Source: Nitrospiraceae bacterium
Lineage (GTDB): Bacteria > Nitrospirota > Nitrospiria > Nitrospirales > Nitrospiraceae
Length of the DNA: 36,618 nt
Reading direction: 5' to 3'
Assembly (NCBI GenBank): GCA_035623075.1
Contig: DASPUC010000010.1
Span: 1 to 36,618 of the forward strand
In this document: in pieces, positions 1 through 36,618 of the stretch
Position numbering within the stretch: position 1 is the first letter of the stretch
Layout: each line of letters starts with the position of its first letter
Notes under the pieces: generated by a model
What the model was told of the DNA's origin: nothing
Seen by the model: only the letters and a program-made list of their open reading frames with translations
The model's database searches: none
Program-made: the position numbers and the translations under genes

Positions 1-187
1 CTCCACGAGCACCTTCACCTCCCAGAGTGTATCAAACAGTTCCCGATCCAACAGTTCATCCCGTAGTTTGTTCGGTGATGCTGAGCGCACGGCAGACATG
101 AGCCACGGACTGGCCCTTGCTCAGGGCGACTTCGGCTTCACGCAATTTGGCGAGGATCTGTTCGACGGTGTGACGGAAACGTGGCAT
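1..187 (-). pseudogene. IS3 transposase OrfA/OrfB deletion remnant
   Basis: Starting from ATG at 187 the minus strand encodes MPRFRHTVEQILAKLREAEV and continues to about residue 41 (ending SITEQT), which matches the helix-turn-helix N-terminus of IS3-family OrfA. It then hits TGA. In the +1 frame the next codons read LRDELLDRELFDTLWEVKVL, the stretch found shortly before the RRHYN/RPHSSLGY end of IS3 OrfB (DDE integrase). The rest of OrfA and nearly all of OrfB are missing, with the junction around 61-67. The remnant cannot make an active transposase. It runs off the left edge of the window. Confidence 0.75.
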
Positions 188-249
188 ATGGCCCTCCTTT
201 TGGCCCGACCCTAACATACAGGGTGGACCGGATTAAGGGGGCTAGGTCA
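1..249 (-). mobile_element. IS3-family insertion sequence remnant (partial)
   Basis: The minus strand holds the start of an IS3-type OrfA directly fused to a segment typical of the C-terminal part of OrfB, so the element carries an internal deletion. The outer end probably lies near 246-249, where the strand reads TGACCTAGCCCCC; IS3 elements usually begin with TG. A Shine-Dalgarno (GGAGGG) sits just before the OrfA ATG at 187. The left part of the element lies outside the window, so the other end and any target duplication cannot be checked. The right boundary is inferred from where similarity to IS leader sequence seems to stop, not from an observed inverted-repeat pair. Confidence 0.7.
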
Positions 250-251
250 TC

Positions 252-821
252 ATGTTTTCCGCCGGCTGCACGAATGTCTACCCTGTCTCCACTGGCTCCC
301 ATTCAAAAATGGAACGAATCAATCCTGATAAACCTCCGAGAGCCGTCGTTTGGGGAAATCATCCTGCGGTGGTGGATGCGGCAACCCAAACGATGCAGGA
401 AATGAAGGTGCAAGTTGTTGAGCGTGTCCGTCTCAAGGAAATCCTGAATGAGCAAAAGGTCCGTTTGATCAACACATCCGACGATGAAGCGGAATTGCTC
501 AAGGTAGGGCGCCTCCTCGGAGCCGACCAGATCGTTTTCGCCGATGCGGCGGTACTCTCGGAAGAAGTCCAGAGAATAGTAGACAGTTATGGCGGATTTA
601 GCCAAGCAGAGACGGTCTATCAGCTCAGCGTCTCTGTCAGGAATACCAGTGTTGAAACTGGGGAGCTTCGATGGAGCGGTACGGCCACATATCCCAAACC
701 CGTCACGAATCGAGACGAGGGACTTATTGACCTGACACGTCATGCCATGTCGCATGCGGTATGCCCTCTTGAAAACGGCTATACCTGGGACGAGCGAGCG
801 GGCTGTCGAAAACCCCAGTGA
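252..821 (+). pseudogene. CsgG-like lipoprotein, 5' end truncated by IS remnant
   Basis: The 189-codon frame resembles the CsgG/HfaB-like fold: a Rossmann-like stretch with VVERVRLKEILNEQKV, then LLKVGRLLGADQIVFAD, then beta strands (YQLSVSVRNTSVETGELRWS). Such proteins are normally outer-membrane lipoproteins that form or regulate secretion pores. The first residues are MFSAGCTN: the lipobox (SAGC) is present, but the positively charged and hydrophobic parts of a signal peptide that should precede it are absent. An in-frame TAG at 243-245 closes the frame just upstream, and the presumed end of the IS3 remnant is at about 249. The simplest reading is that the insertion removed the 5' end. The AAGGGGG at 235-241 could still drive translation of a cytoplasmic product. 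Confidence 0.6.
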
Positions 822-865
822 CTCTGCTACCACGTCGGTGCAAGCGTAAAATGAAAAGATGCCCG

Positions 866-894
866 GACCCATATCGCGGCGCGTGGCTGGCGGG
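866..894 (+). repeat. GC-rich post-stop repeat, copy 1
   Basis: This short copy reads GGACCCATATCGCGG then CGCGTGGCTGGCGGG, matching the dispersed family core (ACCATTTCGCGG / CGCGTGGCGGG). It lies 45 bases after the stop of the CsgG-like frame. The rest of 822-1188 contains no gene I can support; short open frames there have no recognisable content. Confidence 0.5.
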
Positions 895-1188
895 TCTTAG
901 CGCCTTCATTCGATCCATGTGCAACGGGAACGGCAGCTCCCTGGTAGAAGTTACGACTAACCCCTTGTCCTTTCGTGCTCATTGTATAGGGTATAGGCAG
1001 AGCGATCTGACAAACCGCAGATCAGTGGTTACTTTGATCCACCAGACGCAAGATCCAAGTGTGTCTTGTGAGAAGAGTCCCGACCGGCTTGAATCATTGA
1101 ACCATCACAGCCGATAATAGGCCTTGACCAACCGGTGCCTTTGGGCGCTACATATTCATCCATTTTGGTTGAGAAGAAGGAGGCCGTC

Positions 1189-1536
1189 ATGGCATTGCTG
1201 ATAACCGCTGAATGTATCAACTGTGGAGCCTGTCTGCCAGAATGTCCGAACGAGGCCATCTTCGAAACTCGCGGCGATGCGGAAGCGAAGGGAAATCATG
1301 TGGGCGACGGCCAGGGAGTGGGAGACAGTATATATGTGATCACGCATGACCGCTGTACAGAGTGTGTCGGCCATTTTGACGAACCTCAATGCGCCGCGGT
1401 CTGTCCGGTCGACAATTGCTGCATTTCTGACCCTGCCTATCCGGAAACGACGGATGTCTTGCTGGACAAGGCGAGGAAGCTCAATCCTGACAAGGCGATC
1501 GATCCGGCAAAAGTGTGGAGCGGTGTGCGGAACTGA
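1189..1536 (+). CDS. 2[4Fe-4S] ferredoxin, YfhL type
   Basis: A 115-residue low-potential electron carrier of the bacterial YfhL-like ferredoxin class. Cluster I is ligated by C9-x2-C12-x2-C15-x3-C19P. Cluster II uses C56-x2-C59-x8-C68-x3-C72P; the widened C-x8-C spacing is characteristic of this class. A further CC pair follows at 77-78. The C-terminal 35 residues form a helical tail. The ATG at 1189 is chosen because AGAAGGAGG lies directly upstream (1175-1183) and the cluster motif begins at once. An upstream in-frame start at 1135 lacks a ribosome site and would add unrelated residues. It is followed by two small unknown genes on the same strand. In autotrophs with the reductive TCA cycle such ferredoxins feed oxidoreductases; that role is inference. 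Confidence 0.9.
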   Translation: MALLITAECINCGACLPECPNEAIFETRGDAEAKGNHVGDGQGVGDSIYVITHDRCTECVGHFDEPQCAAVCPVDNCCISDPAYPETTDVLLDKARKLNPDKAIDPAKVWSGVRN

Positions 1537-1604
1537 TCGCGGCTGAAGTACGAAGAGAAGAACGTATACCTCTATTTGCCTTGGGATAACCGAAACCATC
1601 AGTC

Positions 1605-1907
1605 ATGGCTGATAAACTCCCCAAAGTAATTTCCAATGCAACTGTCATAAAGGCCTTAGCTAAAGTCTTTGCTTTCCAAGCCATCGAGATCAGCCTATTG
1701 CGGTCACATGCTGGAATATCCGATGCCAATTGGAAAGCCCTCAAGACCGAAGCATTTAAGAAAACCTACGCGAAGCAACGCTCTTTTTATGAAGATCGCT
1801 TGACGGGTGCGTTCGCTTTGGAGCGCATTTCCCAGTCTGAACGTGAGACAAGACTTCTTGAACTCTGGCTAAAACAGAGTGAGGATTCTCCCAAAGACGA
1901 ACCCTGA
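1605..1907 (+). CDS. hypothetical protein, 100 aa
   Basis: A small soluble, charged and mostly helical protein of 100 residues with no signal peptide or membrane segment. I recognise no family. It opens MADKLPKVISNATVIKALAK and ends in a run of Lys, Asp and Glu. There is no strong Shine-Dalgarno before the ATG. The TGA at 1905-1907 is followed one base later by the ATG of the exported protein at 1909, so the two may be translationally coupled, which supports it being a real gene. Confidence 0.55.
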   Translation: MADKLPKVISNATVIKALAKVFAFQAIEISLLRSHAGISDANWKALKTEAFKKTYAKQRSFYEDRLTGAFALERISQSERETRLLELWLKQSEDSPKDEP

Positions 1908-1908
1908 G

Positions 1909-2601
1909 ATGTTTGGCAAGAATTCACCGCAGCCTTCTACGCGTTCTACGTTGTCTCTGCTCATCCTGGTTCTCTTTCTGCTCGGTTCGTTCGCGCTCCC
2001 CTCATTCAATCTGAGTCGAAGCCAAGCCCACGCCGCAGGCGGAGATCAGACGAAGTTCCGGCGCATCTCGACACAGTTCATCGCGGCGTTGGGCGATCCA
2101 GGTGCGACCTCCGGGAGCGGCGCGCAATCGTGGGGGCTGTGGCCTCTGGACCCGGGTCCTCGGGGCGTCGAGCTGAAGAACTATCAACGGATGAAGGATG
2201 CAGGTGGCGTCGCCCCGGCGCGCTGGAAATTCGACGGCACGGACTGGTGGCTGGAGGAACATGGCTTGATCATGGAGCAGCCGATCTTTCCGCTCCTTCC
2301 CGGCAAATACGTGGTCACGGGCGCCCAGGACGTGACGGCTGTGCTGACCATTCATCCCGCCGACAGGAACGGCGACAGACGCTGGGAACTCGATAAAGGC
2401 GCGACGCTCTACGACGTGACGCACCTGGCCTGCCGCTCCGCGCGCTATACACCGGCAGCGGTTGGTGGTTCCTGCTCGCCGGCAAACGCGCAGAAGGCTG
2501 CGTTTCCAGTTGCACCAGGGGGAGCGATGCCGCCGGCCGAAGGCTGTACGAAGCAGGACTATGCGGTTCTCATCGTGATCGGCGTGGGCGTGGAAGACTG
2601 A
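1909..2601 (+). CDS. exported protein of unknown function
   Basis: 230 residues with a clear Sec signal peptide: a polar N-terminus, a long hydrophobic run (LSLLILVLFLLGSFALP) and a likely cleavage site after SQAHA near residue 41. The mature part is rich in Trp, Gly and Pro and contains four cysteines (ACRS, GGSC, EGCTK region), which fits a disulphide-containing periplasmic fold. I believe similar proteins occur in other Gram-negative bacteria without an assigned role, but I cannot name a domain. The start at 1909 directly follows the stop of the upstream small gene; an in-frame start at 1879 would overlap that gene and only lengthen the polar leader. Confidence 0.75.
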   Translation: MFGKNSPQPSTRSTLSLLILVLFLLGSFALPSFNLSRSQAHAAGGDQTKFRRISTQFIAALGDPGATSGSGAQSWGLWPLDPGPRGVELKNYQRMKDAGGVAPARWKFDGTDWWLEEHGLIMEQPIFPLLPGKYVVTGAQDVTAVLTIHPADRNGDRRWELDKGATLYDVTHLACRSARYTPAAVGGSCSPANAQKAAFPVAPGGAMPPAEGCTKQDYAVLIVIGVGVED

Positions 2602-2645
2602 ACGCCTGCAGGAAAAACGGGGACATTCTGCAGAAACAAGGGTGG

Positions 2646-2815
2646 CAGGAACCATTTCGTGGCGCGTGGCGGGACTCTGGTTCATCTGGTTTGTTTGGTT
2701 ACTTTGGTTTATTTCATTTATCCGGCGTACGGCACGAAACAAACAAGACAAACCAAACAAACGAGACAAACTCTCTGGTGTTATGCTCCATCGTTTCGCG
2801 TGGCGAGTCACCCCT
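2646..2815 (+). repeat. composite GC-rich / TGGTT palindromic repeat, copy 2
   Basis: Starting 45 bases after the stop codon at 2601, the core GGAACCATTTCGTGG + CGCGTGGCGGG is followed by degenerate TCTGGTT/TTTGGTT units. GTTTGTTTGGTT at 2689-2700 is perfectly complementary to AACCAAACAAAC at 2751-2762, giving a 12-bp stem. A second GC-rich motif (TTTCGCGTGGCGAG) closes the element near 2810. Apparent reading frames here on both strands are low-complexity by-products of the repeat. The rest of the 2602-2975 gap shows nothing else I can support. Confidence 0.7.
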
Positions 2816-2975
2816 TCCTCTCCGTGTTATTCCGCCTAACCTACCGATGGACTAAGCTGGTATGAAGGAGTAGAGTTTCGACCGTTTGCCCGAGGTCATC
2901 GGTCCGTAGATTTACATGGGCAGGCTTGCCTGCAGATTTGGCACTGGAATGAATAGCCTTCGGGAGGAACATACC

Positions 2976-3980
2976 ATGTGGAAATCACTCGCAGCGACAG
3001 CCACGCTGACCCTCATGCTTATCGCCCCCGCTTATGTAGCGGCTCAGGAGGCCCCCGGAAATCAGAAATCGTTGGCTGAGCAACTCGTCGATGCGTTCAA
3101 CAAAGTGTTCGGAGTCCATCCTGGGAAGCGCGCCAATCATCCGAAGGGTGTCGTATTAGAGGGAGCATTCGTTCCGAGTGCGTCGGCGGCATCGTTGAGT
3201 AAAGCCACTCACCTCCAGAAGCGAAAAACTGCGATTCCGGTGACAGTTCGTTTCTCCGCTGGCTCTGGGCTACCCACCGTTCCTGATACCGACGCCATGC
3301 CGCGCGGCATGGCCGTCAAATTTGCCCTTCCGGACGGAACCAACACGGATCTTGTCGTCCTGTCCGTCAACCGCTTCCCCGTTGCCACGGCGGAAGAGTT
3401 CAGGGACTTTCTGCTCGCGATCGCGGCAAGCGGACCAGATGCTCCGAAACCCACCGAATTCGACAAATTCTTGAGCGCCCATCCGGCGGCGAAGGCGTTC
3501 GTGGAGGCACCGAAGCCTCAACCAGTGAGTTACGCCACCCTGCCCTATTTCGGGATCAACGCCTTCAAGTTCACGAACGCCAAAGGGGCAACCACATTCG
3601 GTCGCTACCAGCTTCAGCCTGTGACGGGGGAGCAATTCCTCACTAAAGAGCAACTTGCCACGATGGGGCCCGATTATCTGACGACTGAGATTGGCGAGCG
3701 GGTTCGCCATGGTCCCATCAAGTTCAAATTGCTGGTGCAGGTGGCCGAGAAGGACGACAAGATCGACGACCCCACGATCGTGTGGCCGGATACCAGGAAG
3801 AAGGTCGAGCTGGGCACGATCACCATCACGAAGGCCGTGGCCGACAGCCAGGCAGCCGAAAAGAAGTTGCTCTTTGTCCCTGGTGTCGTGGTTCCTGGTA
3901 TCGAGCCGGCCGATCCGATGATCGCTGCGCGGTCGGCAGCCTATATCGTATCCCTGTCGCGTCGGGCTCAGGCCCCATGA
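2976..3980 (+). CDS. periplasmic catalase-related peroxidase (SrpA-like)
   Basis: 334 residues, shorter than a true catalase (about 480+), matching the catalase-related peroxidase group with one heme b per subunit. A signal peptide of about 23 residues (MWKSLAATATLTLMLIAPAY, cleavage after VAA) sends it to the periplasm. The distal histidine lies in FGVHPGKRANHPKG (H55), followed by VVLEGAFVPS and VTVRFSAGSGLP. The proximal heme-binding stretch is near the C-terminus as R319-x3-Y323 followed by SLSRR, the tyrosine being the expected axial ligand. It should reduce peroxides outside the cytoplasm. The ATG at 2976 has GGGAGG at the right distance (2961-2966); the in-frame start at 2916 lacks this and would bury the signal peptide. 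Confidence 0.88.
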   Translation: MWKSLAATATLTLMLIAPAYVAAQEAPGNQKSLAEQLVDAFNKVFGVHPGKRANHPKGVVLEGAFVPSASAASLSKATHLQKRKTAIPVTVRFSAGSGLPTVPDTDAMPRGMAVKFALPDGTNTDLVVLSVNRFPVATAEEFRDFLLAIAASGPDAPKPTEFDKFLSAHPAAKAFVEAPKPQPVSYATLPYFGINAFKFTNAKGATTFGRYQLQPVTGEQFLTKEQLATMGPDYLTTEIGERVRHGPIKFKLLVQVAEKDDKIDDPTIVWPDTRKKVELGTITITKAVADSQAAEKKLLFVPGVVVPGIEPADPMIAARSAAYIVSLSRRAQAP

Positions 3981-4156
3981 CCGTGCAAAATAGATAGCTG
4001 GCGGCATTCTGAATTTCACTGCGCGCTTGTTCTGCCTGCCCTGAGCCTGTCGAAGGGGGCGGGCCTGCTTCTCCATTCACGCTCTTTCCGCCTTCATTAC
4101 ACAAGACAATTGATCACGCCGCTCGTGATCCCGCCGCTTGGATTACTCTGGAATCC

Positions 4157-4184
4157 TTGACGCTATAAAAGAAGCTTCTATACT
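4157..4184 (+). promoter_or_regulatory. sigma-70 type promoter for the DUF2339 gene
   Basis: TTGACG (4157-4162), 16-base spacer, TATACT (4179-4184). Predicted transcription start is near 4191, 38 bases before the chosen ATG, which argues against the in-frame TTG at 4190 as start codon. Confidence 0.6.
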
Positions 4185-4228
4185 TCACCTTGTACAGTCG
4201 TCCTTCGCGTCCACTTTCAGATATCCTC

Positions 4229-5908
4229 ATGACCGAAGAATTCGAGAGACGCTTCCAGGCGATTGAAGCTCGCCTCCAAACGATCGAAGACGCCCTGAAA
4301 CTCCGCCATACCGATCCCGGTCCGCTTCTGACGCGGCCCGCCATGCCTTCCCCCCAGTCGCGGCCGGCACGCCCTCATGCTCCAGCTGCCCCGTCTACAC
4401 CGACGGCAACGGCAGTGTTGGGCTGGAGCAGTGTAGCCGCTCTCATCCTTGCCGCTGCATATGTAATTCGCCTCGCGATCAGCGTTGGCTGGCTGACACC
4501 TGTTCGTCAGGTGGTTCTCGCCGCCCTCTTCGGGTTCGCTCTAATCTTCATCGGATTCACATTGAGGGAGAAGCATCCCCGGTACGCAAGTTTTCTGCCC
4601 GGCGCAGGATTAGTCATCCTGTTTCTTGCAGATTACGGCAGCCATCTCTACTACACCTTGCTCTCACCGCTTCACGCCATGGTCGGGGTCGCGCTCATCT
4701 GTGCGATCGCGTTAGCCCTGGGGCGTATCTTTGAAGGTGAGTTTTATCCGCTCGTCGCGGTGGTTGGTTCCTATTCAGCTCCGATCCTCCTTTCAACCTT
4801 TCATCAAGACCCCTTGGATCTCGCGATCTACTTCTCCGCTTGGAGCCTGCTCTACTGTTGGTACGCCATCAAGGTTGGTCAACGGCGGGTGTACCTGTTG
4901 GCCGCTTATCTGGCTTTGATTGTTTTCGACAGTGCATGGAGATCCGGAACCAGCTCACACTGGCAAGGGGCAATCATTTTCCAGTTCGTTCAGTTCTTCA
5001 TGTTCGCCGGCGCCACGAGCATCTTTTCCATTACCCATAACGTTCCTCTCGAGATGCCTTCGGTAAAGTCTCATCTCCCCGTGCTGATGATCTTTTATTT
5101 TTTGCAATATTCAACGCTGCAGCAGCATATGCCTGCATGGGCTCCTTGGATCGCGTGCGGCAGCTTCACCGTGCTTCTTGGAATCTATGCATTGGTACGC
5201 GTCTCCTTCCGATCGATGGCAGCAAGTCGGCTCATCATCGCAGTCTATGGGGCTGTGGTCATGACGCATGCGGTGTATCTCGAATTGCTGCCGGACCGTT
5301 CACGATTATGGATCGGTCTGGGGCTGGTCGTAGTTATGGCTATCTATGCGAGTTTGCACCCTGAACACGTCTTCAACTGGTGGCCTGTGTTTGCTGCGGC
5401 GCTAGTGATCTTTTTCATCAGCGATGGTCGCCTGCTTTTCGGGTGGGAGGCACAGGAAGTCCCCGGCCACCAGTTCCTCCTTTCACTGTATGCGACCGCA
5501 TTGTATGTGGGCTATGCACTTCTTCAACGCCAACCAGAGATGGCCGCCGCTTCTCCCTGGCTGCTCTACATGGGACACGTGAACGCGATGGTCGCGGCGA
5601 CGCAGATATTCCATGGACGTCTCGCCATCTCTCTCGTCTGGGGCATTTTGGCTGTTGCGACCCTTCTGCTCGCCATACGCCTGTCCAACAAGAACCTCGG
5701 CCAGTCCGCCCTCTTCGTCTTCGGTGCTTTTGGGATTAAAGTCTGGCTGTTTGACCTATCCGGTGCCGATCCGATCGTCCGGATCGGTTGTCTTCTTGTG
5801 CTTGGAGCATCACTCTACGTTGGAGGACTGCTCTACCAAAAGATGGTCGAGTTGCCCAACGCAGCCGCCAGAGATAAGACAACAGGGGCACTAGAATTTC
5901 AGAAATAA
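4229..5908 (+). CDS. DUF2339 polytopic membrane protein
   Basis: 559 residues. A short cytoplasmic coiled-coil (MTEEFERRFQAIEARLQTIE) and a Pro/Ala-rich linker (about 40-70) precede a long series of hydrophobic segments, roughly fourteen or more, with conserved-looking patches such as GAGLVILFLADYGSHLYYTL and VAVVGSYSAPILLS. This layout is the DUF2339 family of very hydrophobic inner-membrane proteins of unknown function. Family members often lie near cell-envelope genes, but the neighbours here give no functional hint. ATG 4229 is preferred over TTG 4190 because the promoter at 4157-4184 would start transcription at about 4191. A dispersed repeat begins immediately after the stop. Confidence 0.85.
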   Translation: MTEEFERRFQAIEARLQTIEDALKLRHTDPGPLLTRPAMPSPQSRPARPHAPAAPSTPTATAVLGWSSVAALILAAAYVIRLAISVGWLTPVRQVVLAALFGFALIFIGFTLREKHPRYASFLPGAGLVILFLADYGSHLYYTLLSPLHAMVGVALICAIALALGRIFEGEFYPLVAVVGSYSAPILLSTFHQDPLDLAIYFSAWSLLYCWYAIKVGQRRVYLLAAYLALIVFDSAWRSGTSSHWQGAIIFQFVQFFMFAGATSIFSITHNVPLEMPSVKSHLPVLMIFYFLQYSTLQQHMPAWAPWIACGSFTVLLGIYALVRVSFRSMAASRLIIAVYGAVVMTHAVYLELLPDRSRLWIGLGLVVVMAIYASLHPEHVFNWWPVFAAALVIFFISDGRLLFGWEAQEVPGHQFLLSLYATALYVGYALLQRQPEMAAASPWLLYMGHVNAMVAATQIFHGRLAISLVWGILAVATLLLAIRLSNKNLGQSALFVFGAFGIKVWLFDLSGADPIVRIGCLLVLGASLYVGGLLYQKMVELPNAAARDKTTGALEFQK

Positions 5909-5910
5909 AA

Positions 5911-6011
5911 GCAGCGGCGCGTGGCGGGAGTCTGGTTCGTCTGGTCTGTTTGGTTTATCTGGTCTCTTTGGTTCGGCGAACCAGAAGGACAGGACACACG
6001 AGATAGACCAG
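5911..6011 (+). repeat. composite GC-rich / TGGTY palindromic repeat, copy 3
   Basis: Two bases after the stop at 5908, the core GCGGCGCGTGGCGGG leads into TCTGGTTCG and TCTGGTCTG units. It contains a compact hairpin GGTTC-GGC-GAACC (5970-5982), and CTGGTCT (5941-5947 and again 5959-5965) is complementary to AGACCAG (6005-6011). It has the same order and orientation as the copy at 2646. Confidence 0.7.
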
Positions 6012-6139
6012 CCAATCCTTCACACAGATAGACTCGCTTCGCTATTTCCCCGCGCGCTCCATTCTGCCTGACTCCTCCCCAGCAAGCCCAAATCCGAGCC
6101 TCCAAATTTCCGCAGTATGACACCACGGAACCCCACCGG

Positions 6140-6475
6140 TTGCTGATTGACGCTTTTACAATATGTTGTATAAGCTGGGTTCGACTTATCAAGAAGCGCA
6201 CGCCGACCAATCATATTTTTAGGCAACTGGAATGTGCTGACAAAGAGGCGCAGATTCTGAATTTACGCGCGAGACTGATGGCCGAACTGGAGAAACACAT
6301 TCGTGAAAAGGGGTTACCTCAGAAGAAGGCAGCTGGCCAACCTGGCGTAATACAACCTTGGAGCAGGGACCTGATGCGCGGCAAGATCAACCTGTTGAGC
6401 GTGGACTTGCTTATTACCATGTTCACCAACGCTGGCCTCAAGGTCGATGTGAAAGCCAGCCGATCCGCTGCCTGA
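6140..6475 (+). CDS. orphan HigA/XRE antitoxin-like HTH protein, probably degenerate
   Basis: The central and C-terminal part (from KKRTPTNHIFRQL onward) matches the HTH_37/XRE antitoxin pattern: a leading NIFRDLG-like motif, a helical ARLMAELEKHIREKGLPQKKAA stretch where the first HTH helices lie, then LMRGKINLLSVDLLITMFTNAGLKVDV. The recognition region usually reads GVTQPRVSDL; here it is PGVIQPWSRDL, which looks eroded. No toxin (RelE/HigB) frame is present on either side. The frame can open only at TTG 6140, ahead of the apparent promoter (6147-6174). The family's usual start, just before KKRT, is an ATC codon at 6188-6190, perhaps a mutated ATG. Next in-frame ATG is 6278, inside the domain. 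It may be a pseudogene. Confidence 0.5.
   Translation: MLIDAFTICCISWVRLIKKRTPTNHIFRQLECADKEAQILNLRARLMAELEKHIREKGLPQKKAAGQPGVIQPWSRDLMRGKINLLSVDLLITMFTNAGLKVDVKASRSAA
6147..6174 (+). promoter_or_regulatory. sigma-70 type promoter upstream of the HTH gene
   Basis: TTGACG (6147-6152), 16-base spacer, TATAAG (6169-6174). It lies inside the longest possible reading frame of the HTH gene, so either the real start is downstream or the match is fortuitous. Confidence 0.45.
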
Positions 6476-6528
6476 ACAAGCAAAATCGGCCCGCTCCTTT
6501 ACCCCGCTCTATTACTCGAGGAGTCAGC

Positions 6529-7185
6529 ATGGACGCTAGTTTTTGGCACCAACGGTGGCAGACCAATGAGATTCCGTTCCACGAACGCGCAGCCAATCCA
6601 CTGCTCCTCAAACATTTCCCCACACTTGCGTTAGGGAAAGGCAGTCGAGTATTTGTGCCCTTGTGCGGTAAGTCGCTTGATATCGGCTGGTTGCTGTCCC
6701 GCGGCCATGCAGTTGTCGGCGCTGAACTGAGTGAACTAGCCGTGCAGCAGCTCTTCGCTGAGCTTGGCACCGAACCCAGCGTGGCGGAGATCGGTTACGC
6801 ACGGCACTACCGCGGGAAGCAGATCGATATCTTTGCTGGTGATATCTTTCATGTGTCGCGCGAGATGCTTGGTCCCGTCGACGCCGTATACGACCGGGCG
6901 GCGTTAGTCGCACTCCCGGAAGAGATGCGCCCGCGCTATGCAGCGCACCTCAAGGAGATCACAGCCCATGCGCCCCAATTGCTCATCTGCTATGAGTATG
7001 ACCAAGCCGTGATGCCAGGTCCTCCATTTTCAGTCAGCAGCCAGGAGGTCCATCGCCACTATGGCGAGAGTTATCGACTCACGCTGTTGGACAGTGCGGA
7101 CGTGACTGGTGGATTAAAAGGCAAATGCCCGGCGAAAGAGAACGTCTGGCTGCTGAATAGACGAGCGATGCCTACCTCCTCTTAG
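6529..7185 (+). CDS. tpm: thiopurine S-methyltransferase family protein
   Basis: 218 residues, the normal size of bacterial TPMT. It starts MDASFWHQRWQTNEIPFHE, as the family does (W-x8-E-I-P-F-H). The SAM-binding loop is VFVPLCGKSLD (41-51), and the second Rossmann motif is GAELSELAVQQ. The family transfers methyl groups from SAM to soft nucleophiles: thiopurines in the classical assay, and in bacteria also selenium and tellurium oxyanions. ATG 6529 follows CGAGGAG (6518-6524); the long upstream extension of the frame overlaps the HTH gene and lacks family similarity. It appears to be transcribed alone. Confidence 0.92.
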   Translation: MDASFWHQRWQTNEIPFHERAANPLLLKHFPTLALGKGSRVFVPLCGKSLDIGWLLSRGHAVVGAELSELAVQQLFAELGTEPSVAEIGYARHYRGKQIDIFAGDIFHVSREMLGPVDAVYDRAALVALPEEMRPRYAAHLKEITAHAPQLLICYEYDQAVMPGPPFSVSSQEVHRHYGESYRLTLLDSADVTGGLKGKCPAKENVWLLNRRAMPTSS

Positions 7186-7211
7186 GCACCCACGCCAAGA
7201 AAGGGAAATGG

Positions 7212-7263
7212 GCTCGGGAGTCCTTGCTCATTCCGGAACGGCCTTAGGAACCATTTCCCGAGC
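7212..7263. other. inverted repeat with 36-base loop
   Basis: GCTCGGGA (7212-7219) is perfectly complementary to TCCCGAGC (7256-7263). It lies 26 bases after the stop of the TPMT gene and has no T-run, so a terminator role is possible but unproven. The right arm sits inside GGAACCATTTCCC, which resembles the 5' part of the dispersed GC-rich repeat. Confidence 0.4.
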
Positions 7264-7311
7264 TATATACACCACATCCCCCCATCGCTCTCGCCGCTCA
7301 TCGCATACCGA

Positions 7312-7340
7312 TAGACCCGCCTGACCTAAAAACGTACAAT
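7312..7340 (+). promoter_or_regulatory. conserved promoter-like element, copy 1 (DUF1566 gene)
   Basis: TAGACC (7312-7317), 17-base spacer, TACAAT (7335-7340), with the flanking text GATAGACC...CTGA...AAAACGTACAATGTC shared with copies at 8154 and 14862. Predicted start near 7347 leaves a leader of about 138 bases before the gene at 7485; nothing further is recognisable in it. Confidence 0.55.
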
Positions 7341-7484
7341 GTCGCCGTTTCGTCTGAGCGTCCTGGTCCAAAAACGCCCGGACACACTATGATCTATGGT
7401 GATCTGTGACATCACGAATCCTCGTTCCTTCCAGATATTTCCTTGTTCTCCGCACTTTCTACCGCCACAACCAGGAGGGATTGC

Positions 7485-8069
7485 ATGAGAACCACGAGGC
7501 AACTGTCTAACAGTCTAATGGTAGGACTCTGTGTCTTGGTCTGGTGTTTGTTCACGTTCGGGACGAGGGCAAGCAGTGCCTTGGCAGATGCCCAAGCAAA
7601 TCCTAATCCCACGATGGTTGTCTCCGACCTCCCCAAAAATTGGGGCAAGAAGCTGCCGAGTGCCTCGCGATTTGCTGTATTGAGTGCCTTCGGAGATGCG
7701 GCGGTTCGAGATGACGAAACCGGGCTCGTGTGGGAAAAGACTCTGGAAACGGACGAGCTGTCCTGGGCCGATGCTCGCGCTGCCTGTGCCGATAAAGACG
7801 TGGGTGGTCGGAAAGGCTGGAGGCTCCCGTCGATTTCTGAACTGGCGAGTCTCGTAGATCCTTCCATGAGAACAGGATCCACCCTGCCCCTGGGCCATCC
7901 CTTTACCAACGTCTTGAGCGACGTATACTGGTCGGCAACGACGATGGCAGGCAATCCGAACAGCGCATGGCTCGTCTTCTTCGACACCGGCAAGGTGACC
8001 AACGCCTTTAAGACTATTACCTTCCATGTCTGGTGTGTGCGCGGTGGCACGAGTGCGGATCAGTATTGA
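7485..8069 (+). CDS. exported DUF1566 (Lcl-type) protein
   Basis: 194 residues. The signal peptide is hydrophobic (LMVGLCVLVWCLFTFGT) with probable cleavage after ALA near residue 35. The mature region has the DUF1566 signature: DDETGLVWEKT, then LSWADARAACADKDVGGRKG, WRLPSISELASLVD, and a closing YWSATT...WLVFFDTG...VWCVRGG. This fold is shared with C-type-lectin-like and formylglycine-type sulfatase-modifying domains and usually acts in binding on the cell surface or in the periplasm; no substrate can be named. The start is fixed by AGGAGGG (7472-7478) just before ATG 7485. Confidence 0.85.
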   Translation: MRTTRQLSNSLMVGLCVLVWCLFTFGTRASSALADAQANPNPTMVVSDLPKNWGKKLPSASRFAVLSAFGDAAVRDDETGLVWEKTLETDELSWADARAACADKDVGGRKGWRLPSISELASLVDPSMRTGSTLPLGHPFTNVLSDVYWSATTMAGNPNSAWLVFFDTGKVTNAFKTITFHVWCVRGGTSADQY

Positions 8070-8092
8070 AGGCCTGGGAGATAGGCAAGGGA

Positions 8093-8120
8093 GGACCATT
8101 TCGCGGCGCGTGACGGGCCG
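8093..8120 (+). repeat. GC-rich post-stop repeat, copy 4
   Basis: GGACCATTTCGCGG followed by CGCGTGACGGGCCG, 23 bases after the stop of the DUF1566 gene, same orientation as the gene. It is followed within 35 bases by the conserved promoter element of pyk. Confidence 0.6.
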
Positions 8121-8153
8121 ACTTATCTCGTCCCCTATTTCCTCGCACAGCAA

Positions 8154-8182
8154 TAGACTCGATCGACGACAAAACGTAGAAT
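8154..8182 (+). promoter_or_regulatory. conserved promoter-like element, copy 2 (pyk)
   Basis: TAGACT (8154-8159), 17-base spacer, TAGAAT (8177-8182). The block GCAATAGAC...GA...AAAACGTAGAAT is nearly the same as at 14862 and 7312. Predicted start near 8189, about 88 bases before the pyk ATG. Confidence 0.6.
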
Positions 8183-8276
8183 AGTGTTATAGGCTTACCC
8201 CGCCAGATGAGGTCGTCGGAAGCCTGGATGCATCACCTTGATCACCGGTAACAGGTCAGTGACCCCGGGAGTACGC

Positions 8277-9716
8277 ATGCACAAGACCCGCATCATTTGC
8301 ACGATCGGCCCTGCGACAGCATCGTACGAGATACTGCAGAAGATGTACGAGGCCGGCATGAATATTGTGCGGCTGAATATGTCCCATGGCGACCACGAGT
8401 CCCACGCCAAGGTGATCCAGCACGTGAAGACCCTCAACCGGAAGGTGAAATTTCCGATCCCCATCCTCCTGGACACGCAAGGGCCGTCTATTCGCACCGG
8501 GGACCTCTCCAACGAACTTGATCTGCAGCAAGGCGCTATCGTGACCGTCACCACTCGCGGATCGATGGACGTTGAAGAGAGCTCCATCCATATCGACTAT
8601 GCGGACTTGCTGGATGCAGTCAGCATCGGAGATAAGATCACCGTGGACAACGGGCTGATCAATTTCGAGGTTCTGGAGAAGCACGAGCGCCTGATGCGGT
8701 GCCGTGTTCTGGACGGCGGCCTCTTGAAGAGCAAGCGCCATGTCAATCTCCCGGGGGTCCGCGTCAATCTGCCTGCGATCACGCAAAAGGACACCAAGGA
8801 TATCCTGTTCGGCCTGGAACGGGACGTGGACTTTATCGCCCTGTCTTTTGTGCGCGAGGCCGAGGACATCCGGCAACTGAAGGCCCTCATGGGCGACAAG
8901 GTCGGCAGGGTGAAGATCATCGCGAAGATCGAGGACCAGGAAGGGGTCCTGAATTTAGAGGAGATCGTCAAAGAATCGGACGGCATTATGGTCGCGCGCG
9001 GAGACTTGGGCGTGGAGATCAACCTGGAAGATCTGCCGAATGTCCAGCGCACGATCGTGCAAATGTGTGCCGAGTACGGAAAACGCGTGATCGTGGCAAC
9101 CCATCTGCTCGAATCCATGATCCACAACCCGCACCCCACCCGTGCCGAGGTTACCGACGTCGCCAACGCGATCTATGAAGAAGTCGATGCCGTCATGCTG
9201 TCCGGGGAAACCACGGTGGGGAAGTATCCGGTCAGGTGCGTTGAATACCTGCGCAAGATCGCGCTCAAATCCGAGACGATCCCGGGACTGCAGCTCGCCA
9301 AACGATTGCGCAACGCGGGCAACAAACAGCAATTGGCGGCGGCGGCCGTTCAGCTCGCCGAAGGTGTCAAGGCCAAGGGAATCGTCGTGATTACCAGACG
9401 GGGACTCATGGCTGATCTCGTCGCGAACTGCCGTCCGTTCTATACGAACATCTACGCCTTTACCAACATGAGCCAACCGCGACGGACCATGATGCTCAAT
9501 CGCGGTGTCTTTCCGTTCAAGATCGATTTCAGTTCGGAGCCTGAGAAGACGCTGCAAACGGCCTTCCGAATCCTGAGGGACCGTGAACGGTTTCAGACGG
9601 GTGACAAGCTCGTGATCATCTCGGACGTCCTGGCCCAGCAACGGGTCGATTCGATTCAGATTCGTGACATCCCCTTGGATACGATCCCGCCAGAAGTATC
9701 CGACGAGGCAAGCTGA
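8277..9716 (+). CDS. pyk: pyruvate kinase
   Basis: 479 residues, the usual bacterial length. It begins MHKTRIICTIGPATASYEIL and MNIVRLNMSHGDHESH (substrate and nucleotide binding). The active-site signature is KIIAKIEDQEGVLNLEEI, followed by the metal/ADP loop IMVARGDLGVEI, then ATHLLESMI and RAEVTDVANAIYEEVDAVML. A C-terminal regulatory domain follows from about residue 350. It converts phosphoenolpyruvate and ADP to pyruvate and ATP in lower glycolysis. ATG 8277 is preferred over the in-frame TTG at 8238 because family similarity starts exactly there. It has its own promoter at 8154-8182 and no operon partner. Confidence 0.97.
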   Translation: MHKTRIICTIGPATASYEILQKMYEAGMNIVRLNMSHGDHESHAKVIQHVKTLNRKVKFPIPILLDTQGPSIRTGDLSNELDLQQGAIVTVTTRGSMDVEESSIHIDYADLLDAVSIGDKITVDNGLINFEVLEKHERLMRCRVLDGGLLKSKRHVNLPGVRVNLPAITQKDTKDILFGLERDVDFIALSFVREAEDIRQLKALMGDKVGRVKIIAKIEDQEGVLNLEEIVKESDGIMVARGDLGVEINLEDLPNVQRTIVQMCAEYGKRVIVATHLLESMIHNPHPTRAEVTDVANAIYEEVDAVMLSGETTVGKYPVRCVEYLRKIALKSETIPGLQLAKRLRNAGNKQQLAAAAVQLAEGVKAKGIVVITRRGLMADLVANCRPFYTNIYAFTNMSQPRRTMMLNRGVFPFKIDFSSEPEKTLQTAFRILRDRERFQTGDKLVIISDVLAQQRVDSIQIRDIPLDTIPPEVSDEAS

Positions 9717-9834
9717 GCCGATCCACTCCCGAGAACATTCGAAAGGTGGCCGGTCGTGGGGAGCATTCCTACGGCGCCTAGAAGGCCGGCTTGTTACCCG
9801 CCTCCCGACCCTCCCCGCTCATTCGGACACTGCG

Positions 9835-10068
9835 CTAGCGACGAAGCAGTCCGCAGATCGAGATTCGATATTCACAGGGGCGAACGGGGGTGAGCGAGAC
9901 CTTTCCGACCCGGCTGAGACGGTCCACTGACATAAATACCTGTCCCCAGCCGATCCCCGTCAGCGTGCTGAGGCCTTCCAGGGATTGTGCTCCTTTCTTC
10001 TTGAGCACACCGAGCATTCTTCGATCGACCGTTTGTTGAGTGGTGGGCTGCTGGCTGTGAGTTCTCAT
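9835..10068 (-). CDS. small winged-helix DNA-binding-like protein, 77 aa
   Basis: The protein carries one apparent winged-helix unit: a first helix DRRMLGVLKKKGAQSLEGLS, a turn with TLTGIGWGQV, a recognition-like helix VFMSVDRLSRVGKV, and a short wing with SLTPVRPCEYRISI. It is basic and soluble, with no other domain. ATG 10068 follows GGAGGGG, and it overlaps the stop of a short upstream frame (10065-10145). I think similar small proteins recur in Nitrospira-like genomes, but no function is established. A role as a local regulator is inference. Confidence 0.65.
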   Translation of the reverse strand: MRTHSQQPTTQQTVDRRMLGVLKKKGAQSLEGLSTLTGIGWGQVFMSVDRLSRVGKVSLTPVRPCEYRISICGLLRR

Positions 10069-10145
10069 GGTCCCCTCCGTGGATGCAGAAAGGTGAGAAG
10101 CCTTGTGGTGGGTACGTATGTACTTGCATGTAAGTATGCATGCAT
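10065..10145 (-). CDS. possible 26-aa leader peptide, ATGA-coupled
   Basis: A short frame begins at ATG 10145 with a perfect Shine-Dalgarno (AGGAGG, 10155-10150) and reads MHAYLHASTYVPTTR onward to 26 residues. Its TGA overlaps the ATG of the winged-helix gene as ATGA. The start lies inside ATGCATGCAT (10136-10145), a 10-base palindrome, next to an imperfect one, CTTGCATGTAAG (10123-10134). It may be a coupling or attenuating leader; coincidence is not excluded. Confidence 0.35.
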   Translation of the reverse strand: MHAYLHASTYVPTTRLLTFLHPRRGP

Positions 10146-10238
10146 ATTTCCTCCTTGCAACGAATTCGTAAAATTCTGCACAAGACAAAGAATGGGGTCA
10201 GACCCTGCGTCCGATAGGCGGCGTGTGGCGGAGCTGGC

Positions 10239-10833
10239 TTATTGAGCAAGCGGAATTGTCAGAAGCACTCCTCCCATTACGTCCTGCAGCTTGAAGTTAG
10301 TCTTGGGACTGTTTGGGTGCGCATTATGACAACCGATACAGGTTTGAGACACTGCTCTGTCTGGGTAGAGTGCTTGAAAAGAACGAACCCTGCCTTCGGT
10401 GACCACGCCTGTATGGGGACGACTGGGATCGACCAGGATCTCAGTAAGCCCCGTCCGCTCGAACTCAGTGGTTGGGCAATTCTTTTTGTTGATTGCCCAA
10501 GCTAATTAGTCTGAATTGCACCCCATTGGGCTCTTGAGCCGCGAGCCGTCCAGCTTCGATCAAGAATTGCGCTGGTAAAGGCAGCTTCCAGTTCTCGCGC
10601 CAGTTTTCCGCAGCGGTGACAATGCCGCGCATCTGCATCCGTTCGACGATTTCAACCGTGTAAATTGTCCGGTCTGCCTGAATCACACTGTGCACATAGT
10701 TAGCGACCCTTTCGGCGGATATACACTCGATCGGATCTACTTCCTTGCTTGACGCAGTCAGAACCCACTGACCAACGAGGCAGGTTAAAATTGTTCCAGC
10801 CGCCAGTCCTGCCCCGAAGCTTCTTATATTCAT
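10239..10833 (-). pseudogene. DUF3365 (Tll0287-like) exported c-type cytochrome, frameshifted
   Basis: From ATG 10833 (GGAGAGGG upstream) the frame encodes an N-terminal membrane/signal segment (GAGLAAGTILTCLVGQWVL) and the family text LPLPAQFLIEAGRLAAQ...FRLISL, then drifts and stops at 10465. In the +1 frame the expected C-terminus continues without a break: WAINKKNCPTTEFE, then GRVRSFQALYPDRAVSQ, the heme c motif CIGCHNAHPNSPK (codons at 10326-10340), KLQDVMGGVLLTIPL and TAA at 10239-10241. The family usually reads SLWPIN at the join, so two bases are missing (or one is extra) near 10498-10502. The intact product would be a periplasm-facing, single-heme redox or signalling protein. It is a true mutation or a sequencing error. 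Confidence 0.8.
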
Positions 10834-11003
10834 GATGCCCTCTCCATTTCTCATTAGCCCATAATGATAAATTTCCTGGATCCAGACAGCACCCCTACTC
10901 AAAGTTTATGGGCCATTGCTTGAATGAATAAAAAGCATACATCCTACGACCCGTTGAATCGAGATGCGGCACAAACCTGTAATCAACCGGTGCGATGCGC
11001 CGT

Positions 11004-11549
11004 CTAAGGAGTGAAGTTTATATACTCCTCATATGGATCGGCGGCGTTTTTCTCACCGCGGCTTACAATCCACACACTCGCTCGCTGGTCGGTGAGAGTG
11101 CTTGCCAGATTTTGGTATAGGCGCACGTGATAGTTGTATTTTCCTAGTTGGCCGAAACAGAGACTGGCGAAAGAGTTTGGATCGATGACAGCCCAAAGCG
11201 CAGTTTGCTCTTCTGTCGCGAATCCAGTCCTGCATGAGATTCGGTTCATCGTTGATGCCGGGAAACTGACAACAATGGGCTGAGTCCCTTTGTTGTGCCA
11301 CCGTACTTCATCGCCCCGGCCGGCAAGAATGTACCGGGGTGCCACGTCATGTGCAACATCCACACTGTGGATCTTGCCTTCTTCCTTAGGATGAGAGACA
11401 GAACTGCATCCCATCGTGACTAAAAGTTCGAGCGCGATACACAGGAGACCATGAGCGGCGCAGAGCCGTTTCGCAGTATGTTCTAGTTCTCGTTCCTCTT
11501 GTATCGGCCAGGGAAACTGGATCAAGAGACCAGTCATTGAATGTCTCAT
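11004..11549 (-). CDS. cupredoxin-like lipoprotein
   Basis: 181 residues with a lipobox at LLVTMGCSS after a hydrophobic stretch, so probably lipid-anchored; the N-terminus before it is unusually long (about 45 residues). The mature part looks like a single-domain cupredoxin: PRYILAGRGDEVRWHNKGTQPIVV, then a central insert with SCRTGF, and a closing SLCFGQLGKYNYHVRLY. The order H (in RWHN), C (in SLCF), H (in NYHV) is reminiscent of copper ligands, but spacing is not canonical and a terminal Met is not evident. The start at 11549 lies one base after the stop of the upstream gene (11551), so the two form an operon. A start at 11537 is possible. Confidence 0.65.
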   Translation of the reverse strand: MRHSMTGLLIQFPWPIQEERELEHTAKRLCAAHGLLCIALELLVTMGCSSVSHPKEEGKIHSVDVAHDVAPRYILAGRGDEVRWHNKGTQPIVVSFPASTMNRISCRTGFATEEQTALWAVIDPNSFASLCFGQLGKYNYHVRLYQNLASTLTDQRASVWIVSRGEKNAADPYEEYINFTP

Positions 11550-11550
11550 G

Positions 11551-12069
11551 TTATTTCCGAGGGATGGCGGTTGCGGTCAGGGCTAGATTGAGTTGCTGAT
11601 AGAGTTCTTCCAACCCAATCTGGTGCGCTTTGGTTTGTTGTTGAAGTGTTGTCGCGAGGGCAATGGAGTATTTGTACCCTCTCCGCTTCTTCATCATGTT
11701 GGTGTCCGATACGAGGACGTCTGCACTTTTGATGTTCGTGTGCCCCCTCATGACGTTCGCCACTGCTCCAACTGTCACAATCAACCAGGCTTTCTTTGAG
11801 GCCTCGGCTGAAAATATCGGGTTCTCGGATATCAATATAAAACTCAATGCTCCATGGTCTGAGCTGGGGAGGCACTGAGTACGCGTATCATGAGCGAGAG
11901 CATTGATGAACTTTTCGATTTGTCGGCACAGGCCGGCAGTCTCAACCGATTCATCAGCTGGAAGAGGCGCGGCACTTAACACAAGAGCGATAAGTAGGAC
12001 GGAAGTGAAGAGAAGTTTGGTTCCAGCCTCATAGAACCGAATTACCGCATCACGCAGCGTTCTTGCCAT
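11551..12069 (-). CDS. exported protein of unknown function
   Basis: 172 residues. A signal peptide or anchor (LLFTSVLLIALVLSAAPLPA) precedes a mature domain with two cysteines (GLCRQIEKFINAL and RTQCLPSSDHGAL) and an alternating strand/helix pattern (WLIVTVGAVANVM; KSADVLVSDTNMMKKRRGYK). The end is helical (LQQQTKAHQIGLEELYQQLN). I do not recognise the family. ATG 12069 is taken over GTG 12105 because the hydrophobic segment is then at a normal distance from the N-terminus. It is joined to the cupredoxin-like lipoprotein gene with a one-base gap, suggesting the two exported proteins work together. Confidence 0.7.
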   Translation of the reverse strand: MARTLRDAVIRFYEAGTKLLFTSVLLIALVLSAAPLPADESVETAGLCRQIEKFINALAHDTRTQCLPSSDHGALSFILISENPIFSAEASKKAWLIVTVGAVANVMRGHTNIKSADVLVSDTNMMKKRRGYKYSIALATTLQQQTKAHQIGLEELYQQLNLALTATAIPRK

Positions 12070-12285
12070 GGTTGCCCGCTTAACAATGATGAATCCCCAA
12101 TACACTAAGGACAGCGCGTTGAGAGTCTACGGCAACGCTGGGCTAAAGCAAAGGGGTCCGGTTCCCACTTTAGACTTCCTCGAACCCGACTCAATTCGAA
12201 AGAAGAATCTGTCTGAGACAACGATTGCGGTATACTTATCAGGAGAGATTGGTGTTAAGTCGACTGAACAAAGGTTCTTGCTTTG

Positions 12286-12816
12286 ATGAACGGTGGCTCA
12301 CGGAGACAGAGAACGCAACATCGTCGAACCTATCGTGGCTGCCTGCTTTGCCTTGTTTCGGTCATGATTTTATTGAGCAGCGTGGCTAGACTGAATTCTC
12401 CGGACTCCACCTGGGCAGCAGTCTATCAATGTCGAGAAGAAGCAGGGAAAACTGTGCTGACGAATAGACCGCTACAACTCAATAACTGTCGTGTTCTCAC
12501 AGAGGACCCTGCTTCGGACTCCGCGTCATCTGCAGCTATGGCGACACCCCAGGATTCAGGACCGGCTATGAACTCCGATGTTCCTTCAGCACCCCCATAT
12601 GTTCCACCTACGCCACTGAGTCGCCAAGGTGATCCTCAGGCATCGGCGATTGGTTCGGCACCGGCGCCAAATCCCGGCGTGTCGGTTCCACCACCATCGC
12701 CACAACCCTGTTCTCACGGATGGAATCCCCTCAATCCGCTGAGCGCTCCCCCTTGTACTCAATCAGGTCAGTCCGGCACGAACTCACCGGGAACAGCCTT
12801 AACCCCGTCTCAGTAG
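12286..12816 (+). CDS. exported proline-rich protein with DUF4124-like N-terminus
   Basis: 176 residues. A basic N-terminus and hydrophobic run (GCLLCLVSVMILLSSVARL) form a signal peptide or anchor. Then follows AVYQCREEAGKTVLTNRPLQ, which resembles the DUF4124 motif (YKC.D..G...F...P). The remaining 100 residues are low-complexity Pro/Ser/Ala-rich and likely disordered, with two Cys near the end. Such proteins are usually periplasmic, function unknown. ATG 12286 is used; TTG 12283 directly precedes it. It is divergent from the operon ending at 12069. Confidence 0.65.
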   Translation: MNGGSRRQRTQHRRTYRGCLLCLVSVMILLSSVARLNSPDSTWAAVYQCREEAGKTVLTNRPLQLNNCRVLTEDPASDSASSAAMATPQDSGPAMNSDVPSAPPYVPPTPLSRQGDPQASAIGSAPAPNPGVSVPPPSPQPCSHGWNPLNPLSAPPCTQSGQSGTNSPGTALTPSQ

Positions 12817-12912
12817 TCCTGTTGCTGCCTAGGTTATTTGACCGGAGATCGCTTGTTAGTAACGTCTTCGGCTTAAGCGGACGACAGGCAGGTGAATAAA
12901 ACTGCGTCAGAA

Positions 12913-12939
12913 CTCACCTCGCGGCACGTAGTGGGCCGA
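12913..12939 (+). repeat. GC-rich post-stop repeat, copy 5 (diverged)
   Basis: CTCACCTCGCGGCACGTAGTG then GGCCG, about 97 bases after the stop at 12816. It differs from the core at several positions. The rest of 12817-13093 contains nothing recognisable. Confidence 0.4.
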
Positions 12940-13093
12940 TTCCTGCCTCACTATCACGATGCTGCGGAGGATGGTAACTCCATAGGCTGAACTGAGAACA
13001 GGAGATAGGCGATGAACACCCTACCCTCTATTCTGAGGAAAAGAACGACGACTTTTCTGGTCCGAGGCCGAGGGAGAATTGAAGGGCGCCGCC

Positions 13094-13528
13094 TTAGGCC
13101 CAAGCAACCTGTCGTCGTTCCATGGCCTTCGCCACAGAAGCCTTCAGTTTTTCCGCTTCGATTGGCTTGACCAAGTAATCCGCCACGCCTCGCCGCATGA
13201 AAGATACGGCCATGTCGGTATCTGGGTAGGCCGTGAGGACAATGATTGGAACATGGGGGTACTCTCTCTGAAAATAGTTGATGGCTTCGACGCCATTGAT
13301 TTTTGGCATCCGGATATCACAAATCACAGTATCCAACACCAATGGATTCTCCCCCGCATTGATTGCTTCAATGGCCTTCTCCCCATTATCCGCCTCCACG
13401 ACGTCATATCCGGCCTTTTCTAGGGTCATCCGGATCAAGGTCCTGACGATGGGTTCATCATCGACCACGAGCACCCGCCCGTTACCAGTTAACGCGCCAA
13501 ACAGTAGATCTGAATTGTACTCAGTCAT
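13094..13528 (-). CDS. single-domain response regulator (CheY-like)
   Basis: 144 residues: a 16-residue lead followed by one receiver domain. The acidic pair is D23-D24 (VLVVDDEP), the phosphoacceptor D71 lies in VICDIRMP, T99 in VLTAY and K121 in YLVKP, so all residues needed for phosphorylation are present. There is no output domain, so it should act by protein contact. No histidine kinase or chemotaxis gene adjoins it. ATG 13528 has AAGGAG (13541-13536) upstream. A sequence fitting a sigma-54 promoter lies at 13581-13596, about 55 bases before the start codon. Confidence 0.92.
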   Translation of the reverse strand: MTEYNSDLLFGALTGNGRVLVVDDEPIVRTLIRMTLEKAGYDVVEADNGEKAIEAINAGENPLVLDTVICDIRMPKINGVEAINYFQREYPHVPIIVLTAYPDTDMAVSFMRRGVADYLVKPIEAEKLKASVAKAMERRQVAWA

Positions 13529-13580
13529 GGCGTACTCCTTTTTGTGAAAGTGCATTGAACTGCCGCCGCTACTGCGTCAA

Positions 13581-13596
13581 CGCAACGTCTATGCCA
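13581..13596 (-). promoter_or_regulatory. possible sigma-54 promoter of the response regulator
   Basis: The minus strand reads TGGCATAGACGTTGCG. The GG (-24) and GC (-12) doublets are correctly spaced against the consensus TGGCAC-N5-TTGC; the mismatches are at weakly conserved positions. The gene starts at 13528. No sigma-70 -10 hexamer of comparable quality is seen in this gap. Confidence 0.4.
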
Positions 13597-13774
13597 GTTG
13601 AAGAAGGACTCTGGCAGAGGCAGTTACAGCAGAACATGGCAATTATTCAGGGACCTTGATTGCCTCCGAGTTGAGACGATTCCCACACCTTACGTGATGG
13701 AGCGACCTCGGAGGCATCTAAACCAATGCTCTCTGGATGTAATTCGATTCACTGGAGAGCAGAGAACTATGTCG

Positions 13775-13800
13775 GGATCCATTTCCCGGCGCGAGGCGGG
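13775..13800 (+). repeat. GC-rich repeat, copy 6
   Basis: GGATCCATTTCCCGG followed by CGCGAGGCGGG. Unlike the other copies it does not follow a same-strand stop; it lies beyond the 3' end of the minus-strand DUF4239 gene in the opposite orientation. Nothing else is evident in 13529-13855 apart from the sigma-54-like site. Confidence 0.5.
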
Positions 13801-13855
13801 GGAGGCCCTCTTTCTTTCAGGGAACTGTCGGCTACGATAATCGCTAGTCAACGAC

Positions 13856-14617
13856 CTATTGGTTGAGACGTGAAAACGCATACCGGAGCGGATCCGGCGA
13901 TACCTTCATCAAGCCCTCAAACGGACTGTCCATCTCCAGGATCAGAAAAATCGCGCTCGCGACGGAAAGCGTACAGACGAAGAACACCACGATGACAGTC
14001 GCGTTTTTCGGCGCAAATAATCCAAAACTCGTGAAGATGATGGTGAGCCAAAAGATCAGAATGGTAAGAAACGGCACTGGAATGGACGCGGTGATGCTGC
14101 TGGCTATCATCCAACGGGAATCCAGAATCGCCTCACCGAGATTCACGGCACGAGATTGGAGCCAGCGCTGGTGATCATTCTGCGGCGAGAGGCCTCGGAT
14201 TCGATCAACAAGCCCTTCAGCCCCGCGCGTTGTATCTGGTTCATCCAGCCTTACAGCTCGAGAGGACTGCTCGGACCAGCTTAATTCCAACCGATGCTGT
14301 ATGGCGCCGTGCAACGCTTGCCGGATTTCTTTGGTCTCGGGTCCGTAGCGAGCCAGTGTCCGGTCGAGCGCGAGAACATCCGCGGCGGTGTGCTTGACCG
14401 CTTTGGCTACGTCGTCGAAGGAACTCTTCGCAGAGGCTGTTACCAAGCCTAAAACGAGGGCGGTCATCGTGGCGATAAGCCCGATGCCGAGCTTTACCGT
14501 GTCTTTGGACTCGCTGCTGAGATGATGCTCCGGCAAGGCGGCGCGTAGCCAGATCCCCGCCAGCGCGCCACCGAACGTGCATGCAAAGACGAGCGTACCG
14601 ATTGAGATGGAATTCAT
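13856..14617 (-). CDS. DUF4239 (bestrophin-like) membrane protein
   Basis: 253 residues. Two N-terminal hydrophobic segments (IGTLVFACTFGGALAGIWL and GLIATMTALVLGLVTASAK) flank a short loop, then a roughly 110-residue soluble helical region, then two more membrane segments (ASIPVPFLTILIFWLTIIFT and ATVIVVFFVCTLSVASAIFL) and the conserved tail MDSPFEGLMKVSPDPLRYA. This is the DUF4239 pattern, whose members are compared with bestrophin-type channels; transport activity has not been established as far as I know. It is transcribed alone. Confidence 0.8.
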   Translation of the reverse strand: MNSISIGTLVFACTFGGALAGIWLRAALPEHHLSSESKDTVKLGIGLIATMTALVLGLVTASAKSSFDDVAKAVKHTAADVLALDRTLARYGPETKEIRQALHGAIQHRLELSWSEQSSRAVRLDEPDTTRGAEGLVDRIRGLSPQNDHQRWLQSRAVNLGEAILDSRWMIASSITASIPVPFLTILIFWLTIIFTSFGLFAPKNATVIVVFFVCTLSVASAIFLILEMDSPFEGLMKVSPDPLRYAFSRLNQ

Positions 14618-14861
14618 CCTGTTTGCCCTGCTCCTTTCCTCGCTACTTCAACATTCTGCACCGCGGCAAGCATACGCCGTTGGACCTAACAAATCGAGGT
14701 ACCAACTCAATGGACAATAGTGGAGCAGGGATCAGATCTTGTCATCCAACAGCCTGAGGCAGGTGGGGATTCCGCGCTTCGATAGTCCTCGGTCCATTCC
14801 AAGTCAGTGCCATCGAACATACGCCACCAATTCTACTCCCCACACCTTTCATACGCAGCAA

Positions 14862-14890
14862 TAGACCAGACTGATTCAAAAACGTAGAAT
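14862..14890 (+). promoter_or_regulatory. conserved promoter-like element, copy 3 (lipoprotein gene)
   Basis: TAGACC (14862-14867), 17-base spacer, TAGAAT (14885-14890), within GCAATAGACC...CTGA..CAAAAACGTAGAATGTC. The predicted transcription start, near 14897, gives a leader of about 25 bases. Upstream of it, 14618-14860 shows nothing I can support. Confidence 0.6.
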
Positions 14891-14923
14891 GTCCCGGTTT
14901 CTGTTGTGACTAGAGGAGGGATG

Positions 14924-15388
14924 ATGCGTACCGTGCGGGTGCCGGTGATCCTAGTTGCCGTCTTCACCACAGCGAGCGTTGGAGGTTGTATCGGATCCGG
15001 CAAGGTTGCACAGATCTTTACGGACTACACCGACAAGCCGGTTACTGTGCGTGCATCTGGCGGCCTTAATTTTTCCGTTCCATTCGATGTGACGCAGAGA
15101 AGCACGTTGATCATCAACGTCAGTCTGCAGGGAGTCGCGAGTTCCGAACGCGAATGGGGCGTCAACTGTTCAGGCTCTACTGTCACGTGCGAACCGTTCT
15201 CGTTCGTCAAGCATTTTAGTCCCGACAAGCGAGACGTTCTCAGCTTCACCATGGTGGCTCGGGACGTTCCACAAGGACAGGGCACGGTGAACCTGTTTGT
15301 CTTCGCCGAGTGCGCAGTAGCCTGCAGTGGCGCCGAGGAGTTGATCGTCCAAAAGCTGACTGCGGTTATCGAAACGGCGGAGCACTAA
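14924..15388 (+). CDS. lipoprotein of unknown function
   Basis: 154 residues with a lipoprotein signal: MRTVRVPVILVAVFTTASVG then GC, the cysteine following a short hydrophobic run. The mature part looks all-beta (VTVRASGGLNFSVPF, TLIINVSLQGV, DVLSFTMVARDV, GTVNLFVFAEC) with two CSG-type cysteine pairs that could form disulphides. I recognise no family. AGGAGG ends at 14919; ATG 14924 has the better spacing, with adjacent ATG 14921 as an alternative. The gene lies behind the shared promoter-like element and is followed by a dispersed repeat. Confidence 0.7.
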   Translation: MRTVRVPVILVAVFTTASVGGCIGSGKVAQIFTDYTDKPVTVRASGGLNFSVPFDVTQRSTLIINVSLQGVASSEREWGVNCSGSTVTCEPFSFVKHFSPDKRDVLSFTMVARDVPQGQGTVNLFVFAECAVACSGAEELIVQKLTAVIETAEH

Positions 15389-15416
15389 AAAGCCGGTATC
15401 ACGGACCAGGTCTTAG

Positions 15417-15490
15417 CCTGTGGCGCGCAGCCGGCCTCTTCGGTCGGTCTGGTTCGGTGGACCGGACAGACCACATAGACCCGTGCACCA
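15417..15490 (+). repeat. palindromic TGGTY repeat, copy 7
   Basis: About 30 bases after the stop at 15388: GTGGCGCGCAGCCGG, then a perfect nested hairpin, GGTCTG (15446-15451) with CAGACC (15467-15472) enclosing CGGT/ACCG. ACATAGACCCG follows, resembling the ATAGAC block of the promoter-like elements. Confidence 0.5.
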
Positions 15491-15589
15491 GATGGACTGC
15501 CTTGGAGTTGCGCCTCTCTCACAAGACGCCAAACTAAGCCACCCTCAAAAGGTTTGAATACTCTCTATTGTCCGGCTCAGTCGAGCATG

Positions 15590-15840
15590 CCGTTCTGGCA
15601 CCCTTCAAGGCATGGGTGCCGTGGGTGATTGTCCCACCTGCGCGCAACGCCGCAGCCGCTTACACGGTCTCGGCGATTTCCGGATCCGACGCGCCCAACT
15701 CTTTCGCCCTGCCCACATGGAGCTCGATGCAATAGGGACATTGGATCGTCAGCGCGACTTGAATCTCTTCGGTAGTATCTTAAGATTGCAATGTTTGTCT
15801 TGCTGGCGGCCTTGACAGAGCAGGCAGCCAGCCGATCTCG
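15590..15840 (-). pseudogene. decayed AhpD-like (carboxymuconolactone decarboxylase) copy
   Basis: Reading the minus strand gives QVALTIQCPYCIELHVGRAK, LGASDPEIAETV, a TAA stop (15662-15660), then AAAALRAGGTITHGTHALKG. This is nearly identical to the intact gene at 16334-16642 (CPYCIELHAGRAR, AAAALRAGGAITHGTHALKG). Upstream the match continues in another frame (KAASKTNIAI against KASWADGAIP), so there is also a frameshift near 15785. The CxxCxxxH motif is still readable. It lies immediately after the ABM monooxygenase gene and was probably once the last gene of the cluster. Confidence 0.8.
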
Positions 15841-15845
15841 CACTT

Positions 15846-16163
15846 TTAGGACACGACCACCTCCTGCGAAAGCTTTGCTCCCAGAACCTCTATTTTTTCT
15901 ATAGAAGGCGCCACGGCCAACAGATTTGGGGCGTTGGCCATGAGTGCTTTGGCAATGGGCCCGTTGAAGTGAGCTTGCCTTCCTGACTCATCGTGAAACA
16001 CATCGAATACGCCGAACGTGGATGGGCCCAGGCGCAGCGCGAACCACAGCGGGGTGGTCGTTTCCTGATTTGCCATTTCAAGACCTTGTTTTAGGAAGGC
16101 GGCGGTCTCTTTTTCCTTCCCCGGTTTCGCTTCAAGTCGCACAAAGAATCCAAGTGACAGCAT
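15846..16163 (-). CDS. antibiotic biosynthesis monooxygenase (ABM) family protein
   Basis: 105 residues, the normal size of a single ABM ferredoxin-like domain. It reads MLSLGFFVRLEAKPGKEKET, then FLKQGLEMANQETTTPLWFA, FGVFDVFHDESGRQAHFNGP and APNLLAVAPSIEKIEVL. Relatives are cofactor-free quinol or polyketide monooxygenases, heme-degrading enzymes or YgiN-like quinol oxidases; the substrate here is unknown. ATG 16163 has AAAGGAG eight bases upstream; an in-frame TTG lies at 16169. It belongs to the cluster controlled, by inference, by the AraC-type gene at 17712. Confidence 0.85.
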   Translation of the reverse strand: MLSLGFFVRLEAKPGKEKETAAFLKQGLEMANQETTTPLWFALRLGPSTFGVFDVFHDESGRQAHFNGPIAKALMANAPNLLAVAPSIEKIEVLGAKLSQEVVVS

Positions 16164-16333
16164 TTTCAATTCTCCTTTCTAAATGGCTATCTCCATTGTT
16201 CAATTTGAGATAATGATTGTACTCAACTGATACGAGATGTGGTTCACGCTACGGAGGGCTTCTGCCGCATGGAAGCGGAGAAAGCATTCTCCAAAACCTG
16301 TGGAAGGTTGACCGGTTTCTCAAGGGGGCTCCT

Positions 16334-16642
16334 TCAGATTCCCTTCAGGGCATGGGTGCCATGGGTGATCGCCCCGCCGGCGCGCAAGGCCGCCGCGGCC
16401 AAGACGGCTTCGGCGACCTCCGGTTCCGACGCTCCCGCGTCTCTCGCTCTTCCCGCATGGAGTTCGATGCAGTAGGGGCACTGGATCGTCAGCGCAACAG
16501 CCACGGCGATCAGTTCCTTATACTTTTTCGGAATCGCGCCGTCCGCCCAGGATGCCTTGTCGAAGGCCCAAAACGCTTTCGTCGCCTCTGGCGCATGAGC
16601 CTCCAAATTCTTCAACTTGACAAGATTCTTCATGTCGTACAT
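16334..16642 (-). CDS. AhpD-like carboxymuconolactone decarboxylase family protein
   Basis: 102 residues, the compact all-helical AhpD-like fold. The redox motif is C55-x2-C58-x3-H62 in TIQCPYCIELHAGRARDAG, as in alkylhydroperoxidase AhpD, so it is more likely a peroxidase or thiol-disulphide protein than a true decarboxylase. The end is ALRAGGAITHGTHALKG. GAGGAGG lies six bases before ATG 16642. It lies between the methyltransferase and ABM genes on the same strand, and a decayed duplicate lies at 15590-15840. Confidence 0.9.
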   Translation of the reverse strand: MYDMKNLVKLKNLEAHAPEATKAFWAFDKASWADGAIPKKYKELIAVAVALTIQCPYCIELHAGRARDAGASEPEVAEAVLAAAALRAGGAITHGTHALKGI

Positions 16643-16698
16643 AACCGCCTCCTCGTGATGGTTGAATGCGACTCGTCACGCCATTGCTTATGGATGCT

Positions 16699-17520
16699 TC
16701 ACGCGCGAGTGCCAATCACTTCTAGATATTCAGCGAAAACCGTCGTACAGTCCGTTCCGGCTCGATTGTGAGATGACCAGAGCGCTTCGAGTTCCTTTCG
16801 AAGACCCTCACGGCCGTCGATGTCGAGAGACGCAAATGCCTGATTAGTTGGTCCATAGTAGAGACGGAAATGTTCCGCTACCTCTGCCGGAGGAAAGGGA
16901 TAACTGAACGTATAGTGCCGCCTGATCAGACTGAGATCCGACAGTCCCTTGCCGAGTCGTTCACGAACCGTAGCCTCATCGCCCCACAAAACCGGCGACG
17001 GCATCCCGGATGGCGCAATGAAGGTCGACACCGTCTTGAACATCTGACCGACGAAACCTTGTGGAGTCCAATTGGCCATGGCAATGGTCCCCCCCGGCTC
17101 ACACACTCGCAGCAATTCCTTCGCTACAAGTTCAGGCCTCGGGGCGAACATCGCCCCGATCAAGCTCGTCACCACGTCGAAGCTTGCATCCTCGAAGGGA
17201 AGTGCCTCTGCATCGGCTTCTTCGAATCGAGCCCGGAGACCCTCTGCTTGCGTACGCGCCCGTGCCCGCTCGATCAAATTGCTGGCGATGTCCACCCCGG
17301 TCACCGCCAGACCATCTTTCGCGGCCATTAACGCCACCTGACCGGAGCCACAACCCACGTCCAACAATCGGCACCCGGGCACGATATTGAGGCGCTCGTA
17401 AAAATCCCGCGCACTGCCTTCCAAATAGCGCGAGAATCGATCGTAGTCCCCGGCCATCCAGATCCTTTTGAGCCGAGCCTTCAGACTCTCCACTTCTGGT
17501 GATAGTGCACTTGTCGACAT
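16699..17520 (-). CDS. class I SAM-dependent methyltransferase
   Basis: 273 residues with Methyltransf_11/UbiE-like layout: motif I LLDVGCGSGQ (52-61), motif II GVDIASNLIERAR, post-motif ADAEALPFEDASFDVVTSLI and motif III VCEPGGTIAMANWTP. The C-terminal half includes PSPVLWGDEATVRERLG, seen in small-molecule methyltransferases. The substrate is unknown. ATG 17520 is preferred, with GAGGG close upstream; the reading frame extends to 17694 but that extension is low quality and overlaps the AraC promoter region. Divergent from the AraC-type regulator (191-base gap). Confidence 0.88.
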   Translation of the reverse strand: MSTSALSPEVESLKARLKRIWMAGDYDRFSRYLEGSARDFYERLNIVPGCRLLDVGCGSGQVALMAAKDGLAVTGVDIASNLIERARARTQAEGLRARFEEADAEALPFEDASFDVVTSLIGAMFAPRPELVAKELLRVCEPGGTIAMANWTPQGFVGQMFKTVSTFIAPSGMPSPVLWGDEATVRERLGKGLSDLSLIRRHYTFSYPFPPAEVAEHFRLYYGPTNQAFASLDIDGREGLRKELEALWSSHNRAGTDCTTVFAEYLEVIGTRA

Positions 17521-17711
17521 GCTGCCCTCTTTTGTTGGTTGATTCGATCGACGAACCGTATAAAAACTTGTCGCAACTATAAGTCGATTATTCGCAGCTG
17601 TTCTTATCCGGGAGTCTGGTTCTCTTGACCGAGGCGTGCTAGGCTGCGGTTTACTTGATTGGACGTCCGGCACAGTTTGCCGACAGGCCGTCATTACAAC
17701 GTGGAGTTCCC

Positions 17712-18731
17712 ATGGATGTCCTGTCCGAAGTCCTCAAGGCCGTCAAGCTCGATGGAGCTATGTTTTTCAACGCGGAGTTCTCCGCGCCCTGGTGCTTCCG
17801 ATCGCCCGCTTCTCGCACCCTGGCTCCCTACCTTTCATCGGACTTCAGACATGTAATCATCTATCACCTGCTAACAGAGGGCCGCGGCTATGCGCAGGTC
17901 GAGGGAGATGACCGGCCGGTTTCTCTGAATGCAGGGGACATCGTCATCTTTCCACACGGCGATCCACACATCATGAGAAACGGTTGGTCCGTCGAACCGG
18001 TGGACAACGAAGAAGAGGTGCAACGAATTCTCTCGCAGGGCCTCAAGGTCTCCCGCCTGGGCGGCGGTGGAGAGATCACCAAGTTTATCTGTGGCTACAT
18101 GGCCTGCGACCCGCAACTGAGCGAGGTTTTCCTTGGGGGGCTGCCACCCGTTATGAAAGTGAACATCCGGAACGATGCCTCAGGCCAATGGCTGGAAAAC
18201 TCGCTACGCTATTCGGTGGATAATGCAGATGCGTCTATTCCCGGCGGGGAAACCGTGCTCGCCAAGTTGTCCGAAGTCTTATTCGTCGAAACACTGCGAC
18301 GCTATATCGCGCTGCTTCCCCATGAACAAACCGGATGGCTCGCCGGTGTCCGCGACCCGGAAGTTGGAAAGGCTTTGGCCCTGCTGCATCGCAAGCCAGG
18401 CGATCCTTGGACGATCGCGTCACTCGCGAGCGAGGTAGGCATTTCGCGCTCGGTACTGGCTGAGCGTTTTCGGCGCTATCTCTCGGAGGCCCCTATTGCC
18501 TACTTGACACGCTGGCGGCTTCAGCTCGGCGCACAAATGCTTGCATCGACAAACAATAGCGTCTTGCAAATTGCTGCGGAGGTTGGCTACGAATCGGAGC
18601 CATCCTTTAACCGTGCTTTCAAGCGTGAGTTCGGTCTCCCCCCAGCGCGATTCCGAAGCCAATCGAAATCGGCTCGCAACAGCGCCGCCCGCCAGGCACC
18701 GGAAAAGGGACACCACAACACAAAACGATGA
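17712..18731 (+). CDS. AraC-family regulator with cupin_6 sensor domain
   Basis: 339 residues. The N-terminal 190 residues are an AraC-type cupin (cupin_6) ligand domain: PWCFRSPASR, IIYHLLTEGRGYAQVEG, LNAGDIVIFPHGDPHIM. The C-terminal HTH pair spans about 225-315, with WTIASLASEVGISRSVLAERF as the first unit and AAEVGYESEPSFNRAFKREF as the second, ending GLPPARFR. It is expected to bind DNA in response to a small molecule. The intergenic region 17521-17711, shared with the divergent methyltransferase gene, is where it most likely acts. ATG 17712 lies after GTGGAG. Confidence 0.92.
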   Translation: MDVLSEVLKAVKLDGAMFFNAEFSAPWCFRSPASRTLAPYLSSDFRHVIIYHLLTEGRGYAQVEGDDRPVSLNAGDIVIFPHGDPHIMRNGWSVEPVDNEEEVQRILSQGLKVSRLGGGGEITKFICGYMACDPQLSEVFLGGLPPVMKVNIRNDASGQWLENSLRYSVDNADASIPGGETVLAKLSEVLFVETLRRYIALLPHEQTGWLAGVRDPEVGKALALLHRKPGDPWTIASLASEVGISRSVLAERFRRYLSEAPIAYLTRWRLQLGAQMLASTNNSVLQIAAEVGYESEPSFNRAFKREFGLPPARFRSQSKSARNSAARQAPEKGHHNTKR

Positions 18732-18747
18732 AGGAAGGAATAAGTCC

Positions 18748-18768
18748 GATTGCTGAACTCTTGCAATC
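18748..18768. terminator. possible hairpin between convergent genes
   Basis: GATTGC (18748-18753) and GCAATC (18763-18768) form a 6-bp stem with a 9-base loop, located between the converging AraC and methyltransferase genes. The following AAGATTT is only weakly T-rich, so terminator function is uncertain. Confidence 0.3.
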
Positions 18769-18798
18769 AAGATTTCAAGTCTCAGGGCATCCTGCTCA

Positions 18799-20028
18799 TC
18801 AGCACCATCTGGCACGAGTAGTTTTGAGCTGCGGCCAGGAAGCGTTGCGGATGATTTCCTGATAATAGGTTTCGAGCATCGCGGCTCGGGCTGGTTCGAC
18901 AATCACCAACTGTCGTTGGTCGAAGGTGTTAGCGCAATAAAGATAGGACAGCTGTTCCGAGGTTCCGAGTTCGACATGAAATTGGCGGCCGCCCTGTTCT
19001 TGTCGTGTCGTTTCCTTCGAAATCTCCTTTCCTTTCAGCCCTTGCCAAACTCCCTGAGCTGAGGGGCAATGGTTTTCGTAGAGTGGCGTGTCAGGATCGG
19101 TTGACGCAGGTTTCGAATTCGCCCGATCAAATGGCGCGCCTTCGTCCGGTTCCGGCAGCTCATTCCACGCGATGCCATTCCCCTGTCCTTTGGTCAGGAC
19201 ATAAAATGGACCGTCGTCCGCCACGTCCTCAATCACTGAGTAGCGAATTGGCTCCGGCTTCTCCAATAGACGAAGACCGCGCGCCGCGAAGGCTCGTTGC
19301 AATGGTATGCGCCGCGCGAGCTGCCTGGTCTTCTCGAAAACACACATATGGCCGTTCGCCGCTAGGGCCCCCGCAAGCCGATCAAGTCGCACGCCAATTC
19401 CCGTTCGCTGTTCGAACTCCGATTGTTCCCGAGCCTCACGCGCACGCTCAAAAGTCTGCCAGCTCTGACTGGGAATTCCAGGATCCTGTTCAGCTTGGAC
19501 AATCGCATGGGTCGCAACGATGAGATCATACAATCCGGAAAGAGATTCACACTCTATATCGATGCACTCGAAGCGGACATTCGTCAGATTCAGCTTATGT
19601 GCTTGCTCATTCGCCATAGTCATTGAGCGGTGGGAGCGGTCGATACCGAGAAATTGTTTGTTGGGAAATTGCCTGGCGTAGAACGTGGTCAGAATGCCGA
19701 CGCCGCAGCCGAAGTCCAGAATGGTCTTGGCCTCTTTGACATGTGCGGCCACGCGTGAACTGATTTCGCGGTAATACTCGTAGCGTTGGCTGTAGAGGAC
19801 CGGCAAGATACGCGGATCGGCAGTCAGGTCATAGAAGGCGATTTCATCCTGACAATCTCCTGCCCGCTTTCGCTCGACCTGCTGGTTGAGACGATTCAGA
19901 TCCGCTGAAGAAAGGTTCTCCCGTTGCCACCCGAAGTACTCTGCATCAGATGTGAAATGCTTGAGGCCCCACCAAGAAAGGTGATCGTGAAGTGTCCTTC
20001 GTATCCCGTCGTTCGATTCACGAGGCAC
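18799..20028 (-). CDS. SAM-dependent methyltransferase with unusual C-terminal half
   Basis: 409 residues. An N-terminal helical lead of about 90 residues (HDHLSWWGLKHFTSDAEYFG) precedes a class I fold: motif I ILDFGCGVGILTTFYARQFP (103-122), motif II FLGIDRSH, and ECIDIECESLSGLYDLIVAT. After about residue 220 there is a second region (MCVFEKTRQLARR, PFYVLTKGQGNGIAW, and a final HVELGTSEQLSYLYCANTFD) that I cannot assign. GTG 20028 has GAGGGG upstream; the gap from the ProA-like gene is 23 bases, so they are probably co-transcribed. The substrate is unknown. Confidence 0.75.
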   Translation of the reverse strand: MPRESNDGIRRTLHDHLSWWGLKHFTSDAEYFGWQRENLSSADLNRLNQQVERKRAGDCQDEIAFYDLTADPRILPVLYSQRYEYYREISSRVAAHVKEAKTILDFGCGVGILTTFYARQFPNKQFLGIDRSHRSMTMANEQAHKLNLTNVRFECIDIECESLSGLYDLIVATHAIVQAEQDPGIPSQSWQTFERAREAREQSEFEQRTGIGVRLDRLAGALAANGHMCVFEKTRQLARRIPLQRAFAARGLRLLEKPEPIRYSVIEDVADDGPFYVLTKGQGNGIAWNELPEPDEGAPFDRANSKPASTDPDTPLYENHCPSAQGVWQGLKGKEISKETTRQEQGGRQFHVELGTSEQLSYLYCANTFDQRQLVIVEPARAAMLETYYQEIIRNASWPQLKTTRARWC

Positions 20029-20051
20029 ACTTCACCCCTCACGAATCCGCC

Positions 20052-21416
20052 TCACGGCCTTTTCAGCATGATCGCGTCAAAGTAGGTCTCAGGAACCGGA
20101 TGGGGTAAGCGCAACTGTCCCGTCCCAAACGCGACATACTTTTCACAAGTCAATTGCTCCAGGCCGATCGGTCCTTTCGCATGGATACGTGACGTGCTAA
20201 GCCCGATGTCGGTGCCAGCCCCATAACTGTCCCCGGCGTTGAGGCGCGAGGAAGCGTTGACCAGCACGGCGCTTGCATCAACTTCGCGCGTGAATCGCAT
20301 GGCTGAGTCATAGCGCGCCGTGGCAATGACCGCGGTCAGACAGGGCCCGTGCTCGGCAATGTGGGCCATGGCCTCCTCCATGTTGACGACCATCTTGACC
20401 GCCAACACCGGTGCCTGGAACTGCTTGTCCCAATCCTCGTCCGCTGCCGGCGTAATAGAGGTATGTCCGCTGATCGGCATTTGTCCCATGAGAGCCACGG
20501 TCTTCGAACAGCCCCGCACCTGAACTTTGAATTCGACGAGCAGACGATTGATCAGCGCCGGCAGGAATTGCCGGGCAATTACCTGTTGCACAAGCAACGT
20601 GTCGAGCGAATTCGCCGCCTCGGCCCATTGCACCTTGGAATTCACAACTAGGTTTTGGACCATGGGTAAGTCGGCCTCCGCATCCACATAGAGGTGCGTG
20701 AGTCCTCCATCGTGGCAGAGCACCGGCATCTTGGCCTGTTCGAGCACCGCCTTGCGTAGCCCCGGCCCGCCTCGTGGAATGATCGCATCGAGACTCTTGC
20801 CGGCTCGAATCAGTTCGACCGCTACCTCTTTCTCCGGACGCTCCACCAGAATCCACGCTCCCGGTGGGACACCGGCCTGTCCCGCTGCTTCTCGAATCCC
20901 GGCACCGATGACTTGATGGGTTTGTCCCCACTCAGGCGCCCCGCGAAAGACACAGACGTTCCCCGCTTTGAGACAGAGGGCGATGGTTTCCACCGTAACG
21001 AGGGGTTTCATTTCGGAAACTACCCCAATCACCCCGATCGGCACACGGACCCGACTTACTTGTAGTCCGTCAGGCTGCTCCCACCGTTTCGTCACCGCTC
21101 CCACCGGATCCGGCAGATCGGCAATAGCACGGAGCCGCTCGGCCATTTCCTTAATATCGTCCGCCGTCACCCGGACACGGGCGACGGCTGTCTTCATCCG
21201 ATCCTTGTTCGCCTCCCCAGCAAAGGACTTCCCTACAGCCTCGACATCCTGTTCATTCGCCGCGACAATTTTCTCCTTGTCCGTCTCAATTCGATCTGCC
21301 ATTTGCCGCAGAGCCTTTTCTTTGACCGGGCCTGACAGCATCGCGATCTGCCTCGTGACAGTTCTCACCTGTTTCAATAACTTATCCATATATAATTTAA
21401 CTGGAACTTCAGGCAT
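20052..21416 (-). CDS. ProA-like aldehyde dehydrogenase homologue lacking the catalytic Cys
   Basis: 454 residues, about 35 longer than a typical gamma-glutamyl phosphate reductase. The ProA framework is clear: GVIGVVSEMKPLVTVETIAL, LDAIIPRGGPGL, HDGGLTHLYVDAEADL, VNASSRLNAGDSYGAGTDIG and STSRIHAKGPIGLEQLT. However, where ProA has a catalytic cysteine in PGVCNAxETLL, this protein has AEAANSLDTLL. Codon 268 is GCG (20615-20613), so the nucleophile is Ala. A cysteine in PVLCHDGG (C234) is about 34 residues away. Reduction of glutamyl phosphate by the normal mechanism therefore looks impossible, and it is more likely a changed or regulatory enzyme. GAGG precedes ATG 21416. Confidence 0.8.
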   Translation of the reverse strand: MPEVPVKLYMDKLLKQVRTVTRQIAMLSGPVKEKALRQMADRIETDKEKIVAANEQDVEAVGKSFAGEANKDRMKTAVARVRVTADDIKEMAERLRAIADLPDPVGAVTKRWEQPDGLQVSRVRVPIGVIGVVSEMKPLVTVETIALCLKAGNVCVFRGAPEWGQTHQVIGAGIREAAGQAGVPPGAWILVERPEKEVAVELIRAGKSLDAIIPRGGPGLRKAVLEQAKMPVLCHDGGLTHLYVDAEADLPMVQNLVVNSKVQWAEAANSLDTLLVQQVIARQFLPALINRLLVEFKVQVRGCSKTVALMGQMPISGHTSITPAADEDWDKQFQAPVLAVKMVVNMEEAMAHIAEHGPCLTAVIATARYDSAMRFTREVDASAVLVNASSRLNAGDSYGAGTDIGLSTSRIHAKGPIGLEQLTCEKYVAFGTGQLRLPHPVPETYFDAIMLKRP

Positions 21417-21492
21417 CAGAACCTCGCTAGACAGATAAAACTCAACGTAAATTCTTCGCGCACCTAATCTCTTCTTGCCGAATGACTTGGCG

Positions 21493-21522
21493 ACTATAAC
21501 ACGCGATTTTTCTGCCAGTAAA
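21493..21522 (-). promoter_or_regulatory. sigma-70 type promoter for the ProA-like gene
   Basis: On the minus strand TTTACT (21522-21517), 18-base spacer, TATAGT (21498-21493), about 77 bases before the ATG. It suggests the ProA-like and methyltransferase genes can be transcribed separately from the upstream transporter gene. Confidence 0.5.
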
Positions 21523-21534
21523 GCGCCCTCCTGT

Positions 21535-22818
21535 TCATTCGTAAGCGACTTGTTTTCTCCTGCGCCGCTCTTCTTGACCCGCTAAACTCCAACCAAGCCA
21601 TCCCCACAGAACCGCGATCGGCACGAGCATCCAGGCCAGCTGAGTGGTCGTGGCCCCGATTGCTTTCACGCCGTTGACGATCCAGCCTGTGGCAGCATCG
21701 CCGCCGCGTGCAATTGCCGTATCGATGAAGTTTTTGGCTTTGTATTTTTCCTCGCGGCTGACGACCGTAAACAGCACTTCGCGCGCCGGTTTTGAGATGG
21801 CGTATTCCCCTACACGACGCACGACCGTGAACAGAATGAACACCACCAGAACGGGCATGAGCCCGATTGCGCCGAATCCGATCACGCTGACGATTGGAAG
21901 AAATACGAGCGCCGCCCCTAGCCCGAGTGCACTAACCATGCGGCCCGTCACGAACGCCTGCGTAATGAAGGCGATGACGTTGACCGCGAGATCGATGATG
22001 GCGAAGAGGCGAGTTCGCGCTTCCGGTGTCGGGATCTGCAGGCCGACGAGCTTCGCCTGTTCCAGATAGACAAACGTCGCCGTCGTCGTCAGACAAAACA
22101 AATACAGACAGATTCCCAGGAGATAGGGTGACGTAAGCGCCAGACGAACACCGCCCCAGATGCTTCCTCCGATCGGCTCACCCCTTTGTCCCACCGGAGC
22201 TATGCGATGTTGTCGCGACCATCGTTCCAGATGATGGATACAGGTACAGCAGGCAATGAGAAATCCTACTGAGATCAGCATCAGTGACGCAACCGGGACG
22301 ACAAATGTCAGCCCTGCCGTCAGGAGAGGACCTGTCATGGCACCGGTGCTTCCACCTGCCGCAATGACGGCGAACAGTCGTGCGCCCTGTTCCGGTGTAA
22401 ATAGATCCGCCATAAAGCTCCAGAACACCGACACGACAAAGAGGTTGAATACCGAGAGCCACACGAAAAATACGCGCGCCGTCCATTCGGGCGTGACATG
22501 GCTCATCATCATGGCAAAGAAGCCGATCAGGTTGGCCGCGAAGAACAGGTACACCGCGAGCAATAGCCGATGCCGCGGCACCCGGGCGGAGAGGTACCCA
22601 AACAGCGGCGTGACTGCGAGCAGCGTGACGAACGTACCGGTGAACATCCAGGGCAAGTGTTGCACCCCTCCTTCTATCGCCATCTCATCGCGCACCGGCC
22701 GCAGGATGTAATAGCCGCACAGAAGGAAAAAGAAATAGAGGAAGGCCCATGCCAGTGGGACGACTTCTTCCGACTTGGCATTCGTCAACGACTGGAAGGA
22801 TTCCCGCAAGGTGGTCAT
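21535..22818 (-). CDS. ATP/ADP-translocase-like (NTP/NDP exchange) MFS protein
   Basis: 427 residues with about twelve membrane segments. The N-terminal part has FFFLLCGYYILRPVRDEMAI, the signature of the nucleotide-translocase-like MFS branch found in free-living bacteria, followed by RVPRHRLLLAVYLFF, FWSFMADLFTPEQGARLFAV and AAGGSTGAMTGP. The later half includes RVGEYAISKPAREVLFTVVS and EEKYKAKNFIDTAIARGGD, also typical. Free-living members are not shown to exchange ATP and their substrate is unknown. ATG 22818 is used; the extension up to 22938 overlaps the divergent gene and is Cys/Arg-rich with no hydrophobic pattern. Confidence 0.85.
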   Translation of the reverse strand: MTTLRESFQSLTNAKSEEVVPLAWAFLYFFFLLCGYYILRPVRDEMAIEGGVQHLPWMFTGTFVTLLAVTPLFGYLSARVPRHRLLLAVYLFFAANLIGFFAMMMSHVTPEWTARVFFVWLSVFNLFVVSVFWSFMADLFTPEQGARLFAVIAAGGSTGAMTGPLLTAGLTFVVPVASLMLISVGFLIACCTCIHHLERWSRQHRIAPVGQRGEPIGGSIWGGVRLALTSPYLLGICLYLFCLTTTATFVYLEQAKLVGLQIPTPEARTRLFAIIDLAVNVIAFITQAFVTGRMVSALGLGAALVFLPIVSVIGFGAIGLMPVLVVFILFTVVRRVGEYAISKPAREVLFTVVSREEKYKAKNFIDTAIARGGDAATGWIVNGVKAIGATTTQLAWMLVPIAVLWGWLGWSLAGQEERRRRKQVAYE

Positions 22819-22892
22819 ACGGCGGCATCCTGCCGCGGTACACTTTCCCGCGCAAGGGGAAAATTTGCTACAATGCCGCGGCGGAGGGACCT

Positions 22893-24113
22893 GTGACACC
22901 GGATGACGCGCGCGCCCACTACAACTATCTGATGACACTGTGCATCAGGCGCGAGGAGGCCTTCGGGCCCATGGCGCTGGCGTTCCTTCGCGAGCCTCGA
23001 TTTGAGCAACTCGGTCTGACGAAGGAAGAGCAATTCAATCTCTATATGGCGACGGCGGAGGCCTTCGCCCCAGAGCCAAAACGGTACACGGCAAAACTGG
23101 AATGTCTGCAGAAGGCTCAGGCCCTGCTTCCCCACACTCGGTTTTTTGATCTAGGGCTCGCCCGTCAGCTCCAACACGATATTCAGAAGACGACCGCCGA
23201 CCTGGACATCTATACCCAGGCGATGAAGGTGGCACGGCCCCACGATCTCACCGTGCAGCGACTCATCGTGGAAACCGAGGTGCCGGAGTACTTTCTCGAC
23301 CTCGCGCAAAAACGAGCCGCCGCCTACTACCAGAGCAAGTATCATCTTCCCTCCGAATCGAAGACCGCGCAACACTTCGGTGGTCCACCCAAGAAGTTCG
23401 AGCCGGACAATCCGACCATTCAAAAGGAATTTCCTGGCGCCTGCGCTCCTTTCATGGCTGCACGGACCAATGCTTTTCATCTCCTGCTGCCGTTCGATTT
23501 GAAAATCAGCCGCACGCCGGAGGATCCCCTTGATGCCGGCGTGCGTATTTTCTACGCCAAGCCCGGGTACTCGTATCCGCTGCGGTACGAAATGGGCAAG
23601 CTCTGCGGCTACCACGACGGCCAGGTGCTCGACATCGCGTTGGACGATCCAAACCTCTTCTTCGTCTCCGTGTCCGAAATCAAAGAACCGGCTTTCCGCT
23701 ATATTCCACCAGATCGCGCGCCGGACGTCCCCGATGAATTGGCTTACCCGATTTCCGTATTAAACATGGTCGGCTCACTGGGTCCCTTCATTCAGGTCAG
23801 TTGCAAATTCAAAGTCTGGTTCGACGCATCGGTCGTCTCACTGCTGATCCAAGGGGCACCGGACCTGGCGGAATACGGCCTGCAAGGAGCGTCGGGCCTG
23901 ATGACTCGCACCTATGCCTCCGACCGCGTCGAAGCCTATGCGGAATCGTTCCGGCAACCCTGGCAAGAAGGGTTGAGCTACAACTTTGTGAATCTCCATC
24001 TCGGATTATTGCCGGACAAGCAGACGGCGCTCATCCCGTTTAACACGCCGATCTTTACGATCTATCCGGTGTTGAGCCGGCATGCCCACAACTTCGAGGA
24101 GAAGCCGGCGTGA
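22893..24113 (+). CDS. conserved-looking hypothetical protein, 406 aa
   Basis: A soluble protein without signal peptide or membrane segments. The first 150 residues are helical and TPR-like in spacing ([30 protein letters not shown]). The rest is mixed alpha/beta with [60 protein letters not shown] and [21 protein letters not shown] cannot name a family. GTG 22893 is chosen because GGCGGAGGG precedes it; the frame extends further upstream but into the transporter's divergent start region. Its TGA overlaps the GTG of the threonine aldolase gene (GTGA), so the two are translationally coupled, suggesting a related role. Confidence 0.75.
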
Positions 24114-25141
24114 TCGACTTGCGCAGCGATACGGTCACCAAGCCGTCCGATGCGATGCGCAAGGCCATGGCGCGTGCCGAGGTCGGCGATGATGTCTATG
24201 GAGAAGATCCCACCGTGAATCGACTCCAGGACATGGCCGCGGCCATGCTGGGGAAAAAAGCGGCGCTCTTCGTCCCATCTGGCACGATGGCGAATCAACT
24301 CTCGATCCGGATTCAAACGCAACCGGGCCAGGAAGTGATCGTGGAGAGTAAGAGCCACATCGTGCGCTATGAACAGGGCGCCGCTGGGGCGCTTTCCGGC
24401 GTGCAGCTCCACTGGGTGACCGGCGAGCGTGGCATCATGACGGCGGAGCAGATCGAAGCAGCGATCCGCCCGAAAGACCCCTATTCCATCAGGACGGCCC
24501 TGATTTGTTTGGAGAACACGCACAACGCCGGCGGAGGTACGATTTACCCGCTCTCGACGATCGAACGGATTCGCGAGGTCGCCCTCCGCCACGGCATCCC
24601 CATGCACCTGGATGGGGCGCGGTTATTTAACGCCATTGCGGCCACGACATTGCCGCCGACGTCCTACGCCCAGAACTTTGAGACAGTGTCGCTCTGCCTT
24701 TCCAAGGGACTCGGTGCGCCGGTCGGTTCGCTGATCCTCACAAACGATTCAACATTAATCGAGAGAGCCAGACGGTTTCGCCGCATGTATGGCGGAGGGA
24801 TGAGGCAGGCCGGGATTCTGGCTGCGGCGGGAATTTATGCTCTTGAGCATAACATCGGCCGCTTGAAGGAAGATCATGACAATGCGAAGCGGCTGGCCCG
24901 GAAACTTCAGCAGATCCCGTCCATCTCCGTCAATCTGCAACACGTGGACACCAACATCGTGATTTTCGACGTCGTCAATCACCGCCACTCTCCCACCGCG
25001 CTCGTCACAGCCCTCAAACAGGAAGGGGTCTTGATCAATGCGATCGGAGGCAATAGTTTTCGCGCCGTCACCCATCTCGACGTTTCCGCTAAACAGATCG
25101 ATGAGGCGGCTGAAATCTTCGTACGGGTCTTGGGGAGCTGA
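24110..25141 (+). CDS. ltaE: low-specificity L-threonine aldolase
   Basis: 343 residues of fold-type I PLP enzyme. The sequence opens [20 protein letters not shown] and [15 protein letters not shown] as the family does. H83 (KSHIVRYE) should stack on PLP, D168 ([10 protein letters not shown]) contacts the pyridine nitrogen, and K199 ([12 protein letters not shown]) forms the Schiff base. It splits L-threonine and allo-threonine to glycine and acetaldehyde. Start GTG 24110 overlaps the upstream stop by GTGA, and the family similarity begins at that codon. Confidence 0.95.
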
Positions 25142-25153
25142 GCGACGCGCGCA

Positions 25154-25183
25154 TTGACACCTTCTTCCCCCGAAATCTAGAAT
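25154..25183 (+). promoter_or_regulatory. sigma-70 type promoter with consensus -35
   Basis: TTGACA (25154-25159), 18-base spacer, TAGAAT (25178-25183), 13 bases after the threonine aldolase stop. The predicted start is near 25190, only a few bases before GTG 25192, so the transcript would be almost leaderless if that codon is used. Confidence 0.6.
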
Positions 25184-25191
25184 GCAGACGT

Positions 25192-25431
25192 GTGGATCGC
25201 CTGATGCCGTTACACGTGGTGTCGTTCGCGCAAATCAGCCGGATACTGGAGATTACCGATTCGCTCGGGCTCAGCCGTGAATGGGTGGAAATTCCACTGT
25301 CTACGGAAAGTCCTGGATCGGTGCGGCGTCTGGGCAACGGCAAACTCGAAATTGTCGTCGACGCCGATCAGCCCTTCGAAGAGTGGTTGAGCTCATTGTC
25401 ACAACACATTCACCTAATCCAGAACGTCTAA
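25192..25431 (+). CDS. hypothetical protein, 79 aa
   Basis: A small soluble acidic protein: PLHVVSFAQISRILEITDSL, then GLSREWVEIPLSTES and KLEIVVDADQPFEEWLSSL. No known family recognised. The start is ambiguous between GTG 25192 and ATG 25204. GTG gives a near-leaderless transcript from the promoter at 25154-25183; ATG would leave about 14 bases of leader without a clear ribosome site. Its TAA ends at the base before the ATG of the nucleotidyltransferase gene (25432), a gap of zero, so the two are a coupled pair. Confidence 0.65.
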   Translation: MDRLMPLHVVSFAQISRILEITDSLGLSREWVEIPLSTESPGSVRRLGNGKLEIVVDADQPFEEWLSSLSQHIHLIQNV

Positions 25432-26217
25432 ATGGACACGAACAACTCCGGTACGCTGCCGACACGGGAAGAACTCAACGCAGAACTCCTCGAAATTCCG
25501 GCACCGCCCGAGCAACCTGAGGCAGTTAACGAACCGGCCTATGAGGATGTGGTTGCCGTCGCCTTTCGACATGTTCGTGGGAGGCGAGGCGGTGACCTCG
25601 TCAGCGTGATTCTCGTCGGTTCGGGAGCACGACGCGCGGTGACCGCCCACAGTGATGTCGACCTGATCGCGCTCGTGAAGGGACAGGCCGAGGGACATGA
25701 AATCGTCCGTATCGCGGATCGTCTTGTCGACATCAGATATCGAGGGCATAAGGAGGTTGAAGAAGAGCTCCCCTATTCCCCTCGCCTCCCCCCGCTCCTG
25801 AGGAAAGGGCGCATCCTTTATGATCACGACGGGATCGGCGCCAACCTGATCGAACGGGCAAACCAGCGATTCCGTCAAGGCCCCCCGCCCGCAAGTATGA
25901 ATGAGCAGATACGGATGAAGGCGGGCTGTCTCCATTGGCTTGGCAAAGCTCAAGACGTCGCCGATAAGCCATCTACCGCGAACTATCTCCTGATGTTGTT
26001 CTTTGACGATTTCGTGAACGCGTTTTTCCGGCTGCGCGGCCTATGGCTGACGGCACCCATCGATGTCCCCCGGTTCATCACGTCCCGCGATGCCGTCCTT
26101 GGAGATTTAGCCGGACGCTTCTTGGCCGCCTCGACGCTGGCGGAACGGTTGAACTGTGCTCGCGATCTCGTACCACTCCTGTTCAAGGATGTTCCCAATC
26201 CGGCTCGGATCGATTGA
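25432..26217 (+). CDS. nucleotidyltransferase-domain protein
   Basis: 261 residues with a DNA polymerase beta-like fold. The motif is VSVILVGSGARRAVTAHSDV followed by DLIAL, with the metal-binding pair D75/D77 (SDVDL) after GSG at 63-65. The C-terminal half is helical and resembles the substrate-binding domain next to such NTases (FFDDFVNAFFRLRGLW). Members include antitoxin-like MNT proteins and antibiotic adenylyltransferases; a HEPN partner is not seen, unless the C-terminal helices serve that role. It directly follows the 79-residue gene without a gap. Confidence 0.8.
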   Translation: MDTNNSGTLPTREELNAELLEIPAPPEQPEAVNEPAYEDVVAVAFRHVRGRRGGDLVSVILVGSGARRAVTAHSDVDLIALVKGQAEGHEIVRIADRLVDIRYRGHKEVEEELPYSPRLPPLLRKGRILYDHDGIGANLIERANQRFRQGPPPASMNEQIRMKAGCLHWLGKAQDVADKPSTANYLLMLFFDDFVNAFFRLRGLWLTAPIDVPRFITSRDAVLGDLAGRFLAASTLAERLNCARDLVPLLFKDVPNPARID

Positions 26218-26269
26218 GCCGACTTCGACGTTATGACTACCGTTTCACCGGCCGCATCGAAAAATGTCG

Positions 26270-26298
26270 TTGCCCACAATCCAATCCGCCAGTAGAAT
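26270..26298 (+). promoter_or_regulatory. sigma-70 type promoter for zwf, nearly leaderless
   Basis: TTGCCC (26270-26275), 17-base spacer, TAGAAT (26293-26298). The ATG of zwf is 9 bases after the -10 hexamer, so the mRNA leader would be about 2-4 bases. Confidence 0.5.
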
Positions 26299-26307
26299 GA
26301 GGCTGGG

Positions 26308-27849
26308 ATGCCAACAACACCACGTATCGATATCCCTCCGGCGCGAGAGACGCTGCCACCGGTGGAACCTTGCACTCTGGTTATTTTCGGCGGGTCCGGT
26401 GATCTGGCGCGTCGACGGCTAATTCCCGCACTTTATAATTTGCTGCTGGATGGATTGCTGCCGTCCAATTTTGCGGTCCTGGGCTTGGGCCGTAAACCGA
26501 TGTCCGATGAGGAGTTTCGCGGAATCGCCTGCGAAGGGGTCAAGGCCCACTCACGCCAAGCGCTGGTTGAAACCACTTGGACTCAGTTTGCCGCTCATCT
26601 GTTTTACATCGCCGGCGACAACGACGACCCCAACACCTTTGCCACCCTGAAATCCAAAGCGGAATCAGTCGAACAGCAATTTCAGATTCCCGGCAATCGG
26701 ATTTTTTATCTCAGCATTCCGCCGAGCTCGTTCACGTCTGTCTGCGAGGGGCTCAAGCGCGCCGGACTCGTGACACGCAATGGCACTCATGGTCCCTATA
26801 CCCGCATCATCGTGGAAAAACCAGTTGGCCGCGACCTGGCCTCCGCACGGCAAATTAACACGGTCACAGGCCAAGTCTTCGACGAATCACAAATTTTCCG
26901 AATCGACCACTATCTCGGGAAGGAGACGGTTCAGAACCTGATGGTGGTCCGGTTCGCCAATAGCATTTTTGAGCCGATCTGGAACCACAAATACATCGAC
27001 CATGTCCAAATCACCGTGAGCGAAGCGGAAGGTGTCGGATCACGGGCGACTTATTACGAGGAAGCCGGTGCACTGCGTGACATGGTGCAAAATCATCTGC
27101 TTCAACTCCTTTGTCTCGTTGCGATGGAGCCGCCCTATTCACTCGACCCCAATGTTGTCCGCAATGCCAAGATGGAGGTCCTGCGCTGTCTCCGTCCAAT
27201 CGTTGGGAAAGATGTCGAGCAGTGTACGGTTCGCGCCCAATACACCGAAGGATCGGTCCATGACAAGCCGATTCCCGGCTATCGACGGGAATCGGGCGTC
27301 AACCCCAATTCCACGACGGAGACCTATGTGGCTGTGAAGTGCTTCGTTGAAAATTGGCGTTGGTCCGGTGTGCCGTTCTACCTCAGAACTGGGAAGGCGC
27401 TGCCTCGCCGGGCAAGCGAGGTTGCCGTCCAGTTCAAGGACATTCCGCAAATCCTGTTCAATGCAAATGCTCGCCAGCCTCAGCCTCCCAATGTGCTCGC
27501 GCTTCGCATCCAACCGGAAGAGGGGCTGTCATTGCGGATCGTGTCCCGGGTACCCGGCACACGCGAACAGACCCATCCCGTTGAGATGGACTTTCAGTAC
27601 AGCGAGGTCTTCGGCCGACCATCGCCGGAAGCCTATGAGCGGTTGTTATTGGACGTCATGGCGGGCGACGCGTCGCGGTTCATGCGGCGAGATGCGGTCG
27701 AAGCTTCGTGGGCCTGGATCACCCAGATCCTCGACGGCTGGCAACAACAAGGCCTGCGTTGGTTACCGGACTATCAAGCCGGGACGTGGGGGCCGGTCGA
27801 AGCGGACCGCCTCATCCAGCAGGACGGCCGCACGTGGCGCACACTTTGA
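26308..27849 (+). CDS. zwf: glucose-6-phosphate 1-dehydrogenase
   Basis: 513 residues, typical length. The dinucleotide loop is IFGGSGDLARRRLIPALYNL (27-46); the active-site signature is RIDHYLGKETVQN (198-210), including the catalytic His of HYLGKE. VVEKPVGRDL-type (IIVEKPVGRDLASA) and RTGKALPRRASEVAVQFK follow. It oxidises glucose-6-phosphate to 6-phosphogluconolactone with NAD(P)+ in the oxidative pentose phosphate route. The partner genes pgl and gnd do not lie beside it in this window. The Shine-Dalgarno is weak and the promoter is very close, hinting at leaderless translation. Confidence 0.96.
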   Translation: MPTTPRIDIPPARETLPPVEPCTLVIFGGSGDLARRRLIPALYNLLLDGLLPSNFAVLGLGRKPMSDEEFRGIACEGVKAHSRQALVETTWTQFAAHLFYIAGDNDDPNTFATLKSKAESVEQQFQIPGNRIFYLSIPPSSFTSVCEGLKRAGLVTRNGTHGPYTRIIVEKPVGRDLASARQINTVTGQVFDESQIFRIDHYLGKETVQNLMVVRFANSIFEPIWNHKYIDHVQITVSEAEGVGSRATYYEEAGALRDMVQNHLLQLLCLVAMEPPYSLDPNVVRNAKMEVLRCLRPIVGKDVEQCTVRAQYTEGSVHDKPIPGYRRESGVNPNSTTETYVAVKCFVENWRWSGVPFYLRTGKALPRRASEVAVQFKDIPQILFNANARQPQPPNVLALRIQPEEGLSLRIVSRVPGTREQTHPVEMDFQYSEVFGRPSPEAYERLLLDVMAGDASRFMRRDAVEASWAWITQILDGWQQQGLRWLPDYQAGTWGPVEADRLIQQDGRTWRTL

Positions 27850-27889
27850 TATCGACACAAGCCGGGACCATAGAGTAGGCGCCCCCGGA

Positions 27890-28228
27890 TTACGTGCCAT
27901 TTCTAGGTATTCTCTCCCGGCGCAGCTGTTTCAGAATCTCCGTTCTGGTGCCTATTCCTCCGATAAATCGTTCAAACAGCCCATTGCGATAGAGGGCCAG
28001 CGTCGGTAACGAGGACACCTCCAATTCGGCAGGGATCTGATAGTTCTCTTCGACGTTCATTTTCAGCAGGAGCACCTCGTCGGCCACCTCCTTGTGCAGC
28101 GATTCCAGGACGCGCATCAATGCCTGACAACTCCCGCACCCTGGCTTCCAGAATTCGACAAGAACGAGTTTTCCCGCCTGCGCGATCCTCTGATCGAACT
28201 CATGATCCGTCACGTCACGAATGGTCAC
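27890..28228 (-). CDS. thioredoxin-like protein
   Basis: 112 residues, one thioredoxin fold. The active site is C31-x2-C34 in VEFWKPGCGSCQAL, in place of the classical WCGPC. The cis-proline loop is SSLPTLALY, and the last strand and helix follow (GGIGTRTEILKQL). It should be a cytosolic dithiol-disulphide oxidoreductase with changed redox potential. Start GTG 28228 overlaps the TGA of the SGNH hydrolase gene (GTGA), so the two are coupled in one operon. Confidence 0.9.
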   Translation of the reverse strand: MTIRDVTDHEFDQRIAQAGKLVLVEFWKPGCGSCQALMRVLESLHKEVADEVLLLKMNVEENYQIPAELEVSSLPTLALYRNGLFERFIGGIGTRTEILKQLRRERIPRNGT

Positions 28229-28884
28229 GTCGGCTTCCCCATCTGTTGTAGAGGACTCCTCGATGCAAATAGCTCTTCGAACACCAGCCGTGCGAACTTG
28301 CGATACCCCGCTGTGGTCAAATGCAAGCCGTCGTTGGAGTAGATCTTCGCCAGCAGTCGCGTCTTCGGCTCGGCCGTTGCGCCAAAAAGATCGACTCTCG
28401 GGAGTTGGTGTGAGTCTGCATACTGAACGATCAATTCGTTCAACTGTCGCCGGCGTGTCAGATGCTCGTCAACCCATCGCTGGGCGTCCTGGTTGTCATC
28501 GGTCCGTTCGACTCGGATGGATGGAACCGTAACAGGGACCGGAACGATTCGATCCGCTCTGGCTTGCTCATACATCTTGACAAGATTGCGCAGAATGTCC
28601 TGCGTCTGCGCATTCCACCCCAGATCATTGGTCCCTCCCAGAATCACCACATGGGTCGGACGCCGCTGGAGGACATCCTGCCGAAAGCGCATCACCATTT
28701 CCCCCGTGAGTTCCCCGCAGATCCCGCTGATGACGATGTGAATCGAGGGGCCAATCATCTCCTGAAGGAATGCCCCATAAGGTGTTTCACCACCGGTCGG
28801 ATTGTCACTGGAGGGGGATTGAAACCCTGCGGTAAGACTGTCTCCGAAACATACCACAATGGGGCCATTGGCAGTGGCATTCAT
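28225..28884 (-). CDS. SGNH/GDSL hydrolase (arylesterase/lysophospholipase-like)
   Basis: 219 residues with all four blocks of the family: Ser16 in CFGDSLTAGF, Gly in ISGICGELT, Asn in ILGGTNDLGW and the D185-x2-H188 pair in NDGLHLTTAGY. This is the TesA-like esterase group, which hydrolyses acyl esters or thioesters. No signal peptide is present when ATG 28884 is used, which has GAGGGTGAG upstream; the frame runs further upstream to 28986 but that part is polar and unlike the family. Overlaps the downstream thioredoxin-like gene by four bases. Confidence 0.92.
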   Translation of the reverse strand: MNATANGPIVVCFGDSLTAGFQSPSSDNPTGGETPYGAFLQEMIGPSIHIVISGICGELTGEMVMRFRQDVLQRRPTHVVILGGTNDLGWNAQTQDILRNLVKMYEQARADRIVPVPVTVPSIRVERTDDNQDAQRWVDEHLTRRRQLNELIVQYADSHQLPRVDLFGATAEPKTRLLAKIYSNDGLHLTTAGYRKFARLVFEELFASRSPLQQMGKPT

Positions 28885-29039
28885 TCTCGACTCACCCTCG
28901 TGACCGTCTCTTTTGGCCGTGTGCCTCGGACGTTGCTGGCCCAACGCCATTGAATGACCTTCCTGTGTATACCAGCGAATGGCCATTGCAGCAATCGAAG
29001 AATCTCCCTCAGGGCTTCCTCCAAAAAGCGCTGAATTTC

Positions 29040-29068
29040 TTGACGAAAGAGGCCTTGCCCGGTACGAA
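29040..29068 (+). promoter_or_regulatory. possible promoter for the HEAT / HD-GYP pair
   Basis: TTGACG (29040-29045), 17-base spacer, TACGAA (29063-29068). The -10 is poor. The ATG at 29076 is only 7 bases later, again compatible with a leaderless transcript. Confidence 0.35.
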
Positions 29069-29075
29069 TGACACT

Positions 29076-30881
29076 ATGCCAGACCTGAAAACCGCGCAGG
29101 ACATGATGGTTGCCGCCATGGCGGCCAAGGAAGTGGCGGATCCCGAAATTACATCGGTCAAACAGTTACTGAAGTTGCTTGATAAAACAGCGAAATCCAG
29201 CCGGACTTACGGGATCAATAATCCCGTCGCGCAGAACTTTTTCCAACAGCTCCACCACGAACTGACCAATCATCTCATGACCTACTCAAGGTTGTTGTTT
29301 CTCGTCCAACGGTCCGAGCTGCACCTCCGGGGTGAAGTGGTCTATCGGAGCGAAGAAGACGCAAGCAACGAGAACATCGCCTTCAAACTCTACTCGGATG
29401 GGATCCGCGAGCTCTCGTTCCATGAAGGATTGACGGCGGAAGATCTGACGTTCTTCCTCGAGGCCCTCTGGAGCAACCTCGATTCGAAAGAGGATGACGA
29501 CGACATCGTGACTCGTCTCTGGTCCAAGAACCTCTCCACGATCCGACTCGTCACCGCCGAAGAAATCGCCAAAGCCTCCGGCGACCGTGACGTCTTTTCG
29601 GACACCGAATTAGAGTCTGTGCATTCTTCGACCACAAGCTTGCGCGAACTCCTCGATAGTGAGCGCGCGAAGCAATTCCAGGAACAGGGAGGCGGCAAGA
29701 CCCAAGGTAGCGGCTCCCAGCAGGCTGGGCAAGCAGGACGGCTCCAGTCCGGACTCGTGGGCTATGAGATCTCCGAAGAAGAGCTCGGGAAGCTCGCACA
29801 AGAAATCGAAGAGGAAAATGCGCGAGACAATTCGTTCTATGTCCTGGACATCCTGACCGCCATCCTAGCGTCTGAGACACACCCAGATCGGCTGAGCAAA
29901 CAGTTCGAGCTGTGGAACGACGTCCTCGGAACTCTCACCGGTCAAGGACAGTGGACGTTGCTCGAAAACGTCTTAACCTTGTTGCACGAAGCCCGAGAAG
30001 TCCGGCCCGACTTGACGGACAACCATCGCCAGCAGCTCAGCGCGCTGTTTGAGGGATTGGGGCATCCCGATCGGGCCAAAATGATCGAGTCCTATCTCAA
30101 CAGCAGTCCGAAGGCGAACACGGAAGGACTGTCCACCATTCTCTTAATGATGCGACCGACCGCTATTCCTGCTCTCTGCTCGCTCTTAGCCAATCTCGAA
30201 TCCCCTGCCCATCAGACACTTCTTTCAGAAGCGCTGCTGGTTCTTGCGAAAGACCAGCCTGAACCGGTTTTGCGTGGATTGCTCGACCATCGTCCGGCCT
30301 ACGTGCGCAATCTGCTGGCGATCCTGATGCGATGGAACAACCCTCGTTTAGCGGAGTCAGTCGAGAAGCTTGTGCGCCACCCGGATGCCCAGGTTCGAAA
30401 GGATGCGGTCCGCACACTGGGACTCCTCCGTCCCAGTGGGAACGGCGCAAAGTTAGTCGCCTTCATGACCGATGCGGACGAGTCCGTCCGGCTGGCTGCC
30501 CTCAAACTGCTGATGTCCGGCAAATATACGGCTCCGTTCTCAGCCTGGACACCGATCGTCTCGGCAGAGGAATTTTGCGATCGGAATCCAAGTGAACGAC
30601 GCGCCGTGTTTCAAGCCCTCCGTTCAACGTCTGGCGACGAAGCCGTTCCCTTCTGGCAGAACCTTTTGACGGATTGGTCCTGGACGAATCGCAAGAAGAA
30701 AGAAGATCTGGCAGTGCTGGCCGCCGAGTCACTCGGTAAACTGGCAACGCCCGCGGCCATTGCCGCGCTGGAACTTGGGCAGAAGAAAGCCGGATCAGCG
30801 GTCCGGCAGGCCTGCGTGGCCGCGTTGGCTCAAGCCGAGAAACAACGAAGCATAAAGCAGGCTGCCACCCTTCCGAAATAA
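29076..30881 (+). CDS. HEAT-repeat protein with HD-GYP-associated N-terminal domain
   Basis: 601 residues, soluble. Residues about 27-136 (KQLLKLLDKTAKSSRTYGIN, then LHLRGEVVY, FKLYSDGIRELSFHEG, EDLTFFLEAL) resemble the N-terminal part of the next gene's product. A charged Gln/Gly/Ser linker lies near 200-230. From about 340 on there are helical repeats of HEAT type (VEKLVRHPDAQVRKDAVRTL; MTDADESVRLAALKLLMSGK; VAALAQAEKQRS), suggesting a protein-binding scaffold. The ATG at 29076 is preferred; the frame extends to a TTG at 28950. The HD-GYP gene starts 11 bases after the stop, so they form an operon. Confidence 0.8.
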   Translation: MPDLKTAQDMMVAAMAAKEVADPEITSVKQLLKLLDKTAKSSRTYGINNPVAQNFFQQLHHELTNHLMTYSRLLFLVQRSELHLRGEVVYRSEEDASNENIAFKLYSDGIRELSFHEGLTAEDLTFFLEALWSNLDSKEDDDDIVTRLWSKNLSTIRLVTAEEIAKASGDRDVFSDTELESVHSSTTSLRELLDSERAKQFQEQGGGKTQGSGSQQAGQAGRLQSGLVGYEISEEELGKLAQEIEEENARDNSFYVLDILTAILASETHPDRLSKQFELWNDVLGTLTGQGQWTLLENVLTLLHEAREVRPDLTDNHRQQLSALFEGLGHPDRAKMIESYLNSSPKANTEGLSTILLMMRPTAIPALCSLLANLESPAHQTLLSEALLVLAKDQPEPVLRGLLDHRPAYVRNLLAILMRWNNPRLAESVEKLVRHPDAQVRKDAVRTLGLLRPSGNGAKLVAFMTDADESVRLAALKLLMSGKYTAPFSAWTPIVSAEEFCDRNPSERRAVFQALRSTSGDEAVPFWQNLLTDWSWTNRKKKEDLAVLAAESLGKLATPAAIAALELGQKKAGSAVRQACVAALAQAEKQRSIKQAATLPK

Positions 30882-30892
30882 CACGTGATCAG

Positions 30893-32467
30893 ATGAGCAC
30901 ATCGCCCACGAATACGAATCCAGCCGGCTCACAGGCAGAGAAAGCGGATGACGCAGTCCAGCCGATTCTGACTCATGAAAAATCTCTCTATAACAAGATC
31001 GCAAAAGGATCCGAGGCGGGAGATATTCTGGACCAGCAGATGGTCATGCTGGGCATCCAGCTCATCACCCAACTCAATGTTCTGCTGAAAACCTCTCGCA
31101 TTCATGGTCGGACCAACGCGGCGCTCGACAAGCCCGTGGATGCAATGCTCACCCTGATCAAGACGCTCGCCCACGACCAACCGATCACGTTAAGACTACA
31201 GAACGATTTTCTATTCCTGGGCAACCAGCACTTGAAGATCAACTCTCAACAAATGGCGATCGCCACAAGCATTATCGATGCGTTGCACTCATGGAAAATC
31301 GGCGGCGTTGCCTTTGCGTCCTCGACCGCCTCAAAGGACCTCCGCGAATTTGCCTACCTTTTTGTCAGCCTGGACCCCGCTACGAAAACGCTCGACGACT
31401 TCCGTAGCGAAATGAATACACGAGAAGTGTCGGGCATTACTCTGGAAGAACCGCGAGAGTTGATTTTTCGCCGTGCAACTTCGCCTGGGACCGCCTCTGC
31501 GCCGGATGACAAACTTAAACGGAAGGCAACTGCGAAGCAGGGCTATACCTCAGCCGTTCAGTCTGTGGGAAATCTCATGCAATCGACCCGCGAAGGAGGA
31601 TCAGTAAGTTTCAAGCAGGCGAAGCGGGCGATCCAGAACATCGTCGATTTGATGATGCAAGATCAATCCACATTGCTCGGACTCACAAATTTACGGTGCC
31701 ACGATCAGTATACGCATAACCATTCGGTCAACGTCGCACTCCTCTCGATGGCGCTCGGAAATCGAGCTGGCTACCCCAAAGTCCACCTGGCTGATCTGGG
31801 GTTAGCCGCCCTCTTCCACGATGTCGGGAAATGCGCGATCTCTCTGGACGTGTTGAATAAACCGGGCGAGTTTACGAAAGAAGAGTGGGACCTCATGCGG
31901 ACCCATCCGACGGAAGGCGTGCTCACACTCATTCGATTGCGAGGCCTCGACAACGTACCGGCACGGATGGCGGCCGCATCGTTTGAGCATCATATGAACT
32001 ATGATTTTTCCGGCTATCCGAAATTGACGCTTCCGTGGACGCAAAGCCTAGCCAGCCGAATCGTGACGATTGCCGACTGTTATGATGCGATGACGTCTTC
32101 CCGCGTCTACCGGCGAGAGCCGATGTCGCCGGCCAATGTCCTGAAGATTATGTTCGCCAAAAGCGGACAATCCTTTGACCCGATACTGATGAAACTCTTC
32201 GTGAACTGCGTCGGCTTTATTCCCATCGGGAGTTTGGTCATGCTGGACACGGATGAACTGGCCGTGGTCTTGAAGCCAGCCGAAGACAAAGCCAACGCCG
32301 AAAGGCCGCTGGTCAAAGTCATCGCAGATTCCCAGGGAGCCGCTATCGACAACGGTCCCGAATTCGATCTCACGGAAAAAGACAAGGCCGGCAACTATCA
32401 ACGTAGTATCATTCGCTTGATCGACAATACCAAACACAAATTTGATACCGGCCGGTATTTCGTCTAG
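30893..32467 (+). CDS. HD-GYP domain phosphodiesterase-like protein
   Basis: 524 residues. An N-terminal domain (about 55-160) with LNVLLKTSRIHGRTNAALDK is followed by a linker and an HD-GYP domain at about 240-430. The metal motif is CHDQYTHNHSVNVALLSM (269-286) and LFHDVGKCAI (308-317), then HP at 338, HHMNYDFSGYP (366-376) and IADCYDAMTS (393-402). The GYP triad is intact although the preceding positions differ from HHExxDGxGYP. It probably hydrolyses cyclic di-GMP or another dinucleotide. No receiver domain is present, so the N-terminal domain is probably the input module. ATG 30893 follows the HEAT gene by 11 bases. Confidence 0.9.
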   Translation: MSTSPTNTNPAGSQAEKADDAVQPILTHEKSLYNKIAKGSEAGDILDQQMVMLGIQLITQLNVLLKTSRIHGRTNAALDKPVDAMLTLIKTLAHDQPITLRLQNDFLFLGNQHLKINSQQMAIATSIIDALHSWKIGGVAFASSTASKDLREFAYLFVSLDPATKTLDDFRSEMNTREVSGITLEEPRELIFRRATSPGTASAPDDKLKRKATAKQGYTSAVQSVGNLMQSTREGGSVSFKQAKRAIQNIVDLMMQDQSTLLGLTNLRCHDQYTHNHSVNVALLSMALGNRAGYPKVHLADLGLAALFHDVGKCAISLDVLNKPGEFTKEEWDLMRTHPTEGVLTLIRLRGLDNVPARMAAASFEHHMNYDFSGYPKLTLPWTQSLASRIVTIADCYDAMTSSRVYRREPMSPANVLKIMFAKSGQSFDPILMKLFVNCVGFIPIGSLVMLDTDELAVVLKPAEDKANAERPLVKVIADSQGAAIDNGPEFDLTEKDKAGNYQRSIIRLIDNTKHKFDTGRYFV

Positions 32468-32489
32468 CACATTGCCATTCTTCCATCTC

Positions 32490-32518
32490 TTGACAGGGCT
32501 CAGTTCCCCAGCTATTCT
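32490..32518 (+). promoter_or_regulatory. sigma-70 promoter of the OmpH/Skp gene
   Basis: TTGACA (32490-32495), 17-base spacer, TATTCT (32513-32518). Predicted start near 32525, 42 bases before the ATG. It is the best -35/spacer match in the window. Confidence 0.6.
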
Positions 32519-32566
32519 CGCCCAGTTTGGCAACTCTCGCTGTTTACCCTAAAAGGAGCACGTGTC

Positions 32567-33127
32567 ATGCGCACAACCGGGGCCCTATCGGGCCAGATGA
32601 TTTCATGCTTGGCATTGGTCGGCATCATCAGTATGGGATCGTTTTCATCTTCGCAGGCAGCCGAGGCTTTCAAGATGGGTGTGGTTGATCCACAGTCCGT
32701 GTTGGAAAAGTCCAAGGCCGGCAGGAGAGCACTCGATGGATTGAAAGACTACGTGTCAACCAGACAGAAACTCTTATCGCGAGACGAGGAGGATCTACGC
32801 AACACCGAAAAGCAGCTCAAGGAACAACTCGCGAAGTTGAGCGAATCCGAAAAAAAGGACAAGGAAACGCAGTTCCGCGGAAAAATACAGGAGTACCAAA
32901 AACGTGCGCAGGAGTTTAACCAGGAGCTCCAAGCCAAACAGAAGGAGCTGGTCGACGATTATATGAAGAGAATTGCCTCGGCCACCCAGACCGTCGCTGA
33001 AAAGGGCGGATTTTCCATTGTCGTTGATAAGGGCAGTGAACAGACCGTCAAGATCGTCATTTATAACAAGGATACAATTGATCTGACGGATCAAGTCATC
33101 AAAGAGTTCGACCGGGTGAACAAGTAG
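32567..33127 (+). CDS. OmpH/Skp-family periplasmic chaperone
   Basis: 186 residues. A signal peptide (SGQMISCLALVGIISMGSFS, cleaved after SQAAEA near residue 34) is followed by the family start FKMGVVDPQSVLEKSKAGRR and a long coiled coil (about 55-145, rich in Lys/Glu/Gln), then a C-terminal strand (FSIVVDKGS...IVIYNKDTIDLT). Skp binds unfolded outer-membrane proteins and hands them to the BAM complex. bamA and lpxD are not adjacent in this window, so this could be a second copy or a displaced one. AAAAGGAGC (32551-32559) precedes the ATG. Confidence 0.9.
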   Translation: MRTTGALSGQMISCLALVGIISMGSFSSSQAAEAFKMGVVDPQSVLEKSKAGRRALDGLKDYVSTRQKLLSRDEEDLRNTEKQLKEQLAKLSESEKKDKETQFRGKIQEYQKRAQEFNQELQAKQKELVDDYMKRIASATQTVAEKGGFSIVVDKGSEQTVKIVIYNKDTIDLTDQVIKEFDRVNK

Positions 33128-33172
33128 GTAGCCTGGGAGCTGTCACCGGATCTATGCTTCACGACTGCCAGG

Positions 33173-33541
33173 TTACTTCTCCATAGGATATCCGGCATCC
33201 CTCCAAGCCTTGATTCCTCCGTCCATAGACGCCACGTTCACATAACCCATCTGCCGGAGAGCATCTGCCGCCAGGGCTGACCGATATCCACCTCCACAAT
33301 AAAGAATAATTGGAGCCTGTTTATCCGGGACCACCGTCTCGATGTCGCGTTCGAGAATGCCCTTGCCGAGGTGCCGTGCACCTTTGGCGTGATCCTTGGC
33401 GAATTCATGATCTTCTCGCACATCGATGAAATAGACCGGCTCCCCCTGATCCAGCCTGGATTTCGTGTCCGCGACCGTGCATTCTTTTATCCGCTTCTTC
33501 GCTTCATCCACGAACTTTAGAAACCCCGGATTGTGTTTCAT
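33173..33541 (-). CDS. rhodanese-like sulfurtransferase
   Basis: 122 residues, one rhodanese domain. FIDVREDHEFAKDHAKGARH is the first signature; the catalytic Cys is C82 in LYCGGGYRSALAADAL, with a six-residue active-site loop (CGGGYR). It should carry a persulfide sulfur. It starts 20 bases downstream of the radical SAM gene's end at 33561 on the same strand, consistent with an operon. GAGAGAGG precedes the ATG. Confidence 0.92.
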   Translation of the reverse strand: MKHNPGFLKFVDEAKKRIKECTVADTKSRLDQGEPVYFIDVREDHEFAKDHAKGARHLGKGILERDIETVVPDKQAPIILYCGGGYRSALAADALRQMGYVNVASMDGGIKAWRDAGYPMEK

Positions 33542-33560
33542 CGGTAACCGGTCCTCTCTC

Positions 33561-34574
33561 TCAAAAGAGTACCGTCTGCTCCAGTCCCAGTCGTCGAAAG
33601 CTCTGGGGAATAGGGGCTTCCACGTCCATCGGAAACCCCACCTTGCGCTTGGTTACGTCAAATAACTGCTCGATCATCGACCAGTAGGACCCCGTTCCAT
33701 GATGCCGTTCGAAGAACTCTCCGTTGCTGAGCTGCCCGCCCCGTACTTCTCGAATCCGATTCGTGATCTTGGCAATCCGATCAGGAAAGGCAGCGCCTAT
33801 CCGCTCCAGAAATACCGGTTCGACATGACCGGATAAACGGAGCAACGTCGCCATCGCCTCCACAGCCCCCGCGGCACGAGCGCGCGCGAGCAAGTCCGGG
33901 ATATCCTGATCGTTCAGACCCGGAATAATGGGTGAGACCGAGATTCCCGTTGACAATCCTGCCTCCGTCAATGTCGCCATAGCCTCGAAACGCTTACGGC
34001 TCGATGGAGCATGGGGCTCCACAGCCCTCGCCACTGCGTCGTCGGCGAACGGAATGCTGAAATAGACACGCACCCATGCGTCACGGTGCAACTGTTTCAG
34101 TAAATCCAGGTCGCGCAGGATCAAAGCCGACTTCGTGATGATCGCCACCGGATTTCGGTACTCCAAACAGATTTCCAGGCAGCCCCGAGTCAACTCTAGC
34201 GATGCCTCCAGCGGCTGATAACAATCCGTGTTGCCGGACAGCACGATCAACTCGCCTTTCCATGACGGCTTGTCGAATGCTTCACGTAGCAACATGGGCA
34301 CATCTCGTTTGATGATGATCTTCGAATCAAAATCGGTTCCAGCGCCAAATCCCCAGTATTCATGGGTTGGTCTGGCATAACAGTAGGCGCACGCGTGGAA
34401 GCATCCACGGTAGGGGTTCAGGCTCCATTTGAACGACAAATCAGGGCTGTCGTTTTGACTGAGAATGCTTCGAGTCGAATCCTCGTACATCTGTAGCTGA
34501 ACGCGCGGAGCGGGTTCGAGAAGTTCTCGATGCTGTGACTCAAATGGATTCGGTGGATTGTTCACGAGCCGCAT
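33561..34574 (-). CDS. PA0069-family (SplB-like) radical SAM protein
   Basis: 337 residues. The 4Fe-4S/SAM motif is C58-x3-C62-x2-C65 in NPYRGCFHACAYCYARP, a spore-photoproduct-lyase-like radical SAM signature. Conserved pieces follow: YWGFGAGTDFDSKIIIKRD, LSGNTDCYQPLEASLELTRG, ITKSALILRDLDLL and VSPIIPGLND. The true substrate of this widespread family is not established to my knowledge. ATG 34574 starts the family similarity (MRLVNNPPNPFES); an in-frame TTG exists at 34604. Divergent from serS. Confidence 0.92.
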   Translation of the reverse strand: MRLVNNPPNPFESQHRELLEPAPRVQLQMYEDSTRSILSQNDSPDLSFKWSLNPYRGCFHACAYCYARPTHEYWGFGAGTDFDSKIIIKRDVPMLLREAFDKPSWKGELIVLSGNTDCYQPLEASLELTRGCLEICLEYRNPVAIITKSALILRDLDLLKQLHRDAWVRVYFSIPFADDAVARAVEPHAPSSRKRFEAMATLTEAGLSTGISVSPIIPGLNDQDIPDLLARARAAGAVEAMATLLRLSGHVEPVFLERIGAAFPDRIAKITNRIREVRGGQLSNGEFFERHHGTGSYWSMIEQLFDVTKRKVGFPMDVEAPIPQSFRRLGLEQTVLF

Positions 34575-34657
34575 GGTGGTATGGTCTGCAATCTTCCCCC
34601 ACAAGTCAATGGGTGGGTCTTCGGGTATTACTGCCTCGGTATCCGTGCGCCGATTGA

Positions 34658-34686
34658 TTGACTAACCCACACCTCGATGTTAGATT
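34658..34686 (+). promoter_or_regulatory. sigma-70 promoter of serS
   Basis: TTGACT (34658-34663), 17-base spacer, TAGATT (34681-34686). Predicted start near 34693 gives a leader of about 22 bases before ATG 34715. No T-box-like leader is present. Confidence 0.6.
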
Positions 34687-34714
34687 CCAGCCGCTTTAAC
34701 AGGACCTCCATCAC

Positions 34715-36001
34715 ATGTACGACCTTCGTACGCTTCGCGATAACTTGGCTGTCATTCGTGAGCAACTCGGCGCCCGCGGCGCCGACGTGCCCTGGGACAC
34801 ACTTCGGAAACTGGTCGAAGAGCGACGCGCACTGACTACTCAGGTCGAACACCTTCGCCATGAGCACAAGAAAGGATCGGACCACGTCGCCAAGCTCAAA
34901 CGGGATAAACAGCCAGCGGATGATGCGATGGCAGCCATGAAAGCCGTCAGCGAGCGAATCAGGAACCTTGAAATGGGACTGCGGGAGGTCGAGGATGCGC
35001 TGAACGATCTCAATCTACGTGTTCCCAATCTTCCTCATGCTTCCGTTCCAGTTGGGCGAGATGCCTCTGGCAACGTTGAGCTGCGCACGGTCGGTACTGT
35101 CCCCAAACTGACACTCCCCCCCAAACCCCACTGGGATATTGGTGAGGCGCTCGGTATTCTGGATTTTGATCGAGCCGCGAAGATCGCCGGAGCACGTTTT
35201 GCCGTGCTCACAGGAGCTGGGGCTCGTCTCGAACGGGCCCTCATCAACTATATGCTCGATCTTCACACCACCCGACATGGGTATCGGGAAGTCCTCCCGC
35301 CTTTCATGGTCAACCGATCGACTATGATGGGAACCGGTCAACTTCCTAAGTTCGAAGATGATCTGTATCGGCTTCGCGATGAAGACTACTTCCTCATCCC
35401 GACCGCCGAGGTGCCGGTCACCAATCTCCACCGCGATGAAATTCTTGACGATGACCTGCTCCCTCTGCGCTATACGGCCTATACACCCTGCTTCCGTCGA
35501 GAAGCCGGGTCATACGGAAAGGACACGAGAGGACTGATTCGCTTACATCAATTCAATAAGGTCGAACTGGTCACATTTGCAAAGCCGGACCAATCGTACG
35601 ACGAACTTGAGCGGCTCACCGCCAACGCCGAAGGGGTTTTGCAGGGGTTGGGACTTCATTACCGTATTGTCACACTGTGCACCGGTGATTTGGGCTTTGC
35701 CGCCGCCAAAACATATGATATTGAAGTCTGGCTACCATCACAGAATCAGTATCGAGAGATTTCCTCCTGCAGCAACTTTGAAGGATTTCAGGCACGGCGA
35801 GCCAACATCCGATTTAGAGCCGCTGGTGGAAAGAAAGAGGCAAAGACTGAGTACGTACATACGTTAAACGGATCAGGCCTTGCCGTAGGTCGAACCCTCG
35901 TGGCCATTCTGGAAAATTACCAACAGCCAGATGGAAGTGTGTTGATCCCGGAGGTGCTGCGCACGTATATGGGTGGGATGGAATACATAAAGAAATCCTA
36001 G
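34715..36001 (+). CDS. serS: seryl-tRNA synthetase
   Basis: 428 residues, the standard bacterial size. The N-terminal long coiled-coil arm spans about 27-105 ([20 protein letters not shown] ... [18 protein letters not shown]) and contacts the tRNA extra arm. Class II motif 2 is [20 protein letters not shown], followed by QFNKVELV, and motif 3 is [20 protein letters not shown] and [19 protein letters not shown]. It charges tRNA-Ser with serine. AGGACC precedes ATG 34715. A tRNA-Ser gene follows 72 bases after its stop, on the same strand. Confidence 0.98.
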
Positions 36002-36041
36002 AAACGTATAAAAGATGCCGGTCCAGTCGCGCAGAGCGAGT

Positions 36042-36056
36042 ACCCGGGCTCCGGGT
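36042..36056 (+). terminator. hairpin between serS and tRNA-Ser
   Basis: ACCCGG-GCT-CCGGGT (36042-36056) is a perfect 6-bp stem with a 3-base loop, 40 bases after the serS stop and 17 bases before the tRNA. No T-run follows. It could be an RNA processing site or weak terminator. Confidence 0.35.
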
Positions 36057-36073
36057 CGGTCCAGGCGTGGGAT

Positions 36074-36163
36074 GGAGGGGTGACGGAGTGGCCGAACGTG
36101 CCGGTCTTGAAAACCGGAGATGGGGTAACCCATCCGCGAGTTCAAATCTCGCCCCCTCCGCCA
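36074..36163 (+). tRNA. tRNA-Ser (anticodon UGA)
   Basis: Ninety bases including encoded CCA. Acceptor GGAGGGG (36074-36080) pairs with CCCCTCC (36153-36159). The anticodon stem-loop is CCGGT-CTTGAAA-ACCGG with TGA. A long variable arm (AGATGGGGTAACCCATC), as expected for serine, is followed by the T-stem GCGAG/CTCGC with TTCAAAT. The discriminator is G and CCA is present. A run of T follows directly (CCATTTTT). The 3' end overlaps the last codons of the recombinase gene on the other strand. Confidence 0.97.
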
Positions 36164-36618
36164 TTTTTCAAGGGGTTGTGAACATATTCGATTTCGAGTA
36201 GCTGATCATCAGCAGAAACCGCAACTGTATCCGCAACTTCAAACGTCGATTTTTGCTTGGAGAGGTAGGTTTCAAGGTTACTTGCCGCCTGCTTTAGGTC
36301 CTCTTCACTGGTAATGTTATACCGGTCAAAGACAGACCTCGTATTGTGGCCGCTTATCCTCATCGCAACGGTTTCTGGCACCCCAGCACGAACCAGGTTC
36401 CGCACTCCTGTTCGTCGCAGGTCATGAAACGTCTTCCCCTTCAACCCGATACGGTCACACGCTTGTAGCCACGCATGCCGGAGCCAGTTGAACGGCTTTC
36501 CGCTCCGGTGACACACATAAGAGCACTCTGGAAAATCGCGGTCTCGCATTTCCTTGGCCTTGAGCATGACGCGAAGAAAGTCTCCTTGCATATAGACAAC
36601 TCTGGCCTTCTTCGTCTT
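36142..36618 (-). CDS. tyrosine recombinase / integrase, partial (C-terminal catalytic domain)
   Basis: The frame stays open to the right edge of the window, so the N-terminus lies outside. The catalytic domain is clear: a lead strand KTKKARVVY, then WLRHAWLQACDRIGL, R in FHDLRRTGVRNLVRAGV, the ISGHNTRSVFDRYNI segment with the conserved His, Arg and nucleophilic Tyr of the GH...R...Y class. Its stop codon (36144-36142) and its last residues (about GGGGEI) lie within the tRNA-Ser gene, so the C-terminus is coded by the tRNA 3' end. Such enzymes integrate an island or prophage into the tRNA 3' end; the orientation and overlap fit this. Confidence 0.9.
   Translation of the reverse strand, partial: KTKKARVVYMQGDFLRVMLKAKEMRDRDFPECSYVCHRSGKPFNWLRHAWLQACDRIGLKGKTFHDLRRTGVRNLVRAGVPETVAMRISGHNTRSVFDRYNITSEEDLKQAASNLETYLSKQKSTFEVADTVAVSADDQLLEIEYVHNPLKNGGGGEI

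Follow-up and report, generated by a model that had tools for sequence, protein, structure and literature searches.

A ProA paralogue without its catalytic cysteine, presumed to be a pseudoenzyme, is encoded beside a methyltransferase in two families of Nitrospirales

What can a protein with the framework of glutamyl-phosphate reductase (ProA) do once the nucleophile of that enzyme is gone? The question is raised by an open reading frame on the minus strand (positions 20052-21416) of the window, a stretch of 36,618 nucleotides that spans positions 1 to 36,618 of contig DASPUC010000010.1 in the Nitrospiraceae assembly GCA_035623075.1. An earlier note on this DNA had read the product as a ProA homologue with alanine in place of the catalytic cysteine, and as either a pseudoenzyme or an enzyme with new chemistry. 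The protein, 454 amino acids long, is presumed here to be a pseudoenzyme on the basis of its matches to the ProA models NF001221 and TIGR00407, its Ala268, and its orthologous family. The name ProA2 is coined here for that family of orthologous paralogues.

Relationship of ProA2 to canonical ProA

ProA2 clearly exceeds the curated cut-off of NF001221 (412.5 bits versus 289) and marginally exceeds that of TIGR00407 (322.5 bits versus 317.45), and its best solved relatives are the ProA enzymes 1o20, 8zok, and 4ghk. Homology to ProA extends over the full length of the protein, with about 48% identity to the ProA of the same genome and 33 to 41% identity to the ProAs of other bacteria. Because the ProA cut-offs are passed, family models would label ProA2 a glutamate-5-semialdehyde dehydrogenase, an annotation that, judged by its sequence, it should not carry; proline metabolism in models of Nitrospira is probably mis-assigned to two genes. 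ProA2 differs from the ProA family in lacking the catalytic Cys, in carrying fixed changes at positions that are invariant in ProA, in possessing an extra C-terminal tail, and in being linked to a methyltransferase gene rather than to proB. The protein is indeed longer than usual, as the earlier note had remarked (454 amino acids versus 417 in Escherichia coli ProA), with the excess made up of two short insertions and the tail. A predicted structure built with 24 close orthologues reached a mean pLDDT of 57, which is too poor for the pocket or the tail to be described.

A promoter-like site (TTTACT-N18-TATAGT, with TG before the second hexamer) lies 5' of the gene at 21493-21522 on the minus strand; the site is weak, and counts of the pattern were not above those in shuffled sequences. 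A pattern scan returned no terminator-like site on the same strand between ProA2 and the methyltransferase gene that follows it, again with pattern counts not above chance. Both features are suggestive only.

Loss of the nucleophile and remodelling of the active site

The catalytic residue of T. maritima ProA is named as Cys255 (PMC4271523), and in Drosophila P5CS the nucleophile of the GPR domain is C598, which attacks glutamyl phosphate to give a thioacyl intermediate (PMC8963878). According to a review, the nucleophilic Cys is the sole ALDH catalytic residue retained in ALDH18A1, the human P5C synthase (PMC10650815). Pairwise alignments with 1o20, 8zok, and 4ghk place WAEAANSLDTLL of ProA2 over RPGTCNAAEKLL, RPSTCNTVETLL, and RYGTCNTMETLL, respectively, with the catalytic Cys falling on Ala268 (codon GCG, 20613-20615, minus strand). 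The Cys of E. coli ProA, GabD, and AldA occupies the same column in an alignment of all of the sequences, in agreement with the substitution that the earlier note had read. In the 84 distinct full-length members of ProA2 compared, residue 268 is Ser in 54, Ala in 18, Pro in 7, Thr in 5, and Cys in none, versus Cys in 48 of 48 distinct canonical ProA sequences. The Cys of the PxTCNxxETLL motif is absent, then, from the ProA2 of the window and from every orthologue, and since this stands against its presence in every canonical ProA, Ala268 is neither a sequencing error nor a chance event. Alanine is a minority state within ProA2, with Ser the commonest, and the variation among Ser, Ala, Pro, and Thr argues that the position has no requirement for one specific side chain. 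These comparisons give good support to a loss of ProA chemistry: with the nucleophilic Cys gone, ProA2 would be expected to be unable to run the ProA reaction.

Other parts of the active site have been altered as well, and the two motifs singled out earlier were confirmed, with RGAPEW replacing RGGSEA and PVLCHDGG replacing PVIKHDxG. Within RGAPEW, Trp163 (codon 20928-20930, minus strand) is Trp in 83 of 84 ProA2 sequences and Ala in all 48 canonical ones, and the cofactor loop G160-S161-A163 has turned into A-P-W in most ProA2. Y134 of canonical ProA is Ser in 83/84 and E272 is Asp in 84/84, and the ProA-invariant residues R137 and N139 have also been lost. Gln332 (codon 20421-20423, minus strand) sits where GabD and AldA have the second Glu of their EETFGP motif; this position is Gln in 71 and Lys in 13 of the 84 ProA2 sequences and Glu in 48/48 canonical ProAs. 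In ALDHs the EETFGP Glu holds the nicotinamide ribose, and no ProA2 sequence retains it. A possible equivalence of ProA N139 with the oxyanion Asn of ALDHs was considered and dropped, the alignment being ambiguous there and the retention of only the Cys in ALDH18A1 contradicting it (PMC10650815).

Much of the framework is nonetheless kept in ProA2, including R158, R215, G216, K261, Q263, and N269, and R193 is invariant. ProA2 has thus lost catalytic residues and kept its family homology, which is the hallmark of an ALDH-superfamily pseudoenzyme. The C-terminal tail (residues 438 to 454, PHPVPETYFDAIMLKRP; 20055-20105, minus strand) is specific to ProA2, being absent from the 48 canonical ProAs, and follows a nearly invariant pattern, PHPVPxxYxDAxM, in which P438, H439, P440, P442, Y445, D447, A448, and M450 are invariant.

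Distribution, origin, and selection

A protein search of 118 genomes of the order found ProA2 orthologues in all 57 genomes of f1, the family of the source genome, at 55 to 78% identity, and in 47 of the 49 genomes of a second family, f2, at 44 to 49% identity (104 of 106 for the two families together). The two f2 genomes without one are drafts in fragments, with a completeness of 64% and 86%. Two further families of Nitrospirales, f3 and f40, gave only canonical-level matches to ProA2. Candidates from the rest of the phylum, outside f1 and f2, that had appeared as second TIGR00407 matches were rejected, as the ProA2 profile gave only canonical-level, fragment, or weak matches to them. When about 85,000 species genomes were scanned with a degenerate peptide, only records titled Nitrospira, Nitrospirae, or similar and one titled Nitrosospira came back, and the scan missed the 48%-identical f2 members. 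ProA2 may therefore occur outside Nitrospirota, since this one scan was blind to divergence of the f2 level.

In a maximum-likelihood tree (66 rows, PMSF), all ProA2 sequences form one clade with support of 100/100. The tree was drawn with a midpoint root, and the outgroups fall outside. The ProA2 clade is sister to the canonical ProAs of f1 and f2, with f3 ProA outside both, which places the duplication within Nitrospirales before the f1/f2 split. The stem branch of ProA2 is long, at 0.73 changes per site, and the family has diverged further than its sister since, with f1 and f2 members 47 to 56% identical in the pairs compared versus 64 to 73% for canonical ProA. Close pairs of ProA2 have a dN/dS of about 0.02 to 0.16, versus 0.06 to 0.14 for canonical ProA, so that ProA2 shows the strong purifying selection and freedom from decay expected of a pseudoenzyme that is in use. 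The low dN/dS and the conservation between f1 and f2 mark ProA2 as a gene with a function, divergent yet under constraint.

The methyltransferase F0 and the gene neighbourhood

The earlier note had placed a methyltransferase 23 bases downstream, and that gene, here called F0, is present as a 409-amino-acid open reading frame with a GTG start at 18799-20028 on the minus strand. The assignment of F0 as a SAM-dependent methyltransferase draws on Pfam matches (Methyltransf_31, 3.4e-13, and Methyltransf_25) and on fold matches, together with its adjacency to ProA2. F0 has the motif and fold of the class I enzymes: the SAM motif LDFGCGVG is kept, D105-x-GCGxG and D130 are conserved, and an AlphaFold2 model (mean pLDDT of 85.9) matches small-molecule methyltransferases, including those of antibiotic pathways, with a best Z of 18.7 and an rmsd of 2.7 over 194 residues. 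It differs from the methyltransferase structures listed in its low identity to them (10 to 22%) and in a fused, orphan C-terminal domain (PLYENHxPSAQ...YLYCANTFDQRQLVIV...; 18835-19086, minus strand). This domain, formed by the last 85 or so residues, is separate and conserved, with invariant P-x-Y-E, H-x-E-x-G, YLY, and D-x-RQ motifs; searches against Pfam, NCBIfam, and PDB sequences gave no convincing match, and in the phylum sample it was seen only inside F0.

Co-occurrence of the Cys-less form with the methyltransferase in other genomes, proposed earlier as a check, proved to be complete where it could be read: ProA2 is followed by F0 on the same strand in 85 of 85 genomes with both positions listed, with 16 to 312 bases (median, 129) between the matches. 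F0 is found in 136 of 138 f1 and f2 genomes, the exceptions being the draft G383 and G370, whose ProA2 match is truncated, and no F0 was found outside f1 and f2 among the genomes listed in the phylum sample. The neighbours upstream of ProA2 differ completely between the two families. In f1 they are often what we take, by sequence recognition, to be an MFS protein and a threonine aldolase-like gene, and in f2 they are presumably rpsB-tsf-pyrH-frr on the other strand. The ProA2-F0 linkage thus stays while its surroundings change.

Several neighbours in the window recur at other f1 loci. An MFS-like membrane protein of 467 amino acids (21535-22938, minus strand) lies 5' of ProA2 in many f1 genomes; it matches Pfam MFS_1 only, and an NCBIfam search gave no match. 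A 454-amino-acid protein without a Pfam match (22749-24113, plus strand) is a neighbour of ProA2 in several f1 genomes, and its reading frame overlaps a beta-eliminating lyase/threonine aldolase-like gene (24110-25141) at that gene's start; the latter is also a neighbour in several of them. A further protein of 261 amino acids without a Pfam match (25432-26217, plus strand) is conserved in the vicinity of ProA2 at many f1 loci and by eye resembles a nucleotidyltransferase (GSGARRAVTAHSDVDLIAL).

Possible roles of ProA2

Taken together, the comparisons lead us to regard ProA2, with moderate confidence, as a neofunctionalised pseudoenzyme that has become a regulatory, scaffold, or substrate-presenting partner of F0. 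In kind it is most likely, from its sequence, an ALDH-superfamily pseudoenzyme from the ProA/ALDH18 branch; the partnership with F0 is what genomic context points to. In this reading, a duplicated glutamyl-phosphate reductase lost its nucleophilic Cys, the sole ALDH-type catalytic residue of ProA, and gave up Y134, R137, N139, and E332 while fixing S134, W163, D272, and the C-terminal tail. ProA2 still has the ALDH-type framework and some of the dinucleotide site (R158, R215-G216, and the invariant R193), such that NADP(H) or a glutamate-like ligand might be bound without turnover, and W163 and the tail would provide new fixed surfaces. ProA2 would be coexpressed with F0 and act as its subunit, with canonical ProA meanwhile making proline. 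We thus infer co-transcription of the two genes, physical partnership of their products, residual ligand binding by ProA2, and its inactivity as a reductase. Several observations temper this interpretation: Ser268, the most frequent state, might in principle act as a weak nucleophile in the members that carry it; the conserved K261, Q263, and N269 could also fit a different retained activity; and F0, with a dN/dS of 0.16 to 0.28, evolves faster than ProA2, a difference that counts mildly against a tight complex.

A precedent for the fold is ALDH16A1, an ALDH-superfamily pseudoenzyme whose catalytic residues are gone and which is believed to work by binding other proteins (PMC10650815). As proposed for ProA2, it is an ALDH-fold protein without catalytic residues; it differs in being human and from another branch of the ALDHs, whereas ProA2 is bacterial, belongs to the ProA/ALDH18 branch, and has a fixed gene partner. 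ProA2 would be a clear example, in bacteria, of a pseudoenzyme of this branch, present in essentially all members of two Nitrospirales families, and its fixed partner makes the question of new roles for dead enzymes directly testable. In the open-licence literature searched, neither a Cys-less ProA nor the ProA2-F0 pair was found described for Nitrospira, and the two genes constitute an unstudied conserved core pair.

The other half of the earlier suggestion, new chemistry, is the strongest alternative and corresponds to an enzyme that works without Cys, for example by transferring hydride to an aldehyde or imine with NADP(H) as cofactor, and that either feeds F0 a substrate or takes up its product in an undescribed two-step pathway. 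The invariance of R158, R215-G216, and K261/Q263/N269/D272 would suit such an enzyme, as would the pairing with a methyltransferase gene. We nevertheless consider it unlikely, given that residue 268 wanders among Ser, Ala, Pro, and Thr and that the Gln or Lys in place of the EETFGP-aligned Glu in all ProA2, along with the A-P-W cofactor loop, speaks against normal hydride transfer. The same wandering, and the want of a nearby Cys kept across the family, favours the pseudoenzyme over new chemistry.

A role for ProA2 as a subunit that regulates proline synthesis, either in mixed oligomers with canonical ProA or bound to ProB, and so tunes the channelling of glutamyl phosphate is less likely still, because ProA2 is linked to F0 rather than to proA or proB. 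Glutamyl phosphate is channelled by ProA and ProB (PMC4271523), and dead paralogues can regulate live relatives, as illustrated by the AdoMetDC prozyme of trypanosomes, a paralogue of a metabolic enzyme that is itself catalytically dead and serves a non-catalytic function (PMC6221367). What that prozyme activates is its own live paralogue; for ProA2 the genomic evidence points instead to an unrelated methyltransferase. Genomes do keep both proA copies. The source genome (3.39 Mb, 99.9% complete) carries a canonical proA (G000:C50:14951-16132, 490.8 bits) with an intact motif (RPATCNAMETLL, CNAMETLL) and a proB on another contig (G000:C29), which excludes, for this genome, the case of a sole proA that the earlier note had set against its own reading. 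Canonical proA was not seen in a few drafts (e.g., G171, G177, G195, G222, and G224), probably because of assembly gaps; G171 has a proA fragment on another contig, and the single-contig f1 genomes inspected have both copies. ProA2, however, is neither a sole proA nor linked to proB, as a ProA role would have it. In the loci examined it is never beside proA or proB and always beside F0, and in its own genome it lies on a contig apart from both.

An active ProA that employs Ser, some other residue, or a migrated Cys as its nucleophile is very improbable. Ser268 occurs in 54/84 sequences, and Cys234, within the motif equivalent to PVIKHDxG of canonical ProA, is restricted to f1, where most members have it (66/84), but 30/84 have Ala, Pro, or Thr at 268, and the Cys234 position is Gly in 13/13 f2 members. 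Cys148 and Cys303 are conserved in ProA2 but are common to canonical ProA and hence not new, and no substitute nucleophile Cys is kept family-wide among the 84 distinct sequences. That the gene is merely a decaying duplicate, which the loss of the catalytic Cys might suggest, can practically be dismissed, as it has been kept since before the f1/f2 split with intact frames in the members found, a dN/dS far below 1, and invariant new residues and tail, even in genomes of 1.7 to 2.0 Mb.

To return to the favoured pseudoenzyme reading, a more specific form of it is offered as a tentative and rather doubtful possibility: ProA2 and F0 may make up a two-component Nitrospirales system in which a dead ligand-binding fold, serving as a glutamate/NADP(H) sensor or a substrate carrier, gates or feeds F0, with a radical SAM pair in early genera hinting at a modification or biosynthetic pathway.

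A B12-binding radical SAM pair near ProA2-F0

In early-branching f1 genera (L110, L112, L113, and L114), two tandem B12-binding radical SAM proteins are encoded directly after F0 (L110:8752-12592, L112:8932-12782, and L114:8841-10745 and following); in the source genome the pair is at G000:C46:1034-4879. The link of this pair to ProA2-F0 is only suggestive. The proteins are about 630 to 650 amino acids long and give only sub-cut-off matches to models of RiPP/PhpK-type radical SAM methyltransferases. Nearly every f1 and f2 genome has the pair, often at a distance of 20 to 120 kb from ProA2-F0. It is present also in f3, which is without ProA2, and is therefore older than ProA2.
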